Below, in pieces: positions 1 through 64,000 of a DNA stretch of 64,000 bases. The DNA comes from Candidatus Bathyoplasma sp. NZ (lineage in GTDB: Bacteria > Bacillota_I > Bacilli_A > MAG-NZ). Both the position numbers and the translations under genes were made by a program. The notes under the pieces were generated by a model. The model searched no databases. It saw nothing but the letters and a program-made list of their open reading frames with translations, and was not told the DNA's origin. Location of the stretch: contig JABENI010000011.1 of NCBI GenBank assembly GCA_013332095.1, positions 1-64,000 on the forward strand, given 5' to 3'. Position 1 is the first letter of the stretch, and every line of letters begins with the position of its first letter.

Positions 1-18
1 GATATTATGCCTCATATT

Positions 19-44
19 TTAAAAAAGCAAACTCTTGTTTGCTA
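19..44 (-). terminator. Rho-independent terminator of the M16 operon
   Basis: On the minus strand a 7-bp hairpin (AGCAAAC, loop AAGA, GTTTGCT) is followed by a run of T. It lies about 70 bases downstream of the M16 peptidase stop codon at 112 and is the likely end of that transcript. Confidence 0.65.
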
Positions 45-111
45 TTTAGTTATGCTTGTTTTTAAATTTTCATGAAAATAAAAAAGAAACTGCAATAAAT
101 AGAATAAAATT

Positions 112-1380
112 CTATTTATTTACAGCCCCTTCTTTTTTCATTTTAACAGTTACTAGATTATCAATAGTTAAAAACTTTTTACAGTTTAACAAATCATCGT
201 AAGTAAGCGATTCAATTATGTCTAAAGATTTGAATAGATCACCGCCACTAAAATTATAAGAAATAAATTCGCTAGCTATTGTTTCTAATGAATTTAACAT
301 CTTTAAAAAATCTCCGTGTGATTTCTTTTTTACGTTTTCAAAATCTTCTTCTTTAATGTCTGAGTTTAATATTTTGATTAATTCTTCTTTTAATTGTTCT
401 GGTTTATTAGTGTCACCACCGATGATGACGTAAGAATAATCTTTTTCAACTTCAATAAATGAGCCAAAACTGTTGTTGATCAACTCTTTTTTGGTTAACA
501 ATTCATAGTTTTCTGAAGATTGTCCTAATAAAATATCTAAATAAATCATCAGGGCATATTTTTCTTTTTCTACAGAAAGATGTAACTTAGGGTCATTTTT
601 AATTCCTAAATATAGTTTAGGAAAAACATCTTTCAAATATATTGTTTTTTCTTTTTGATTAACTTCTTTTATCATTTCATAGACAATGTCTTTTCTTACG
701 TATTTAGCAAATGTCTTTTTTGCTTGGTTAACTTCAATATGTTTATAAACTTCTTCAACATCAAAGTCACCTATCACAAACAGCATCATATTTTCAGGGT
801 GATAATATCGTTCATAACACTGATATAATATATCTTTTGTGATTAAGGCGACACTTTCGACTGTTCCAGCTATATCATCTTTTAACGGATGAATTTTGTA
901 CATGCTTTTCATCGTTTCTAACATTATTTTTGACTCTGGCATATCGTTATACATTTCAATTTCTTCGTTGATAATACCTTTTTCTTTTTCAACGCTCTCA
1001 TCACTAAAATAAGCTGATTGGACAAAGTCGATGAGTAATGTTAAACTCTTCAATAAATTACTGGTACAAGAAAATAAATAACTCGTTCTAGTATGACTGG
1101 TATAAGCATTTAAATAAGCACCGTTTTTAGAAAATTCATCAGTGATATCTTTATCCTCATTTTCAAATAGTTTATGTTCTAAAAAATGGGCAACACCGTT
1201 AGGTATTTGAACTATTTGACCATCTTTATAAAGTAAATTATCAATTGAACCAAATCGTGTAGAAAAAGTGGCATAACTTTTATTAAAACCTCTTTTAGGC
1301 ATTATATAAACATCTAACCCATTATCTAGTTTTTGATAATAGAGTTCTTCTTTTAATTTTTGATAGATTATTTTCTGCAT
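112..1380 (-). CDS. ymfH: M16 family zinc peptidase, YmfH-like (active subunit)
   Basis: A 422-aa insulinase/mitochondrial-processing-peptidase family protein. The inverted zinc motif HFLEH (HxxEH) lies near residue 65, and the second zinc-ligand Glu of the family is likely in INEEIEMYND about 75 residues later. It has the usual N-terminal catalytic and C-terminal M16 halves. It directly abuts the second M16 gene (one shared base at 1380), as ymfF-ymfH do in Bacillus. In that family one subunit keeps the zinc motif and the other does not; this is the catalytic one. The substrate is unknown; a role in degrading exported or small peptides is inference. No signal peptide is seen, so it is probably cytoplasmic. 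Confidence 0.88.
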   Translation of the reverse strand: MQKIIYQKLKEELYYQKLDNGLDVYIMPKRGFNKSYATFSTRFGSIDNLLYKDGQIVQIPNGVAHFLEHKLFENEDKDITDEFSKNGAYLNAYTSHTRTSYLFSCTSNLLKSLTLLIDFVQSAYFSDESVEKEKGIINEEIEMYNDMPESKIMLETMKSMYKIHPLKDDIAGTVESVALITKDILYQCYERYYHPENMMLFVIGDFDVEEVYKHIEVNQAKKTFAKYVRKDIVYEMIKEVNQKEKTIYLKDVFPKLYLGIKNDPKLHLSVEKEKYALMIYLDILLGQSSENYELLTKKELINNSFGSFIEVEKDYSYVIIGGDTNKPEQLKEELIKILNSDIKEEDFENVKKKSHGDFLKMLNSLETIASEFISYNFSGGDLFKSLDIIESLTYDDLLNCKKFLTIDNLVTVKMKKEGAVNK

Positions 1381-2633
1381 TATTTATCCTCCGTAGTAAG
1401 CAAAAATATTGTATCAATTTCAATATTTTTTACTGCTTCTAAAATTTCTTCTTTAGAACATTGATTTACTTTGTCTATTATATATTTATAATCTCTACTT
1501 TCTTCTTTCAAATAATCCGTATATGCTTTATAACCTAAATTAGCTTGACCATCTAAACTTTCTAAATAACTATTTATCAGTCCTTTTTTAGCTATTTCAA
1601 GTTTTTCATCAGTAAATTCACCATTTTTTAATTTTTTTAATTCGTCTTTAATTAAATCTAAAGATTTTTGATAATTATTTTTACTAATACCGCAGTATAG
1701 ATGAATAGTTCCACTATAGGCTGAATAATGAGTTTTAACATAGTAACACAGAGAATTCTTTTCTCTTAAAGTATCAAACAACATCGTATTAAATGAACCA
1801 CCACCGTAAATAGAGTTTCCTAAAATAAGTGCTACATAAAGTTCATTTTTTACCGTAATTCCAGTTTGGAAACCGATGTTCAATTTTGATTGATTTAATT
1901 GGTCGTACTCAACGTATTCATCTACTTGATTGCTATCGATAAACTTATCGTAGTAGATATTAGGAATTTCATCATAACTTTTAAATTTTAATTTTTTAAA
2001 AGGAGTTAAATCTTCAAAATCACCGACTATTATTACATCGGTACAATCGTTGTTAATCATATTTTGATACTCTGAATAAAGGACTTCTTTTGTTATTTTT
2101 TCAAGATCTTTCTTATAACCCGCAATTCTTATCCCAAATTTACTATCTTTAAACATATAGTCTGATAATTTGGTTAGAGCGTAGCCTGTTTTATCATCTT
2201 TTAATGAATCGTAAAATTCATTAAAAATTCTTTTTTCTTCTTTAATTTTTACTTCATCAAAATTTCCATCAATTAAAAATGGATTGTAAAGAACTTCCTT
2301 TAAAATATCTATTATTTCTTCTAAAATAGTTTCATCTAAATAAAGATCGTTTAAAAATGTCATTCTAACTTCAATAACATTTAGTGAGCCTACTTTAATC
2401 GATCTAAGTGACATACTAGCATCGTACAACTCTTCTAATTTTTTTATCAACAATCTTTTACTTGGATATTTTTTAGTTCCAGCAAATAAAATACCAGGAA
2501 TCAACGCTCTTGTAGTTACATTTTCGGCTTTTAATTCAGCAGCAAATTTTACTGTGATTGAGTTAGTTTTAAATTTGTCTGTTTTTATTACATGTAAATT
2601 ATAACCATAATTTTTATTTAAAATACTATTCAT
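1380..2633 (-). CDS. ymfF: M16 family peptidase homologue, YmfF-like (inactive subunit)
   Basis: A 417-aa M16 protein, first gene of a two-gene operon with the zinc-binding partner downstream. In the region where HxxEH should occur (about residues 40-60) there is only IPGILFAGTKKYPSKR, so it lacks the zinc motif and should be catalytically dead. The C-terminal half has the usual M16 signature GGGSFNTMLFDTLREK, which contributes substrate contacts in family heterodimers. It probably forms a closed chamber with the neighbouring active subunit. The start at 2633 follows a short AT-rich leader containing AGGTGT. Confidence 0.85.
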   Translation of the reverse strand: MNSILNKNYGYNLHVIKTDKFKTNSITVKFAAELKAENVTTRALIPGILFAGTKKYPSKRLLIKKLEELYDASMSLRSIKVGSLNVIEVRMTFLNDLYLDETILEEIIDILKEVLYNPFLIDGNFDEVKIKEEKRIFNEFYDSLKDDKTGYALTKLSDYMFKDSKFGIRIAGYKKDLEKITKEVLYSEYQNMINNDCTDVIIVGDFEDLTPFKKLKFKSYDEIPNIYYDKFIDSNQVDEYVEYDQLNQSKLNIGFQTGITVKNELYVALILGNSIYGGGSFNTMLFDTLREKNSLCYYVKTHYSAYSGTIHLYCGISKNNYQKSLDLIKDELKKLKNGEFTDEKLEIAKKGLINSYLESLDGQANLGYKAYTDYLKEESRDYKYIIDKVNQCSKEEILEAVKNIEIDTIFLLTTEDK

Positions 2634-2679
2634 AAATACACCTCATTTTATTATATATCTTGTTACCTATATTAATACA

Positions 2680-2704
2680 AAAGACTTTCAATTTGAAAGC
2701 CTTT
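2680..2704 (-). terminator. Probable terminator of deoC
   Basis: Hairpin AAAGGCTTTC/GAAAGTCTTT with a short T run on the minus strand, overlapping the deoC stop codon. The T tract is short, so termination strength is uncertain. Confidence 0.5.
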
Positions 2705-3359
2705 AATAATTACTGTTGCTTTTTTTTCCCTTAATTAAAGCAATTCCATTACTAGTTCCGATTCGACTTGCTCCAGCATTTACCATTTCAACTAAATCAG
2801 CATTAGTTTTTATGCCACCAGAAGCTTTAATTTTAACTTTGTTTGAAATACTACTACGAATTAATTTAACATCTTCTATCGTTGCTCCTGTTGCTGCAAA
2901 CCCTGTTGAAGTTTTAACAAAATCAGCATTCGCTTCTTCAATTAATTGACTGGCTTTAATTATTTCTTTATCCGTCAAATAACAAGTTTCAATAATTACT
3001 TTCAATACTTTGTTTCCACAAACCTTTTTTACTTCTTTAATATCATTTAAAACAAAATCGTATTGACCGTTTTTTAAATAACCGATGTTCAATACCATAT
3101 CGATTTCATCAGCACCATCTTTTATCGCCTGAGCAGTTTCAAATACTTTTACTTCTGTTTTATTAGCACCTAATGGAAATCCTATTACGGTGCAGACTAG
3201 TACGTCTGTGTTTAATAAATATGTTTTTGCCATTTTCACATAACAAGGACTTAGGCAAACAGTATAGAAACGATTTTCCACTGCTTCTGCACAAATCCTT
3301 TTAATGTCATTAACAGTAGTTGTTGCTTTTAAAATCGTGTGATCAATGTATGATCTCAT
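2703..3359 (-). CDS. deoC: Deoxyribose-phosphate aldolase
   Basis: A 218-aa class I aldolase that splits 2-deoxyribose-5-phosphate into glyceraldehyde-3-phosphate and acetaldehyde in deoxynucleoside catabolism. Family signatures are visible: start MRSYIDHTILKATT, EIDMVLNIG (the catalytic Asp region), KVIIETCYL, the Schiff-base lysine in DFVKTSTGF (about residue 150) and the phosphate-binding KASGGIKT. A good ribosome-binding site (AGAGGTGA) precedes the ATG. No pentomutase or nucleoside phosphorylase neighbours are present. Its first ~105 bases and upstream DNA are duplicated, in decayed form, at about 6779-6880, which marks the left flank of the accessory insert. Confidence 0.96.
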   Translation of the reverse strand: MRSYIDHTILKATTTVNDIKRICAEAVENRFYTVCLSPCYVKMAKTYLLNTDVLVCTVIGFPLGANKTEVKVFETAQAIKDGADEIDMVLNIGYLKNGQYDFVLNDIKEVKKVCGNKVLKVIIETCYLTDKEIIKASQLIEEANADFVKTSTGFAATGATIEDVKLIRSSISNKVKIKASGGIKTNADLVEMVNAGASRIGTSNGIALIKGKKSNSNY

Positions 3360-3478
3360 TTTGTCACCTCTTGTATCTATTAAAGTTTTTCATCTATTAA
3401 ATCTTTAATTCTAATAACCCAAAATTTCTCACTGAGAATGGCAATTCTTTAAACTTTTTTTTATTTTCATTGCTTTTC
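3255..3478. repeat. Left copy of a diverged ~225-bp direct repeat
   Basis: This stretch covers the 5' end of deoC, its leader, and then a decayed copy of the last ~100 bases of the protein gene at 6901-7788. The same order occurs at 6779-7002. Matching blocks by eye include GCAAACAGTATAGAAA, TCTATTAAAGTTTTTCATCT and CCCAAAATTTCTCACTG. In this copy deoC is intact and the second part is only a remnant; the right copy is the mirror case. Confidence 0.85.
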
Positions 3479-3673
3479 TTGAATGTGTATACGAAAACAC
3501 TCTTATACAACTTAATAGTACTACTTATCCTACTATTCTTCTAATAGTCGTTTATATTTTATCATACTATCACTAAAATTTGTTAAATTAGTGCTACTAC
3601 ATTTTATATTTTAATTTTTCCAAACCTCCAATACGCCTTCTAGTTGTTATTTTAAACACATCAAAATGAATTT

Positions 3674-3699
3674 AAAAAAGCCCTATGCTAAAAGCACAG
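3674..3699 (-). terminator. Possible terminator hairpin
   Basis: On the minus strand CTGTGCT, loop TTT, AGCATAG, then GGGCTTTTTT. One mismatch in the stem. No intact gene lies immediately upstream on this strand, so it may be a relic of a lost gene. Confidence 0.35.
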
Positions 3700-3766
3700 A
3701 GTTAATGATATTAATTTTTTATCATACTTAATTGTGCTTAATCAGTTTTATCCTAAAGTTATATCT

Positions 3767-3895
3767 ATGGGTAACTGTTTAAAGCCTTATAAAGATATTA
3801 TCGAAAAATTAGAAGAAGAAAAGAGAGAGTTTAAACAAGATGTACAAATAAGAAAAATGACAAAAGAAAAATCATACAGAAACATAATTGCTTAG
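3767..3895 (+). CDS. Doubtful 42-aa ORF, possible gene fragment
   Basis: ATG to TAG encodes a lysine/glutamate-rich 42-aa peptide beginning MGNCLKPYKDIIEKL and ending SYRNIIA, with a short amphipathic, coiled-coil-like stretch. No clear ribosome-binding site precedes it and I recognise no family. It lies inside the accessory insert and may be a fragment of a larger decayed gene, or not coding. Confidence 0.2.
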   Translation: MGNCLKPYKDIIEKLEEEKREFKQDVQIRKMTKEKSYRNIIA

Positions 3896-4081
3896 TAACC
3901 AAGCTTAATACTATAGATGATTTTATTAAAGTATTCCTAAGTAGTTGCTTAAACAACTTGAAAAAAATTGTAAAAGACAACAAGATATATTAAAACCAAA
4001 AGAATGATTATGATATGGAAATGGAGTGCTGATAACATCACCTCATTTCATCAAATTATAATGTATAACTCTTGAAATATA

Positions 4082-4110
4082 TTGATTTTCTACTAATTTA
4101 GTGTTATTAT
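4082..4110 (+). promoter_or_regulatory. Sigma-A-type promoter of the HsdR_N-like nuclease gene
   Basis: TTGATT at 4082-4087 and TATTAT at 4105-4110 with a 17-base spacer, 20 bases upstream of the start codon and just before the GGAG ribosome-binding site at 4121-4124. Confidence 0.6.
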
Positions 4111-4130
4111 GTAAAAAAAAGGAGAATATT

Positions 4131-5189
4131 ATGACAAAAGATAGAATAAACGAATTTGCAAAACGCACTGCAGGATTACTTGATAAAATCAAAACGGAAG
4201 AAGCAACAAAAACTTCTTTGATTCTGCCATTTATCTCAATGTTAGGTTTTGACGTATTTAACCCTAACGAAGTTATCCCAGAATTTACTGCTGATGTAGG
4301 AATAAAAAAAGGAGAAAAGGTTGATTATGCAATAGTTATTGATGATGAACCACAAATACTTATTGAAGCAAAATCAGTGAATGACAAGTTAACAAAACAT
4401 GGAAGTCAACTTTTTAGATATTTTTCGACTACAAGTGCCAAGTTCGGAATACTAACAAATGGAATTATATATAAATTTTATACAGACTTAGAGGAAGCTA
4501 ATAAAATGGATATAGCACCATTCTTTGAATTCAATGTTTTGAATTTTAAAGATTATCAAGTAACAGAATTATCAAAGTTCCAAAAAGAGAATTTTGATGT
4601 CCACAATATTTTTAGTACTGCTGAACAATTAAAATATGTTTCTGAATTGAAAAAAACATTAAAATCTCAACTTGAAGAACCTGATGAAAAATTTATAAAA
4701 TTTTTAATGAATTATGTTTATGATGGTACTAAAACAGCAAGTAAAATCGAAAAATTTACACCAATAGTTAAAAAGGCAACAAAGCAATTATTCGCTGAAA
4801 TTATTCAAGACAAATTAAATAATGCTTTGAATATGTCAAATGAGGAACCTCCTCTAGTTAAGGCTGAAATAATTGAAGATCCTCAAGAAGATAAAATAGT
4901 AACAACTGAAGAAGAAATTGAAGGTTACTCTATAGTAAAAAGTATTTTAAGAAATGATTTTGAAGCCGATAGAATTACAAAAAAAGATACTGAATCATAT
5001 TTTTCGATTTTACTTGATAACAATGCTCGCAAATGGATTGTTAGACTTAAATTTAACTCATCACAAAAATATCTAGTTGTGAGAACTGGCAAAAAAGATA
5101 AAGAAAAATTTCCAATTGACTCATTATATGATATTTTTAAATACGAAGAGAACATTAAGAACACTTTAAATATTATTAACAGCCTTTAA
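4131..5189 (+). CDS. Stand-alone type I restriction R-subunit N-terminal (HsdR_N-like) nuclease-domain protein
   Basis: A 352-aa protein of the COG4748-type family: an HsdR N-terminal PD-(D/E)xK domain without helicase or methyltransferase partners. The nuclease core is at residues ~50-100: acidic VDYAIVIDD, then ILIEAKS, which supplies the E-x-K. A helical middle region and a compact C-terminal domain (about 260-350) follow. The ATG at 4131 is chosen because AGGAG lies 6 bases upstream; an in-frame ATG at 4101 lacks one. It stands alone in an accessory insert between direct repeats. Homologues are common in mobile regions and phages. A DNA-defence or nuclease role is inference; no hsdM or hsdS is nearby. 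Confidence 0.8.
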   Translation: MTKDRINEFAKRTAGLLDKIKTEEATKTSLILPFISMLGFDVFNPNEVIPEFTADVGIKKGEKVDYAIVIDDEPQILIEAKSVNDKLTKHGSQLFRYFSTTSAKFGILTNGIIYKFYTDLEEANKMDIAPFFEFNVLNFKDYQVTELSKFQKENFDVHNIFSTAEQLKYVSELKKTLKSQLEEPDEKFIKFLMNYVYDGTKTASKIEKFTPIVKKATKQLFAEIIQDKLNNALNMSNEEPPLVKAEIIEDPQEDKIVTTEEEIEGYSIVKSILRNDFEADRITKKDTESYFSILLDNNARKWIVRLKFNSSQKYLVVRTGKKDKEKFPIDSLYDIFKYEENIKNTLNIINSL

Positions 5190-5879
5190 ATGGTGTATAC
5201 CATGTAAACACTATCAAAATAATATTAACTTGTTATATTTTACTTGCAAAATGAATTATCATGTTAAACTTTTTAAACCCCTCCAAAAATCTTGGAGGGG
5301 TTACTTCGTTAACTATAAACAACTCATTAAGAACAATTTCAACAACTATATCTCTAACTTGATTAAATATCACTACTCTTTACATAAAATCAGTTATTTC
5401 ATTATCATCATGCTTTTTAGATATTGCTTTTGTATGGTTTTCATTCTATCAAAACAAGGGTTTTCAATGTCTTTGCAACGTTTTATTAATGTATTATCAT
5501 ATTCATTTGAAAGTACAATTCTGTTTTATAGTGTTTTAGACATTCTACCGTTTTCTACCATATTTACCCAAATCATTCACCACTACGTACTTCATTCATA
5601 AGTTTAACTCCTAATTTAAAACCTTCTCAAAATTTGATATTGCGTAAGGTGCAGTTGTAGCATCCATTGCATTTACAAAATTATTTCTCTTCATCTTTTA
5701 ACTGTTTTTGAAGTTTTTCTTCTATGCACAGAGTGTAGACATATTTGTTTTACAATTTCCACCACTTATTTCTATTGTAAATTCAGTGTATCTTCTATAT
5801 ATCATAAAAATTTCAACATAATATCCATTCGTTTAACAGTTAACACATGTATTATGAAAAAACTAATAACTTTAATTAT
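5190..5879. other. Gene-poor middle of the accessory insert with decayed reading frames
   Basis: About 690 bases without an intact gene. Minus-strand fragments between about 5700 and 5350 read like broken coding sequence: for example a 27-codon frame starting MKRNNFVNAMDATTAPYAIS, and a later one containing NTLIKRCKDIENPCFDRM, each cut by stops and frame changes. I cannot assign the parent family. A plus-strand 123-codon frame across 5230-5601 has a strange composition, runs through the hairpin at 5276-5302 and is not accepted as a gene. Confidence 0.45.
5276..5302. terminator. Strong 9-bp hairpin, terminator-like
   Basis: AACCCCTCC, loop of 9 bases, GGAGGGGTT. It stands out as GC-rich in AT-rich surroundings, about 85 bases after the nuclease stop codon. 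There is no good T run after it on the plus strand, so it is either a weak terminator or another structured element. Confidence 0.5.
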
Positions 5880-6152
5880 CTACCTAAACTCAATATGAAG
5901 TTCTTTACCTAGTGCCTTTGCAATTCTTTTAAGATAGGCAACAGTAGGATTATAGTTACCATTTTCTAATCTACTGATATGACTTTGCTCAATTCCGGTA
6001 AGTTCTGACAACTGTTTTTGTGTTAAATTTTTCTCTTTTCTGGCATCTAGCATAACTTGTTTAATTCCATATTCTACTGCTAAAGCATTGTATTCTTTTT
6101 TAAAATGAGGGTCTTGTAAAGACCCCTTTAAATGTTCATTAAAGTTAGTCAT
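5880..6152 (-). CDS. HigA-like XRE-family antitoxin
   Basis: A 90-aa helix-turn-helix protein. The HTH spans about residues 30-85 (LTQKQLSELTGIEQSHISR and LENGNYNPTVAYLKRIAKA). The start at 6152 follows GAAAGGAG; a longer frame to 6176 has no better site. It directly follows, with a few bases of overlap, a decayed RelE/HigB (Gp49-type) toxin frame. The toxin-then-antitoxin order is that of higBA modules. Antitoxins of this type bind the toxin and repress their own operon. With the toxin broken it may persist as an orphan repressor. Confidence 0.85.
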   Translation of the reverse strand: MTNFNEHLKGSLQDPHFKKEYNALAVEYGIKQVMLDARKEKNLTQKQLSELTGIEQSHISRLENGNYNPTVAYLKRIAKALGKELHIEFR

Positions 6153-6488
6153 TTTTATTTCTCCTTTCAAAATCAATTTTGTATTTTAACGCTTTTTCAA
6201 GTTCTCCATTTATTGTTTTTTGAGTTTTCTTTATGTAACCATTTGTTAATATAACTTTCTTATCGGCATAAAAGAAATAGAATAACTTTGATGTACCATT
6301 AGAAACCTTTATGGTTAATTTAAATATACATCTTTTATATATTACAGTGTGGCTCTTCTTAAATATAGCCACTATCTTGTAATAAAAAAACTCTCTAAAA
6401 GGCTTTGCTTTCATTTTGGTAACTAAATTATTTAGAAACTCTTTTACTGGTTGTTTATTATTTTCTCTCTTTTAGTAAATTATTTCAT
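6145..6488 (-). pseudogene. Decayed HigB/RelE (Gp49-like, DUF891) toxin
   Basis: The C-terminal ~55 residues are well preserved: FKLTIKVSNGTSKLFYFFY, VILTNGYIKKTQKT and EKALKYKIDFERR match the end of Gp49-like toxins. Upstream the frame is damaged. An ATG at 6488 gives MDEIIY followed at once by TAA. The same frame then continues as KREN, NKQPVKEFLNNL and KMKAKPFREF. The middle part reads sensibly only in another frame (LLQDSGYI, stop, EEPHCNI, stop) before frame zero resumes. A stop plus compensating frame changes mean a full toxin is unlikely. The intact-looking 89-codon frame from 6414 is the remnant. Confidence 0.8.
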
Positions 6489-6778
6489 CCATTATTTTAT
6501 CTCTATTTTATTATATGTCATATATAGCATATTATCAATATGTACTTAGTCCTCTACCAAAAAGTCATAGTTCTTTAATTTGATTATATCTATGGATCAA
6601 TCTTTATCAAAAAGATGTCAACTACAATAGCTTTAACGCATTACGCATCATAGAACTATCTGCAAAATCTTTTATTATAAAACTCCTGTTTTGATAATTT
6701 TTCACAAAAAAAATAAGACTAATACTAGTAAACAAACATTTTTTACTAGCGTTAGCCTTATTAAATCAGCTTATTTAT
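6489..6778. other. Leader of the higBA remnant and non-coding right end of the insert
   Basis: Contains the likely promoter region of the toxin/antitoxin remnant: a TATAAT-like box near 6510 and the imperfect palindrome ATATG-TCATATATAG-CATAT at about 6513-6533, a possible operator. Some 170 bases of gene-free DNA follow, then the terminator hairpin at 6708-6762. Confidence 0.4.
6708..6762 (-). terminator. Rho-independent terminator, long stem
   Basis: On the minus strand AATAAGGCTAACGCTAGTAAA pairs with TTTACTAGTATTAGTCTTATT (two small mismatches) and is followed by TTTTTTTT. It ends transcripts coming from the gene at 6901-7788. Confidence 0.8.
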
Positions 6779-7002
6779 GCAAACAGTATAGAAATGATTT
6801 TTTACTGTTTCTTCAAATCATTTTATATCATTAGTAGAGTTCTTGTTTTTAAAATCATGTGATCAATAGATGACTCATTTTATCAGTTCTCTTCTATCTA
6901 TTAAAGTTTTTCATCTATTAAATCTTTAATTCTAATAACCCAAAATTTCTCACTGGGAATTGCTACCTCTTTAAATTTCTTTTTTATTTTCATAGCTTTT
7001 CT
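6779..7002. repeat. Right copy of the diverged ~225-bp direct repeat
   Basis: The first ~105 bases are a decayed copy of the deoC 5' end. TGATCAATAGATGACTCATTTT corresponds to the start-codon region, with the reading frame lost. The rest is the intact 3' end of the gene at 6901-7788. With 3255-3478 it brackets the accessory DNA. Which part is intact is swapped between copies, as expected for integration or tandem duplication between deoC and its original neighbour. Confidence 0.85.
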
Positions 7003-7788
7003 CAAATATCCAGAAGGTTTTAAAGCTAGTGTACCATCGATAAAATTAGGTAATACAGCTAAATAGCGGCTAACTTTACTATATATGTAATCGTATTTAA
7101 CTACATATGGTTCGCCATCTGATTCTTCAATAATATGAACATAATCCAAATTTTTTGGAAAGACAGCAGGATTATTTACATCCCACAAAATACTTCGTTT
7201 TACCTTAGCTGTTTCCTTTTCAATCATCACAATATATGGATTAACATCTACTTTTTTATTATCAAGATGTTCTTTTAGCGATTTATAATTTTCTTGATAT
7301 TCACAAATCTCATTTATCTGTTCAGTAGGCATAGAAAATTTTGTACTATTCAAACTCAATTCATCTTCTGAGTAAATGTCTTGTCTATACGAACTCAATT
7401 TAGTAAATACTTGTAATTTATTAAAAATCTTTACATCTTCGTTTAAACTCATATAGTAACAAAGATCAAAATATTCACAAAATTTCTCGATAACATCTAA
7501 AATTTCTTCTAGAAAATAGTTAGATAAAGTGCTAGAAAATTCGATAAAAGTATTTAAATTTAAATATTTAGAATTTAAGCGATATATTTCATCAATGACA
7601 TTGTATTTAGTTATAACAAAAGTAGCCTTATTATCTAAATTTTCGTTTAAATATCTGAAAGAAACGTGTTTTTCATTTTCGGTGTACACACACCCTATAT
7701 CATTAAAAAAAGAAAATATTTTGTTCATATCTATTCTCTCTTCTCTGATATCCTTAAAAAAATGCATTCTTATATTATTTGTATTCAT
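6901..7788 (-). CDS. Hypothetical protein, 295 aa, no recognised family
   Basis: An intact soluble-looking protein without signal peptide or membrane segment. It is rich in charged and aromatic residues, with a helical N-terminal half and a more basic C-terminal end (KAMKIKKKFKEVAIPSEKF). The start at 7788 has GTGAGGAT just upstream. Its last ~30 codons are present a second time, degraded, next to deoC, so it was probably deoC's original neighbour. I do not recognise a domain and assign no function. Confidence 0.7.
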   Translation of the reverse strand: MNTNNIRMHFFKDIREERIDMNKIFSFFNDIGCVYTENEKHVSFRYLNENLDNKATFVITKYNVIDEIYRLNSKYLNLNTFIEFSSTLSNYFLEEILDVIEKFCEYFDLCYYMSLNEDVKIFNKLQVFTKLSSYRQDIYSEDELSLNSTKFSMPTEQINEICEYQENYKSLKEHLDNKKVDVNPYIVMIEKETAKVKRSILWDVNNPAVFPKNLDYVHIIEESDGEPYVVKYDYIYSKVSRYLAVLPNFIDGTLALKPSGYLRKAMKIKKKFKEVAIPSEKFWVIRIKDLIDEKL

Positions 7789-7856
7789 ATCCTCACCCTA
7801 TATTCATTTTGTATTTATTAAACTAATTATATCACTAAATTAGTTATTTTAGCAAA

Positions 7857-8555
7857 TTATAAAAAATTTAATTTCTCTAATTCTTGGGATGTCAATTCTC
7901 GGTATTCTGCTAACTTTAAATTTTCATCTAACATTAAATTACCAATGCTCAACCTTTTTAATTCGATAACTTCATTCCCTAAACTCTTAAACATCCTTTT
8001 AACTTGGTGATATTTCCCTTCATAAATAGTTAATTTAACTACTTTGTCTGAAATAGTTTCGACAATCGCTGGCTTACATTTATAATCATCTATCATTACA
8101 CCTTCTGTGAATTTTAAAACGTATTTATCCAAAAAAACATCTCTTAATGTTACTTGATAACATTTAGCGATGTGGTTTTTAGGAGAGATAATTTTATGCA
8201 TAAATTTTCCATTGTTAGTAAGAATCAGTAATCCGGTTGTATCTTTATCCAATCTTCCAACAGGGAACAAATCGAATTCTAAATAATTTTCTCTTACTAA
8301 ATCGACAACTGTTTGATGTAAGTTGTCGGTATTTGCACTTATGTATCCTTTTGGTTTATTTAACATTATGTAAACATACTCTTTATAAAATAATATTTTA
8401 TTATTATATTTAATAATATCTTTAGCAATTTTCACATGATATCTAATATTTTTTAAAGGCATATCGTTAACTAAAACTTTTCCATTTGTTATTAATTTAC
8501 GCGTTTTCGAGCGTGATCCTAATCCACATTTTGCTAAATATTTATCTAATCTCAT
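7857..8555 (-). CDS. Pseudouridine synthase, RsuA/RluB family
   Basis: A 232-aa protein with an N-terminal S4 RNA-binding domain (MRLDKYLAKCGLGSRSKTRK) and the synthase core. The catalytic Asp is in FPVGRLDKDTTGLLILTN, and YEGKYHQVKRMF is the second family motif. It isomerises a specific rRNA uridine. The rluB-like protein at 49821 has the dacF-spmAB context, so this paralogue is more likely the 16S (RsuA-type) or another enzyme; which site it modifies cannot be told from sequence. AGGTGATT precedes the ATG. Confidence 0.9.
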   Translation of the reverse strand: MRLDKYLAKCGLGSRSKTRKLITNGKVLVNDMPLKNIRYHVKIAKDIIKYNNKILFYKEYVYIMLNKPKGYISANTDNLHQTVVDLVRENYLEFDLFPVGRLDKDTTGLLILTNNGKFMHKIISPKNHIAKCYQVTLRDVFLDKYVLKFTEGVMIDDYKCKPAIVETISDKVVKLTIYEGKYHQVKRMFKSLGNEVIELKRLSIGNLMLDENLKLAEYRELTSQELEKLNFL

Positions 8556-8580
8556 CTAATCACCTACTTGTGATTATACA

Positions 8581-9957
8581 CTAATTTTCTTGTATATGTA
8601 AATTTAAACACAACGTTTTTACCATAAGTTCTATATCTAATGGTTTTGATATGCAATCGTTAAAACCAACTTCTTTGTAAGTTTCTAGTTGTTCTGACAG
8701 TACGTTAGCAGTCATCGCTATTACTGGCAACTCTGCACAGTTAAACATTGTTCTTATTTTCTTAATTGTCTCTACACCATCTAATCTTGGCATTATAATG
8801 TCTAACAGAATAATATCATAGTTATTTTCACTTATCATTTTCAAGGCATCAATCCCATCTTTAGCATACGATATATTATTCATTTTTAAATTTTTAAAAA
8901 TGCCTTTTAACAGTAAAATATTAATTTCGTTATCTTCTACTACTAAAATTTTCTTTTCTTCTAAACGAATATTAAATTTAATGTTATCAAATATTCCCAG
9001 TTCTTGATAGTTGAGCGTATTAACTTCTACCAGCGGTAAAGTGAATGCTATAATAGTTCCTGTTTCATATTTTGAATGGGCTTTTATTTCTCCATTCATT
9101 TTTTCAATTAGTTCTTTTACTATTGATAATCCTAATCCGCTTCCTTCAACATTTAATTCATTTTCGAATTGTTTAAATTTTTCAAATATCAAATTAACAT
9201 CTGGTTCTTTAATCCCGATTCCTGTATCAATAATTTCAAACTTCAAAAATTCTTGGGTATCTTCAGTAGTACCTCTTCTTAGTCGAATCGTAATACTACC
9301 TGAGTGGGTAAATTTTGTTGCATTACCTAAAATGTTTTTTAATATTTGATTAAACTTTATTTCATCTAATATTATCTCCTTAGGAATATCCGAACTTATG
9401 TTGCTTTTTAAGACAAGTTTATTTTTCTCTGCTAATATTTTTAATTCATTAATATTTTTTTCAATTACCTTTTTGACATCAATTATGTCGTTTCTAAATA
9501 TGGTTTTGTTAGAAGTCAATTTAGAAACATCTAAAATATCATTAACTAATCCTAACAAATGAAAGGCACTGTTTCTTATTCTATCAATGTAAATTTCTGT
9601 TTCATCTTTATTTTCTTCAACTCCCAATAATTGAGAAAATCCGATAATTGCATTCAGTGGTGTTCTTATTTCGTGTGAAATTTTTCGAACAAAGTCATCT
9701 TTTATTTTTTTTTCAATTAAAAAACTTTTTTCGTCTATTTCGATGATTTTTTCATTTTTAAGGTTTTTTATAAAAAAATAAAGAATTAATAATAGTACAA
9801 GCAGTGTTGAGAATATACAACCTATATTATATTCAATTTTCATAATTGTAAAAGAATAATTTTTTAAAACTTCGATCTGCAATAATACCAATACTACTAT
9901 AGTGATAAACACCAAAAATTTAATCTGCATTTTAGCTTTGTTTTTCCATTGATTCAT
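8581..9957 (-). CDS. Hybrid sensor histidine kinase with C-terminal receiver
   Basis: About 458 aa from the ATG at 9957, chosen because AGAGGAG lies 7 bases upstream. Order: two membrane helices (about 13-30 and 44-64) with almost no external loop; HisKA with the phospho-acceptor His in SHEIRTPLNAIIGF (about 95); HATPase_c with NATKF, DTGIGI and GSGLGLSIVKELI; and a receiver domain from about 335 with acidic EDN and phospho-acceptor Asp in ILLLDIIMPRLDG. No response-regulator gene adjoins, so it is an orphan. The tiny sensor part suggests a membrane or internal signal. Feeding phosphate toward Spo0A is possible but is inference. Confidence 0.92.
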   Translation of the reverse strand: MNQWKNKAKMQIKFLVFITIVVLVLLQIEVLKNYSFTIMKIEYNIGCIFSTLLVLLLILYFFIKNLKNEKIIEIDEKSFLIEKKIKDDFVRKISHEIRTPLNAIIGFSQLLGVEENKDETEIYIDRIRNSAFHLLGLVNDILDVSKLTSNKTIFRNDIIDVKKVIEKNINELKILAEKNKLVLKSNISSDIPKEIILDEIKFNQILKNILGNATKFTHSGSITIRLRRGTTEDTQEFLKFEIIDTGIGIKEPDVNLIFEKFKQFENELNVEGSGLGLSIVKELIEKMNGEIKAHSKYETGTIIAFTLPLVEVNTLNYQELGIFDNIKFNIRLEEKKILVVEDNEINILLLKGIFKNLKMNNISYAKDGIDALKMISENNYDIILLDIIMPRLDGVETIKKIRTMFNCAELPVIAMTANVLSEQLETYKEVGFNDCISKPLDIELMVKTLCLNLHIQEN

Positions 9958-10048
9958 TTTTTTCTCCTCTTTCATCAAGCATACCTATTCTAATTATAAT
10001 AGTATTTTTAAATTTTTCAGAAATTAATACACTATTTTTCATTTTTTT

Positions 10049-10055
10049 ATCGACA
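10049..10055 (-). promoter_or_regulatory. Possible Spo0A box upstream of the hybrid kinase
   Basis: TGTCGAT on the minus strand, one mismatch to the 0A box TGTCGAA, about 95 bases upstream of the kinase start. A single 6/7 match can occur by chance in AT-rich DNA. Confidence 0.25.
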
Positions 10056-10168
10056 TTTTTCTACATAATAACCGATATTATTAAAAATAACGCTAAATAT
10101 CTTGCTCAAGTCTGTTTTTTTTCAAGCATTTTGCCGTTTATCAGCAGTCGATTTTTTGAAAAATTAAA

Positions 10169-10199
10169 CAAAAAAAGACATTTAGTTTCCTAAATATCT
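10169..10199 (-). terminator. Terminator of pnp
   Basis: On the minus strand GATATTTAG, loop GAAA, CTAAATGTC, then TTTTTTTG, just after the pnp stop codon. Confidence 0.8.
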
Positions 10200-10210
10200 T
10201 TTATTTTTAC

Positions 10211-12325
10211 TTATTTTTTATCTCCAGTAAGCGGTTTTGGTTTCGGTAATGTTGCTTTTCTAGATAAATCTAATCTTCCTCTATCATCAACTAGTATTGC
10301 TTTAACAGTAATCATATCGCCAAGTTTTACCACGTCTTCTACTTTTTCAACACGTTTGTGGTCTAATTTAGATATATGACATAATCCTTCTGAACCAGGC
10401 CATAATTCAACAAAACAACCAAATTTTTCAACTCTAACAACTTTTCCTAAATAATTTGCTCCAATTTCAACTTCTTTTACAATATCTTCAATCATTTTTA
10501 AAGCATTTTTAATCGGTTCCATCGAATTGTGCATAAGGATGATTTTTCCATCATTATCAATATCAATTTTAACTCCATCTGATTTTTCAATAATTTCTGT
10601 AATTACTTTTCCACCAGCACCGATAACATCTCTAATTTTTTCTGGTTTAACATAAGTAACAAATACTTTTGGAGCATATTTGCTTACTTCATCTTTAGGT
10701 GTCTCAATACACTCTAACATATTTTGTAAAATGTGTTTTCTACCAACTTTTGCTTGAACTAATGCTTCCATCAAAATTTCTTTTTTTAACCCTTTGACTT
10801 TAACATCCATCTGTAAAGCGGTAATTCCATTTGCTGTTCCTGCAACCTTAAAGTCCATATCTCCTAAATGATCTTCCATTCCCTGAATATCACTTAAAAT
10901 TGTATAGTTTTCACCATCAGTAATCAATCCCATAGCAATACCTGCTACCGGAGCTTTTAACGGTACACCAGCAGCCATTAAACTCATTGTCCCAGCACAG
11001 ATACTAGCTTGTGATGTAGAACCGTTTGATTCTAAAATTTCTGAAACTATTCTTATTGTATATGGAAACTCTTCTTCATTAGGCATTACCATCGAAATTG
11101 CTCTTTCGCCTAACATTCCATGACCGATTTCTCTTCTTCCTGTTGGACCGTAACGTCCGACTTCCCCAACGCTGAAACTAGGAAAATTATAATGTAGCAT
11201 AAATCTTTTATATTCAGTTTCTTCGTTCAAACCATCGATAATTTGATGCTCTCCTAAAGCTCCTAACGTAGCAATTGATAAACATTGCGTTTGTCCTCTA
11301 GTAAATAAAGCTGAGCCGTGGGTTCTTGGTAGTATATCTATCTGTGAATTTAAAGCTCTAATTTCATCAGTTTTTCTACCATCAGGTCTAATTTTATCAA
11401 TTGTGATTAGTCTTCTTACTTCTTCTTTAACTAATTTTTCATAGATGTATTTAACCATCTTCTCTAAACTAGGATTTTCTGCTAGTTCAAAATTACTCAA
11501 TAGTTCCGATTTAGCCAAGTCAATAGCTTCACTTCGTGCGTGTTTTTCTTGAATAATCACTGCATTTTTAACGTTTTCTAAAGTTAATTTGATAACTTTT
11601 TCTTCAACTTCTTGATCTACTTGATAAACAGTATAAGGATATTTTTCTTTTCCCACTTCTTCTTTAATATTTAAAATAAAAGTAATAAGTTTTTTAATTT
11701 CTTGATGACCAAATATTATTGCTTCAACCATATCTTCTTCAGGTACTTCCTTCGCTCCTGCTTCAACCATATTAATAGCATCCATTGTTCCTGAAACTGT
11801 TAAGTCAATATCTGAAAGTTCTAACTGTTCTTTAGTTGGATTAATAATAAATTCTCCATCAACTCTTCCGACAATTACTCCTGCTATTGGTCCTTCAAAT
11901 GGAATTTCTGAAATTGATAATGCTAGACTTGAACCAAATAAAGCGGTCATTTCTGGTGAATTATCTGGATTCGAACTCATGACAGTGTTGATAATTTGTA
12001 CTTCGTTTTTAAATCCATCAGGAAACATTGGTCTTAACGTTCTATCGATAACTCTCGAAGTTAATGTTTCATGAGTGCTGGGTTTTCCTTCTCTTTTAAA
12101 AAATCCTCCTGGTATTTTTCCTGCTGCATACATTTTCTCAGTGTACATAACATGTAATGGAAAAAAATTCAAATTAGATTCTTGTCTTGATGATTGGGCA
12201 ATGCTAAGGACAACAGTATCTTCATACCTTAGTAATAGTGCTCCATCAGCCTGCTTTGCTACCTCTCCGTATTCAACCGTTAATTTTCTTCCGGCTAAAT
12301 TATATTCAAATATTTTTTTAGACAT
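10211..12325 (-). CDS. pnp: Polyribonucleotide nucleotidyltransferase (PNPase)
   Basis: A 704-aa phosphorolytic 3'-5' exoribonuclease of RNA turnover. Two RNase PH-like domains flank a helical linker; [20 protein letters not shown] and [19 protein letters not shown] belong to the second, catalytic one. A KH domain follows ([17 protein letters not shown]) and then an S1 domain ([15 protein letters not shown]). Length is normal. AAGGAG precedes the ATG. rpsO, its frequent partner, is not beside it; it sits downstream of a DegV gene with a terminator between them, so it appears to be transcribed alone. Confidence 0.97.
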
Positions 12326-12429
12326 TTTTTGCTCCTTTATTTATGTATTTTTTTTTACAATATTCTCCTAATGATACCATATCTTAACCTTCATTAATAT
12401 AGTTTATTATAAAATTTATAATATTGCAG

Positions 12430-12464
12430 TAAAAAAGTTAAACAACTAGAAGTTACTTAACTTT
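12430..12464 (-). terminator. Terminator of the DegV gene
   Basis: On the minus strand AAAGTTAA-GT-AACT, loop, AGTT-GT-TTAACTTTTTT, directly after the DegV stop codon. It separates that gene from pnp. Confidence 0.7.
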
Positions 12465-12466
12465 AA

Positions 12467-13321
12467 TTATTTTTTACAATAACCGATTCCTATTGCTTTT
12501 TCTGCTGTATGACAGCCAATAACTGGCGTTATTGGCGTTTCAATAATATCTTTATTTGGGAAAAATTTATTGATTTCAATTTTAATACTTTCAATCATAT
12601 CTAAATCGCCACAGTGGGCAATTGTTAAAAGATAATCTGAAAAATTTTCAACTTCTTTTTTGATTTCATTTAAAATGTTCTCAATACCTTTTTTAACCGT
12701 TCTTACTTTTCCAAACTCTTTAACTTCACCTTCTTCTACTACTAAAATTGGTTTAATTTTTAACATTTTTCCAATAAATCCCTTAGCAGTTGATAAACGA
12801 CCATTTTTAATTAATAGACGAAGCGAAGTTACCATAATATACATTTTGTTATTTTTTTTCATCTCATCGAGCGTTTGAATAATTTCATCTGTATTTTTTC
12901 CATCTTTTAACATCTCTAAAGCTTTTATTCCAAATAGACCTTCTTGAATACTTGCTGAATAACTATCGTATGTTTTTAAAACCAGATCACCTTGATATTC
13001 ATTGGCAACTGAATATGCTACGCTGTAACTATTACTCATTTTAGAAGAAATAGTTATTATTAGTACTTCTTGGTAACCTTCCTCTTCAAATTGTTTAATA
13101 CAGTTCATATATTCGCTATAATTTGGCGTAGATGTTCGGGGAACTATTTTATCATCCTTTGAAATTTTATCGAAAAAATTTTCCGCCTTTAATTCTGTAA
13201 AGTCTGTGTATTCTTTTTCATCAATGATTATTTTTAATCTAACTACTTTTAAATTTTCTTTTTCTATATTTAAATAATCTATCGATGATGTGGATGTAAC
13301 TAATATTCCGATTTTTTTCAT
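12467..13321 (-). CDS. DegV family fatty-acid-binding protein
   Basis: A 284-aa DegV protein. The N-terminal VTSTSSIDY, the PRTSTPNYSEY segment, ITISSKMSNSYSVAY and GFIGKMLKIKPIL are typical. Members bind a fatty acid between two domains, and FakB-type members present it to the kinase FakA. No fakA-like gene is in the window, so fatty-acid kinase involvement is family inference. AAGGAG lies upstream of the ATG. It is divergent from the DUF1540 gene. Confidence 0.9.
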   Translation of the reverse strand: MKKIGILVTSTSSIDYLNIEKENLKVVRLKIIIDEKEYTDFTELKAENFFDKISKDDKIVPRTSTPNYSEYMNCIKQFEEEGYQEVLIITISSKMSNSYSVAYSVANEYQGDLVLKTYDSYSASIQEGLFGIKALEMLKDGKNTDEIIQTLDEMKKNNKMYIMVTSLRLLIKNGRLSTAKGFIGKMLKIKPILVVEEGEVKEFGKVRTVKKGIENILNEIKKEVENFSDYLLTIAHCGDLDMIESIKIEINKFFPNKDIIETPITPVIGCHTAEKAIGIGYCKK

Positions 13322-13385
13322 ATATTTCTCCTTTTTTATAATGATATTTTAAAATTTGTAAATACTAAAATGTGGAGGTGATTAG

Positions 13386-13538
13386 ATGCAAAATAATATT
13401 TCATGTTCAATTAAAGAATGTAAACATAACGGTATGATGTCATCATGTTCAAAAGATTCAGTCAAAATAGGTAAAACTACTGATTCTGTTGATTGTTCAA
13501 AATGTACGGAATGTGCATCTTTCGAACCAAAAATTTAA
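13386..13538 (+). CDS. DUF1540 small cysteine-rich protein
   Basis: A 50-aa protein with evenly spaced cysteines: ISCSIKECKHN near the start, SSCSKDSVKIGK in the middle and DCSKCTECASFEPK at the end, seven Cys in all. This matches DUF1540 proteins of spore-forming Bacillota, short probable metal-binding proteins of unknown function. A strong ribosome-binding site (GGAGGTGATT) precedes the ATG and a terminator overlaps its stop, so it is a complete one-gene unit, divergent from the DegV gene and just before the cyclophilin array. Confidence 0.85.
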   Translation: MQNNISCSIKECKHNGMMSSCSKDSVKIGKTTDSVDCSKCTECASFEPKI

Positions 13539-13564
13539 GAAAAGTTAATTCTTTTCTTTTTTTA
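13537..13564 (+). terminator. Terminator of the DUF1540 gene
   Basis: AAGAAAAG, loop TTAATT, CTTTTCTT then TTTTT; the stem begins in the stop codon. Confidence 0.8.
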
Positions 13565-13610
13565 TTTTAACATATTCACAAATTAATTTAAATGCTAATT
13601 ATAATTTTTC

Positions 13611-13639
13611 TTTACATATTTACCATATAGATATAAAAT
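13611..13639 (+). promoter_or_regulatory. Promoter of cyclophilin lipoprotein copy 1
   Basis: TTTACA (13611-13616), 17-base spacer, TAAAAT (13634-13639). The same boxes with the same spacing precede copies 3, 4, 5 and 6. Confidence 0.75.
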
Positions 13640-13671
13640 GTAGTGAAGTGAAAAACATGGAGGTAAAAAAA

Positions 13672-14844
13672 ATGAAAAAATGTTTAATACTACTAACTAT
13701 TATTTTATTGCTTGTTGGATGCGATAAAATTGATAACAATGATCCCAACCCTAACGAACAAAATAGCGATTATGAGGCTCTTAAGGACGTGCCTTATTAT
13801 GAGTATTTGAATTCTTCAAATCCGACTGTTGAGTTTATTTTTAGCAACGATAGTAAAATTAAATTCGAACTTTTTAAAGATATTGCCCCTAACACTGTTA
13901 AAAATTTTTTATTATTAGCTAGCACAAATCACTATGATGGTACACTAGTTTATGCTAAAGATGAAGATTTTGTTCATTTAAAAAATGATAAATCAATACC
14001 TAATTCTTATATTGAAAGTACACGTACAGAAAATGGCCATGAAAATCCCGTTCCTTTCTCTCGTGGTACGATTTATTTATTCCCATATTCTGGTAATACT
14101 AACTTTGATCAGGTGAACGAATTAATGATTTCATTTGTGAATGACCATGAAGCAAATGGTAATTTCTCTATTTTTGGTGGCGTTGTAGAAGGACTAGATA
14201 CACTGACAGTTTTAGAACAATTAGAAACAGATGGAGTGGGATTAATCACCGAATCTGTTGAAATAACATCAATTAATATTGATGCTAAAGGTTTCGATTA
14301 TTCTGAATTAATTTTTAAAGATCCCCAATCATTTCGAGATGACGATAACCCGAGAGTTATAATAACTTTTGAAGATTCAGGAACGACTAATGATCCAAAG
14401 CCGAATACGATGAAATTAGAATTATTTCCTGAAGTTGCACCAGCAACGGTCGACAATTTCTTAACATTAGTTGAGGAGGAATTTTATGATGGTTTGTCAA
14501 TCTATAAAGTTATGGGTAATTCTATAGCTCAAGGAGGAGCAAATAATACTCCAGAAAATAGTGAGACAATTTTTGGAGAATTTTATAATAATAACTTTGA
14601 CAATGATTTAGATCACGTTAAGGGAGTAATTTCGATGCGTAGAAATCCTAACGAAATTGGATCGATTAAAGACCAATTCTTAATTTGTAATGATGATACT
14701 CCTATACTCAATAGAAAGAATGCAGCGTTTGGATACATGATTTCGGGATATGCCGTATTGGATGAAATAATGGCTAGTTCTACTGATGAAAATGGTATCC
14801 TATATAGTCCGATAATTATTGAAAAAATAGAACTTCTACCATAA
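13672..14844 (+). CDS. Two-domain cyclophilin-like lipoprotein, array copy 1
   Basis: 390 aa from the ATG at 13672, which has GGAGG 8 bases upstream; an in-frame ATG at 13648 lacks one. A lipoprotein signal peptide ends in LLLVGC with the lipidated Cys at 17. Two cyclophilin (peptidyl-prolyl isomerase) domains follow, about residues 48-205 and 230-390. Domain B has KLELFPEVAPATVDNFLTL, AQGG and GVISMRR, but the catalytic Arg position is Lys (SIYKVM) and the FxxQ motif is altered, so activity is doubtful. With copy 2 it is one of the two most diverged members. Likely anchored outside the membrane; a chaperone or binding role is inference. Confidence 0.88.
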   Translation: MKKCLILLTIILLLVGCDKIDNNDPNPNEQNSDYEALKDVPYYEYLNSSNPTVEFIFSNDSKIKFELFKDIAPNTVKNFLLLASTNHYDGTLVYAKDEDFVHLKNDKSIPNSYIESTRTENGHENPVPFSRGTIYLFPYSGNTNFDQVNELMISFVNDHEANGNFSIFGGVVEGLDTLTVLEQLETDGVGLITESVEITSINIDAKGFDYSELIFKDPQSFRDDDNPRVIITFEDSGTTNDPKPNTMKLELFPEVAPATVDNFLTLVEEEFYDGLSIYKVMGNSIAQGGANNTPENSETIFGEFYNNNFDNDLDHVKGVISMRRNPNEIGSIKDQFLICNDDTPILNRKNAAFGYMISGYAVLDEIMASSTDENGILYSPIIIEKIELLP

Positions 14845-15262
14845 GTAAACTAGTTCCAAATTAAGAATCATTTAAAGGTTCTTCTTAAGATAAATATTTG
14901 CGTTGTTTAAACTTCGCAGTTGAATTTATTTTAAAAGTTTATCTAGGCACAATCACTATTTTCTATAGAGTTCTTTCTTCAACAAATAGCCCTGTTTCTA
15001 TTAGTAATGAAACAGAGCTATTTTTTTATTGCCTGCAAAGGATTTTATATCTTTGATGAATGTTTCATTATTTCGCTAAACTTTAATAATTTTAGAAAAT
15101 TTACCAATGTAAATCGTTTCTATTAAAAATGCCGATCTAATTTTCCGAGCCTCTTTCGCAATAATATTAATAATAAATAAATCATCTTTATTTTGTTACT
15201 TATCTAGCAAGTATTTCATATATTAAAAATGAGACAACAAATAAAAAAAATGAGGCGAAAAA
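14845..15262 (+). other. Spacer between array copies 1 and 2
   Basis: 418 bases without a gene: a terminator at 14984-15027, then about 200 bases similar to the other spacers. The TTTACA/TAAAAT promoter conserved before other copies is degraded here (CAAGTATTTCATATATTAAAAATG). Confidence 0.6.
14984..15027 (+). terminator. Terminator after array copy 1
   Basis: AAATAGC(C)CTGTTTC, loop, GAAACAGAGCTATTT then TTTT. The same hairpin recurs after copies 2-5. Confidence 0.85.
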
Positions 15263-16432
15263 ATGAAAAAATTTTTATTATTACCATCACCTATTTTATT
15301 ATTGCTTACTTCTATTTTATTACTTGTCGGATGCAGTAAAACTTCAGATACTATAATACTTGAAGATGCTAGTTATTATCAATATTTGGATTCTTCAAAT
15401 CCAACGGTTGAGTTTGTTTTAAGTGATAACAGTAAAATCAAATTTGAGCTATTTAAAGATATAGCTCCTACTACTGTGAAAAACTTTTTATCACTGATTA
15501 GTGCAGGGTATTATGATGATACAGACTTTAATGAAAAATGCGATGTTTTCATCAGCGCATTCCAATTTAACAAAAATTTACCCAACTATACTATTAAAGG
15601 AGAATTTACAGAGAACGGTTATCAAAATCCACTTTCTTTTTCTGAAGGAATACTTGGCTTAATGCATAACCACTCTAACGATGATGGACTAAGTGAATTG
15701 TTCATCTCTTTTCAAAATATTCCTGAATTTGATGGGAAATTTGCTTATTTTGGTGGAGTTACTGAAGGCTTTTCTACATTAAAATTTTTACAAGATTTAA
15801 AACCTGATAGCGACGGCTTTATTCGTTCAAGTCTCAGAATAGATAAAGTTAATATTGATGCTAAAGGGTTTGACTATTCAACTTTTGAAAAAATTGAAAC
15901 GTTACCATTTGAGAACGCAATGACATTTTTAAATGACACTAACCCCAAAATTAAAATGACCATTAAAGATTTTGGAATTATGGAATTAGAATTATTTAAT
16001 GATGTTGCGCCAATAACGGTTGAAAATTTTTTAACATTAGTTGATGATAATTTTTATGATGGTTTAACAATATCAAATATTTTTGCAGGTCATTTTACTG
16101 GTGGTATTCCTACAAATGATCCTAGCAAAAGCACTGATGCTATTTTGGGCGAATTTTTTCACAATGGAGTCAATAACAACATAAGTCATGATAAAGGTGT
16201 TATTTCGATGTGGAGAGATGATGCATTTACTGATGAAGCTTTTAATTCTGCAACAAATAGATTTATAATTTGTAATGATGATTTACCAGTTTTAAATAAA
16301 TATTTTGCTGCTTTTGGTTATGTAGTTTCTGGACTTGATGTAGCAGATAAAATCGCAGCCGTTTCTTTTAATAGTACAACAGGTGCACCAAATATCCCTA
16401 TAATTATTGAAAAAATAGAGCGCATATCATAA
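15263..16432 (+). CDS. Two-domain cyclophilin-like lipoprotein, array copy 2
   Basis: 389 aa; signal peptide with two hydrophobic leucine-rich stretches ending LLLVGC (Cys 24), and GAGG upstream of the ATG. Domain A carries the shared SNPTVEFVLSDNSKIKFELF and PTTVKNFLSL. Domain B has MELELFNDVAPITVENFLTL and GVISMWRDD, but the Arg/FxxQ catalytic block is replaced (TISNIFAGHFTGG) and the QFF motif reads RFIIC, so both domains look catalytically dead. A retained fold with lost chemistry suggests binding or scaffolding (inference). It has its own terminator downstream; its upstream promoter is the weakest in the array. Confidence 0.86.
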   Translation: MKKFLLLPSPILLLLTSILLLVGCSKTSDTIILEDASYYQYLDSSNPTVEFVLSDNSKIKFELFKDIAPTTVKNFLSLISAGYYDDTDFNEKCDVFISAFQFNKNLPNYTIKGEFTENGYQNPLSFSEGILGLMHNHSNDDGLSELFISFQNIPEFDGKFAYFGGVTEGFSTLKFLQDLKPDSDGFIRSSLRIDKVNIDAKGFDYSTFEKIETLPFENAMTFLNDTNPKIKMTIKDFGIMELELFNDVAPITVENFLTLVDDNFYDGLTISNIFAGHFTGGIPTNDPSKSTDAILGEFFHNGVNNNISHDKGVISMWRDDAFTDEAFNSATNRFIICNDDLPVLNKYFAAFGYVVSGLDVADKIAAVSFNSTTGAPNIPIIIEKIERIS

Positions 16433-16563
16433 ATAAATTATAAATTAAAAATTATTTAAAAGCTTTTTAGTATCGGTATTTGAATTTTTTAAACTCCACA
16501 GTTAGATTTACTTTAATAATTCACTAAAGCACAATACTCTTTCTGTGGAGTTATTTATTTAAC

Positions 16564-16601
16564 AAATAGCCTGTTTCTAATAATGAAACAGACTATTTTT
16601 T
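16564..16601 (+). terminator. Terminator after array copy 2
   Basis: AAATAGCCTGTTTC, loop TAATAAT, GAAACAGACTATTTTTT. Same element as after copy 1. Confidence 0.8.
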
Positions 16602-16802
16602 ATTTCTAAACATTTTATATTTTTGATAAAAATTTCGTTACTTTGGATGAATTTTAACAACCTTTAAAAATTTACAAATTCGAAATGCTTCTCTTGAAAA
16701 TATTGATGAATTTTAGAAACTCTTTGACAAAGAATCAATAATAAAATAAATCATCTTCAGCGCATTATCAATTTAAAAAATAAAAGTACTCCATTTATTG
16801 TC

Positions 16803-16831
16803 TTTACAAACGCTTCATATACATATAAAAT
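16803..16831 (+). promoter_or_regulatory. Promoter of array copy 3
   Basis: TTTACA, 17-base spacer, TAAAAT, as before copies 1, 4, 5 and 6. Confidence 0.75.
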
Positions 16832-16876
16832 TATGTTGAGTAAAAATATAAAGAAAAATAAAAAATGAGGAAAAAA

Positions 16877-17995
16877 ATGAAAAAAATTTTATTAGTACTA
16901 ATAACTATTTTGTTACTTGTTGGATGCAATAATAATAGTAATAATGAACAACTTGAAAATACTGCTTATTACCAATATTTAAATGATTCCAACCCAACAG
17001 TCGAATTTACTTTAACTGATAACAGTAAAATCAAATTTGAACTATTTAAAGATCTGGCTCCAAATACTGTCAAAAGTTTTTTATCATTGGCCAGTACAGG
17101 TTATTTTGATGATACAACTCTTTTCAAAAATGAAAATGAAATTTTTGCAGAACAAACCGCTAAACCTTTACCCAATTACACCATTAAAGGGGAGTTTATA
17201 GCAAACGGATATGAAAATCCACTTACTATTTCCCGTGGAACACTTGTCTTATCTCATGGAATTATTAAAGATGATGGCATAAATCAATTTTTTATTCCTT
17301 TCATAGATAAATCAGTTGAAAATAGTCAACAATTCGCTGTTTTTGGCGGAGTTATTGAAGGTTTTGATACCTTGACAACTTTAGAAAACTTAGAGGCTAT
17401 TATTGATGATTTTAAAATAACAGCAGTTGAGATTGATGCTAAAGGATTGGACTATTCTACTTTTGAAAAAATTGATATATTAGAGTTTGAAGCTCCAGAA
17501 ATATTTCTAAATGACACTAATCCAAGAGTTAAAATAACTTTTAAAGATTATGGGATAATGGAGTTAGAATTATTTCCTGATATTGCACGTATCACAGTTG
17601 ATAATTTCTTATCATTAGTTGATAATAAATTTTATGATGGTTTAATGATGCATGAAATTATTGAAAATTTTATAATTAAGGGTGGACAGCCCATAGGTGA
17701 TATTACTGCCGATTCAATTGTCGGAGAAATTTATAACAATGGAGTCAACAATAACTTAAGTCACCTTAGAGGAGTTATCTCAATGGAAAAGGCTAAAAAT
17801 AATAATGCGTTTGATTCTGATAGCAGTCAATTCTTTATTTGTCATAAGGATGCAACGTTTTACGATAAAAATTATGCTGGTTTCGGCTATTTAATTTCAG
17901 GATTTGATGTATTAGATAAAATTGCAACTGTTTCTACTGACAATTATAAACCGGTCACTGATGTAATTATAGAAAAAATTGAGAGTATCCGATAA
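16877..17995 (+). CDS. Two-domain cyclophilin-like lipoprotein, array copy 3
   Basis: 372 aa from the ATG at 16877 (TGAGG 6 bases before; the in-frame ATG at 16865 overlaps that site). Signal peptide ends LLLVGC, followed by an Asn-rich linker NNNSNNEQ. Domain A has NPTVEFTLTDNSKIKFELF and NQFFIPF. Domain B has MELELFPDIARITVDNFLSL, GVISMEK and SSQFFICHKD. In B the Arg of the cyclophilin active site is Glu (MHEIIENF) and the FMxQ Gln is Lys (IIKGG), so isomerase activity is unlikely although the core is kept. Clearly a close relative of copies 4-6. Confidence 0.88.
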   Translation: MKKILLVLITILLLVGCNNNSNNEQLENTAYYQYLNDSNPTVEFTLTDNSKIKFELFKDLAPNTVKSFLSLASTGYFDDTTLFKNENEIFAEQTAKPLPNYTIKGEFIANGYENPLTISRGTLVLSHGIIKDDGINQFFIPFIDKSVENSQQFAVFGGVIEGFDTLTTLENLEAIIDDFKITAVEIDAKGLDYSTFEKIDILEFEAPEIFLNDTNPRVKITFKDYGIMELELFPDIARITVDNFLSLVDNKFYDGLMMHEIIENFIIKGGQPIGDITADSIVGEIYNNGVNNNLSHLRGVISMEKAKNNNAFDSDSSQFFICHKDATFYDKNYAGFGYLISGFDVLDKIATVSTDNYKPVTDVIIEKIESIR

Positions 17996-18066
17996 ATAAA
18001 ATTGAATTTACTTTAAAAATTAACGAAAGATTAATCACTATTTTATCTAGAGTTCTTTCTTTAATA

Positions 18067-18110
18067 GATAGCCTTTTTCTAATAATAATGAAACAGGGCT
18101 ATTTTTTTTA
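18067..18110 (+). terminator. Terminator after array copy 3
   Basis: ATAGCC..TTTTTC, loop, GAAACAGGGCTAT then TTTTTTT; a slightly weaker form of the shared hairpin. Confidence 0.7.
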
Positions 18111-18310
18111 TGCCAAACATTTTATACACTTGGTGAAAATAACATCATTTCCGGAAAACTTTAACAGTTTTTGAAAATTTGCAAATTCGAAATGATTCTC
18201 TTAAAAATGTTGATAGAATTTTATAAACTCTTTGACAATATAATCAATAATAAAATAAATCATCTTCAGCGTATTATTAATTTAGAAAATAAAAGAATCC
18301 TTTTATTTCC

Positions 18311-18339
18311 TTTACAAACTCTTCATATACATATAAAAT
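18311..18339 (+). promoter_or_regulatory. Promoter of array copy 4
   Basis: TTTACA, 17 bases, TAAAAT; preserved although the gene behind it is broken. Confidence 0.7.
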
Positions 18340-18386
18340 TATATTGAGGGTAAAAATAAAGAAAAATAAAAAATGAGGAAAAAAAA

Positions 18387-19533
18387 ATGAAAAAAATTTT
18401 ATTAGTACTAATTATTTTGTTGCTTGTTGGATGCAGTAAAACTCAGGAACAACTTATATATAAGGAATATCTTACATATGGGGAACAACTTATGGATACA
18501 AATTATTACCAATATTTAAATGATTCAAACCCAACAGTTGAATTTACTTTAACTGATAACAGTAAAATCAAATTTGAACTATTTAAAGATACAGCTCCTA
18601 ATACTGTCAAAAGTTTTTTATCATTGGCTAGTACAGGTTATTTTGATGATACAATACTTCATTCCAAAAGTGAAGATTTTATTTTTGCAGAACAAAAAGA
18701 GAAACCTTTACCTGATTACACCGTTGTAGGGGAGTTTATATCAAACGGATATGAAAACCCACTTACTATTTCTCGTGGAACACTTGTTTTACATCATGGA
18801 GGTACTAATTACGATGATGGGATAAATATGTTTACTATTCAATTCACAGATGAATTAGCTGAAATAAGCGATGAATTCGCTGTTTTCGGAGGGATTATTG
18901 AAGGTTTTGATGGGTTAACAACTTTAGAAAACTTGGAGGATGCTACAAATTATGATGATGCAGTTACTGATTTTAAAATAACATCAGTTGAGATTGATGC
19001 CAAAGGATTTGACTATTCTACTTTTGAAAAAATTGAAAAATCAGAATAAAAAGATCTAGAACCATTTTTAAATGACGCTAACCAGAGAGTTAAAATAACT
19101 TTTAAAGATTAGGGACAATGGAATTAGAATTATTTCCTAATGTTGCATCTGTCTCAGTTGAAAATTTCCTAACATTAGTTGACAACAAATTTTATGATGG
19201 TTTAACAATGGAAAACTTTATCATTCAAGGTGGATGTTCTACAGATGATGCTGTTGATTCAATTATCGGTGAATTTCCAAACGATGGAGGCAACAACAAC
19301 TTATATCACTTAGAGGTGTTATCTCAAATGGCTAGAACTGAAGATTCCTCTATTATGCTAGCAGTCAATTCTTTATTTTCGATAAAAACTCACTACATTT
19401 AGATAAAGATTATGAAGTTTTCGGTTATTTAATTTCAGGATTTAATGTATAAAAAGCAATTGCAACTGCTTCTACTGACAATTTAAACCCCATCACTGAT
19501 GTAATTATAAAAAAAATTGAACTTATCCGATAA
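18387..19533 (+). pseudogene. Broken two-domain cyclophilin lipoprotein, array copy 4
   Basis: The first 220 codons (signal peptide LLLVGC, complete domain A) are intact, then an in-frame TAA stops translation at 19047-19049. The rest of domain B is recognisable but damaged: TAG at 19110-19112 where copies 3 and 5 have Tyr, a lost base near 19309 (HLE instead of HFRGV), further small indels, and a TAA near 19449. The catalytic stretch is shortened (LTMENFIIQGG). A truncated one-domain lipoprotein of 220 aa could still be made from its intact promoter and ribosome-binding site. The longest domain-B fragment is 19118-19402. Confidence 0.88.
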
Positions 19534-19604
19534 ATAAAGTTAAATTTACTTTAAAAACTTACCAAAGACCAATCACTATTTTAGCTAGAGTTCTTTCTTT
19601 AATA

Positions 19605-19647
19605 AGTAGCCTGTTTCCAATAACAATGAAACAGAGCTATTTTTTTA
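19605..19647 (+). terminator. Terminator after array copy 4
   Basis: AGTAGCCTGTTTC, loop, GAAACAGAGCTATTTTTTT; intact although the gene before it is broken. Confidence 0.75.
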
Positions 19648-19851
19648 TTGCCAAACATTTTATACGCTTGACGAAAATTTGATCATTTTCGGAGAATTTT
19701 TGCAACTTTAAAAAATTTACAAATGATAGAATGATTCTCTTAAAAACGCCGATACAATTTTACGAAACTATTTGACAATAGAATCAATAACAAAATAAAT
19801 CATCTTCAGCATATTATCAATTTAGAAAATAAAAATATTCCATTTATCTTC

Positions 19852-19880
19852 TTTACAAACACTTGATATACGTATAAAAT
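19852..19880 (+). promoter_or_regulatory. Promoter of array copy 5
   Basis: TTTACA, 17 bases, TAAAAT, matching the other copies. Confidence 0.75.
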
Positions 19881-19919
19881 TATATTGAGATAAAAATAAA
19901 GAAAAAATGAGGAAAAAAA

Positions 19920-21044
19920 ATGAAAAAAATTTTATTATTATTAATAACTATTTTATTGCTTGGTGGGTGCAATAATGATAAGGAACAACTTGAAAATGCT
20001 GGTTATTACCAATATTTAAATGATTCAAACCCAACAGTTGAATTTACTTTAACTGATAACAGTAAAATTAAATTTGAACTATTTAAAGATATTGCTCCTA
20101 ATACTGTCAAAAGTTTTTTATCATTGGCTAGTACAGGTTATTTTAATGGTACACAATTTCTTTATAAAAATGAAAATGAAATTTATGCAGGACAAATCGA
20201 TAAAGATTTACCTGATTACACCCTTATAGGGGAGTTTACAGCAAATGGATATGAAAACCCACTTAATATTTCTCGTGGAACACTTGTTTTATCTCATGGG
20301 AAGAATAATTACTATAATGGGATAAATCAATTTTTTATTCCCTTCACAGATGAACTGGTTGAATTGAGCGAAAAATACGCTGTTTTTGGTGGAATCACTG
20401 AAGGTTTTGATGCGTTGACAACTCTAGAAAATTTGGAGATGACTGTAAATGATGAAATTGCTAATGATTTTAAAATAACATCAATTGAGATTGATGCCAA
20501 AGGATTAGACTATTCTACTTTTAAAAAAATTGAAGATTTTGAATTTAAAGTTCCAGAAACATTTCTAAATGATGCTAACCCGAGAGTTAAAATAATTTTT
20601 AAAGATTACGGAACAATGGAATTAGAATTATTTCCTGAAGTTGCACCTGTCTCTGTTGAAAATTTCTTAACATTAGTTGATGATAATTTTTATGATGGTT
20701 TAACGATGCACAGAATTATTAAAGACTTTATGATTCAAGGTGGACGTTCTACAGGTGATGCTGTTGATTCAATTGTCGGAGAATTTTCAAACAATGGAGT
20801 TAACAACAACTTAACTCACTTTAGAGGTGTTATCTCGATGGCTAGAACTACTCCTAATTCTGCTAGTAGTCAATTCTTTATTTGCCATAAAGACAAATTC
20901 CATTTAGATAAAAATTACGCAGCTTTCGGTTATTTAATTTCAGGATTTGATGTATTAGATGCAATTGCAACTGTTCCTACTGGTGCAAATGATAAACCAA
21001 TCACTGATGTATTTATAGAAAAAATTGAACGCATCGATAAATAA
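19920..21044 (+). CDS. Two-domain cyclophilin lipoprotein, array copy 5 (catalytic residues kept in domain B)
   Basis: 374 aa; signal peptide ends LLLGGC (Cys 17). Domain A (about 35-195) lacks the active-site Arg block but keeps NQFFIPF. Domain B (about 220-374) is the most canonical in the array: MHRIIKDFMIQGG supplies the equivalents of human CypA Arg55, Phe60, Met61 and Gln63 (here 265, 270, 271, 273), and SSQFFI supplies Gln111/Phe113 (318, 320). Leu122 is conserved (329); the Trp121 position is His, as in many bacterial enzymes of low cyclosporin affinity. This is probably the only active prolyl isomerase here, acting on exported proteins at the outer membrane face of the cell (inference). 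Confidence 0.92.
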   Translation: MKKILLLLITILLLGGCNNDKEQLENAGYYQYLNDSNPTVEFTLTDNSKIKFELFKDIAPNTVKSFLSLASTGYFNGTQFLYKNENEIYAGQIDKDLPDYTLIGEFTANGYENPLNISRGTLVLSHGKNNYYNGINQFFIPFTDELVELSEKYAVFGGITEGFDALTTLENLEMTVNDEIANDFKITSIEIDAKGLDYSTFKKIEDFEFKVPETFLNDANPRVKIIFKDYGTMELELFPEVAPVSVENFLTLVDDNFYDGLTMHRIIKDFMIQGGRSTGDAVDSIVGEFSNNGVNNNLTHFRGVISMARTTPNSASSQFFICHKDKFHLDKNYAAFGYLISGFDVLDAIATVPTGANDKPITDVFIEKIERIDK

Positions 21045-21110
21045 AGTTGGATTTACTTTAAAAACTTACCAAAGACCAATCACTATTTTATCTGGAGTTC
21101 TTTCTTTACC

Positions 21111-21150
21111 AAATAGCCTGTTTCTAATAATAATGAAACAGGGCTATTTA
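21111..21150 (+). terminator. Terminator hairpin after array copy 5, T tract lost
   Basis: AAATAGCCTGTTTC, loop, GAAACAGGGCTATTT, followed by AAACATTTT rather than a run of T. The stem is perfect but the tail is worn, so read-through into copy 6 is possible. Confidence 0.6.
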
Positions 21151-21346
21151 AACATTTTATGTCCATACTGAAAAATTTGTTATTTTCAGCAAACTTTAGC
21201 AATTTTTGAAAATTTACAAATTCGAAATAATTCTCTTAAAAATGTTGATAGTATTTTAGAAACTCTTTGACAATAGAATCAATAATAAAATAAATCATCT
21301 TCAGTGCATTATCAATTTAGAAAATAAAAATATTCCATTTAATATC

Positions 21347-21375
21347 TTTACAAATGCTTCATATACATATAAAAT
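21347..21375 (+). promoter_or_regulatory. Promoter of array copy 6
   Basis: TTTACA, 17 bases, TAAAAT. Confidence 0.7.
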
Positions 21376-21420
21376 TACATTGAGATAAAAATAAAGAAAA
21401 ATCAAAAATGAGGAAAAAAA

Positions 21421-22505
21421 ATGAAAAAAATTTTATTACTACTAATAACTATTTTATTACTTGTTGGATGCAATAATAATAATAATAATAATGAACAACT
21501 TGAAAATACTGCTTATTACCAATATTTAAATGATTCCAACCCAACAGTCGAATTTACTTTAACTGATAACAGTAAAATTAAATTTGAACTATTTAACGAT
21601 ATTGCTCCTAATATTGTCAAAAGTTTTTTATCATTGGCTAGTACAGGTTATTTTGATGATACACGATTTCGTTCCAAAACTGAAGATAGACTTATGGCAA
21701 GACAAAACACTCCTTTACCTGATTACATCCTTAGAGAGGAGTTTTCAGAAAACAGTTATGAAAATCCCCTTATTATTTCTCGTGGAACACTTGTTTTATA
21801 TAATGAAATAGATGGAATAAATCAATTTTTTATTCCCTTCACAGAATTGAGCGAAGATTCCACTGTTTTTGGTGGAATTATTGAAGGTTTTGATACCTTG
21901 ACAACTTTAGAAAATTTGGAAACTGACATATTCACTAGTAATTTTAAAATAACATCAATTGAGATTGATGCCAAAGGATTGGATTATTCTACTTTTCAAA
22001 AAATTGAATAATTAGAATTTAAAAGTCCTAAACGTTTTTAAACAATATTAATCTGTTAATTAAAATAACTGTAAAAGATTATGGAATATTGAAGTTAGAA
22101 TTATTTCCTGATGTCGCACCTATTACAGCGGAAAATTTCTTAACATTAATTGACAATAAATTTTATGACAACTTACTAATCGACGTAATTGAAAAAAACA
22201 TTAAGATTCAACGTGGGACTCCTAATTACAATACTGTTGATCCAATTGTCGAAGAATTTTATAAAATGGAGTCCAGCAACAACTTAAGTCATTTTAGAGG
22301 TGTTATTTTATCAACCAAATTCTGCTACTAGTAATTTCTTTATTTGCCAAAAAGACCAACATATCTTTTGATAAAAGATATGTTGCTTTTGGTTATTTAA
22401 TTTCAGAATTTGATGTATTAGATGTAATTGGAACTATTTCTAGTAGATGATGCAACAGCAGCAATCACTGCTGTAATTATCGAAAAAATTGAACGTATCC
22501 GCTAA
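21421..22505 (+). pseudogene. Broken two-domain cyclophilin lipoprotein, array copy 6
   Basis: The first 196 codons encode a signal peptide (LLLVGC), a run of seven Asn codons and a full domain A, ending at TAA 22009-22011. Domain B remains as fragments: a frame change follows the stop, then 22089-22331 carries KLELFPDVAPITAENFLTL and FRGVI, then more indels to a final ERIR and TAA at 22503-22505. The catalytic stretch is lost (IEKNIKIQRG). Unlike other copies it has no terminator after it; the peroxiredoxin gene begins about 40 bases later, so the usual spacer was deleted. A 196-aa one-domain product is possible. Confidence 0.88.
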
Positions 22506-22546
22506 CAATTTTAAATTTTATGTTAAGATAGACTAGGAGGTATTTT

Positions 22547-23005
22547 ATGAACTACTTAAATATTGTATTAACGGCAAATGATGAAAAAGAATATTCTTTA
22601 AACGACTTCAAAGGTAAATATATAATTTTGTATTTTTATCCTAAAGACAACACTGAAGGATGTAGTTTAGAAGCCCAAGAATTTACGCATTATAAAGATG
22701 AATTTAGATCTTTAAGTGCTGAGATAATCGGAATAAGTAAAGACTCAGTCGCCTCACATATTAAATTTACAAAGAAAAAAGAATTAGCTATTCTTCTTCT
22801 ATCGGATTGCGATTTATTACTACAAAAACAGTTTGAAGTTTGGCAACTAAAAAAAATGTGTGGTAAAGAATATATGGGAACTGTTAGAAGTACATTTATT
22901 TTAAATACTAAAGGTGAAATTATAAAAGAATATCGTAATGTTCGAGTGAAAAACCATGTCACTAATGTATTAAAAGATTTTAAAAATTTATCTGGAGATG
23001 AGTAA
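22547..23005 (+). CDS. bcp: Peroxiredoxin, BCP/PrxQ family
   Basis: A 152-aa thiol peroxidase that reduces peroxides. The thioredoxin fold has ILYFYPKDNTEGCSLEAQEF around the peroxidatic Cys; the usual Pro before Gly is Glu, and the common resolving Cys five residues later is Gln, so it is a one-Cys or differently resolving form (other Cys occur in LLSDCDLL and KKMCGKEYMG). TVRSTFILNTKGEI is family-typical. AGGAGG precedes the ATG. The next gene (OsmC-like) begins 2 bases after its stop, a two-gene peroxide-defence operon. Confidence 0.9.
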   Translation: MNYLNIVLTANDEKEYSLNDFKGKYIILYFYPKDNTEGCSLEAQEFTHYKDEFRSLSAEIIGISKDSVASHIKFTKKKELAILLLSDCDLLLQKQFEVWQLKKMCGKEYMGTVRSTFILNTKGEIIKEYRNVRVKNHVTNVLKDFKNLSGDE

Positions 23006-23007
23006 AA

Positions 23008-23403
23008 ATGATTAAAGCAAAAACAACTTTTAAAAGTGGTCCGTATGAGGGAACCGTTGAAACTGAAAGATTTTTAATTCCTGTAAATATGAAACAACAA
23101 GGTGTGCAACCTTATGAAATGTTGTACGGATCCTTAGCAACTTGTATTCATGCTAATGTTAGCAATTTAACTGAAAAAATGAGATTACAATTTTCTGAAA
23201 TAACCTATGATATTACCGGAATTAAAGCTGATAAAATTCCAGCATTATTAACAAATTGTAATATTGATATTGAAGTGTTTGGCGTAGCAAAAGAAAATGA
23301 AGAGAAATTTTTCAAAGCTATCCATAAAGCGTTTGAATATTGTTCTATCTACAATACTATCGGAGCCATAGCGAAAATGAGTTCAACAATTACCTTTAAA
23401 TAA
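23008..23403 (+). CDS. OsmC/Ohr family protein
   Basis: A 131-aa OsmC-fold protein with the two family cysteines in GSLATCIHANV and FEYCSIYNTI. OsmC/Ohr proteins reduce organic hydroperoxides through these thiols. It is translationally coupled to the peroxiredoxin upstream and followed by a bidirectional terminator, consistent with a shared oxidative-stress role in an anaerobe. The subfamily (YhfA-like rather than Ohr) is uncertain. Confidence 0.88.
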   Translation: MIKAKTTFKSGPYEGTVETERFLIPVNMKQQGVQPYEMLYGSLATCIHANVSNLTEKMRLQFSEITYDITGIKADKIPALLTNCNIDIEVFGVAKENEEKFFKAIHKAFEYCSIYNTIGAIAKMSSTITFK

Positions 23404-23404
23404 A

Positions 23405-23431
23405 AACTGAGATTTCTCTCAGTTTTTTTTA
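23405..23431. terminator. Bidirectional terminator between the OsmC and NUDIX genes
   Basis: ACTGAGA, loop, TCTCAGT with T runs in both directions; it serves the convergent genes on either side. Confidence 0.85.
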
Positions 23432-24049
23432 TTCAAAGTATGCTAAATCACCTTTTCGATGATTTTTTAATACCAAATTTAACTCTTCTAAACTAGTTTT
23501 ATTTGACAACGGTGGTAAATCATTTAAATCGAACCAAGAAACTTTTTTTATTTCAAAATTCGGATTATTTTCTCCACCAACAATCGTCGATAAAAAATAA
23601 ATATTATACACGCTGTACAGTTGACTATTTTTATAAAAATCAGCATTTTGAATTGCTAGTAATTTAGTGATTTCAATTTCGTAACCAGTCTCTTCTTTTG
23701 CTTCTTTTTTCGCCGCTTGTAAAGGTGAATCCCCAATATCACACCAACCTCCTGGTAACGACCATTTTCCATTATCCTTGATGTTTGCTTCTTGAACTAG
23801 TAAGATTTTATGATTGTCAATAATTATATTTCTCACACACGGTTGTGGAGTAGGATAAAACATATCTTGGTAAATATTATAGGGTTGACATTCTAAATTG
23901 ATATATTCTTTAAGCATCTTAGTACTAAGATCTAACAATTCTTGATAATTATCCAATGCGTATTCATCTTTTGAATAGACCGTTCCGATATGGGCTATAC
24001 TATTAACTTTTTTTATAAATTCAAATATTTTATCTCTCATCTTTATCAC
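23429..24049 (-). CDS. NUDIX hydrolase with Nudix_N domain
   Basis: A 206-aa protein with an N-terminal helical segment (about 1-65) like the Nudix_N domain of ADP-ribose/nucleoside-diphosphate-X hydrolases, then the NUDIX fold. The Nudix box is LPGGWCDIGDSP...KKEAKEETGY: the metal-binding EAKEE is intact, and the upstream Glu position is Asp as in this subfamily. It should hydrolyse a nucleoside diphosphate linked to another moiety; the substrate is unknown. Convergent with the OsmC gene and downstream of spo0A's neighbourhood but in a separate unit. Confidence 0.88.
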   Translation of the reverse strand: MIKMRDKIFEFIKKVNSIAHIGTVYSKDEYALDNYQELLDLSTKMLKEYINLECQPYNIYQDMFYPTPQPCVRNIIIDNHKILLVQEANIKDNGKWSLPGGWCDIGDSPLQAAKKEAKEETGYEIEITKLLAIQNADFYKNSQLYSVYNIYFLSTIVGGENNPNFEIKKVSWFDLNDLPPLSNKTSLEELNLVLKNHRKGDLAYFE

Positions 24050-24106
24050 CTATAAAATCATCTTATCTTTTTTACAACTACAATTTAAACCATCTGCTTA
24101 CTATAT

Positions 24107-24136
24107 CAAAAAATGCTAGAAATTTCTAGCATTTTA
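24107..24136 (-). terminator. Terminator of spo0A
   Basis: Perfect hairpin AAATGCTAGAAATTTCTAGCATTTTTT on the minus strand right after the spo0A stop codon. Confidence 0.85.
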
Positions 24137-24137
24137 A

Positions 24138-24920
24138 TTAAGAAGCTACTTTGTGTTCCAGTCTCAATTTATCAGCAATCATTGCGATAAATTCGGAATT
24201 AGTAGGTTTTGATTTATTATAACTTATTGTGTAACTGAAAATGCTACTAATTGCATCTACATTTCCACGATTCCAAGCCACCTCAATAGCATGTCTAATT
24301 GCTCTTTCTACTCTTGAAGAAGTTGTCTTAAACTTTCTTGCTACTTCAGGATACAACACTTTGGTAATTCCACCTAATAACTCTATATTCATGTAAACCA
24401 TTGTTATTGCTTCTCTTAAATATAAATAACCTTTAATGTGCGCTGGTACTCCTATTTCATGTAATATACTAGTAATTTCGCTGTCCAAAGAAATTGTTAA
24501 ATTATTTAAACTAAATATTTTATTATTATTAGAATTAATATTAGTACTACATAATTTATTAATAGTTTCAATAATTTTACTAATTTCAAACGGTTTTACA
24601 ATAAAATAATCTGCGCCTAAACTAGCGGCATCTCTCATTACTAAATCACTGTTAAATGCTGTTAACATGATTATTTTATTTGGTTTATAATAATTATTAG
24701 TCTGTTTTACTGCTTTTAAAACATCTATTCCTTCAAAATCTGGCATACAATTGTCTAGTAACAAAATATCAACCTTAGTATACTTTAAAATGTTTAAAGC
24801 ATCTTTTCCATTATATGCAACTCCTACTACTTCGATACTTTCTTCAAGTTGAAGACCTTCACTTAACATTGTAACTACTTCTTTATTGTCATCGACAATG
24901 AAAACTTTTATTTTATTCAT
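24138..24920 (-). CDS. spo0A: Sporulation master response regulator Spo0A
   Basis: 260 aa from the ATG at 24920 (AGGAGG 6 bases upstream; an ATG three bases earlier is possible). The receiver domain (1-120) has the acidic pair in FIVDDNKE, phospho-acceptor Asp 56 in [13 protein letters not shown], and YFIVKPF. The C-terminal Spo0A domain (about 145-260) has [16 protein letters not shown] and the DNA-recognition helix [15 protein letters not shown]. Once phosphorylated it starts sporulation by binding 0A boxes; one lies about 105 bases upstream of its own start. It is downstream of spoIVB as in Bacillus, but the promoter between them suggests separate control. Confidence 0.97.
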
Positions 24921-24941
24921 CATATTCCTCCTACAAGAATA

Positions 24942-24970
24942 ATTTTACAGCGTTTGCAATCTTTTTTCAA
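24942..24970 (-). promoter_or_regulatory. Promoter of spo0A
   Basis: On the minus strand TTGAAA, 17-base spacer, TAAAAT, ending about 20 bases before the spo0A start. Confidence 0.6.
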
Positions 24971-25026
24971 TAAATTATAAATGATTACTACTTTACCTAA
25001 AAAATAATTGCCTTTTTAGTAAATTA

Positions 25027-25033
25027 TTCGACA
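25027..25033 (-). promoter_or_regulatory. Spo0A box (TGTCGAA) upstream of spo0A
   Basis: A perfect match to the core 0A box on the minus strand, about 60 bases upstream of the putative -35 box. A second near-match, TGTCGAT, lies on the plus strand at 25060-25066, between here and spoIVB. Autoregulation of spo0A through such boxes is known in Bacillus; here it is inferred from position and sequence. Confidence 0.55.
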
Positions 25034-25079
25034 AATGATTTCATAATTAAAGGCAGTCTTGTCGATTTTTGTCATATAA

Positions 25080-26054
25080 TTAGGTCAAAAAAACATCGTT
25101 ATCTTCTAGCATCCACTCAATATAAATTCCATATCCCATTTCTGGGCTATTTACTAGAACATGCGTAATTGCTCCAATTATTTTATCATTTTGAATAATT
25201 GGTGAACCACTCATTCCTTGTATAATTCCTCCTGTTTTATCCAGTAGTCTCTCATCAGTAATTTTTATTTTCATGCTTTTCGTGCTCTTTTCCGATTGTT
25301 TTTCTAATTTAACAATTTCAATTTCAAATTTTTCAATTTCAGACCCTTCTATAACAGTCCAAATTTCTGCTTTCCCTGTCTTAATTTCATCTCGTGATGC
25401 GATTGGCATTAAAGGAAGGTTTTTTAGAGTGTCATCAGTGACATTTCCGTACACTCCCGTATCAGTGTTTTTAATTATTTTACCCAAGCTATTTTCACCG
25501 ATTTTAGCGCGTTTTCCACCTGGTTTACCAATTTGTCCTTTTTTGATGCTCTTAATCGTAGAATCTTTAATTTCACCCTCTATTGTTTCTCTTCCTTTAT
25601 CAATACTATGACCTAGTGAACCAAATAAGGTATATTCGGGTAAAACATAAGTTAAAGTTCCTACACCAGCTATTCTATCAATTAATCTTACGCCTATTTT
25701 ATTTTTTCCGTCCACTACTAATGGTTTTACAACAACTATTTTTGTCTGTGATCCTCTTTGCAAAACAATTTTAAAAAGATCTTTGTCTTTTTTTAATTCT
25801 CTTGTTACATCTCTTAAGTTGTTAATATTAGTCCCATTTATTATTATAATTTTATCTCCAATCAAAATACCGGCTTCTCTAGCTGGACTTTCTCCATCTC
25901 CCTCAACAAATTTTTCTACTACTACTCCAGTGTCCAACATTATCGCTATTGATTGTCCACTTGGAGAGATGTCTAAATCATCTTTATCAACCTCTAAAGC
26001 GTTTACGCTCGGTATTAATGCGAATAATAAAGCAATTAAAATTTTAACTTTCAA
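25080..26054 (-). CDS. spoIVB: SpoIVB signalling serine peptidase
   Basis: 324 aa. N-terminal signal/membrane segment (1-19), PDZ domain (about 35-115, containing AREAGILIGDKIIIING) and S55 peptidase domain with catalytic His in FGSLGHSID (149) and Ser in the QGMSGSPII motif (280-285). In the forespore it is secreted into the intermembrane space and cleaves SpoIVFA, which releases SpoIVFB to process pro-sigma-K; both partners are at 58.8-59.9 kb. Located between recN and spo0A as in Bacillus subtilis. Somewhat shorter than the ~425-aa Bacillus protein, with the N-terminal linker reduced. Confidence 0.96.
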   Translation of the reverse strand: MKVKILIALLFALIPSVNALEVDKDDLDISPSGQSIAIMLDTGVVVEKFVEGDGESPAREAGILIGDKIIIINGTNINNLRDVTRELKKDKDLFKIVLQRGSQTKIVVVKPLVVDGKNKIGVRLIDRIAGVGTLTYVLPEYTLFGSLGHSIDKGRETIEGEIKDSTIKSIKKGQIGKPGGKRAKIGENSLGKIIKNTDTGVYGNVTDDTLKNLPLMPIASRDEIKTGKAEIWTVIEGSEIEKFEIEIVKLEKQSEKSTKSMKIKITDERLLDKTGGIIQGMSGSPIIQNDKIIGAITHVLVNSPEMGYGIYIEWMLEDNDVFLT

Positions 26055-26118
26055 TTTTACTCCTTTCTTTACAGGCTATTTATATTATTAGCATTTTAGC
26101 GAAAATAATTATTTTCAA

Positions 26119-27789
26119 TTAATGGAAAAGATTTTCTTCAAGTAAACTTTTCGCGTGTTCTAGCGATGATTTCGTTATATCATCACCTGATAACATTTTT
26201 GCAATTTCCAAAATTCTTTCTTCTTTTGTTAAAGTTTTTGAACTGGAAACTGTTCGACCAGCAATAATTTTCTTGCTAACGTGAAGATGATGGTCTGCTT
26301 GTGCTGCTACTTGTGGCAAATGAGTTATTAATAACACTTGCGTTGATTCTGAAATTATCTTTATTTTTTTTGCTATTGAACTAGCAATAAAGCCACTAAC
26401 TCCAGTGTCAATTTCATCAAAGATAATAGTTGACAATTTTTGAGATTTAATTAAAACAGTTTTTAAAGCTAACATTATTCTACTAATCTCACCACCTGAA
26501 GCAGTTTTGTTCAATGATTTTAGTGGTTCTCCTTGATTAGTTGTGACTAAAAAGTCAATTTCATCAACACCGTCTCGTTTAAAAATATTTTTAAATTTAT
26601 CAGCGTATTTTGTTTCGTTAAAGATAATTTTAAAATCAGCATTACTCAATTCTAAGTCACCGAGATGAATAATTAACTCTCGCGATAACTTTAAAGCAGA
26701 TTTTTTACGCATTATAGTAATATTTTGTGCATTTAAAGCAACTTTATCATAAAAACTTTCTACCATTTTTTTACCTTTATTAATAGCAAACTCTGCACCG
26801 TCCAATTGATCTATTTTAAGGTTAATTTCTTCTAAATATATTACTAACTCACCGATGTCTTTTCCATATTTTTTTTTGATTTTTTTTATTTCACTCAGAC
26901 GCTCTTGAATATTCGAAAGTTCATAAGGACTAAATTCTAAACTTCTAAGTTTATCACTAATATTTATCGCTACTTCTTCTAATTCATAGTAAATATTTTC
27001 CAATCTTTTAGAAAAATCTTTATATTCATTGTCTAACTCACTTAAATTATCAAGACTATTTTTTGCATTGTAAATATTGGCAACTGCATTTTTTTCTTTT
27101 AAACATTTAGTAGCAGTAGATAAATTTTGGTAAATTTTATCAAAGTTTTCTAACTGTATTTGTCTTTCATTTAATTCAATTTCTTCATCTTTATTAAGTG
27201 ATAATTTTTCTAATTCTGCTTTTTGAAAAGCATAAAAATCCAATTCTTTTTTTGCATCATCAATTGAATTGATAATATTGTTATATTCTTTTAATTTTTT
27301 TGTGTATTCTATTAACGAACTTTTATATTCAGTAAAATCATAACTGCTAAAACTATCTAGTATTTCTAAATAATTACTTTCTTTAATTAAGCGATGGGTG
27401 TCGTGTTGTAAGTGAATGTCAATAAGATATTTACTGATGTTTTTAAAAATAGACAAAAGAACAATACTTCCGTTAATTTTCAAAGTCGTACCATTTTTTG
27501 TAAGTTTTCTAGTTATAATAATTTTTTGATCTACTTCGATGTCGTTTTCTTCCATCAATTCAAATAATTTACGATTATTTGAGGTAAATACCCCTTCAAT
27601 AATTGCTTTTTCTTCATTGTATCTAATCATCTCTAAGGAAGCTCGATTTCCTAAAAGCAAACCGATAGCATCGATAATAATCGTTTTTCCTGCCCCAGTT
27701 TCTCCTGTTAAAACTGTCAGCCCTCTAGAAAACTCTATTTCTGTGTTTTCGATTATCGCAAAATTTTTAATTTTTATACTTTCTAACAT
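26119..27789 (-). CDS. recN: DNA repair ATPase RecN
   Basis: A 556-aa SMC-like protein: Walker A GETGAGKT near residue 30, long coiled-coil middle (about 150-370), signature ASGGEISRIMLALK, Walker B STIIFDEIDTGVSG. It acts early in double-strand break repair by recombination. Downstream of tlyA with 2 bases between them; the ahrC (argR) gene that usually separates the two is absent. Confidence 0.97.
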   Translation of the reverse strand: MLESIKIKNFAIIENTEIEFSRGLTVLTGETGAGKTIIIDAIGLLLGNRASLEMIRYNEEKAIIEGVFTSNNRKLFELMEENDIEVDQKIIITRKLTKNGTTLKINGSIVLLSIFKNISKYLIDIHLQHDTHRLIKESNYLEILDSFSSYDFTEYKSSLIEYTKKLKEYNNIINSIDDAKKELDFYAFQKAELEKLSLNKDEEIELNERQIQLENFDKIYQNLSTATKCLKEKNAVANIYNAKNSLDNLSELDNEYKDFSKRLENIYYELEEVAINISDKLRSLEFSPYELSNIQERLSEIKKIKKKYGKDIGELVIYLEEINLKIDQLDGAEFAINKGKKMVESFYDKVALNAQNITIMRKKSALKLSRELIIHLGDLELSNADFKIIFNETKYADKFKNIFKRDGVDEIDFLVTTNQGEPLKSLNKTASGGEISRIMLALKTVLIKSQKLSTIIFDEIDTGVSGFIASSIAKKIKIISESTQVLLITHLPQVAAQADHHLHVSKKIIAGRTVSSSKTLTKEERILEIAKMLSGDDITKSSLEHAKSLLEENLFH

Positions 27790-27791
27790 AA

Positions 27792-28544
27792 TTAACCTCT
27801 AAATACTTCATCTATTATTTTATCGATATTATACTTACCTATTTTTTCACCTAATTCAACTAAATACTCAATATTTCCATCTTTTCCTTTTATTGGAGAA
27901 TAAGTTAAATTTTTGATGGAAAGATTCAAAGTTGCAAAATATTTTTCCAACTGTAATAAAATTTGTTTATGCATCTTTTTGGATTTTAAAATACCATTTT
28001 TAAGTTCTAGTCCGCCAGATTCAAATTGAGGCTTTATTAAAATAATCATATTTTTAGAAAACTTTTTTAAATGTCCTAATAATTTAGTAATTGAAACAAA
28101 AGATACATCGATTACAATCAAATCAATTTTTTCAGCAAATTTTTCAATCTTTAAAATATTAGTGTTCTCAATTGATACCACACGACTATCTTCTCTTAAC
28201 TTACTGTGTAACTGTAAAGTTCCTACATCGACTGCATAAACTTTGTTAGCGCCATACTTTAATGAACATTCAGTAAATCCACCAGTCGATGATCCAACGT
28301 CTAGAATCGTTAAATTTTTTAAGTTTAAAGCAAACGTTTCAATCGCTTTCCTTAATTTTAAGCCACTTCTTGAAACAAAGGGATTACTTTCTTTAACTAT
28401 CTCTATTTTATCGGATATTTCTACTTCATAACTAGCTTTTTTTATTTTTCCATTTACCAAGACATCTTTACTCAAAATAGCTTCTTTTGCTTTAGAGCGA
28501 GTTTCATAATAGTTATTTTCTGTTAAATATCTATCTAGTCGCAT
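27792..28544 (-). CDS. tlyA: TlyA family rRNA methyltransferase/hemolysin (YqxC)
   Basis: 250 aa: N-terminal S4 domain (MRLDRYLTENNYYETRSKAK) and an FtsJ-like SAM-dependent methyltransferase domain with LDVGSSTGGFTEC (motif I) and LIVIDVSF (motif IV). TlyA proteins 2'-O-methylate rRNA; the 'hemolysin' name is historical. It overlaps the end of dxs by 10 bases, so it is translationally coupled. Confidence 0.94.
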   Translation of the reverse strand: MRLDRYLTENNYYETRSKAKEAILSKDVLVNGKIKKASYEVEISDKIEIVKESNPFVSRSGLKLRKAIETFALNLKNLTILDVGSSTGGFTECSLKYGANKVYAVDVGTLQLHSKLREDSRVVSIENTNILKIEKFAEKIDLIVIDVSFVSITKLLGHLKKFSKNMIILIKPQFESGGLELKNGILKSKKMHKQILLQLEKYFATLNLSIKNLTYSPIKGKDGNIEYLVELGEKIGKYNIDKIIDEVFRG

Positions 28545-30298
28545 ATTTTCCTTATTTCCTCTAAAATTGATTTATCATCTAACTTATGTTCGGTAAGCAA
28601 ACTAACTGTATCACCAAAAGTAGGTATGGTCTTTAAATTCATCTGCTTAACTTTACTTGAATAACCATTTTCTAATAAATAACTACCAACAGCGCTCGCT
28701 AAATTACCGTGTTCAATTACTTGCTCATATATTAAAAGTGGTTTATTCGAAACAATTATTTGATCTAAACTTTTAGTGCAGTAAGGTTTAATAAAAATTG
28801 CATTGTAAATAGTGGCAGAAATGCTGTTGTTTTCACAAATACTTATTATTCGATTTACATCAGGACCATAGCTGATGATATTAATTTCTCCACTGGTTTC
28901 TTTAATCCATTCACCGTTTAAAACGGTAACTTCTTCTTTAATTTCAATATCTGACTTAGGATATCTAATGACAAACGGATTGTCGTTTTTAAAAAAAGCA
29001 TACTCTACTAACGCTTTTGCTTCAGAAGAATTTTTAGGCATGGTAATTTTAACGTTAGGCATCGGATAAAACATCGAAATATCAAAAATACCTTGGTGAG
29101 TATCACCATCTCCTGGAACAATTCCCGCACGATCTAAACCGATAACCACTTTTAAGTTCATCTTGGCAATATCGTGTAAAAAAGAATCGTATGCTCTTTG
29201 TGAAAACGTTGAATACATTGGCAAATAAACTGGTTTCTTATTAATTGCTATTCCTGCTGCGATTATACCAGCATTGCTTTCAGCGATTCCCACATCAATA
29301 ACTTTTTTTAAATGTTCTAATCTTAATCCTTGACTCATCGCCGCAGTTATCGTTATTAAATCATCAATTTTCAAATTGTTAACACATTCGGAAATATATT
29401 CGCTGTAACTAATTTTTAATGTTTTAAAATTATCGCTATCTGAACTGGATACACCGTGAAATTTAGGACTGTTTAACAGTGCTGGTTCATAACCTTTACC
29501 TTTTTCAGTTTTAACATGAATTATTACTGATTCGGTCGATTTTTTAGCGAATTCCAAATATTTTAATAAATCTTTAAAGTCATGACCATCTACTACTCCG
29601 TAATACTTATATCCTAACGCTTCAAAATAGTTCGGATTATTAATTAAATATTTGATCGGTCGGATAATATTTTTACCAATTTTTTTTACATCTTTAGGAA
29701 TCCCTTTTTTAATTCCTAGATAAGTTTTATTAACTCTTAAGTTATTTAAAACTTTACTCAGTCCACCAACATTTTTACAAATACTAAAGTTGTTGTCGTT
29801 GATAATTATTATTATTTTTTCTTTTAAATCACCTGCGAAAGTTAATGCTTCTAACGCCACTCCACTAGTTAAAGAGCCATCGCCAATAATAGAGATAACT
29901 TCTCCACCACAATCGGCAAATTTAAACCCAATTGCTGCTGAAATACTAGTAGAACTGTGACCTGTTTCATAAACATCGTGCTCGCTTTCCGATATTTTTG
30001 GAAAGCCAGACAGTCCCTTATATTTTCTTAATTCAGCGAATTTGTTTATTCTACCAGTTAATATTTTATGGACATATGCTTGATGTCCAACATCAAAAAT
30101 TAATTTGTCGACGGGTGAATTAAATACTTTGTGCAGAGCAATCGTTAATTCTACAACACCTAAATTAGAGGCTAAATGGCCTCCTGTTTTAGATATTGAT
30201 TCAATTAGTAACTCTCTGATTTCAGTTGCTAATTGGTTTAATTCTTCAATCGTTAATTGTTTTAGAAAACTAGGATTATCAATCTTTGATAGTTCCAT
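28535..30298 (-). CDS. dxs: 1-deoxy-D-xylulose-5-phosphate synthase
   Basis: A 587-aa thiamine-diphosphate enzyme that condenses pyruvate and glyceraldehyde-3-phosphate, the first step of the MEP isoprenoid pathway. Signatures: KLIFDVGHQAYVHKILTGR, ThDP/Mg motif GDGSLTSG...NDN, and the transketolase-type pyrimidine domain with DRAGIVPGDGDTHQG. Slightly shorter than the usual ~620-630 aa. It sits between xseB and tlyA; ispA, normally just upstream, is missing here. Confidence 0.97.
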   Translation of the reverse strand: MELSKIDNPSFLKQLTIEELNQLATEIRELLIESISKTGGHLASNLGVVELTIALHKVFNSPVDKLIFDVGHQAYVHKILTGRINKFAELRKYKGLSGFPKISESEHDVYETGHSSTSISAAIGFKFADCGGEVISIIGDGSLTSGVALEALTFAGDLKEKIIIIINDNNFSICKNVGGLSKVLNNLRVNKTYLGIKKGIPKDVKKIGKNIIRPIKYLINNPNYFEALGYKYYGVVDGHDFKDLLKYLEFAKKSTESVIIHVKTEKGKGYEPALLNSPKFHGVSSSDSDNFKTLKISYSEYISECVNNLKIDDLITITAAMSQGLRLEHLKKVIDVGIAESNAGIIAAGIAINKKPVYLPMYSTFSQRAYDSFLHDIAKMNLKVVIGLDRAGIVPGDGDTHQGIFDISMFYPMPNVKITMPKNSSEAKALVEYAFFKNDNPFVIRYPKSDIEIKEEVTVLNGEWIKETSGEINIISYGPDVNRIISICENNSISATIYNAIFIKPYCTKSLDQIIVSNKPLLIYEQVIEHGNLASAVGSYLLENGYSSKVKQMNLKTIPTFGDTVSLLTEHKLDDKSILEEIRKICD

Positions 30299-30308
30299 TT
30301 AATCACCT

Positions 30309-30491
30309 CTAGCCTTCGATTTTTTTAACTAAAATCTCTTGTGCTTCTTTTAACTTATTATTACAAATATTACACAACTCAGTACCTCGTTGGTGTTTTT
30401 CAATTAATTCTGACAACGTACAACTATTAGATTCCAATTCTTTCGTTATTTGCTCTAATTCACTCATTAATTCTTCAAATGATTTTTCCAT
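30309..30491 (-). CDS. xseB: Exodeoxyribonuclease VII small subunit
   Basis: 60 aa, all helical, with the family pattern SFEELMSELEQITKELES and HQRGTELCNICNNKLKEAQ. It binds several-fold to the XseA large subunit to make the single-strand exonuclease. Shares one base with the end of xseA. Confidence 0.95.
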   Translation of the reverse strand: MEKSFEELMSELEQITKELESNSCTLSELIEKHQRGTELCNICNNKLKEAQEILVKKIEG

Positions 30492-31891
30492 TATTTTATC
30501 TCCTTACTTTCCACCTTACAAATCAATTTACCATCGTGCATTTCGACAATCAATTTTTGGTTGATCGCTACTTCTTCCACCGATTTTATTAATAAACTAT
30601 TTTGTTTTGTTAAACTATATCCTTTTTTCATTATTGCTAGGGGATTTACTAATTCTAATTTGTTTAAAAGATAAACAAAGTTACTCTGTTTAAACTTTAA
30701 GTTGTTTTGACAGTAATTATTCAAATTACTAGTTAAAAATTTCAATTTATTTTGGTAATTATCCAATGAGACTTTCGGGTTTTTTAAATCTATTTTCGCT
30801 CTTAATTCATAAATTTTTTTACTGTGTAAATTTAAGTTCTGCGAAAGAGAACTATTGAGTCTATTGACAGTATTATTTAATTTTTCAGTAAGGAATTTGA
30901 TTTTGCTAGTTGGATTATTTTTTTCTAATTTATTAATTAAAGAATCTAACTTTAGTTCTTTACTTTCGAACATTCTAATACTATTGGCAAAAACATACGA
31001 ACCATTTACATTTTGAAGTCTATTTCTTTGATAGGCAATTTTGTTTTGAAAATATGTGTACAGTCTGTTTTGATAGTTATTTATTTCTTTTAAAATATTT
31101 AATTTATCGGGAACGGCTAATTCTGCTGCTGCTGTTGGGGTAGCTGCCCGTAAATCTGCTACAAAATCGGCAATCGTAAAATCTGTTTCGTGACCGACTG
31201 CTGATATTATCGGTATTTTAGAATTATGGATAGCTAAAGCGACAATTTCTTCATTAAATGCCCATAAATCCTCGATACTTCCTCCACCTCTACCAACTAT
31301 TAAACAATCGCATTCATTTAGTATATTTGCTTTTTCAATTGATTTTACTATATCAAATTTAGCACTTTCTCCTTGTACTAAAGTTGGATACAAGTGGATT
31401 GTTGCTAAGGGGTATCTTCTGTTAATAGTATCATAAATATCTCTAATAGCAGCACCAGTTGGCGATGTTATCACTCCGATATTTTTCGGATATTTTTTGA
31501 TGGGTTTTTTATTTGATTGATCAAATAAACCTAATTTCGAAAGTTTTAATTTTAGTTTTTCAAACTGTAAAAAAATATCTCCTTTACCGAATTCTTCCAT
31601 TTTATTAACAACAATTTGGTACCGTCCTGCTGCTTCGTAAATAGTTACCGATCCACTAACTAAAACGGTATCTCCTGCTTTAGGATTAAAGTTAACATGT
31701 TGAGCATAACTTTGAAACATTATTACACTTATTTGTGAACTTGCATCTTTTAAAGTAAAGTAAAAATGTCCTCTTGAATGGTTAGTAAAATTGCTGATTT
31801 CACCTTTTAGCATCACTTTATTTAAAAAATAGTCGCTATCTATTTTCTTTTTCAAATAATTAGTTAATTCTCTTACGCTTATATATTCCAT
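30491..31891 (-). CDS. xseA: Exodeoxyribonuclease VII large subunit
   Basis: 466 aa. N-terminal OB-fold (about 1-105; GEISNFTNHSRGHFYFTLKD), catalytic domain with GVITSPTGAAIRD, IVGRGGGSIEDLWAFN and HETDFTIADF, then a long coiled-coil C-terminus that docks XseB. It degrades single-stranded DNA in both directions. Follows nusB by one base in the conserved nusB-xseA-xseB-dxs order; folD, usually between nusB and xseA, is absent. Confidence 0.97.
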   Translation of the reverse strand: MEYISVRELTNYLKKKIDSDYFLNKVMLKGEISNFTNHSRGHFYFTLKDASSQISVIMFQSYAQHVNFNPKAGDTVLVSGSVTIYEAAGRYQIVVNKMEEFGKGDIFLQFEKLKLKLSKLGLFDQSNKKPIKKYPKNIGVITSPTGAAIRDIYDTINRRYPLATIHLYPTLVQGESAKFDIVKSIEKANILNECDCLIVGRGGGSIEDLWAFNEEIVALAIHNSKIPIISAVGHETDFTIADFVADLRAATPTAAAELAVPDKLNILKEINNYQNRLYTYFQNKIAYQRNRLQNVNGSYVFANSIRMFESKELKLDSLINKLEKNNPTSKIKFLTEKLNNTVNRLNSSLSQNLNLHSKKIYELRAKIDLKNPKVSLDNYQNKLKFLTSNLNNYCQNNLKFKQSNFVYLLNKLELVNPLAIMKKGYSLTKQNSLLIKSVEEVAINQKLIVEMHDGKLICKVESKEIK

Positions 31892-31892
31892 C

Positions 31893-32294
31893 TTATTTAC
31901 CTAAACTTATTCTGACATTATCTAACAACTTGTTGTTAAATGATTTTGAATCAAAATCATCTATCGTGCTAAATTTTTTACTTAATTCAACCGCTTCATT
32001 AATAATAATAGTTGGACTTAATTCGGTATAAAGCAGTTCATAAGTAGCTATTCTGATAATCGCTTTATCAATGTAAGACAATCTTTTTAAGGAATAATTA
32101 GTTAAATTTTTATTTATCACATCATCAATCGGAGAAATATTTTCTAAAACTCCATTGACAATTTTTTCAATAAAGTCCGTTTTACCTATATATGTCTCCG
32201 CTTCTATTTGATTTGCCTCAACTAAATCAATCATATATAAAATTTGCATTGACCTAATTCTCTCTTCTTTTTTACTTATTTGTTTATCATTCAT
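31893..32294 (-). CDS. nusB: Transcription antitermination factor NusB
   Basis: 133 aa from the ATG at 32294, preceded by TTAGGTGA at good spacing; a frame extending to 32309 would put this site inside the gene. All-helical NusB fold with SMQILYMIDL, LSYIDKAIIRIATYELLY and TIIINEAVELSKKFS. With NusE it binds boxA of rRNA leaders. Start of the nusB-xseA-xseB-dxs-tlyA-recN block. Confidence 0.94.
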   Translation of the reverse strand: MNDKQISKKEERIRSMQILYMIDLVEANQIEAETYIGKTDFIEKIVNGVLENISPIDDVINKNLTNYSLKRLSYIDKAIIRIATYELLYTELSPTIIINEAVELSKKFSTIDDFDSKSFNNKLLDNVRISLGK

Positions 32295-32337
32295 TTTTTC
32301 ACCTAACATTCTCTATTCCTATTATACTAATATTTGA

Positions 32338-32372
32338 ACAAAAAAAAAAGCAAAATCTAAATGATTTTGCTA
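32338..32372 (-). terminator. Terminator of spoIIIAH
   Basis: AGCAAAATC, loop, GATTTTGCT then a run of ten T on the minus strand, overlapping the spoIIIAH stop. It separates the sporulation gene from nusB. Confidence 0.85.
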
Positions 32373-32870
32373 ATCACCAACTACTTCTGCATCATTTACA
32401 TCGTATTCTACACTAATTTCTAGGTCAGATCCAAATTCCAGCATTGTCATGTAAATTATTTCATTAGCTTCTTCTACACTAAAATCTTCTGTTAAAATTT
32501 GAACATTTACTTTTCCATCAGTAGAATGCACGAATGCATCGTAATATCCAAAATTGACTATTTCTAATTCTAATAATTGCTCTTGTTCACTAACTTGAAC
32601 TAAGTCTTGCATTGCATCAATTGCTAACGATTTTTCTTCAATACCTGCGTCAGTGTCACCAATTATATCTTGAAATACTAAAATCATTTGGTTTCTTTCT
32701 TCTTCTACACTTAAGCGCATCGCTACATATTCCATGCTTTCTATTTCGCTAGTTTCAGTAGTAACGTTCTCAATTTGTTCTACACTCCCTGGTCTTGTTT
32801 TTACATAGTAAACAGTTAACATTAAAATCACTGACAGTAATAATAGAGATACTTGGTTTTTTTTAATCAT
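32370..32870 (-). CDS. spoIIIAH: SpoIIIAH-like stage III sporulation protein
   Basis: 166 aa: short cytoplasmic N-terminus, one membrane helix (about 8-24), acidic linker, and a YscJ/FliF-like ring-building domain (about 70-166, containing EERNQMILVFQDIIGD, AIDAMQDL and VNVQILTEDFSVEEANEIIY). SpoIIIAH on the mother-cell side pairs with SpoIIQ to form the channel to the forespore. It is a little shorter than Bacillus SpoIIIAH. In Bacillus it ends an eight-gene operon; here the next gene upstream is aspS, so spoIIIAA-AG are elsewhere or lost. Confidence 0.88.
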   Translation of the reverse strand: MIKKNQVSLLLLSVILMLTVYYVKTRPGSVEQIENVTTETSEIESMEYVAMRLSVEEERNQMILVFQDIIGDTDAGIEEKSLAIDAMQDLVQVSEQEQLLELEIVNFGYYDAFVHSTDGKVNVQILTEDFSVEEANEIIYMTMLEFGSDLEISVEYDVNDAEVVGD

Positions 32871-33049
32871 AAATAACGTCCCTTCACATTTCTAATCTAA
32901 TCAACTATATGATAACTATTATCATTTTATAACTAAAATAAAAATTTGATTTCATTTTTATTACTGAGTTAAAAATTTTACAATTAGTTAATTAGTGCCT
33001 TAGTCATTAATATTATCTTTAAATTGTAAAAAGAACTATTTGTTTCATT

Positions 33050-33079
33050 TAAAAAGAAGCAGTTGACTGCCTCTTTTTG
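33050..33079. terminator. Terminator downstream of aspS
   Basis: AAAAAGAGGCAGT, small loop, ACTGCTTCTTTTT; T-rich on both sides, so it can work in both directions, but only aspS (minus) reaches it. Confidence 0.75.
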
Positions 33080-33138
33080 TAAAAAAAATATTTTTATCAA
33101 ATAATACTGTTTTAATATTTATTTTAAACCTATTGTCT

Positions 33139-34881
33139 TTATTTTGTTTTTAAATTTAATTCCGCTAACTGCTCAGCACTTACCAAACTCGGTGCATTAG
33201 TCATCGGACACTGTGCTGTCGTTGTTTTAGGAAAGGCAATTACATCTCTAATATTAGCTGTTTTCGTTAAAAGCATTACTAGCCTATCCAATCCTAAAGC
33301 AATTCCCCCGTGTGGCGGTGTTCCATATTTTAAAGCTTCTAATAAAAAACCAAACTGCTCATCTGCTTCTTCTTTAGTAAACCCTAAAACTTCAAACATT
33401 CTATTTTGAATTTTTTGATCGTGAATACGTAAACTTCCTCCACCTAATTCATAACCGTTACAGACAACATCATAGGCGTCTGCCAAACATTCTTTTGGAT
33501 TAGTATACAGTAGGTTAAGGTCTTCTTTTTTAGGCATCGTAAACGGATGATGCAGAGCTTGATATTTATTTTCTTCACTATCGTACTCATATACTGGCCA
33601 ATCTACAACCCAGCAAAAATCATAATTACTGTCAGCAATTAAGGCTAATTTATCAGCAATTGCTAATCGCAATTTTCCTAAGGCAATGTTGGCAATCGCT
33701 AAATCATCAGCTACAAATAGTAATAGATCATTATCTTCAACGTTTAAGGTATTTACTAATGCTACTTTTTCTTCTACACTTAAAAATTTCGCAATTGGTC
33801 CGGAAAATTCTTTTTCGTATTTCAACCAAGCTAGACCTTTTGCTTTATACAATTTTACTACTTCTTGTAACTTATCGATTTGTTTTCTAGAAAACTTATC
33901 AGCAGCGTTTTTAACAACGATTGCTTTTACTACCTTCCCCTTAGTTACAGTATCTTTAAAGACAGCAAATTCACTGTTGGTAAAAATATAACTTACATCG
34001 TTTAACAGTAAGCCAAAACGTCGATCTGGTTTATCCGAACCATAAGTATTTACAGCAGTCTGATAGGTCAAACGCTCAAAAGGTATTTTAATCTCATAGT
34101 TAATTGTTTCTTTAAATATTTTTTTTAACATTTCTTCCGTTAAAGTTAATATCTCATCTTGGTTTAAAAACGAAGTTTCAATATCAATTTGAGTAAATTC
34201 AGGTTGCCTATCTGCTCTTAAATCTTCATCTCTAAAACACTTTGCTATTTGATAGTATTTTTCGAATCCGGCAACCATGAACAGTTGTTTAAATATTTGT
34301 GGACTTTGTGGCAAAGCATAAAACTGCCCTTTATTGACTCTTGAAGGTACTAAATAATCTCTAGCTCCCTCCGGTGTTGACTTAGTTAAAATAGGCGTTT
34401 CTAATTCGACAAATAAATTTTCATCTAAGTAATTTCTAGTAGCTCGCATTGCTAAATGTCTAGTGATTAAGAAATTTTTCATCACTGGTCTACGGAGATC
34501 TAAATAACGATATTTTAATCTAGTATCTTCTAAAGCATCTGTTTCATCAGCAACAATAATCGGTGGTTGCTTTGCTTCGTTGATTATTTTTAAATCAGCG
34601 GCAACAATTTCAACTTCACCTGTGGGAATATTTTTATTTTTACTACTTCTTTCTACTACTGTCCCTTTAACATAAATAACATATTCATTTTTTAACTCAG
34701 TGGCAATCTGATAATTAATATTATCAGGATTAACAACAATCTGGGTAATTCCAAATCGATCTCTTAAATCGACAAATACTAAACCACCTAAGTTTCTAGT
34801 TTTTTGGACCCATCCTTTTAATTCTACTTCTTGATTAAGGTCGGTTAACCTTAGTTCTCCATTGTTATGCGTTCTATTCAT
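33139..34881 (-). CDS. aspS: Aspartyl-tRNA synthetase
   Basis: 580-aa class II synthetase of the bacterial type. N-terminal OB-fold anticodon-binding domain (GWVQKTRNLGGLVFVDLRD), catalytic motif 2 (FRDEDLRADRQPEFTQID), an inserted GAD domain (about 280-410) and motif 3 (GIALGLDRLVMLL). Overlaps the 3' end of hisS by 8 bases and is co-transcribed with it behind the T-box leader. Confidence 0.97.
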   Translation of the reverse strand: MNRTHNNGELRLTDLNQEVELKGWVQKTRNLGGLVFVDLRDRFGITQIVVNPDNINYQIATELKNEYVIYVKGTVVERSSKNKNIPTGEVEIVAADLKIINEAKQPPIIVADETDALEDTRLKYRYLDLRRPVMKNFLITRHLAMRATRNYLDENLFVELETPILTKSTPEGARDYLVPSRVNKGQFYALPQSPQIFKQLFMVAGFEKYYQIAKCFRDEDLRADRQPEFTQIDIETSFLNQDEILTLTEEMLKKIFKETINYEIKIPFERLTYQTAVNTYGSDKPDRRFGLLLNDVSYIFTNSEFAVFKDTVTKGKVVKAIVVKNAADKFSRKQIDKLQEVVKLYKAKGLAWLKYEKEFSGPIAKFLSVEEKVALVNTLNVEDNDLLLFVADDLAIANIALGKLRLAIADKLALIADSNYDFCWVVDWPVYEYDSEENKYQALHHPFTMPKKEDLNLLYTNPKECLADAYDVVCNGYELGGGSLRIHDQKIQNRMFEVLGFTKEEADEQFGFLLEALKYGTPPHGGIALGLDRLVMLLTKTANIRDVIAFPKTTTAQCPMTNAPSLVSAEQLAELNLKTK

Positions 34882-36133
34882 TATAGTCTCCCAACTCCAA
34901 TTTATCTAAATATTCTACTACTTTATCTATTTGAACAGTTTTTTGTTCACCTTTGTATTTAATAATAACGAGATTATTTTCCAGTTCCTCTTCACCGACG
35001 ATTAACACTGTTTCTGCATTTAGCTTATTCGCTTGCCTTAATTGGTTTTTTAATGATTTATCTTGATGGCTGATTTCGGCAATAAAACCGTTTAAACGCA
35101 ATTCATTCAATAATTTAATACCTACATTTTTAGTGTTAGCCATCGTTGCTACAAAGACATTGATATAATCTTCACCTACTAAATTGATATTCAGCGCTTG
35201 CAGAGCTAGTAACATTCTTTCAATCCCCAGTCCAAATCCAATTGCACTGACATCAGGACCACCGAATTGTTTAACCATTTTATTGTAACGACCACCACCA
35301 CCTAAAGCAGTCTGGGCTCCGAACCCCTCAATTGTGGCATGAATTTCAAAGACAGTATGGGTGTAGTAATCTAAACCCCTAACCAATTTTTCATCAACTT
35401 CATATTTTATATTTAACGTATTTAAGTAACTTAATACTTCTGCAAAATATTTTTTTGCTTCTGCTGTGCGATATTCACTCATTTTAGGTGGGTTATCAAA
35501 AGTATCTATTTTACAGTCTAAGACTCTCAACGGATTATTCTTAATTCTCTCTTGGCAATCAATACATAACTTATCTTTCAAAGGTGTTAAATATTGAACT
35601 AACGCCTTTTGGTAATTTGTTCTAGATTCTTCATCACCTAATGAGTTTACTTTAACTGTTAAATCAGAAATTCCTAATAATTGATAAATATTGTAAGCCA
35701 TGGAGATAATTTCAGCATCAATGCTCGGTGAATCTGCGCCAAATACTTCGCAACCAAATTGGTGATGCTGACGATATCTACCCGCTTGTGGTCTCTCATA
35801 TCTAAACATCGGTGCGATATAATATAATTTTTGTGGTTGAATAGGATCCGCAAACAGTTTGTTTTCAACGTATGCTCTAACAACAGTTGCAGTACCTTCT
35901 GGTCTTAAAGTCATCTGTCGATTTCCTCTATCCAAAAAATCATAAGTTTCTTTTTTAACAATATCTGTGGAATCTCCCACTGCACGATGAAATACTTCAC
36001 TTCGCTCAAATATCGGTGTCCTAATTTCTTTAAAATTATAATATAAACTAACCGTTTTTAAAATTTCTTCTAATCTATTTCTAAGTTTAGAATCTTTTGG
36101 CAATAAATCATAAGTCCCTTTAGGTTTTTGCAT
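34874..36133 (-). CDS. hisS: Histidyl-tRNA synthetase
   Basis: 419-aa class II synthetase: motif 1 region RTPIFERSEVFHRAVG, motif 2 MFRYERPQAGRYRQHHQFG, histidine-binding LVRGLDYYTHTVFE, motif 3 AIGFGLGIERMLL, and a C-terminal anticodon-binding domain (about 325-419). First gene of the hisS-aspS operon. Its leader carries a T-box whose specifier reads as an Asp codon, so charging of tRNA-Asp probably sets expression of both genes. Confidence 0.97.
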   Translation of the reverse strand: MQKPKGTYDLLPKDSKLRNRLEEILKTVSLYYNFKEIRTPIFERSEVFHRAVGDSTDIVKKETYDFLDRGNRQMTLRPEGTATVVRAYVENKLFADPIQPQKLYYIAPMFRYERPQAGRYRQHHQFGCEVFGADSPSIDAEIISMAYNIYQLLGISDLTVKVNSLGDEESRTNYQKALVQYLTPLKDKLCIDCQERIKNNPLRVLDCKIDTFDNPPKMSEYRTAEAKKYFAEVLSYLNTLNIKYEVDEKLVRGLDYYTHTVFEIHATIEGFGAQTALGGGGRYNKMVKQFGGPDVSAIGFGLGIERMLLALQALNINLVGEDYINVFVATMANTKNVGIKLLNELRLNGFIAEISHQDKSLKNQLRQANKLNAETVLIVGEEELENNLVIIKYKGEQKTVQIDKVVEYLDKLELGDYNE

Positions 36134-36161
36134 CTCTTATTCCTCTCTTTCTTTATAAAAT

Positions 36162-36374
36162 AAAAAAATCCCCCCTCATATGTTAAGGGCGAAAGTATCC
36201 GCGGTACCACCTTAATTCTAGTTAAAAACTAGCACTAAGACTTTTAACGCAAGTCTGACGTTATTTTTCAAATACCTTTTAGTAGCGTCTTTAAAATTAA
36301 TCTTTAAAACATTTGCACCAACCATGTTCTCTCTAAATAAACGATTAATTTTATTTTCTACATCAACAAGTTTA
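36162..36374 (-). promoter_or_regulatory. T-box riboswitch leader of hisS-aspS
   Basis: The minus-strand RNA has the T-box sequence AAGGTGGTACCGCGG (36199-36213), followed by a hairpin from CGCCCTT and GAGGGGGG with TTTTTTT (terminator, about 36162-36193). Upstream is stem I with the AGAGAG element and a GGTTGGTGCAA apical loop. At the base of stem I, GTAG pairs with CTAC and AAATTAAT with ATTAATTT, leaving TAAAGACG in the specifier loop. The codon in the expected place is GAC (Asp). Uncharged tRNA pairing here and through NCCA with the T-box sequence would prevent termination. Confidence 0.9.
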
Positions 36375-36378
36375 ACTC

Positions 36379-36407
36379 ATTATACTTTATAAGAAAAAAA
36401 ATTACAA
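36379..36407 (-). promoter_or_regulatory. Promoter of the hisS-aspS operon
   Basis: TTGTAA, 17-base spacer, TATAAT on the minus strand, just upstream of the T-box leader. Confidence 0.8.
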
Positions 36408-36447
36408 GTAGTTGATTTATCTTATTAAGTCCGAAGGAATTTTTTTA

Positions 36448-36771
36448 TTATAATTTTAATTTGTTGTATTTTACACTACTACCTTTTACTTTATCTACTG
36501 GATATTTTACAGCATTTTTTTTCATCTTGTTGCGAATTATTTCTTCTACCTTTAAACCACATCGCTCTGATAAAAGAAGGCAATAAGTTAAAACATCGGC
36601 TAATTCATCTTTTACTTCTTCAAAATTTATATTTTCATTGCCAAATCTAAATAGTTCTAACAGTTCTGCTGCTTCAATGGAAATTGATTTTGCTAAATTT
36701 TCAGCTGTATGGAACTGTTCCCAGTCTCGCTGATCTCTAAAATCGATTATTTCTTCAATTATTTTTTTCAT
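36448..36771 (-). CDS. MazG-like nucleotide pyrophosphohydrolase
   Basis: 107-aa all-helical protein of the MazG/RS21-C6 superfamily. Metal-binding acidic residues appear in the pattern EAAELLELF (ExxE type) and later VKDELADVLTYC (ExxD type). Such proteins hydrolyse non-canonical or excess NTPs/dNTPs, dCTP in the closest relatives. It follows dtd by about 35 bases and may be in the same unit. The substrate is inferred from family. Confidence 0.88.
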   Translation of the reverse strand: MKKIIEEIIDFRDQRDWEQFHTAENLAKSISIEAAELLELFRFGNENINFEEVKDELADVLTYCLLLSERCGLKVEEIIRNKMKKNAVKYPVDKVKGSSVKYNKLKL

Positions 36772-36806
36772 TATAATTACCTCTAAAATTTAAATATTAT
36801 TATAAA

Positions 36807-37253
36807 TTATTTTTCTCTTGAATCAATTATAATCGTTACTGGTCCATCGTTTACCAGCGATACTTCCATCTCTGCTGCGAATACTCCTGCTTTTATTTCC
36901 AGACCGCTTTCTTTTATCTTTTGATTAAACTCATTGTATAAATCAAGTGCTACATCTCGTTTAGCTGATTTTGTATAACTCGGTCTATTTCCTTTATTTG
37001 TTTCAGCAAAAAGGGTAAACTGGCTTATCGAAAGAATAGCATAATTTTTATCTAGTACCGATAAATTCATTTTACCTTCTTGGTCTGCAAATATTCTCAT
37101 ATTAATTATTTTTTCAACTAAGTAGTCGATATCTTTAGTCTGATCACCTTTTGCTACTGCTACTAACAAAAGCAATCCTTGTCTTATTTCTCCTATCACT
37201 TTATTTTCAATTTTTACACTCGCTTCTGTTACTCTTTGAATTACTATTTTCAT
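36807..37253 (-). CDS. dtd: D-aminoacyl-tRNA deacylase
   Basis: 148 aa. Removes D-amino acids from mischarged tRNAs. Family motifs: VIQRVTEASV at the start, the SISQFTLFA segment holding the active-site Thr, and a C-terminal NDGPVTI motif. Downstream of relA as in Bacillus (relA-dtd), but separated by about 240 bases and a terminator, so probably transcribed on its own or with the MazG-like gene. Confidence 0.95.
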   Translation of the reverse strand: MKIVIQRVTEASVKIENKVIGEIRQGLLLLVAVAKGDQTKDIDYLVEKIINMRIFADQEGKMNLSVLDKNYAILSISQFTLFAETNKGNRPSYTKSAKRDVALDLYNEFNQKIKESGLEIKAGVFAAEMEVSLVNDGPVTIIIDSREK

Positions 37254-37449
37254 TTTTACTCCTTTTTAAATCTAAAATTTTTATTTTCTTTCTTCCAAAG
37301 TAAATATTCTATTAATATTTTGGTTAATATCAATTTCTTCTTTTTATATTATCAACTTTTTCTATAAATTTATTCTTGCACTAAAAATTATAATAAAAAA
37401 TGTTTAAACAAAATATTTATCAACATTTAAAATTGAAGTCCCACTCTGG

Positions 37450-37490
37450 TAAAAAAGGTCAACTATAAAAATATAATTGAACTTTTTTAC
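37450..37490 (-). terminator. Terminator of apt-relA
   Basis: On the minus strand GTAAAAAAGTTCAA, loop, TTGACCTTTTTTAC, starting two bases after the relA stop codon. Confidence 0.75.
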
Positions 37491-37492
37491 TA

Positions 37493-39655
37493 TTATCTTC
37501 CTATTCTTACTACATCTATAATATCTGGTAAACCTCTAATGTTTAAAATTGTTTTCGCCACTTGATTTCTATTTTTAACTTCTAAGTCCATCTTAATTAC
37601 ACTATCACCATTTTTATTAATTGAAGTGTTAATTTTACTTAAAACAACATCATTTGCTGTAACCAAATTAACAATTTTGACTAGTAAAGTAGGATTTATT
37701 AAAGTAAAAACTTTTAAAGTAACTTTGTAACGATAGTTAGTTACTGATTTACTCCAAGAGACATTTAAAAATCTTTTTTCATCTGCGCCAATAACATTTT
37801 TACAGTTATCACGGTGAATTACTACTCCCTTTCCTTTGGTAACAGTTCCGATAATCGGATCTCCAGGCACTGGATTACAACAGTTAGATAATTTTAATTT
37901 TGGATTTTCTAACCCCTCGACAATAATTCCGTGGACATTTGTACTATTTTCAGTATGTTTGTTAACATTTTCGATAATTTTTATTTCATCGAATTTAGAA
38001 TCAATTTGTCCGGTTAATTTATTTATCGTACCTTTAGGTGATATTACTTTCCTACCTATTGATAAATATAACGTTTCTAAATCTTTTATTTCGTTTGAAT
38101 TAAATTTTTCTTCAATCATTTTATCAGTTATCTTAAGATCAATTTTTTCTTCTCCAATTAGTTCCTGAAGTTTACGTCTTCCATATTCGATAAAATTATC
38201 TCTATTTTTGCGATTTAAGAAAGTTCTAATTTTTGCTTTGGCATGGCTTGATCTGGCTATTTTCAACCAATCTTCACTAGGTCCTCTAGAAATTTTTGAA
38301 GTTTTAATACTGCAAATATCTCCAGTTTGTAATTTTAAATCTAAAGGTACCATTTTATTATTTACTAAGGCCCCGACACACATCTCTCCTACTCCTGTAT
38401 GAATTCGGTAAGCAAAGTCAATCGGTGTGCTTCCAAGCGGCAACATATGAACATCTCCATTTGGTGTAAAGACAAAGACATTTGCCGTTAATTCTTCTTT
38501 AATCGAATCGAGAAAATCATGATCTGATACTAAATCCTTACTTTTAACTTGTTCAATCATTGAGCCTAACCATTTATAGGAATTAGCGATTTCTTTTTGT
38601 TCCTCTTTACTCGATTTACCTTCTTTATATGACCAGTGGGCAGCAATCCCTATTTCAGCTACTCTATCCATAAATTCAGTTCTAATTTGAATTTCAAAAA
38701 TTTTCCCTTTCTTTGTTAAAATTGTCGTGTGTAACGATTGATAGAGATTTGTTTTTGGGATGGAAATGTAATCTTTAAATCTTCTAGGTAACGGTTTAAA
38801 GTGAGCGTGAATAATTCCTAATACTTTATAACAATCTTCTATCGTATTAACCATCACTCTTAAAGCTGACAGGTCAAAAATTTCATTAAAAGTTTTATCT
38901 TTTGATTTCATTTTTTTTCCAATACTATAAATATTTTTAATTCTTCCTTTAATTGTGAAATCAATTTTTTCTTCGCTTAAATATTTTGTTATATCGCCGA
39001 CAATATTACATAAATCTTTTTCTCTTTGGACTTTTGTATCTTCCAAGTTTTTAGCAATCAGATGATATTGTTGGTGGTCTAAATTTTTATAACAAATATC
39101 TTCTAACTCTGCTTTTAAACGGTATATTCCTAAACGATGAGCTAACGGTATAAAAATTTCCATAGTCTCGATACATTTTTGTTTTTTTTTACTATCATCC
39201 ATAAATTCTAAAGTACGCATATTATGCAATCTATCAGCTAATTTAACTAAAATTACCCTGATATCTTGAATCATTGCTAAAAGCATTTTACGGTGGTTAT
39301 CCGCTAATGCTTTTTCTTCTGAAATAAAGTTGTACTGCGTTATTTTGGTTACTCCACTGACGATAATTGCTATTTCTTCACCAAAAATTTCTGCTATTTC
39401 TTCATATGTTGTATCCGTATCTTCTAAAACATCGTGCAAAAGTGCCGCACTCAAAGTTTTTGGACCAGAATTATATTCAGTTAAAATTATTGCTACTTTT
39501 ACTGGATGAATTATATACGGCTCTCCTGATTTTCTAAATTGTCCTTCATGTTTTCTTTTTGAATATTCGTATACTTGTTCGATTTCTTTTAAGTATTTTT
39601 GGTTATCTATATATTGACTAGCCTTTTCAATTAAAGGCTTTACTATCTGATCCAT
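37493..39655 (-). CDS. relA: Bifunctional (p)ppGpp synthetase/hydrolase RelA/SpoT (Rel)
   Basis: 720 aa with the full Rel layout: HD hydrolase domain (HDVLEDTDTTYEEIAE and LADRLHNMRTLEFM), synthetase domain (about 230-350; YQSLHTTILTKKGKIFEIQIRT), TGS (about 395-455; VFTPNGDVHMLPLGSTPIDFAY), a conserved Cys/His segment (LSNCCNPVPGDPI and VVIHRDNCKNV), and a C-terminal ACT domain. The HD active site is complete, so it can both make and degrade the alarmone of the stringent response. Starts 1 base after apt, in one operon with it. Confidence 0.97.
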   Translation of the reverse strand: MDQIVKPLIEKASQYIDNQKYLKEIEQVYEYSKRKHEGQFRKSGEPYIIHPVKVAIILTEYNSGPKTLSAALLHDVLEDTDTTYEEIAEIFGEEIAIIVSGVTKITQYNFISEEKALADNHRKMLLAMIQDIRVILVKLADRLHNMRTLEFMDDSKKKQKCIETMEIFIPLAHRLGIYRLKAELEDICYKNLDHQQYHLIAKNLEDTKVQREKDLCNIVGDITKYLSEEKIDFTIKGRIKNIYSIGKKMKSKDKTFNEIFDLSALRVMVNTIEDCYKVLGIIHAHFKPLPRRFKDYISIPKTNLYQSLHTTILTKKGKIFEIQIRTEFMDRVAEIGIAAHWSYKEGKSSKEEQKEIANSYKWLGSMIEQVKSKDLVSDHDFLDSIKEELTANVFVFTPNGDVHMLPLGSTPIDFAYRIHTGVGEMCVGALVNNKMVPLDLKLQTGDICSIKTSKISRGPSEDWLKIARSSHAKAKIRTFLNRKNRDNFIEYGRRKLQELIGEEKIDLKITDKMIEEKFNSNEIKDLETLYLSIGRKVISPKGTINKLTGQIDSKFDEIKIIENVNKHTENSTNVHGIIVEGLENPKLKLSNCCNPVPGDPIIGTVTKGKGVVIHRDNCKNVIGADEKRFLNVSWSKSVTNYRYKVTLKVFTLINPTLLVKIVNLVTANDVVLSKINTSINKNGDSVIKMDLEVKNRNQVAKTILNIRGLPDIIDVVRIGR

Positions 39656-39656
39656 T

Positions 39657-40169
39657 TTAACAGTTCACCAAAGTCATTATTTGATATCCAGCTATCAAAT
39701 CACGTCCCCTTAGTTCATCTAATTCTATTAAAAATGCTGTTCCTACAACTATTCCTCCTAGTTTTTCAATCAAATCAGCAGTTGCTTTAACTGTACCACC
39801 TGTAGCTAACAAATCATCGACAATTAAAACCTTTTGTCCAGGTTTAATCGCATCTTTATGAATACTTAAACTATTTGATCCGTACTCCAAAGAATATTCT
39901 AGATCAATTGTTTCTCTTGGTAATTTTCCTGGCTTTCTAATAGGAACAAATCCTATTCCTATTTCATAAGCAGTTGGGCAACCAAAAATAAACCCTCTTG
40001 CCTCAGGTCCTACTATTAATTCTGCTCCCGTTTCTCTAGCAAAGTCAACAAATTTTTTCACTGCATATCTAAACGCTTCTCCATTTTCTAAGACCGGTGT
40101 TATATCTTTAAATATAATTCCTGGTTTGGGAAAATCTGGAACATCTTTTATGTATTCTATTAAATTCAT
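39657..40169 (-). CDS. apt: Adenine phosphoribosyltransferase
   Basis: 170 aa. Converts adenine and PRPP to AMP. Start [25 protein letters not shown] is family-typical, and the PRPP-binding motif is [13 protein letters not shown] (about residues 115-127). First gene of the apt-relA operon; recJ, which precedes it in Bacillus, is replaced by a promoter and the divergent spoVB gene. Confidence 0.97.
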
Positions 40170-40204
40170 TTTTTTTCTCCTCTATAGCATAGTTTGATAT
40201 TTTA

Positions 40205-40232
40205 ATTATACCATTAAAAAACCAACTTTCAA
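40205..40232 (-). promoter_or_regulatory. Promoter of apt-relA
   Basis: TTGAAA, 16-base spacer, TATAAT with an extended -10 TGG, on the minus strand upstream of apt. Confidence 0.7.
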
Positions 40233-40302
40233 CTTTTGAAATAATTTTAGAGCATAGTAACTAGTTACTTTACATAGTATTTAATTAGAAAGGAGTTTTT
40301 GT

Positions 40303-41766
40303 ATGAAAGATAAATTCATTAAAAACACCATAATTTTAACTATTGCTGGAATTATTGTCAAAGGACTAGGACTGATAAATCGAATTATAATTACTAGATT
40401 ATTAGGAACCGAAGGAATTGCTATTTATATGATGACTTTTCCTACTTTAATTTTATTTATTACTTTAGCACAAATAGGTCTACCACTAGCCATCAGTAAA
40501 CTAATTTCTGAAAATAATGTTACCAGAAAGCACGATACTAAAGATATAATTTCTAATGCAATGTTTATTTCCATGGTAATTAGTAGCATATTAGTAGTTA
40601 GTATTTTAATTATTTTAAAACCCCTAACTCATAATTGGCTTGCTAATCCCAATACCTTTTATCCGATATTAACGGTAATTCCCTTAATTCCTCTAGTTTC
40701 AATCAGTGGTATTTTAAAAGGATATTTAATCGGAAACAAAAAAATGTCCATTACTAGTAATGCTCATATTTTAGAACAAATAGTTCGAATATTATTTTCG
40801 ATTACTCTAGTTTATTTTCTAGCACCTTATGGAATCGTAGCTCAAGTAACAGGATCTTTAATATCCTTATCCATAGGTGAATTTATATCTTGTCTATACT
40901 TAGTATACAAAATAAATAAAGGTTATCACAAACCATTTTTCAAACCACAAATTACTGGTACTTCAAAATCTATTTTAGATATCGCACTACCATCAACTTC
41001 TAGCAGAATTGTCGGTTCTGTTGCTTATTTTTTAGAGCCAATTATTTTTACTCTCGCTTTAAAAAATTTGATATCTAATTCTGAAATTCAAGAGTATTAT
41101 GGAATATTGACTGGATTTACTTTGTCATTAATTTTTATACCATCGTTTTTTACTCAAGCAATCAGCACTTCTTTAATCCCTAACATTGCTGAAGCGTATA
41201 GTAAAAATAACTATGTCTCTTTAAAAAAACTTTTTAATACAACTATTAAAATTATCACCATTCCGATAGTCCTCTTTATAATTGTTGCTCGCCTATACGC
41301 TGGTGAGGCAATGCAAATGTTATTTGGTACAACTGCTGGTGCTGACATAGTGACAAAAATAATCCCCTGGTTTTTTATCTTTTATTTTCAAGCACCCTTA
41401 ATTTCAATTCTTCATTCGATAAATGAATCTAAAAAAATATTAAAGCATTCTTTAATATTTAACATTTTAAAAATAGTTTTAATAATTTATCTATGCCAAA
41501 TACCTAGTATAAACGTAAATGGTTTATTAATTTCTTTAATTATTGCAGCAACTTTATCTACCGTATTTTATTTTTTAAATGTCTACAAAAAAATAAAGAT
41601 AAAAATATCTTTATTTAAAATATTAATCTTTGTTTTAATTGCTTTAAGCACTAACTACTTATTAATTAATTTACCTTTTGAAAACTTTATTGTAAATATT
41701 GCCATCATTACAGTTTATTACGGAATTGCCGTAAAACTATACCTGAATTTCATCAAGAATGTTTAA
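40303..41766 (+). CDS. spoVB: SpoVB-like MATE/MurJ-superfamily membrane flippase
   Basis: 487 aa with about 12-14 predicted membrane helices of the polysaccharide-biosynthesis/MVF clan. Start KDKFIKNTIILTIAGIIVKGLGLINRI and the helix-1/2 pattern RLLGTEGIAIYMM are typical of SpoVB/YkvU proteins. SpoVB is needed for spore cortex synthesis and probably flips a lipid-linked precursor. GAAAGGAG precedes the ATG. Its 3' end overlaps the convergent DUF421 gene by 30 bases. DUF421 and yrzE-like neighbours match the Bacillus yrbG-spoVB-yrzE cluster, supporting the assignment. Confidence 0.9.
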   Translation: MKDKFIKNTIILTIAGIIVKGLGLINRIIITRLLGTEGIAIYMMTFPTLILFITLAQIGLPLAISKLISENNVTRKHDTKDIISNAMFISMVISSILVVSILIILKPLTHNWLANPNTFYPILTVIPLIPLVSISGILKGYLIGNKKMSITSNAHILEQIVRILFSITLVYFLAPYGIVAQVTGSLISLSIGEFISCLYLVYKINKGYHKPFFKPQITGTSKSILDIALPSTSSRIVGSVAYFLEPIIFTLALKNLISNSEIQEYYGILTGFTLSLIFIPSFFTQAISTSLIPNIAEAYSKNNYVSLKKLFNTTIKIITIPIVLFIIVARLYAGEAMQMLFGTTAGADIVTKIIPWFFIFYFQAPLISILHSINESKKILKHSLIFNILKIVLIIYLCQIPSINVNGLLISLIIAATLSTVFYFLNVYKKIKIKISLFKILIFVLIALSTNYLLINLPFENFIVNIAIITVYYGIAVKLYLNFIKNV

Positions 41767-42360
41767 TTCATTATTTATGATATCAGCGTAAAATACTTTT
41801 TTCAACTCCATCTCTTTTTCTTCTAACTTACCACGTAGCCATTCTTTAGTTACGTTGTTAAAAGCCAGATTTTTTTCAACAATTTTTCCGGAAATTATTA
41901 ACGGAAAAGGAGAGGGCTGTTCTGTCGTAAATATCGATATATCTCCTGATGTTTCTAAAATTGCATATTTTACTTTACTAAGGGAGTAAATCCCTTTTTC
42001 TCTACATTGACTTAATAAATCATCTACGGTATATTTTTGTTTTCTCATTTCTTTAATATTTAGTTTACCTTCGTACATAATAATTGATTCACTGCCTTCG
42101 GTTAATTTTCTAAACCAATTAGATTTAAGAGAAATATAAGAAAAAAGAATTTGAAAACCAGCAATCCCAAAAATTGCACCTATGTAGATGTAAGCAGGTT
42201 TTTCAAGATCTTCAATACAAACTACTGCTATATCTGAAATCATTAAGGTAACTATCAAGTCTACTAAATTTAATTCTCCTATTTCTCTTTTTCCTAAAAC
42301 TCTTAACGTAAGTAAAATTATTATATAAAACATTATCGCTCTTAAAACCGTTGGTAACAT
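41737..42360 (-). CDS. DUF421 (YetF/YrbG-type) membrane protein
   Basis: 207 aa: three N-terminal membrane helices (about 5-25, 35-50, 57-77) with RVLGKREIGELNLVDLIVTLMISDIAV, then a cytoplasmic DUF421 domain (GKLNIKEMRKQKYTVDDLLSQCREKG and KYAILETSGDISIF). Function is unknown in the family, which is common in spore formers. Convergent with and overlapping spoVB, whereas in Bacillus the two share a neighbourhood; here it lies on the opposite strand. Confidence 0.88.
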   Translation of the reverse strand: MLPTVLRAIMFYIIILLTLRVLGKREIGELNLVDLIVTLMISDIAVVCIEDLEKPAYIYIGAIFGIAGFQILFSYISLKSNWFRKLTEGSESIIMYEGKLNIKEMRKQKYTVDDLLSQCREKGIYSLSKVKYAILETSGDISIFTTEQPSPFPLIISGKIVEKNLAFNNVTKEWLRGKLEEKEMELKKVFYADIINNELNILDEIQV

Positions 42361-42427
42361 TTTTTCACCTCAATATATTATTAGTCATAATTATTATTTT
42401 AAAACATATATTTTAATAGGTGATGAT

Positions 42428-42781
42428 ATGAAAAAAAATATAAAAATTATATTGTTTTATTTTATTCTTTTATTTGTTGTGACAATTCTCTTTTCTCTGT
42501 TTGCATACAAAAAAGAATTTTCTTTAAAAACTATCGAAAATTTTATCTTTGGTCTTAATTTATTTATTTTCCTTGTGTTTGGATTTTATATTGGTAGAAA
42601 GAAAAAAAATAACGGATTTTTTAATTCATTAATCTTTGCATCCCTTATTTTTATTTCTATTACTCTATTTAATTTTTTAAGCACAGATACGATAAATTAT
42701 TACAGTTTTGTAAGATATTTAATATTACTACTAGTATCCTGCTTAGGAGGAGTAGTTAGTATTAACTTACAAAAGAAATAA
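42428..42781 (+). CDS. YrzE-like (TIGR04086-type) small membrane protein
   Basis: 117 aa with four hydrophobic helices (about 7-27, 38-57, 68-85, 96-113) and short loops; GRKKKNNGFFNS between helices 2 and 3 and GGVVSINLQKK at the end. Length, topology and position next to spoVB and DUF421 match YrzE of Bacillus. No function known. AGGTGAT precedes the ATG. Its stop abuts the HU stop on the other strand. Confidence 0.72.
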   Translation: MKKNIKIILFYFILLFVVTILFSLFAYKKEFSLKTIENFIFGLNLFIFLVFGFYIGRKKKNNGFFNSLIFASLIFISITLFNFLSTDTINYYSFVRYLILLLVSCLGGVVSINLQKK

Positions 42782-43054
42782 TTATTTAACGGCATCTTTT
42801 AAACTCTTACCTGCTTTAAAGGCAGGTGTGTTTTGTTCAGGTATTTTGATTGTTTCACCAGTTTTTGGATTACGTCCATCTCTAGCTTTTCTAAATCTTG
42901 TCTCAAACGTACCAAAACCAGTGATAACAATCTTTTCACCTTTTTTTAATTCATCAGTGATTGTTTCAAATAATGCGTTTACTACTGATTCAGTATCTTT
43001 TTTTGTCAATTCTGTTTTACTACTAATTAATTTTATTAAATCTACTTTTTTCAT
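42782..43054 (-). CDS. hup: HU family DNA-binding protein
   Basis: 90 aa from the ATG at 43054, which GGAGG precedes by 6 bases; longer in-frame starts lack this. MKKVDLIKLISSKTELTKKD, GFGTFETRFRKARDGRNPKTGE and the arm Pro (PEQNTPAFKAG) are classical. A histone-like dimer that bends and compacts DNA. In Bacillus hbs lies near spoIVA downstream of gpsA; here it is about 2.3 kb from gpsA-spoVIF, with spoIVA absent. Confidence 0.96.
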   Translation of the reverse strand: MKKVDLIKLISSKTELTKKDTESVVNALFETITDELKKGEKIVITGFGTFETRFRKARDGRNPKTGETIKIPEQNTPAFKAGKSLKDAVK

Positions 43055-43093
43055 CATTTTTCCTCCAACACATTTTATTTTGAATGACATCTC

Positions 43094-43123
43094 ATTATAC
43101 CACAAGTTTCTAAATATATACAA
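43094..43123 (-). promoter_or_regulatory. Promoter of the HU gene
   Basis: TTGTAT, 18-base spacer, TATAAT with extended -10 TGG, on the minus strand about 40 bases upstream of the start codon. Confidence 0.65.
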
Positions 43124-43446
43124 TTTTTTAAATAATTTTTTATGCTTAAATGTTAAAAAAAGGATTTTTTTTTATTTTATCATCTTTTTCAAGGGTTTTT
43201 TTTCTTTTTTTATAAAAAAATAATCTTTTTAATATTAAAATTTACTATAAAAATCTACTTTCCTGAATATTTTATAATGAAATCCTTTCGATGTATCAAT
43301 AGTATCATGGGTAAATAGTTGAATCGTATACAGAAAAATTTAAAAAAAATAATAATAATTACTTTTATACTTCTTCTCCTATTAACTAATTTCAATAATT
43401 ATTTATAAAAAATATTCCACTTTATTATTTTTATCAATTGGATTAA
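43124..43446. other. AT-rich intergenic region between HU and the MscS gene
   Basis: About 320 bases of very AT-rich DNA with long T and A tracts (for example at 43165-43215). No reading frame or RNA gene is recognised. It carries the divergent promoters at its two ends. Confidence 0.5.
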
Positions 43447-43455
43447 TGTTATAAT
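43447..43455 (+). promoter_or_regulatory. Extended -10 promoter of the MscS gene
   Basis: TGTTATAAT (extended -10) about 30 bases before the MscS-type gene; no convincing -35 box. GGAGGGAAG is the ribosome-binding site. Confidence 0.5.
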
Positions 43456-43485
43456 TGATAATGATAGAATTATATAGGAGGGAAG

Positions 43486-44439
43486 ATGAAAAAGAAACTA
43501 TTACATAATTTGATTAAAATTTCCATAACTAGTTTATTTATTTTAGTGTTACTATCTTATTTAATAACTTATAAAATAATAGACTTAAATTGGTTTTTTA
43601 GTGAAGGAAAAAGTGAAACTATCAGAATAGCAATAACTACTAATTTCACCGACTATTTTGATATTTTCAAATATTTTAAAAAAAATATGGATATCATTTT
43701 AACTACTTTGTCTAGATTACTCTTCACTATTGTCGCTATTAACATTAATAAATTTATCTTCATGAGATTTTATAAACGATTTAAAAATTTTAAAACAGTT
43801 ATCATTTTAGCAGAAAATATTGTTAAGTATATTATAATTTTTATTTTTACAGTTATAACTTTATCCAGTTTCGGAGTGAATAATACCGTTTTAGCTAGTT
43901 TAGTTGGTTCTATTGGGATAGCAATAGGGTTTTCGGCACAAGGACTACTAGGCGATGTTATCAGTGGTTTTTTCAATATTATTGAGGGACGTTATGTTCT
44001 TGGTGATAGTGTTGCTGTTAATAATTTTAAAGGTATTGTCGTTAAAATTACTATCAGAAGCATCTCAATTCAAAACTGGCTTGGTGAAATGATGATTATA
44101 GATAATAGTTCATATAGGAATATTATTAACTTTTCTAAAGATTCTAATTTAGCAATATGCGACTTACCAATATCTTATACAGAAGATCTTCATAAAGCAG
44201 AAAAAGTTGTCTTAGAAGCTTGTGAAATTTTTAATGAAAAACATCCAGAATTGTTGCTTATTTACGCAGGTGTTCAAGAATTAGGTGAGAGTTCAGTAAT
44301 TTTAAGAATTACTACTAGATGTAAAATCGCTGAAAAATTCAAGCTAGAGCGTGAATTACGTAAAGAATTTAAATTAGCATTTGATGCCAATGGAATTGTA
44401 ATTCCGTTTAATCAATTAGTAGTTCACTTAGAAAAATAA
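43486..44439 (+). CDS. MscS family small-conductance mechanosensitive channel
   Basis: 317 aa. Membrane helices near residues 10-30, 70-90 and 103-124, then the pore-lining TM3 (ASLVGSIGIAIGFSAQGLLGDVISGFFNII, about 135-165) with the small-residue Gly/Ala pattern of MscS, and the cytoplasmic beta and alpha/beta domains (LGDSVAVNNFKGIVVKITIR, then VIPFNQLVVHLEK). It releases solutes on hypo-osmotic shock; a role in spore germination or development is unsupported. Single-gene unit with its own promoter and terminator. Confidence 0.94.
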   Translation: MKKKLLHNLIKISITSLFILVLLSYLITYKIIDLNWFFSEGKSETIRIAITTNFTDYFDIFKYFKKNMDIILTTLSRLLFTIVAININKFIFMRFYKRFKNFKTVIILAENIVKYIIIFIFTVITLSSFGVNNTVLASLVGSIGIAIGFSAQGLLGDVISGFFNIIEGRYVLGDSVAVNNFKGIVVKITIRSISIQNWLGEMMIIDNSSYRNIINFSKDSNLAICDLPISYTEDLHKAEKVVLEACEIFNEKHPELLLIYAGVQELGESSVILRITTRCKIAEKFKLERELRKEFKLAFDANGIVIPFNQLVVHLEK

Positions 44440-44505
44440 AAATAGGTAAAATAAATTATAAAATATTTATTTAAATATTATTTTGTTTAAATTAAAATAA
44501 AAAAG

Positions 44506-44542
44506 ATAAAGAAAACTTTTATGTTTAATCTTTATTTTTTTT
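44506..44542 (+). terminator. Terminator of the MscS gene
   Basis: ATAAAGA, 16-base loop, TCTTTAT then TTTTTTT. Confidence 0.65.
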
Positions 44543-44561
44543 GTTTTTTAGTTTTATTTTT

Positions 44562-44597
44562 CAAAAAAAAACAGGAATTTATAAGATTCCTGTTTCA
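44562..44597 (-). terminator. Terminator of the cotJ gene
   Basis: AACAGGAAT, loop, ATTCCTGTT then a long T run on the minus strand. Confidence 0.85.
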
Positions 44598-44603
44598 GAC
44601 ATA

Positions 44604-44969
44604 TTACTGCCCTTTATTTTCCCACGGCCATGGAGAATGTACCCATTTGAAATAATTATCTCCTAAATTATCTCCTGTTACCGTTAACGGGCCGTATTTA
44701 TTTTCATATTGCATTTTTAGTTTCTTATATTTGTTGACATATTCATTGATTAACTTTAAAACTTCTTTATCATCACTTTGATTATCTAAAAATAAGTTTA
44801 AATCTAAAATTACGAAAGAAATTGCTTGTAGATTAAGTAATTCTTGATTTCCTACTAAAGTATAATCAAACTCTTTATATTCATCTACAATATTATTAAA
44901 TATAGTTCCCGATAAAAAACCTTCTTTCAGATCTTTCAAACCTGTAAACTCTTGTAAATTACTGTTCAT
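44604..44969 (-). CDS. Spore coat protein, CotJA-CotJB fusion
   Basis: 121 aa from the ATG at 44969 (GAGGTG 6 bases upstream). The C-terminal ~75 residues match CotJB: LLNLQAISFVILDLNLFLDNQ, then KLKMQYENKYGPLT and the typical tail FKWVHSPWPWENKG. The N-terminal part has LKEGFLSGTIFNNIVDEYKEF, which resembles the end of CotJA (G-F-x-x-GT-I-F-x-x-L). In Bacillus cotJA, cotJB and cotJC are separate genes; here the first two appear fused, and the manganese-catalase-like CotJC gene is not next to it. The CotJA part is short, so that half of the call is less certain. Confidence 0.8.
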   Translation of the reverse strand: MNSNLQEFTGLKDLKEGFLSGTIFNNIVDEYKEFDYTLVGNQELLNLQAISFVILDLNLFLDNQSDDKEVLKLINEYVNKYKKLKMQYENKYGPLTVTGDNLGDNYFKWVHSPWPWENKGQ

Positions 44970-45042
44970 TTTTTTCACCTCTTATTATTTTATTAATAAT
45001 AATAATTAATGAATAATTGTTTAACCCATTTATCGGCTTAAA

Positions 45043-45276
45043 TTAAAATAAACTTGTGAAATCTGCCGGAATTCCTTCTTTTTTAATCGTTTCTACCAAT
45101 TTATTTTCTAATTCTTCTGAAACTTCTTTATTTGCGATTTGCGATACTGTTCTGATTAAATTTCGAATGTTTTGTTCATCGTTCAAATCTGCACCTTTGA
45201 CACTTTGTGCTAACTTAAAAACATCTTCTTTGCTAATATTTTCTTCGTTTAAATATTTAAATAATTTTCCCATCAT
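45043..45276 (-). CDS. spoVIF: Stage VI sporulation protein F (SpoVIF family)
   Basis: 77 aa, helical: NISKEDVFKLAQSVKGADLN, DEQNIRNLIRTVSQIANKEVS and KEGIPADFTSLF match the SpoVIF/YjcC pattern (two helical hairpins with a central SxIANK). SpoVIF is needed for late coat assembly in Bacillus. It lies about 70 bases downstream of gpsA, a position also seen for small sporulation genes in Bacilli. AGGAGG precedes the ATG. Confidence 0.82.
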   Translation of the reverse strand: MMGKLFKYLNEENISKEDVFKLAQSVKGADLNDEQNIRNLIRTVSQIANKEVSEELENKLVETIKKEGIPADFTSLF

Positions 45277-45349
45277 ATAAAAACCTCCTAATTAAGTCTA
45301 TGCTGATGTAGGCGGTTTATTTACAATATATTACATTTTAAATTATCTT

Positions 45350-46345
45350 TTATTCACTTTTTAAATCTCTATTCATTAATCTCAGTAACATTTCATCAGG
45401 ACTTTTTAAATTAAATAATACATCGTATACTGCGTTCACTAAAGGCATTTCTATATTTAATTTTTTAGCTAAATGATACGTTGCGTCACAACTTCTTACT
45501 CCCTCAACTACCATCTTAGTAGAATCGATAATATCTTTTAAATTTTCACCTTTACCAATTTTATTTCCTGCTTGAAAATTTCTAGAATGCATTGAAGTAG
45601 CAGTAACAATAAGATCTCCGACACCTGTTAATCCATAGAGTGTTTCTTCAAGTCCGCCTAATTCTAAGATTAATTTTTTCATTTCAACTAACCCTCTAGT
45701 AATTAAAGCGGCTCTAGTATTGTCTCCGTAACCTAATCCATAGATGATTCCACTTGCTAGAGCAATTACATTTTTAATACTAGCACATAACTCTGAGGTG
45801 ATTAAATCTGTTGCGTGATAAACTCTAAAATAACTGTTGTTGTTGAATAGGTTTTGGATCTCAATAGCTGCATCTAAATCTGTTGAAACACTAACAACAG
45901 TCGTTAATTTTCTAAGTATTACTTCTTCAGCGTGACTAGGTCCAGTTAAAAATACAAAACTTTTTTGATATTTTGAGTCTATTTCTTCGTCTAAAATTTC
46001 TGATATCCGTTTGTAAGTTTTAGGCTCAATACCTTTACTAGCATTGATAAAAATTATTTTTTCAGTTAATAACTTATTAATTTCAAATAATATTTTACGC
46101 ATTGCCTTACTTGGAACAGCTAGTAAAATATATTCAGCAAAACTAATTACTTCTTTTAAATTTGTAGTAGCTTTTATTTTTTCATTTATTTTACAATCAA
46201 AATATTTACTTTCATTTTTTTCATTAATGATCTTAACTACTTCTTCTGAAATATCATAAATTAACACTTCATTGCCCTTGTCTACTAAAACCTGAGATAG
46301 CGCAGTACCCCAAGAGCCAGCTCCTATTACCGCAATTTTTTTCAT
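45350..46345 (-). CDS. gpsA: Glycerol-3-phosphate dehydrogenase [NAD(P)+]
   Basis: 331 aa. Makes sn-glycerol-3-phosphate for phospholipids from dihydroxyacetone phosphate. Rossmann motif VIGAGSWGTALS, GPSHAEEV, the catalytic Lys in ASIKNVIALASGI, and NTRAALITRGLVEM with LTGVGDLIVTATS are present. Its ATG overlaps the der stop by one base. Confidence 0.97.
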   Translation of the reverse strand: MKKIAVIGAGSWGTALSQVLVDKGNEVLIYDISEEVVKIINEKNESKYFDCKINEKIKATTNLKEVISFAEYILLAVPSKAMRKILFEINKLLTEKIIFINASKGIEPKTYKRISEILDEEIDSKYQKSFVFLTGPSHAEEVILRKLTTVVSVSTDLDAAIEIQNLFNNNSYFRVYHATDLITSELCASIKNVIALASGIIYGLGYGDNTRAALITRGLVEMKKLILELGGLEETLYGLTGVGDLIVTATSMHSRNFQAGNKIGKGENLKDIIDSTKMVVEGVRSCDATYHLAKKLNIEMPLVNAVYDVLFNLKSPDEMLLRLMNRDLKSE

Positions 46346-47649
46346 TAATTTCTTTTCCTTAAAATAAATTTTATCGGAGTTCCTTCAAAATCAAAAGAAT
46401 CTCTTAAAGTATTCTCTAAATATCTCAAGTATGAAAAATGAGCATATTCTGGATCGTTAACAAATAAAATGAATGTTGGCGGTTCAGCACTTCCTTGTGT
46501 TGTATAGTAGATATTTAATCTTCCACCATGAAAATCTGGTGTAGGGTTCATTGACAGGGCATCGCTAATAATATCATTGATGACATGCGTTTTAAATCTT
46601 TTTTTATAGTTTTGATAAACTTTTTCAATTGCTTCAAATACCGTGTGCATTCTTTTTCTAGTAAGAGCACTGACAAAAACTATTGGGGCGTATGAAATAA
46701 ACTGAAAATGAGCTCTAATTTTAGCTCCCCATTCTTTGATAATTTTATCGTGTTTTTCCACTAAATCCCATTTATTTACTACGATAATGATCGCTTTATT
46801 AGCTTCTTTTGCATATCCAGCAATTTTTTTATCTTGTTCTCTTATTCCAGTGTCCCCATCTAAAATAATTAAACAAACATCACTTCTATCAATCGCTTTC
46901 ATCGCTCTCATCACACTGTATTTTTCAGCATTTTCGATAACTTTACCACGTTTACGAATTCCGGCAGTGTCGATCACCGCATACTCTTTACCATCTCTTT
47001 TAAAAATTGTATCAATCGAGTCTCTAGTCGTACCTTCGATATCACTTACAATTACTCTTTCTTCACCTAAAATCGTATTAGCCAAAGAACTTTTCCCGAC
47101 GTTCGGTCTTCCGATTAAAGAAAATTTCAAAGCATCTTTAGAAATTTTATCTTCTTTCACCGGCAATTCTTCCACTATTTTATCTAATAAATCCCCGATT
47201 CCTATCCCATGTAAACTAGAAATAGCAATAGGTGTCCCTAGTCCTAAAGAATAATATTCATAACTATTGTCGATATATTTTTCACTATCTACTTTATTGA
47301 TCGCTAAAATAATTGGTTTTTTACTCTTTTGTAAAATTCTTGCTACTAGTTGATCTTCTGCGGTCAACGAACTTCTTCCATCAGCAATCATAACAACGAG
47401 ATCAGATTCGTCTATTGCTAATTCTGCTTGTTGTCTAATTTCTAAAAGAAAAGGCGCATCTTTTATTTCGATACCACCTGTATCTATTAAATTAAATTCA
47501 TGTCCAAGCCATTCAGCTTTAGCATAAATTCTATCACGAGTAACTCCAGGTTGATCGTCTGTAATCGACAATCTCTCACCTATTAAACGATTAAAGATTG
47601 TTGATTTTCCGACATTTGGTCGTCCGACTATTGCAACTACTGGTAACAT
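46345..47649 (-). CDS. der: Ribosome biogenesis GTPase Der (EngA)
   Basis: 434 aa with two GTPase domains: GRPNVGKST at about 9 and GRPNVGKSS at about 180, each followed by DTGGI or DTAGI and NKVD or NKWD, plus a C-terminal KH-like domain. It acts in 50S subunit assembly. Between rpsA and gpsA in a conserved Bacilli order. Confidence 0.98.
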
Positions 47650-47666
47650 AAAATCACCTACTTAGT

Positions 47667-49079
47667 TTATTTTTTCTTATTTAGTATATCTTTAAACAAG
47701 TCTCCTAAAGTAACTTTAGATTTTTCTTGAGTTAAGATATATTTATCAAATTCTTTTCTTTCACGGTCTCTTGTTACATCCACCGCACTTACTTCTAAAA
47801 CCCATTCTCTAGGATAGCATTTTATAATTTTTACTTCAATTTCTTCTCCAACTGTCAACATATCTTCTAATTTTCCATGGATAACCTCTGACACTAATTC
47901 AGCAGATAAGAAAGCATCTACACCTTGAATTGCTACACTAAATCCTTTTGAAGGTATAATTTCTGTAACGATTCCGGTAACGGTATCTCCACGTTTAACT
48001 GTAACTTTCCCCCAGGGATTATCTTCTAAATATTTTTTGCTTAAAGAAACTCTTTGTTTTGTTGAATTAATTTCCAAGATCTGTACTTCCATTTCATCAC
48101 CAACAACTACACTTGCTTTAAAATTATCATTTGGATTCCAACTAATCTCATTATTGTGTAATAAACCGTTAACTCCTTTAGCCAATTCAATAATTAATCC
48201 AAACGGTAATTTATTCACAACTTTACCTATAACCGTACTTCCTCTATTAAATTCTTCATCATACAGTTCAAACGGAGTTTTCGCTAATGCTTTTAAAGAA
48301 ACTCTAATTCTATTTTTTCCTTTTTTCCTAGTAACTTCAATTATTTTAACTTCCAATTCATCGTCAATTTTTAAAATTGAATCAACACTTTCAACTCTAT
48401 AATGCGCTAATTCACTAATCGGTAACAATGCTTGATTATATTCTAAAGAAACAATTGCTCCAAATTCTTTAATATCAATAACTTTACATTTAATAATTTG
48501 CCCCTCTGTTAATGTTTCAAACTCATCTTTACGATTTTCTCTTTCTTTAGCGATTAAAAGTGCTTTTCTTGAAACTTTAATTTTTTGTTTTTTAGCATCT
48601 ACTTCCGAAATTTTAACTTCTAAAGTTTTACCTATATAATCGTTTAAATTAACACTGCCAAAATCGACTTGAGACTCATGCATAAACATTTCAAATTCAT
48701 TATATTCTAAAATGAGACCAACTTTCACCGCTAATTTCACTTTTCCTTCTACTACTGTTTTTCCGGCATTAAACTCTTCGACAAATTCTAAAAATTTTGT
48801 TTCTTTTTCTTTTTCTAATTCTCTAGCTATAATATCTTTTCTCGAAAGTAATACTACTTGGTGTTCTTCATCTATTTTTTTTACGGTAGCTTGAATCACA
48901 TCTCCTACCGCAACTAATTCGGTCAAAGATGTTACATCTTTATAAGTATATTGATTTTTATAGATTGTTCCTTCGTAAATATGTCCTAAATCGAGATTAA
49001 CTTCATTATCGGTAACTCTAAACACCGTTCCATCGACAATATCTCCAACTTTTAATTCATTGATCTTAAAATCTTCCAT
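47667..49079 (-). CDS. rpsA: Ribosomal protein S1 homologue with five S1 repeats
   Basis: 470 aa made of five S1 RNA-binding domains (starting near residues 11, 108, 192, 278 and 365; for example GDIVDGTVFRVTDNEVNLDL, GQIIKCKVIDIKEFGAIVSL, GSTVIGKVVNKLPFGLIIEL). Bacilli often carry a shorter four-repeat form (YpfD) while Gram-negative S1 has six, so this is intermediate. It helps mRNA bind the ribosome or acts as a general RNA-binding protein. Overlaps the cmk 3' end by 14 bases. Confidence 0.93.
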   Translation of the reverse strand: MEDFKINELKVGDIVDGTVFRVTDNEVNLDLGHIYEGTIYKNQYTYKDVTSLTELVAVGDVIQATVKKIDEEHQVVLLSRKDIIARELEKEKETKFLEFVEEFNAGKTVVEGKVKLAVKVGLILEYNEFEMFMHESQVDFGSVNLNDYIGKTLEVKISEVDAKKQKIKVSRKALLIAKERENRKDEFETLTEGQIIKCKVIDIKEFGAIVSLEYNQALLPISELAHYRVESVDSILKIDDELEVKIIEVTRKKGKNRIRVSLKALAKTPFELYDEEFNRGSTVIGKVVNKLPFGLIIELAKGVNGLLHNNEISWNPNDNFKASVVVGDEMEVQILEINSTKQRVSLSKKYLEDNPWGKVTVKRGDTVTGIVTEIIPSKGFSVAIQGVDAFLSAELVSEVIHGKLEDMLTVGEEIEVKIIKCYPREWVLEVSAVDVTRDRERKEFDKYILTQEKSKVTLGDLFKDILNKKK

Positions 49080-49737
49080 GATTAAATCCCCTCTCGCTAA
49101 CTAACATCTTAATTTTTTCAATTACTTCTTCAATTGATATATTCGTAGTATCTATCTCCACTGCATCATCAGCCTTTTTAAGTGGGCTAATTTTTCTATT
49201 TTTATCAGCATAATCACGATTTTCTATATCTTCAATTAATTTATTTAAAGAAATATCAATTCCTTTATTTTTAAGTTCTAAATATCTTCTTTTAGCTCTT
49301 TCTTTAATTGAAGCATTTAAATAAATCTTTAGATTAGCATTGGGCAGTACTTTAATTCCAATATCTCTACCGTCTAAAATGATATTTCCAGTCTTTGCTA
49401 ACTCTCTTTGAATTTTTAGTAGTTTTTCCCTAACTACTTTAAAAGCAGCAACTACTGGGACATTTTTAGAGACATTTGGCAGTCTAACTTCTTTACTGAC
49501 ATCGACACCGTTTGCAAACACTTTACCGGCGAAATATTTAATTTCTAGGTCTTTTAAAAAACTGTAACTGTTTTCATCTGTAATGTCAATATTTTCCGCT
49601 AATGCAAAATGGGTAATTGCTCTGTACATTGCACCCGTATCAACATGAATAAAACCAATTTCTTCAGCCAGAATATTACTTATGCTCGATTTCCCGCTTC
49701 CTGCTGGTCCATCTATTGCTATTTGAAAATTTTTCAT
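49066..49737 (-). CDS. cmk: Cytidylate kinase
   Basis: 223 aa from the ATG at 49737 (AGGTGA 6-7 bases upstream; an earlier GTG at 49746 lies too close to it). P-loop IAIDGPAGSGKSSIS, GAMYRAITHFAL, and LDGRDIGIKVLPNANLKIYL. Phosphorylates CMP/dCMP. First gene of the cmk-rpsA-der-gpsA cluster. Confidence 0.97.
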   Translation of the reverse strand: MKNFQIAIDGPAGSGKSSISNILAEEIGFIHVDTGAMYRAITHFALAENIDITDENSYSFLKDLEIKYFAGKVFANGVDVSKEVRLPNVSKNVPVVAAFKVVREKLLKIQRELAKTGNIILDGRDIGIKVLPNANLKIYLNASIKERAKRRYLELKNKGIDISLNKLIEDIENRDYADKNRKISPLKKADDAVEIDTTNISIEEVIEKIKMLVSERGFNHGRF

Positions 49738-49820
49738 TTTTTTCACCTACTCAGAATAAAATTATTATATCACAAAATATGATAAACATTAAATAATCCG
49801 ATAATAATTTTTAATTTAAA

Positions 49821-50549
49821 TTATTTTTCTTTTTTATTGTTATTTATCAAATCCACTAAAATTTTTTTCTCATGTGGTTTTATTTTCCGATATTCTCCAA
49901 TTTTCATTCCATCACAAGTAATATTGCCGAATCTTATTCTCTTTAAATTTTTAACTTCTGTTCCAACTTCTTCAAACATTCTTTTCACTTGATGGTACTT
50001 TCCTTCATTTATCGTTAAATACACTTGCGTACTTTTAACTTTAAAATTGACATTTGTTATTCGCACGTTAGTCGCTATCGCTTTAAAGCCAATATCAACC
50101 CCACGCTCTAACAGTTTTTTTTCTCTTTTAGTAAAAATACCATTTACTGTAGCCAAATATTCTTTTTCAAGATGATATTTTGGGTGAATTAATTTGTTGG
50201 TAAGTTCACCATCATTTGTTAATAGCAGAACTCCTGTAGTATCGTAATCTAATCTACCTACAGGAAAAATTCTAACATTAGTTTTAATTAAATCTACTAC
50301 TACTCTCCTACCTAAATCATCATTTACGCTGGAAATATAACCTTTAGGCTTATTTAAAATATAAAAAACTTTTTCTTCATCTACTATAATTTGACCTTCG
50401 ACTTTTATTTTGTCATTTTTTGAAACTTTGATTCCTAACTCAACTACCACTTGATCATTTACTTTAACTTTACCAGCTACAATTAATTCTTCTGCTTTTC
50501 TTCTAGATGTATACCCAGAGTTGGCAATTACTTTTTGTAGTCTTTCCAT
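49821..50549 (-). CDS. rluB: Pseudouridine synthase RluB (23S rRNA type)
   Basis: 242 aa from the ATG at 50549 (GAGGTGA 6 bases upstream). S4 domain MERLQKVIANSGYTSRRKAE, catalytic FPVGRLDYDTTGVLLLTNDG, and NEGKYHQVKRMFEEVGT. Isomerises a 23S rRNA uridine. Its position after spmB in the dacF-spmA-spmB-rluB order matches Bacillus ypuL/rluB. Confidence 0.94.
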   Translation of the reverse strand: MERLQKVIANSGYTSRRKAEELIVAGKVKVNDQVVVELGIKVSKNDKIKVEGQIIVDEEKVFYILNKPKGYISSVNDDLGRRVVVDLIKTNVRIFPVGRLDYDTTGVLLLTNDGELTNKLIHPKYHLEKEYLATVNGIFTKREKKLLERGVDIGFKAIATNVRITNVNFKVKSTQVYLTINEGKYHQVKRMFEEVGTEVKNLKRIRFGNITCDGMKIGEYRKIKPHEKKILVDLINNNKKEK

Positions 50550-50572
50550 CAAATCACCTCTAATATTTTATA

Positions 50573-51076
50573 TTATAACATAATAAAAGTTACAATTAAA
50601 ATACTAACTATAAAGCCGATTAAATCTACTATTAATCCCAATGTAACTGCTTTTTTACTTTTAAGTATTCCGACCGACCCAAAGTAAAGAGTTATTACAA
50701 AAAGAGTTGTATCTGTTGAGCCTTGAATTATTGAACTTGTTATTCCTGTTATTGAGTCAACACCTTCATTGGTAAAAATATTGTTCATTATACTAAGTGA
50801 AGCAGTACCTGACAGCGGACGCATTATACCTTGTAATAGTAAATCACTATTTATTAAACTAAATTTAACTAAACGTAATAAATCACTCAGTATGTTAGAA
50901 TTAACAAAAATATTTACACTAAATAACATCGCTATGTAGTAAGGAATTATGTTTACTACGACAATCATTCCCTCTTTACAACCTTTGGCAAAACTTTCAA
51001 AAGCATTAATTTTACGACTTGAAAGTAAAATAATCAAGATATAAATCGGCAGTATTATACTCGTTATTAAAATCAT
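50573..51076 (-). CDS. spmB: Spore maturation protein B
   Basis: 167 aa membrane protein of the nucleoside-transporter 'gate' type, with about four hydrophobic segments. LLQGIMRPLSGTASLSIMNNIF and ITSSIIQGSTDTTLFVITLYFGSVG are family motifs. With SpmA it is needed for spore core dehydration in Bacillus. Its ATG overlaps the spmA TGA. Confidence 0.95.
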   Translation of the reverse strand: MILITSIILPIYILIILLSSRKINAFESFAKGCKEGMIVVVNIIPYYIAMLFSVNIFVNSNILSDLLRLVKFSLINSDLLLQGIMRPLSGTASLSIMNNIFTNEGVDSITGITSSIIQGSTDTTLFVITLYFGSVGILKSKKAVTLGLIVDLIGFIVSILIVTFIML

Positions 51077-51639
51077 CTGTTAAACACCCTATTTACTAAA
51101 AGTGCACTTATTGTAGTAATAAAAGTAGCTAGAAAAATATAAGTTATTAATTCAGTATTTACTTTAGCATTGTAGTTATCTCTCAAAGCCAAAATAGTAG
51201 TGGGAATAATCGTTAATCCAGATGTATTTATCAATAAAAAAGTAATCATTGATTTACTAGGTGTTTTCTTTTTATTTAATTTTTGCATTTCCCCAAAAGC
51301 TTTTAACCCTAAGGGGGTCGCAACACTACCTAAACCTAAAACATTAGCGATAAAATTTGCACTTATATAATCAATTGCTTTATTGTTCTTTGGTATTTCA
51401 GGAAAAATTTTAACCATAATAAATTTGAAATAACCGCTTATTTTACTAATAAGATTAGAATCGCTTGCTACTTTTATCATCCCACTCCAAAAAATAACTG
51501 ATAGTGATATCGGTATTAATACATCTAAAGTTGAAACAGGAAACCTTATTATAAATTTACTTAGTTCTTCGCTTCTCCCAGAGATAATGCTATAACTAAT
51601 TCCTAAAAAAATTAACATTATCCAAAGTTTATTTATCAT
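51073..51639 (-). CDS. spmA: Spore maturation protein A
   Basis: 188 aa membrane protein with several helices; FWSGMIKVASDSNLI, ANVLGLGSVATPLGLKAFGEMQ and TFLLINTSGLTIIPTTILALR are SpmA motifs. Acts with SpmB in late spore maturation. Ends in TGA overlapping the spmB ATG, direct evidence that TGA is a stop codon here. Overlaps the dacF 3' end by 4 bases. Confidence 0.96.
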   Translation of the reverse strand: MINKLWIMLIFLGISYSIISGRSEELSKFIIRFPVSTLDVLIPISLSVIFWSGMIKVASDSNLISKISGYFKFIMVKIFPEIPKNNKAIDYISANFIANVLGLGSVATPLGLKAFGEMQKLNKKKTPSKSMITFLLINTSGLTIIPTTILALRDNYNAKVNTELITYIFLATFITTISALLVNRVFNR

Positions 51640-52679
51640 CCAATCCAGCCCTTAAATTTCAAATAAACCTTTTCAAACACACCTGGTTTATAAGCATAAA
51701 TTGGTTCTTCAAGCACAATTTCATCGTTTATTTTGACTATTATTTTTCCAACATTTTCACTGTATTCCCTATTTAAAATAATCGAATAACTAGCTCTATC
51801 TTGATCTGATAGAGGAACGTAAATATCTTTTTCGATATACGGTATATAATCGTATAAATAATTTTTTGCTTTAAATTCTTTTTTATCAATTAATTTTATC
51901 GCTTCGTATTTACTAAATCCATATTCGAATAAATTTAAATGATCTTTCCAATCGTTAGGACCGTTCATCGAAACTACTATTAACTCTAAATCACCTTTTT
52001 TAGCAGTTGTAACTAAAGTTCTTTTTGCACTTTTTGTATATCCCGTTTTTCCACCTGTTACGAAGCTAAAGTTATTTACTAATTTGTGTTTATTAATAAA
52101 TAAATAATTGTTATTTTTCGTTTTTGCCGCATGCTTTTTAGTCCCAGTGATTTCTCTAAAAACATCATTTTCCATTGCATAACTCATCAATAATGCCATA
52201 TCGCAAGCGGTCGAATAGTTAACTGTATCTTCATCTAATCCAGAAGGATTTTCAAAAACAGTATTTTTCATCCCTATTTTCTTGGCTAACTGATTCATCT
52301 CTACTACAAATTCGTCATATCCTGATACTCCCTCGGCAATTAAATAAGCTGCATCGTTACCACTTCTTAACATCAATCCATAAATTAAATCAATAAGTAA
52401 AATTTCATCATCTTCTTGAAGGTATATTTTTGAACCTATTTGTTCTGTCGTTTCTTTTGTTACTTTTATGTATGTATCTAAGTTACCATTTTCAATCGCT
52501 ACTATCGCTGTCATTATTTTTGCTATACTAGCAGTTTTTTTCTTTTTGTCAGCATTAATACTATAGATTACTTTGTTAACACTTCTATCAATTAAACAAA
52601 TACTTTCAGAACTGGTTAAAGCATTTGTTTTAACTGGTATCAAAAACAACAGCAAAAATACTATATACAATTTTTTCAT
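51636..52679 (-). CDS. dacF: D-alanyl-D-alanine carboxypeptidase DacF-like
   Basis: 347-aa PBP5-type peptidase S11. Signal peptide (1-20), SxxK at SIAK (about 50), SGN in MLRSGNDAAYLIAEG (about 112), KTG in VTGGKTGYTKSAKRT (about 215) and a C-terminal beta domain. It trims peptide stems in peptidoglycan; DacF regulates spore cortex cross-linking. Its place before spmA-spmB supports DacF over vegetative DacA. The C-terminus ends KGWIG with only a weak amphipathic anchor. Confidence 0.93.
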   Translation of the reverse strand: MKKLYIVFLLLFLIPVKTNALTSSESICLIDRSVNKVIYSINADKKKKTASIAKIMTAIVAIENGNLDTYIKVTKETTEQIGSKIYLQEDDEILLIDLIYGLMLRSGNDAAYLIAEGVSGYDEFVVEMNQLAKKIGMKNTVFENPSGLDEDTVNYSTACDMALLMSYAMENDVFREITGTKKHAAKTKNNNYLFINKHKLVNNFSFVTGGKTGYTKSAKRTLVTTAKKGDLELIVVSMNGPNDWKDHLNLFEYGFSKYEAIKLIDKKEFKAKNYLYDYIPYIEKDIYVPLSDQDRASYSIILNREYSENVGKIIVKINDEIVLEEPIYAYKPGVFEKVYLKFKGWIG

Positions 52680-52863
52680 CTTTCCACCTCACAGTTAAAT
52701 ATACTGCTTTGGTATTTTAAAAATGATTTTTTTATTTAAATTAAAATTTTTATCATCTTGTTAAAAACTTATTTAATTCAAAATTGTCTTATTTTTTTAC
52801 AAAAAGCGAAAAATTAAAACAAAAGATTATCATCAATCGCTTACTATCGTTTTAAATTTTTTA

Positions 52864-52916
52864 AAAAAGAAAAAAATGCTTACTTTGATGATGTTTTCAT
52901 CTCAATAAACATTTTA
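52864..52916 (-). terminator. Terminator of nifJ
   Basis: On the minus strand an imperfect stem AATGTTTATTGAGATG / CATCATCAAAGTAAGCATT with loop AAAA, followed by TTTTTTCTTTTTT, just after the nifJ stop codon. Confidence 0.7.
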
Positions 52917-52927
52917 TTGGTTAAATT

Positions 52928-55900
52928 TTATTCACTAAAATCCATTGATAGATAACGTTTGTACATTTTGTATCTTTCTTTAGCATATTTCATATTACTA
53001 TTTAATAAATTATCGGCTTCACTTTTATTGATCAATTTTATCGATACATAACGGTTTTCTGTCATTAAAAAGTCTATATATTTATCCCAATTAGGCTCTT
53101 TTGAATCAATTTGTAAGGGATTTTTCCCCTCTTTAGTTAAACGTGGATCATATCTAAAGATTGGCCAATATCCACATTCAGTAGCTAATTTTGCCTGCTT
53201 AAAGGCATTTACTAATCCCCCTTTAATACCGTGGGCAATACATGGAGAATAAGCGATAATTATCGATGGTCCATCATAACTTTCTGCTTCTCTCATCGCT
53301 TTAACAACTTGTGCTTTGTTCGCACCGTGGGAAATTTGTGCTACGTACACGTGTCCGTAACTGATTGCGATAGCAGCTAAGTCTTTTTTCTTACCTGGTT
53401 TTCCTGATGCTGTAAATTTAGCAACAGAACCAGTTTGACTTGATTTAGAAGATTGTCCTCCTGTATTTGAGTAAACTTCAGTATCTACAACTAAAATATT
53501 TACGTTATCTTGGTTAGCAATTACATGATCTAATCCACCGTAACCAATATCGTACGCCCAACCATCTCCACCGAAGATCCAATTAGATTGTCTTATAAAG
53601 TAATTTTTAAGAGTCAATAAATCTCCACATTTATCTTTGTTTTTTTCTAATATTTTAATTATAGCTGGTGAAACTTCTTTGGTTACTGAACCACTGTTTC
53701 TACCTGCTATCCATTTATCAACCAATATCTTAAATTCATTGTTGTTTAATTTTTCCTTTACTTCTGTTAATTTAAATTGAACTTGGTCTCTTAAAGTTTC
53801 AACTGAAATATGCATACCGTAGCCAAATTCTGCATTATCTTCAAATAGTGAATTTGCCCAAGCTGGACCTAAACCATCTTTATTAGTTGTATAAGGCGTA
53901 GCAGGGAAACTGGCACCGTAAATTGAAGTACAGCCCGTTGCATTAGCAATTACCATTCTATCACCAAACATTTGGGTAACTAATTTAATATAAGGTGTCT
54001 CTCCACATCCTGCACAGGCACCTGAGAACTCAAATAACGGTTGAGCAAATTGTGAACTTTTAGGATTAGATAATTTATCTATTAAATGTTCTTTGTAACC
54101 AACTTGATTAAAGAAATAATCGGCAATTTTTTGTTGACCTGCATCAATATTTTCCTGAATCGGTTTTGCGGCTAACGCTTTAACACCTTTTTTACCTGGA
54201 CAGACTTCAACACATAGATTACAACCAGTACAATCTAGTGTGGAAATTTGAATTGAATAATCTAAATCGACAAAGTCTTTCCCTATTGCTTTTAAAGCAT
54301 TCGTTTTAAGCGGTGAATTATCAGTTTCATCTTTCGTTGATAAAAACGGTCTAATTACAGCGTGCGGACAAGCGAATGCACACTGGTTACACTGAATACA
54401 ATTCTCACTTAACCAAATTGGAACTTCGACTGCAATTCCGCGTTTTTCATAAGCTGTTGAACCGTTGACCATTTTGCCATCAACTATATCTTCAAATGCC
54501 GACACCGGTAAATCGTAACCTTTAATTAAACTTACCGGATCAGCAATCTCTTTAATATAATTTGGTCTATTTTTGTCTACTTCTTTAATTTCGGCTTTTA
54601 AATTAGCCCATGCTGGATCTATTTTTACTTCTGCTAAACTTTCGCCACCTCTTTCGATAGCTTGATAATTCATTTTAACAATTTCCATTCCTTTAATTTC
54701 GTAAACCTTTTTAGCATATTTTTTCATTAATTCTTGGGCTCTATCATAAGGAATAATTTGTTCATTTAATTTAAAGAATGCCGATTGCATAATCGTGTTA
54801 ATTCTTTTTCCTAAACCAATCTCAGATGCTAACTCAACAGCGTTGATAATGTATAATTTAGCATTCTTTTTAGCTAGAGCAATTTTTACACTGTTAGGTA
54901 AAATATCTTGGACCGTTTCCACCGTTTCAATAGTGTTTAACAAAAAAGTTCCGCAGTTTCTTAATCCACTGATCATATCGTACTTATTTAAATAAGAATC
55001 TTGTGAACAACTTACAAAGTGTGGTGTATTAACTAAATAGGTGCTCTTAATTGGCTTTTTACCAAATCTCAAGTGCATCCTTGTAACTCCACCCGATTTT
55101 TTCGAATCATAACTCGAGTATGATTGTCCGTATAAATCAGTATTTTCTCCGATAATTTTAATCGTGTTTTTGCTGGCACCTACTGTACCATCGCTCCCTA
55201 GTCCAAAAAATAACAGTTCTGTTGTTGATTGATCTATTACTTCAATATGTTCGGGTAGCTGTTTTAATGATCTAAAAGTGACATCATCAACGATTCCAAT
55301 TGTGAATTGATTTTTTTGTTCGTTTTTCAAATTATCATAAACAGCAATAATTTGATTCGGGGTTACATCTTTACTAGATAATCCATAGATACCGCCAATT
55401 ATTAAGGGAGCATTTTCTTTTCCATAATAAATTGATAAAACATCCAAATACAGTGGTTCTCCAGGAGCACCTTTTTCTTTTGTTCGATCTAAAACGGCTA
55501 TCCTTTTAACTGATTTAGGCATCGCATCTAAAAAATATTTAGCACTAAACGGTCGATATAAATGAACGCTTAATATTCCTGTTTTTGAGCCTTTTTTATT
55601 TAAATAATCAATAACTTCTTCGGCAACTTCCGTAACCGAACCGATTGCAATTATTATGTCTGTAGCATCTTTATCACCGTAGTAGACAAACGGTGCATAT
55701 TCTCTACCGGTTACTTTGCTAATTTCTTTCATATAATTTGCAACGATATCCGGAACCGCTTCCCAATATTTGTTTTGTGCTTCTCCTGCTTGAAAATAAA
55801 CATCATCATTTTGGGCAGAACCACGAGTGATAGGATTATTAGGGTTTAAGGCTCTTCCTCTAAATTTTTCAACTGCTTTTCTATCCAACAACTTGTCAAA

Positions 55901-56470
55901 TACTTGATAGTCAATCATTTCTATTTTTTGGATTTCATGCGAAGTTCGAAAACCATCAAAAAAATGCATAAACGGCACACTAGATTTAATGGCACTTAAA
56001 TGAGCAACTCCACCTAAATCCATAACTTCCTGCACACTTCCACTCGCTAACATTGCAAATCCAGTTTGTCTTGCGGCCATCACATCTTGGTGATCTCCAA
56101 AAATTGATAGAGCGTGTGTTGCTAAACTTCTCGCTGCTACATGAATAACTCCTGGTAATAATTGACCCGCTATTTTATACATATTAGGAATTTTCAATAA
56201 TAGTCCTTGTGAAGCAGTAAAAGTTGTCGTTAATGCTCCCACTTGAAGCGAGCCATGTACGGCTCCTGCTGCTCCTGCTTCTGATTGCATCTCTATTACT
56301 TTTACTGGTACATCAAATAAATTTTTCATTCCTTTTGATGCCCATAAGTCTACCCACTCTGCCATCGGTGATGATGGTGTTATCGGGTATATACCGGCTA
56401 CTTCAGTAAATGCATATGAAGTATAAGCTGCTGCTTGATTTCCATCCATTGACTGGAATCGTTTTGTCAT
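52928..56470 (-). CDS. nifJ: Pyruvate:ferredoxin (flavodoxin) oxidoreductase
   Basis: 1180-aa single-chain PFOR. Domains in order: pyrimidine-binding (GIYPITPSSPMAEWVDLWA at the start), a long middle region with the gamma/CoA-binding part (about 415-625), two [4Fe-4S] clusters (CIQCNQCAFACPH and CTGCNLCVEVCPG, about 685-755), and the ThDP-binding domain with FGGDGWAYDIGYGGLDHV. It oxidatively decarboxylates pyruvate to acetyl-CoA and reduces ferredoxin, the hallmark of anaerobic fermentation. Monocistronic with its own promoter and terminator. Enzyme is oxygen-sensitive in most hosts. Confidence 0.98.
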   Translation of the reverse strand: MTKRFQSMDGNQAAAYTSYAFTEVAGIYPITPSSPMAEWVDLWASKGMKNLFDVPVKVIEMQSEAGAAGAVHGSLQVGALTTTFTASQGLLLKIPNMYKIAGQLLPGVIHVAARSLATHALSIFGDHQDVMAARQTGFAMLASGSVQEVMDLGGVAHLSAIKSSVPFMHFFDGFRTSHEIQKIEMIDYQVFDKLLDRKAVEKFRGRALNPNNPITRGSAQNDDVYFQAGEAQNKYWEAVPDIVANYMKEISKVTGREYAPFVYYGDKDATDIIIAIGSVTEVAEEVIDYLNKKGSKTGILSVHLYRPFSAKYFLDAMPKSVKRIAVLDRTKEKGAPGEPLYLDVLSIYYGKENAPLIIGGIYGLSSKDVTPNQIIAVYDNLKNEQKNQFTIGIVDDVTFRSLKQLPEHIEVIDQSTTELLFFGLGSDGTVGASKNTIKIIGENTDLYGQSYSSYDSKKSGGVTRMHLRFGKKPIKSTYLVNTPHFVSCSQDSYLNKYDMISGLRNCGTFLLNTIETVETVQDILPNSVKIALAKKNAKLYIINAVELASEIGLGKRINTIMQSAFFKLNEQIIPYDRAQELMKKYAKKVYEIKGMEIVKMNYQAIERGGESLAEVKIDPAWANLKAEIKEVDKNRPNYIKEIADPVSLIKGYDLPVSAFEDIVDGKMVNGSTAYEKRGIAVEVPIWLSENCIQCNQCAFACPHAVIRPFLSTKDETDNSPLKTNALKAIGKDFVDLDYSIQISTLDCTGCNLCVEVCPGKKGVKALAAKPIQENIDAGQQKIADYFFNQVGYKEHLIDKLSNPKSSQFAQPLFEFSGACAGCGETPYIKLVTQMFGDRMVIANATGCTSIYGASFPATPYTTNKDGLGPAWANSLFEDNAEFGYGMHISVETLRDQVQFKLTEVKEKLNNNEFKILVDKWIAGRNSGSVTKEVSPAIIKILEKNKDKCGDLLTLKNYFIRQSNWIFGGDGWAYDIGYGGLDHVIANQDNVNILVVDTEVYSNTGGQSSKSSQTGSVAKFTASGKPGKKKDLAAIAISYGHVYVAQISHGANKAQVVKAMREAESYDGPSIIIAYSPCIAHGIKGGLVNAFKQAKLATECGYWPIFRYDPRLTKEGKNPLQIDSKEPNWDKYIDFLMTENRYVSIKLINKSEADNLLNSNMKYAKERYKMYKRYLSMDFSE

Positions 56471-56509
56471 TAGATAAGCCTCCTATATTTTTATTATTTT
56501 TCAGTTTTG

Positions 56510-56538
56510 ATTATACAGCATTCTTGTTATTTATTCAA
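56510..56538 (-). promoter_or_regulatory. Promoter of nifJ
   Basis: TTGAAT, 17-base spacer, TATAAT on the minus strand about 40 bases before the start codon. Confidence 0.75.
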
Positions 56539-56623
56539 ATTATTTATTATATTATTTTAATTTTTATGCTTATTTAAATTATTTGCTTTTTTAAAATATT
56601 TAAACGCTTTTTTTTAAATCGCA

Positions 56624-56654
56624 TAAAAAAAGTGTAATTAATTACACTTTTTTG
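56624..56654 (-). terminator. Terminator of rplU-prp-rpmA
   Basis: Perfect palindrome AAAAAAGTGTAATTAATTAC... ending CACTTTTTTT on the minus strand, just after the rpmA stop. Confidence 0.85.
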
Positions 56655-56656
56655 TA

Positions 56657-56941
56657 TTATTCAGCTGCTGGATAGACCGAAACTTGTTTTTTATCTCGAC
56701 CTTTTCTTTCAAACTTAACGATTCCAGTTATTTTAGCAAATAAAGTGTCATCGCCACCTCTACCTACGTTTATCCCTGGCAAAACTTTAGTTCCTCTTTG
56801 ACGATATAGGATAGAACCTGCAGTTGCAAATTGACCATCACTTTTTTTAGCACCTAATCTTTTCGATTCTGAGTCACGACCATTTCTAGTTGACCCTACT
56901 CCTTTTTTAGATGCGAATAATTGGATATTTAACTTTAACAT
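56657..56941 (-). CDS. rpmA: Ribosomal protein L27 (with N-terminal extension)
   Basis: 94 aa. The mature protein begins at [20 protein letters not shown]; before it is the Bacillota-type extension [10 protein letters not shown], which the Prp protease removes. L27's new N-terminus reaches the peptidyl-transferase centre. The prp gene lies directly upstream. obg/spo0B, which follow rpmA in Bacillus, are replaced by a terminator and nifJ. Confidence 0.97.
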
Positions 56942-56954
56942 TTTAAAGCACCTC

Positions 56955-57257
56955 CTATTTTAGCAATTTTATATGTTTAGGAAATTGTAATGCTAATTCC
57001 TCTAACGTTTCAATCATATTGTTAAATATTATTTTAATTTCATTTTTGAGATTGTATATCTCAACATTTAAAAAACCATCATCTTCAACCAGTTTATAAT
57101 CATCTTTTGCTATAAATTTTGAAATAGCATTTAGTGAAGTAATCACAATACTACTTGCTGAAGCACAAACAATGTCTTTATTTAAAGGTGCATACTTAGC
57201 ATGACCTTTCATTTCAAAGTAGATTACATTTTCAGTTTTATAACTTATCTCAATCAT
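56955..57257 (-). CDS. prp: Ribosomal-processing cysteine protease Prp
   Basis: 100 aa from the ATG at 57257. Catalytic His 19 (MKGHA) and Cys 31 (DIVCASAS) are 12 residues apart, as in staphylococcal Prp. It removes the N-terminal extension of L27, whose gene is next. Sits between rplU and rpmA as usual (ysxB position); the start overlaps the rplU stop region. Confidence 0.94.
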
Positions 57258-57259
57258 CA

Positions 57260-57568
57260 CTAAGCGTTAATTTTGTTAATAACAACTCTAGTATAATTTT
57301 GACGATGTCCTTGTTTTCTACGATATTTCTTTTTTGGTTTAATCTTAAATATGATAATTTTCTTTTGTTTACCATGTTTTTCAATCGTACCTTCAACAGT
57401 AACTCCAGTCAAATATGGAGCACCGACTTTAACGCCACTATCTTGGATTAATAACACTTTGTCAAAAATCACTTTTTCTTCTACCTCTACATCTAATTTT
57501 TCGATATAGATAACAGTACCCTCTTCTACTCTTACTTGCTTTCCGCCAGTTTCAATCACTGCGTACAT
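57260..57568 (-). CDS. rplU: Ribosomal protein L21
   Basis: 102 aa; start [36 protein letters not shown] and [17 protein letters not shown] are classical. Binds 23S rRNA. First gene of the rplU-prp-rpmA operon behind an L21-type leader; GAGGAGG precedes the ATG. Confidence 0.97.
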
Positions 57569-57570
57569 AA

Positions 57571-57650
57571 AAGCACCTCCTCGTTTATTATTTTAAACAC
57601 GCCATTGAGGTAAAATTTTACAACCTCTTCTGTGCGAAATTCATAGAACA
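57571..57650 (-). ncRNA. Ribosomal protein L21 leader (probable)
   Basis: The leader between promoter and rplU contains TTTCGCACAGAAGAGGTTG and CCTCAATGGCGTGTTT: an inner AGAGGTTGTAAAATTTTACCTC hairpin enclosed by CGCAC/GCGTG pairing. This resembles the L21 leader motif of Bacillota, believed to be the site of L21 autoregulation. Recognised from pattern and position, not scored. Confidence 0.6.
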
Positions 57651-57654
57651 TCTA

Positions 57655-57682
57655 ATTATATCATAAGAAAAATGAAAGTCAA
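57655..57682 (-). promoter_or_regulatory. Promoter of rplU-prp-rpmA
   Basis: TTGACT, 16-base spacer, TATAAT on the minus strand upstream of the L21 leader. Confidence 0.8.
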
Positions 57683-57737
57683 ATAATTTTTAATTGCGCT
57701 AATGATCTGCTTTTTAGACCCTAAATTAAAATCATAC

Positions 57738-57765
57738 AAAAAAAGCCTAGAAATAGACTTTTTTA
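57738..57765 (-). terminator. Terminator of the SEC-C/retropepsin gene
   Basis: AAAAAAGTCTA, loop TTTC, TAGGCTTTTTTT on the minus strand, 8 bases after the stop codon. Confidence 0.75.
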
Positions 57766-57772
57766 TAAAATG

Positions 57773-58330
57773 TTATTTACCACAGCAACGTTTATATTTA
57801 TTTCCACTTCCACAGGCACATGTTGTATTTCTGCCAATTTTACTTGATTTGTTTGGTTCTTTAGTTTCATTAACAAAATCTATATCTGCTTTTGATGGTA
57901 TTCTAAAAGTAAATGATGTTTTTCCCTTATTATTAGTTACTGCAAAATCACCTAAATTTATTATATCCATTCCTATTAAAGCGTGAATACCAAGCAATGG
58001 TGCTTCAGTAACTGTCACATCAGTAATTATTGCATTGTTTGGAAGTGCTATATCTATAGTATACGTATTTTGAATGCGAATACCGCCAGCAGTACTTACT
58101 TCAATTTGTCCTGTTGCTTTAAATTCATCTGCTGTGCAATATCTTCGGAAATAACACTACCTGTTGCTCCAGTATCCCAAAGTGCTATAAATTCTCCTTT
58201 AAAATTATCATTTTTTCCAATATATCTTGATGTAACTGGGTCATTTATTGCAATCTTAGATATTAATTTATTTTCAATTTTTGTAGATTTGAAAGTAAAA
58301 GATAAATGGCGTGGTTTTAAGTGTTTTCAT
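57773..58330 (-). pseudogene. Frameshifted retropepsin-like aspartyl protease with C-terminal SEC-C motif
   Basis: Joining three frames gives a coherent ~185-aa protein. It starts at the ATG at 58330 (MKTL), reads KPRHLSFTFKSTKIEN and the aspartyl-protease motif ALWDTGATGSVIS, continues IEVSTAGGIRIQNTYTIDI and LLGIHALIGMDIINLGDFAV (the second family signature), and ends in a SEC-C zinc motif CACGSGNKYKRCCGK. One extra A in the run at 58314-58317 and one missing A at about 58118-58121 break it. Either it is a recent pseudogene or these are homopolymer sequencing errors. The start overlaps the 3' end of its small upstream partner, so the pair was an operon. Confidence 0.8.
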
Positions 58331-58592
58331 TAAATTGTATTCTAGAATTACAATATTTTAATTCTACGTTCCCTTTTATACATTGTTGTACTAAAAAAGT
58401 CCCTACTTCATTACCATCCTTAATAGTTTTAGTTATTGCTTCTTGCTGACTGTCATATCTCCCTATAACTTTTTTTTCCTTAATAACAATATATTTACTA
58501 AAATATTTTTTCACAAAATTTTCCTGATTATCTAAATAAAATTGAAATTCGTCTTTTAAGTTCGGTTCCATATCAAACAACCTCCTTATCAT
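58317..58592 (-). CDS. Small protein upstream of the retropepsin gene, unknown function
   Basis: 91 aa, no membrane segment. NLKDEFQFYLDNQENFVKKYFSKYIVIKE and the following VIGRYDSQQEAITKTIKDGNEVGTFLVQQC look like a small alpha/beta domain of the DUF5678 sort. Such proteins are often encoded just before retropepsin-like proteases. Possible shorter start at the in-frame ATG MEPNLKDE (58571), which has AGGAGG about 10 bases ahead. The function is unknown. Confidence 0.7.
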   Translation of the reverse strand: MIRRLFDMEPNLKDEFQFYLDNQENFVKKYFSKYIVIKEKKVIGRYDSQQEAITKTIKDGNEVGTFLVQQCIKGNVELKYCNSRIQFNENT

Positions 58593-58786
58593 AAATATAC
58601 TATACCATAAATATTATTTCTGTTTATCATTTTTTTTATTTTCCATTCTAGATACTTCTTTTTTCTGTATCAAAAAAATCTAGCTAGAAATTAAACTATC
58701 AAACTTCATAAGTGTCCACTCTTAATAACTTAATATGCCTATTATTACATCATAAATTTTAAAGATCACATAAGTATATTATTCCT

Positions 58787-59479
58787 TTAATTGCAGGCAA
58801 TTATGTTCCTTTCATCTAATATTTCATTTTTATCAATATAGATATTATTGTAGCCTTTTTTAAAATAACTACTACTTTTTACTTTAATTTTATTTATTTT
58901 TAATTTTTTTGGTTTTGATAGTTTATCATTGATAAATTTTAAAAATCGCATACTGATATTTTTATAACTATTAATATTAGAAGCAATCACAAATAAAAAT
59001 ATTAAAATTTGATTAAAATTTCCTAAATATAAATAATATCCTAAAAGTCCTACTGAAAAAACAGTTGAATATATTAAAATTATTTTTATACTCAATTTAA
59101 ATCTTAAAAACTTAAACAGAATAATTTCTAATATTTTACCTCCATCTAGTGGAAAAACTGGAATTAAATTAAACATCAAAATCATTTTGTTTGCTTCACT
59201 TAAAGCAGGAACTTGCATCAATAATAGACTTCCTATCGGTCCACTAATAACGATTAAAAACTCTGACCATAAACTCACGTTTTCATCATTTTCTATTTCA
59301 AAAATTCCTCCGATTGGAAAAATCACTATTTTTTTAATTTTTCGTTTCTGCAATTTTGCTTGTAAAACATGACATAACTCATGAAAAATAACTGAAAAAA
59401 ATAAAATTAAAAATTTATCAATAATTCCTAAAAATAGAGAAATGATTATCAAAAGATAGGTCGTGTAATGGATTTTCAT
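58787..59479 (-). CDS. spoIVFB: SpoIVFB site-2-type intramembrane metalloprotease
   Basis: 230 aa from the ATG at 59479, which overlaps the spoIVFA TGA (TGATG). M50 family: zinc motif HELCH (HExxH, 33-37) in a membrane helix and the third ligand Asp in NLIPVFPLDGGK (112); several hydrophobic helices. It cleaves pro-sigma-K in the mother cell after SpoIVB relieves SpoIVFA inhibition. The C-terminal ~45 residues, where a CBS-like domain often lies, are short and lysine-rich here. Confidence 0.94.
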   Translation of the reverse strand: MKIHYTTYLLIIISLFLGIIDKFLILFFSVIFHELCHVLQAKLQKRKIKKIVIFPIGGIFEIENDENVSLWSEFLIVISGPIGSLLLMQVPALSEANKMILMFNLIPVFPLDGGKILEIILFKFLRFKLSIKIILIYSTVFSVGLLGYYLYLGNFNQILIFLFVIASNINSYKNISMRFLKFINDKLSKPKKLKINKIKVKSSSYFKKGYNNIYIDKNEILDERNIIACN

Positions 59480-59937
59480 CAATTGACAATTAAATAATAA
59501 TGTCCATTCTTCGAAGTGCCAATTTTACTTTCCATTTCAACGTAGTTATAAATGTTAGTATTTAATTTACTAATATTATTGTATTTGTAGTAATTACCAT
59601 CAACTCCTAATACAATAACTTCATACGCCTCACCTTTCCCTATTTTTACCACCACTCCATTTACATCTGAATAAACTTCTTGCGCACTAAAAACATATTT
59701 TTCACCTTCTTTTAAATCAACCACTCTTGTTGAAACTGTACTGCTATCATCCAACTTAAATACCTCTTTTAAATCATCGCTGTAAATTTCTAGTACTTTC
59801 ATGAAATTTGTGTGTTCACCAATCGTTTCTTTTATTTTCACTAAGACATTTCCTCTTGTAACTTCAAGTACCATAACTACAATTAAAATAAATAAAGAAA
59901 CATTAATTTTGTTTAAATTATTATATTTTTCTAACAT
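59479..59937 (-). CDS. spoIVFA: SpoIVFA-like regulator of SpoIVFB
   Basis: 152 aa: N-terminal membrane helix (about 12-28), then an external region ending in a degenerate LytM/M23 fold (GKGEAYEVIVLGVDGNYYKY, and ESKIGTSKNGHYYLIVN at the end) without catalytic residues. SpoIVFA holds SpoIVFB and BofA together and is cut by SpoIVB. It is shorter than Bacillus SpoIVFA (~260 aa), mainly in the N-terminal cytoplasmic part. Translationally coupled to spoIVFB. Confidence 0.85.
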   Translation of the reverse strand: MLEKYNNLNKINVSLFILIVVMVLEVTRGNVLVKIKETIGEHTNFMKVLEIYSDDLKEVFKLDDSSTVSTRVVDLKEGEKYVFSAQEVYSDVNGVVVKIGKGEAYEVIVLGVDGNYYKYNNISKLNTNIYNYVEMESKIGTSKNGHYYLIVN

Positions 59938-59969
59938 TCTATCACCTACATAAATCTATGTATTTGTAG

Positions 59970-60638
59970 TTAAATATAACCCTCTTCTTTTAAACTATAA
60001 TATTTTTCATTACCGATAATAACATGGTCTATTACATGTATTCCCATAATCTCACCTATTTCTACTAATTTTTTCGTTACTTCGATATCCTCAATACTAG
60101 GAATAGGGTCTCCACTTGGATGGTTATGGCTTAAAATAATCGATGCTGAAGATAACTTCACTCCCCATTTAAATACTTCTCTTGGATGGACAACAGAAAC
60201 GTTTAAAGAACCTTTAAAAATATTTTTTTTAGCTATCACCTTACTTTTAGAATCTAAATAAATACAGACAAATATTTCTTGTTTTAAGTTGTGCATTTCT
60301 TCTTTTAAAAAATTGTATACACTCAAAGGGTTCTTTAATTTACCGGTGGTAATTATCAAATTAACTCTTTTCCCTAGTTCTAAACTTGCTAATATTTTTA
60401 ATCCTTTTGCTTTTCCTATTCCATCAATTTTTAATAGTTCGTTTAAAGTAATTTCACTTAAATCATTTAATTTATCAATATTTTTTAACAGTACCCCACC
60501 TACTTCAATCGCTGATTTTTTTTTACTACCTGTACCGATAATTACTGCTAGTAGTTCTGAGTTAGATAATTTGTTAACTCCGTGCATAACTGCTCTTTCT
60601 CTTGGTCTTTCTTCTTCTTTAATTTCTCTAATTAACAT
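59970..60638 (-). CDS. radC: RadC family JAB/MPN-domain protein
   Basis: 222 aa from the ATG at 60638 (MLIREIKEEERPRERA, the usual RadC start). Helix-hairpin-helix region (about 30-90; LLKIDGIGKAKGLKILASLELG) and a JAMM metal motif SHNHPSGDPIPSIED (about 165-180). Function unsettled; the old DNA-repair label is not supported. The start overlaps the upstream gene by 11 bases. In Bacillus radC is followed by mreBCD-minCD before spoIVFA; here spoIVFA follows directly. Confidence 0.94.
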   Translation of the reverse strand: MLIREIKEEERPRERAVMHGVNKLSNSELLAVIIGTGSKKKSAIEVGGVLLKNIDKLNDLSEITLNELLKIDGIGKAKGLKILASLELGKRVNLIITTGKLKNPLSVYNFLKEEMHNLKQEIFVCIYLDSKSKVIAKKNIFKGSLNVSVVHPREVFKWGVKLSSASIILSHNHPSGDPIPSIEDIEVTKKLVEIGEIMGIHVIDHVIIGNEKYYSLKEEGYI

Positions 60639-61194
60639 ACGCGTTTTCAACAAACATTTTATAAGTTTGTATTTTTATCCTTTCTAATAGATCATTATCT
60701 GATACATTTTTCAAAAATACAACGTTAGAATATATTTCGATATTAACGTACTTGTTAGCCACAAATTGTTCACTTAAGATAAAACTTGTACTATTCAAAG
60801 AAGCGATATAATATTCTAATCCTAAGTTGTAAAATAAAAATTCTGTATCTGAAAATTCACTTATATAATTGTATAAGTATTCTTTTTTTACTTTACAATT
60901 ATCAACTATATTGTCAACAATGTTTTTCTGCTCAAAAATTCCCGTACTATTTATTCCGGCAATTATTGTAAAACGATTATTTTTGTAAACAGTTTCGTTA
61001 TAGACACCATTTACTTTAAGTTCGTTTTGAATTTCGATAATATCTTCAAAACTTTCGTATGTACCTACTTCTAATAAATAAACTAAAGTGTCGCTACTCT
61101 CTACGGTAGTTAATTTATTTTCCACAAAATAACCGGACATCGCTCCGATTAATATCGCTACTACTATACTGATTACGTTTATTTTTTTTTTCAT
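60628..61194 (-). CDS. SpoIIB-like SPOR-domain membrane protein
   Basis: 188 aa: short cytoplasmic start, one membrane helix (about 7-27), then a SPOR-like segment (VYLLEVGTYESFEDIIEIQN, YNETVYKNNRFTIIAGI) that in related proteins binds septal glycan. Similarity is weak, but the position between folC and radC is that of spoIIB in Bacillus, which guides engulfment proteins to the septum. Function by position and domain is inference. Confidence 0.65.
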   Translation of the reverse strand: MKKKINVISIVVAILIGAMSGYFVENKLTTVESSDTLVYLLEVGTYESFEDIIEIQNELKVNGVYNETVYKNNRFTIIAGINSTGIFEQKNIVDNIVDNCKVKKEYLYNYISEFSDTEFLFYNLGLEYYIASLNSTSFILSEQFVANKYVNIEIYSNVVFLKNVSDNDLLERIKIQTYKMFVENAYVN

Positions 61195-61255
61195 CTATTA
61201 TCACCGATTTATTTTAAAACATCTCCGTGTATTAATTTGTAAAAAAAAATAGTTA

Positions 61256-61290
61256 ATAAAAAAATAGTTTCAAAATAGCAACTATTTTTT
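61256..61290 (-). terminator. Terminator of folC
   Basis: AAAAAATAGTT, loop, AAACTATTTTTTT on the minus strand, beginning within the last codons of folC. Confidence 0.55.
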
Positions 61291-62502
61291 ATAGATATCT
61301 CTAATTATTGAAATAAAGTAAAGTGAGCCACAAAAAATATTAAATTCATCTTTTTTAAATTTTGCTGCTACTTCCGTGTAATCTAACGACAATTCTTTGT
61401 TTTTATTATTTGATAAATCGTATAAATTTTGGGCACTTTCGCTGCGCTCAAATTTAAACTCTGTAAAATATATTTTATCAAATGTTTGGTCTAATAACGC
61501 AATCATTTCTTTTTTTTGTTTATCTTTTAAACAAGTAAAAACGATGTTTTTTTTCTTATCGACTGTTTCCATAAATTTGCACAACGCTTTGATTCCAGCA
61601 ACGTTGTGTGCACCGTCGACATAAATAAAATCATTTATTTTTTCTAATCTACCAGGCCAAACCGTTTTTTCTAAACCAGTTAAAATTTGTTGATTAGTAA
61701 TTAGTAAGTTTTTATTTTCTCTTAAATAGTTTAAACATTCAATCGCTAAAGATGCGTTTTTGGCTTGGTGTTGCCCTAACATTTTTAAAGTTACCTGATA
61801 ATTTTTATATTTAAAACTGGTTGATAACTCTCCAATTACTAAATTTTCTATCGAATCTACAAATTTAATTTTCGCCTTGATCTTTTTACAATAACTTTGG
61901 AATAGTAGTTTTAATTCACTATCGACACTAGTTATTAAACAATCTTTGACAATTCCTAATTTTTCAGCAGCAATCTCTTCAATAGTATCACCTAGGACCT
62001 CCATGTGGTCATAGCCGATATTAGTAATTAAGGCTACTTCTTTATCAATAACGTTAGTTGAATCTATTCGGCCCCCCAAACCTGTTTCAACTATTGCATA
62101 ATCAACTTTTTGTTCTTCAAAAAAGCAAAAGGCAATGACTGTTAAAACTTCAAAATAAGTTAAAATAAGTTTATTTTGATCAAATACATATTTTACCTTA
62201 TTTACTAAATCAATAAATTCTCGGTCACTAATATAACGATTATTTAAAGTAATCCGTTCGTTAAAAGATATGATATAAGGTGAGATAAAAGTTCCTACTT
62301 TATAACCTGCATTAACTAAACAACTTTTTAAATAAGCGACTGTTGAGCCTTTACCGTTACTACCTGCTACGTGAATACATTTATAATTGATTGGATTATT
62401 TAAATGATTTAAGGCTTTTTTTATTCTGCTAAGATCGTATTTTATTTCAAAATTGAAATCGACGTAGAGCCAATCGAAACATTCATCTAATGTTTTTAAC
62501 AT
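61282..62502 (-). CDS. folC: Folylpolyglutamate synthase/dihydrofolate synthase
   Basis: 406 aa of the Mur ligase fold. ATP loop HVAGSNGKGSTVAYL (about 45-59), SPYIISFNERI, ETGLGGRIDSTNVI and IGYDHMEVLGDTIEEIAAEKLGI are family motifs; YVDGAHNVAGIKAL is the C-terminal domain motif. Adds glutamates to folates. Slightly shorter than usual (~420-430 aa). Follows the YgjP gene by one base. Confidence 0.96.
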   Translation of the reverse strand: MLKTLDECFDWLYVDFNFEIKYDLSRIKKALNHLNNPINYKCIHVAGSNGKGSTVAYLKSCLVNAGYKVGTFISPYIISFNERITLNNRYISDREFIDLVNKVKYVFDQNKLILTYFEVLTVIAFCFFEEQKVDYAIVETGLGGRIDSTNVIDKEVALITNIGYDHMEVLGDTIEEIAAEKLGIVKDCLITSVDSELKLLFQSYCKKIKAKIKFVDSIENLVIGELSTSFKYKNYQVTLKMLGQHQAKNASLAIECLNYLRENKNLLITNQQILTGLEKTVWPGRLEKINDFIYVDGAHNVAGIKALCKFMETVDKKKNIVFTCLKDKQKKEMIALLDQTFDKIYFTEFKFERSESAQNLYDLSNNKNKELSLDYTEVAAKFKKDEFNIFCGSLYFISIIRDIYKK

Positions 62503-62503
62503 T

Positions 62504-63109
62504 TTAACTTCTCCTACTATTTTTAAGTTGGATGTGGTTAGGAACGTGTTTAACTAACCAATCGTAATATTTTTTTGAATGTCCACCTACTTTTAAATGG
62601 GCAATTTCGTGAGCAATTATATATCTGATAAAATTTATATTTTCAAAAATTAAATTGCTGTTCAGTCTAATAATTCTCTCTCTTGTCTGACAACTTCCCC
62701 ATTTTGATTTATATTTTTTTATCATTAATTGTACTTGTTGTTCTTTAAAAAGCTTTAAATATTCATCTAAAAGTTTTAAATATATTGCGCTTCCATATTC
62801 AATTTTAAAATTTTCAAATAATTTTTCAAAGTTATTTTTGCTAATGGACAGCACATCGTTCTTAAAGTAACATTGATCGTTTTCAACTAAATAGTTTATT
62901 GCTTTTTTTTGACCTAATAAATAAAAACTATTTTCATCTACTATTCTTTTTTGGGCAAATAATTTTTCTTTAATCCACTGTCGGTGTCTATTCAAAAAAT
63001 CATCAACTACAGCTTTTTCTGTCCCTAAGGGTACTGATAATTTTACTTCGCCATTAGCAACTCTAAGATTAAAATTTTTTATTTTCTTCTCTATTATTTT
63101 AATTTCCAT
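62504..63109 (-). CDS. YgjP/DUF45 family zinc metallopeptidase
   Basis: 201 aa. HEIAH zinc motif in RYIIAHEIAHLKVGGHSKKYYDW (about 168-172, with the third-ligand region GHS), preceded by KSKWGSCQTRERIIRLNSNL, the hallmark of YgjP-type (WSS/DUF45, gluzincin) proteins. Physiological substrate unknown. It lies between a VanZ-like gene and folC; not part of the usual Bacillus valS-folC pair, so an insertion between them. Confidence 0.9.
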   Translation of the reverse strand: MEIKIIEKKIKNFNLRVANGEVKLSVPLGTEKAVVDDFLNRHRQWIKEKLFAQKRIVDENSFYLLGQKKAINYLVENDQCYFKNDVLSISKNNFEKLFENFKIEYGSAIYLKLLDEYLKLFKEQQVQLMIKKYKSKWGSCQTRERIIRLNSNLIFENINFIRYIIAHEIAHLKVGGHSKKYYDWLVKHVPNHIQLKNSRRS

Positions 63110-63155
63110 AACAATTGTATCATCCTATTATTTTTTTTAATTTTTTTATTTAAAA

Positions 63156-63563
63156 CTAATTTTGTCTCTGGTATTTATTATATATTTTATAACAAATATA
63201 TACCACAATAAATCCTAGCACAGTCCCGATACAATCTAACTGCCAATCTATAAGATCAAAAGTTCTTCCACGCACATACAACTGGTGAACTTCATCAAAC
63301 AATCCGTAGGCAAATCCAAAAATAAGACCGTATATTTTTTTTATTTGATAAAGATTACAAGTTAATGCCAAAAGAATCCCCAACACTAAAAACAAACCCA
63401 AATGAACCAAATAAGAAAAATTGAAAGTATTTATTTGAGCGTCAATACTAACTACTTGAATGGCATTAGTCAACAGTGAATTTGTTATATCACCAGTTAA
63501 TTCTGATAGACAAAAAATAACAAGACACCAAAATATTAAAAGTATTAAAATTATTTTTTTCAT
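63156..63563 (-). CDS. VanZ-like family membrane protein
   Basis: 135 aa with four membrane helices (about 5-22, 50-68, 75-90, 108-128). GLIFGFAYGLFDEVHQLYVRGRTFDLIDWQLDCIG carries the VanZ-like motif (a conserved E-x-x-Q and D-x-x-x-x). VanZ proteins contribute to teicoplanin resistance in some clusters, but most homologues have no assigned role. Abuts the valS 3' end by one base. Confidence 0.9.
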   Translation of the reverse strand: MKKIILILLIFWCLVIFCLSELTGDITNSLLTNAIQVVSIDAQINTFNFSYLVHLGLFLVLGILLALTCNLYQIKKIYGLIFGFAYGLFDEVHQLYVRGRTFDLIDWQLDCIGTVLGFIVVYICYKIYNKYQRQN

Positions 63564-64000
63564 TATTTAATTTTAACTAATGTTTCTTCTACTGCTTTAT
63601 ACTGGTTTTGATAACCAAACAATTTTTCTTTTTCAGCATCAACTTTTTCTTTGGGTGCTTTTAAAATGAATTTTTCATTTGATAACATTTGTTCACAACG
63701 TTTAATTTCAGTCGTCAGTCTTAATAATTCTTTGTTTAATTTTTCTATTTCTTCTTCAATGTTAATCAACCCAGCTAACGGAATCATCACAGTTGCTCCT
63801 TGTAAAACCACGTTGATTGTTTCAGCATTTAAACTGACTTCCGTACCGATAACTAAACTTTTTGTATTACAAAATTTTTCAATAAAATTAGTTAATTCAA
63901 CTAAATCATTTTGAATTTCTGTACTATCTGTTTTAATATATAAATCAATTTTTTTGCTCAACGTTACATTTTTTTCATTTCTTACGTTTCTAACTGCTCT
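63563..64000 (-). CDS. valS: Valyl-tRNA synthetase, C-terminal part (runs off the window)
   Basis: 145 codons open through the right edge. RAVRNVRNEKNV at the very edge and GLINIEEEIEKLNKELLRLT with the EKFILKAPKEKVDAEKEKL coiled coil are the C-terminal tRNA-binding arm of ValS. An apparent internal start (TTG at 63961) is not the real one; the gene continues beyond 64000. The catalytic domain is outside the window. Confidence 0.95.
   Translation of the reverse strand, partial: RAVRNVRNEKNVTLSKKIDLYIKTDSTEIQNDLVELTNFIEKFCNTKSLVIGTEVSLNAETINVVLQGATVMIPLAGLINIEEEIEKLNKELLRLTTEIKRCEQMLSNEKFILKAPKEKVDAEKEKLFGYQNQYKAVEETLVKIK

Follow-up and report, generated by a model that had tools for sequence, protein, structure and literature searches.

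A six-gene tandem array of cyclophilin lipoproteins in Candidatus Bathyoplasma sp. NZ in which most domains lack the canonical active site

What might a bacterium gain from six adjacent cyclophilin lipoprotein genes? We found such an array in Candidatus Bathyoplasma sp. NZ, in the 64,000-nucleotide stretch of contig JABENI010000011.1 that was analysed (the window). At 13672-22011 on the plus strand, six homologous lipoprotein genes lie side by side in the same orientation (Table 1). They form a tandem paralogous lipoprotein cluster, defined as three or more homologous lipoprotein genes next to each other on one strand. A first-pass annotation had described six double-domain units, each with its own promoter and terminator, and its six ATG start codons were confirmed. 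Copy 1 could also be read from GTG at 13648; the ATG at 13672 lines up with the other copies. The lipoprotein signal peptide proposed for every copy is also present, as an N-terminal type II signal peptide in all six. Its lipobox is LLLVGC or LLLGGC. The genome encodes Lgt (PF01790, E 2.5e-70, G000:C10).

We compared the units together with their spacers and flanks. The intergenic DNA is as similar between copies as the coding DNA. Therefore, the duplicated unit is the gene plus its regulatory DNA, as had been proposed. A shared promoter-like site precedes five of the six genes, with none before copy 2, and a shared hairpin follows copies 1 to 5. A terminator role for this hairpin is plausible but weak, because the copy 5 hairpin has no T run and a consensus terminator scanner called only one of the five (at 16571). 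Overall divergence between copies is 13-36% (13-16% for the closest), and the longest exact repeat within the array is a block of 93 bases that copies 3 and 6 share. The annotation that each copy encodes two domains did not hold. Only copies 1, 2, 3, and 5 have both intact, whereas copies 4 and 6 each have a stop codon inside the linker between domain 1 (D1) and domain 2 (D2).

Table 1. Features of the array and its downstream flank (window positions; fractions are canonical active-site residues).
Feature	Position	Strand	Remarks
Promoter-like site, copy 1	13611..13639	+	TTTACA-17-TAAAAT
Copy 1, two-domain cyclophilin-like lipoprotein	13672..14844	+	390 aa; D1 1/8, D2 3/8
Hairpin and T run 3' of copy 1	14988..15027	+	
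Copy 2, two-domain lipoprotein	15263..16432	+	389 aa; D1 2/8, D2 1/8; without shared promoter
Hairpin and T run 3' of copy 2	16568..16601	+	
Promoter-like site, copy 3	16803..16831	+	TTTACA-17-TAAAAT
Copy 3, two-domain lipoprotein	16877..17995	+	372 aa; D1 2/8, D2 3/8; AlphaFold model
Hairpin and T run 3' of copy 3	18070..18109	+	
Promoter-like site, copy 4	18311..18339	+	TTTACA-17-TAAAAT
Copy 4, D1-only lipoprotein	18387..19049	+	220 aa; stop in linker (19047-19049); D1 1/8
Copy 4, decayed D2	19050..19535	+	six frameshifting indels, in-frame stops
Hairpin and T run 3' of copy 4	19608..19646	+	
Promoter-like site, copy 5	19852..19880	+	TTTACA-17-TAAAAT
Copy 5, two-domain lipoprotein	19920..21044	+	374 aa; D1 3/8, D2 8/8
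Hairpin 3' of copy 5	21115..21149	+	T run lost
Promoter-like site, copy 6	21347..21375	+	TTTACA-17-TAAAAT
Copy 6, D1-only lipoprotein	21421..22011	+	196 aa; stop in linker (22009-22011); D1 3/8
Copy 6, decayed D2	22012..22505	+	four frameshifting indels, stops; shared hairpin absent 3' of remnant
Bcp/AhpC-TSA-type peroxiredoxin	22547..23005	+	directly downstream of array
OsmC-like protein	23008..23403	+	homologue also downstream of cyclophilin lipoprotein in G001 and G002

Both domain types are cyclophilins, as the first-pass annotation had suggested. All six proteins matched PF00160 far above its cut-off (E 1e-14 to 1e-64), with two matching stretches in each of copies 1, 2, 3, and 5, and all ten intact domains passed the cut-off individually. 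An AlphaFold model of copy 3 has two cyclophilin folds (mean pLDDT 84), and its best Foldseek matches were cyclophilins (E about 1e-14). We then surveyed eight active-site residues (R55, F60, M61, Q63, A101, Q111, F113, and L122 in hCypA numbering). D2 of copy 5 has all eight, and the other nine intact domains in the window have one to three. Among 85 relatives surveyed in the same way, 83 have at least seven. Thus, almost all of the intact domains (nine of ten) are predicted to be catalytically dead, which the earlier reader had missed. D2 of copy 5 is probably the only domain with predicted PPIase activity, and the proposed role of extracytoplasmic foldase survives for that domain alone.

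Other genomes place the array in context. Its locus is orthologous to that of a single-copy cyclophilin lipoprotein beside osmC in two informative genomes of the same family but other genera, G001 and G002, as judged by DegV, osmC, NUDIX, or rpsD neighbours. Both of these proteins have a lipobox and the same genomic position. The G002 protein also has the D1-linker-D2 layout, whereas the G001 protein is single-domain. In contrast to the array, each genome has one copy and every domain is catalytic (8/8). There are about twelve cyclophilin domains in the array plus one cytosolic domain in this genome, and no more than four in any other of the 395 genomes sampled from the class. The single-copy syntenic locus and the exceptional copy number give good support to the earlier suggestion that a family of extracytoplasmic cyclophilin lipoproteins has expanded locally. 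However, the double-domain layout is not unique to the array: a search of related genomes found forms with both domains active in G002, Oscillospiraceae, Ruminococcus, and other Clostridia. Two-domain fusions occur in Oscillospiraceae/Ruminococcus (L045, L046, L080, L083, and L084), and small tandem clusters of two or three cyclophilin genes occur in G145, G317, G327, L048, L054, L078, and L085. Unlike the array, these have at most three genes, and their domains are nearly all catalytic; exceptions are one of the L048 pair (4/8) and one of the L078 pair (5/8). A weak match in G003 turned out to be an unrelated short lipoprotein. A literature search for bacterial two-domain, pseudoenzyme, or amplified cyclophilins returned nothing on point.

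The D1s of the window form one clade with a long stem (1.24-1.31 changes per site). This places the loss of the D1 active site, as read from the tree, before the amplification. A D1-specific profile scored 272-303 bits on the window D1s and no more than 118 in any other genome searched. In G002, D1 scored 114 bits and D2 scored 94. A domain duplication common to the array and G002 would fit these scores, and the trees neither require nor reject it. A mobile origin of the D1 family was rejected, because we found no relative in viral contigs and only remote cyclophilins in plasmid and phage collections.

We computed dN/dS (omega) between copies, and most of the copies with dead sites appear to be maintained by selection. 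Copies 1 to 3 have no stops or frameshifts at 16-33% divergence from copy 5, whereas a neutral simulation expects 8-17 stops. Their omega is below 1, both in D2 (about 0.2) and in D1 (about 0.1 for copies 1 and 2, and 0.23 for copy 3), although the copy 1 and 2 values are rough because synonymous sites are saturated relative to the remaining copies. For the D2 pocket codons, saturation was too high for an omega estimate. In the D1s of copies 3 to 6, codon maximum likelihood gave an omega of 0.35 outside the old pocket and 1.1-1.2 within it (p about 1e-6), and counting gave pN/pS of 0.5 and 1.6, respectively. The counting is suggestive of positive selection on the pocket. However, the excess of pocket omega over 1 is not significant (p = 0.5-0.65). 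Released constraint is enough to account for it, and we do not claim positive selection. No copy has a broken D1 frame, whereas D2 is broken in two. All eight D1 indels in copies 4 and 6 are in frame, compared with 10 of 13 D2 indels that shift it (Fisher p = 0.001). Even so, the D1 omega of copies 4 and 6 is 0.65 overall, statistically indistinguishable from 1; outside the pocket it is 0.44 (p = 0.015), and for copy 4 alone it is 0.94. Because their D1 evolves near-neutrally overall, copies 4 and 6 may be dying. Recombination between copies would be expected of a phase- or antigen-varying cassette array. Conflicting sites among copies 3 to 6 of this one genome were not clustered (p = 0.48), which speaks against gene conversion between them; copies 3 and 6 do share the 93-base block.

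Could this be plain birth and death of redundant duplicates, with only copy 5 functional, the others decaying at different stages, and site loss as simple relaxation? The clearly decayed D2 of copies 4 and 6, an omega of about 1 in the old D1 pocket, and the copy 4 D1 would all be expected. However, the intact frames and low omega of copies 1 to 3 despite their high divergence, and a D1 that stays unbroken and takes in-frame indels only while D2 breaks, make it rather unlikely. We also considered a variable surface repertoire. Here the cyclophilin scaffold would be conserved while the former pocket has diversified to bind different host, competitor, or extracellular ligands, in the way that S. 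aureus lpl and similar tandem lipoprotein clusters take part in host interaction. The difference between pocket and other D1 codons in copies 3 to 6, the separate promoters, and the lipoprotein anchors suit this proposal, and the S. aureus lpl cluster likewise combines a conserved block with variable flanking parts (PMC4470592). Relaxed constraint is enough to explain the pocket, however, and no exchange signal was found between copies 3 to 6; we regard such a repertoire as unlikely. It is similarly doubtful that D1 is a new non-catalytic cyclophilin subtype, its proline pocket having become a diversifying ligand-binding surface on the conserved scaffold and the array a private surface-binder repertoire derived from an ancestral foldase. 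If true, an enzyme-to-binder conversion would have been caught midway, because an active domain (copy 5 D2) remains in the array.

Dosage amplification of an active foldase, raising extracytoplasmic isomerase capacity, is very improbable. Most copies do have their own promoter-like site, and parvulins (PF13616 and PF00639), present in 13-14 of 30 genomes searched, were not detected in this genome or in three others of its family. However, most catalytic residues are gone from nine of ten intact domains, and the copies have diverged. Six active foldases were rejected on the residue survey. An assembly artefact can hardly be the explanation. The genome is a 44-contig draft, but the flanking DegV, osmC, and NUDIX genes are in the same order in G002, and we rejected an artefact on the divergence of the copies and the short longest repeat, as judged from the assembled sequence.

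We favor, with an even chance of being right, a birth-and-death amplification specific to this lineage. In this reading, an extracytoplasmic foldase gave rise to lipoproteins that are mostly non-catalytic and serve in binding or as chaperones, with copy 5 as the likely isomerase. An ordinary cyclophilin lipoprotein beside osmC, an extracytoplasmic prolyl isomerase, would have become two-domain. In the array lineage, D1 retained the scaffold of a cyclophilin without the active site, and the gene, promoter, and hairpin would then have been amplified in tandem to six. The products would be expressed and exported, receive their lipid on the cysteine of the lipobox, and stay anchored on the outer side of the membrane. 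The one probable isomerase would be copy 5. Copies 1 to 3, kept without an active site, would most likely act by binding exported proteins, either as non-catalytic chaperones or as partner-binding modules. Copies 4 and 6 have lost D2 at the linker and would persist as D1-only lipoproteins, perhaps weakly constrained.

Few non-catalytic relatives of prolyl isomerases have been documented in bacteria. Here, one locus spans the whole series, from a probably active domain through dead domains that are still constrained to remnants in decay, and close relatives have the single-copy active ancestor. The array allows a direct test of selected roles for cyclophilin folds without isomerase activity. 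It also bears on whether, where no parvulins were detected, the cyclophilin lipoprotein stands in for PrsA. S. pneumoniae PrsA is a non-catalytic PPIase-type lipoprotein that still binds and folds its client (PMC11853100). It resembles the array products in being a PPIase-family lipoprotein without catalytic residues, but it is a parvulin encoded by one gene; client binding by dead cyclophilin domains is thus suggested by analogy with a protein of another family. The Gram-positive surface cyclophilin lipoproteins SlrA of S. pneumoniae and PpiA of S. pyogenes (membrane-anchored in L. lactis) are each treated as a single enzyme, and their PPIase activity has been measured (PMC11853100, PMC3307742); SlrA carries a specific 18-residue insertion (PMC3307742). 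They share with the array an exported, membrane-anchored cyclophilin domain, and copy 5 D2 has the canonical active site. In contrast, the array has two domains and six copies, with most intact domains degenerate. The S. aureus lpl cluster (vSa-alpha) consists of tandem, same-orientation paralogous lipoproteins (PMC4470592). These are not cyclophilins according to their published description, and the likeness to the array is one of arrangement.

All six proteins encoded by the tandem genes (copies 1 to 6, numbered by position) matched PF00160, and Lgt is encoded in the same genome. An AlphaFold model of copy 3, with the array and relatives as input, contained two cyclophilin folds (mean pLDDT 84, pTM 0.66), and its Foldseek neighbors in the PDB were cyclophilins. 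The first-pass annotation gave every copy two such domains (D1 and D2). However, copies 4 and 6 have a stop in the D1-D2 linker, at the same place to within a few codons, and only D2 remnants follow, with six and four frameshifting indels, respectively. Its regulatory claims held: a common promoter-like site precedes five copies (it is absent before copy 2), and the same hairpin lies 3' of copies 1 to 5. Among copies 3 to 6, pairwise identity was 86-90% upstream, 82-87% in D1, and 79-85% in D2 (decayed copy 6 omitted for D2). Flanks are as similar as coding DNA and, therefore, the duplicated unit is the gene plus its flanks, as had been proposed. Simple assembly error was rejected as the source of six copies; they are too dissimilar, with a longest exact repeat of 93 bases. 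The organism is low in GC (28%), and the genes for Spo0A and a SpoIVB-type peptidase beside the array place it in a lineage that bears sporulation genes.

Features of the window and of loci in relatives
Feature	Location	Strand	Remark
Copy 1 lipoprotein gene	13672-14844	+	lipobox signal peptide
Copy 2 lipoprotein gene	15263-16432	+	lipobox signal peptide
Copy 3 lipoprotein gene	16877-17995	+	lipobox signal peptide
Copy 4 lipoprotein gene	18387-19049	+	lipobox signal peptide
Copy 5 lipoprotein gene	19920-21044	+	lipobox signal peptide
Copy 6 lipoprotein gene	21421-22011	+	lipobox signal peptide
Spo0A and SpoIVB-type peptidase	23429-27789	-	
T-box leader RNA	36182-36375	-	sole Rfam match in window
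362 aa protein	4101-5189	+	type I restriction HSDR_N-like nuclease domain only
G349 lipoprotein	L148 1459-2589	-	376 aa
G065 lipoprotein	L139 1456-2673	-	405 aa
G145 cyclophilin triplet	L150 1587-3605	-	
G317 cyclophilin triplet	L151 1235-3177	+	

We compared eight active-site positions (human CypA numbering, assigned via conserved motifs) across 98 domains. Relatives kept all eight residues in 72/85 domains and seven in 11/85. All eight were present in copy 5 D2, and also in the domain of G001 and both domains of G002, two same-family genomes. In each of the other nine intact window domains, one to three were conserved. By its residues, then, no more than one of the ten resembles a functional prolyl isomerase. 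PF00160 matched 14 times in this genome: 13 array pieces (six D1, four intact D2, and remnants of two D2) and one ordinary cytosolic cyclophilin elsewhere (contig C15, about 79.3-79.8 kb). More than four matches occurred in no other of 395 genomes drawn from the class.

G002 belongs to another genus and encodes a single cyclophilin lipoprotein with two domains; its G001 counterpart has one domain. In both genomes osmC follows downstream on the same strand, directly in G001 and after a single opposite-strand gene in G002. Further neighbors are DegV and NUDIX (G002) or rpsD and DegV (G001); the window order is DegV, array, bcp, osmC, NUDIX. In trees, window D1s grouped as a single clade, whose stem measured 1.24-1.31 changes per site. 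They scored 272-303 bits against their own profile versus 118 bits for the best match among all other genomes searched, none of which was found to have this D1 type. Thus, loss of the D1 active site preceded amplification of the gene. The shortest branch to catalytic relatives was that of copy 5 D2; divergence was greatest for copies 1 and 2. In genus g53, lipoproteins of G349 and G065 carry at the C terminus a degenerate cyclophilin domain that lacks the HRI/QGG motif, apparently a dead surface cyclophilin that arose independently. Two other g53 genomes, G145 and G317, each have three adjoining single-domain cyclophilin genes, mostly for lipoproteins, all with near-canonical active sites.

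Might the copies other than copy 5 simply be decaying? Copies 4 and 6 may be dying. Relative to copy 5, their D1 indels were all in frame (8/8), whereas 10/13 D2 indels were frameshifts (Fisher p = 0.001). On these branches D1 omega (a dN/dS type ratio) was 0.65, not different from 1, and 0.44 outside the pocket, the former active-site codons (p = 0.015 against 1). Therefore, D1 seems, weakly, to be their retained part. Decay alone, however, leaves copies 1 to 3 unexplained. Although 16-33% of their sites differ from copy 5, they carry neither a stop nor a frameshift, whereas neutral simulation at 15-33% divergence gave means of 8-17 stops and zero stop-free runs. By codon maximum likelihood, D1 omega was about 0.1 for copies 1 and 2 and 0.23 for copy 3, and D2 omega was about 0.2 for all three; each was significantly below 1, and the values are rough because synonymous sites are near saturation.

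The other main rival is a variable surface repertoire. In D1 of copies 3 to 6, the 24 pocket-equivalent codons had an omega of 1.1-1.2, versus 0.35 for the remaining codons (p about 1e-6). The D1 scaffold, above all its first 46 codons, has been preserved, and the pocket is either unconstrained or diversifying. However, the pocket value did not differ significantly from 1, and diversifying selection is not proven. We favor binding without catalysis for the products other than copy 5, but the data separate these three readings only in part.

Parvulin domains (PF13616 and PF00639) had zero matches in the window genome and three same-family genomes, although a highly diverged PrsA could escape this search and the G001 and G003 genomes are incomplete; 13-14 of 30 genomes searched, about half of the relatives, have one. 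Therefore, the cyclophilin lipoprotein is a candidate for the family's main extracytoplasmic prolyl isomerase, a job that copy 5 would retain here.

In the stretch 21421-23403, copy 6 lacks the common terminator hairpin, and about 40 bases past its remnant lie bcp (a Bcp-type peroxiredoxin gene) and then osmC. The copy 6 promoter may therefore now drive both, which would be a reason to keep it even with a useless copy 6 protein. In G001 the cyclophilin gene is 7 bases upstream of osmC, so this coupling may be old.

Pneumococcal PrsA, without PPIase activity and key residues, still binds and folds pneumolysin (PMC11853100). It is a precedent for noncatalytic binding, but from another PPIase family. 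For the repertoire reading, the model is the tandem lipoprotein cluster lpl of Staphylococcus aureus (PMC4470592). The array is real, if partly misdescribed at first, and is not a new kind of system. Other genomes also have cyclophilin fusions and clusters of two or three tandem genes, with active sites mostly intact, and events of this type thus have precedents. What is new here is the scale and the result: an unusually large foldase-gene amplification in which nearly all domains have lost the residues of catalysis and frames are retained.
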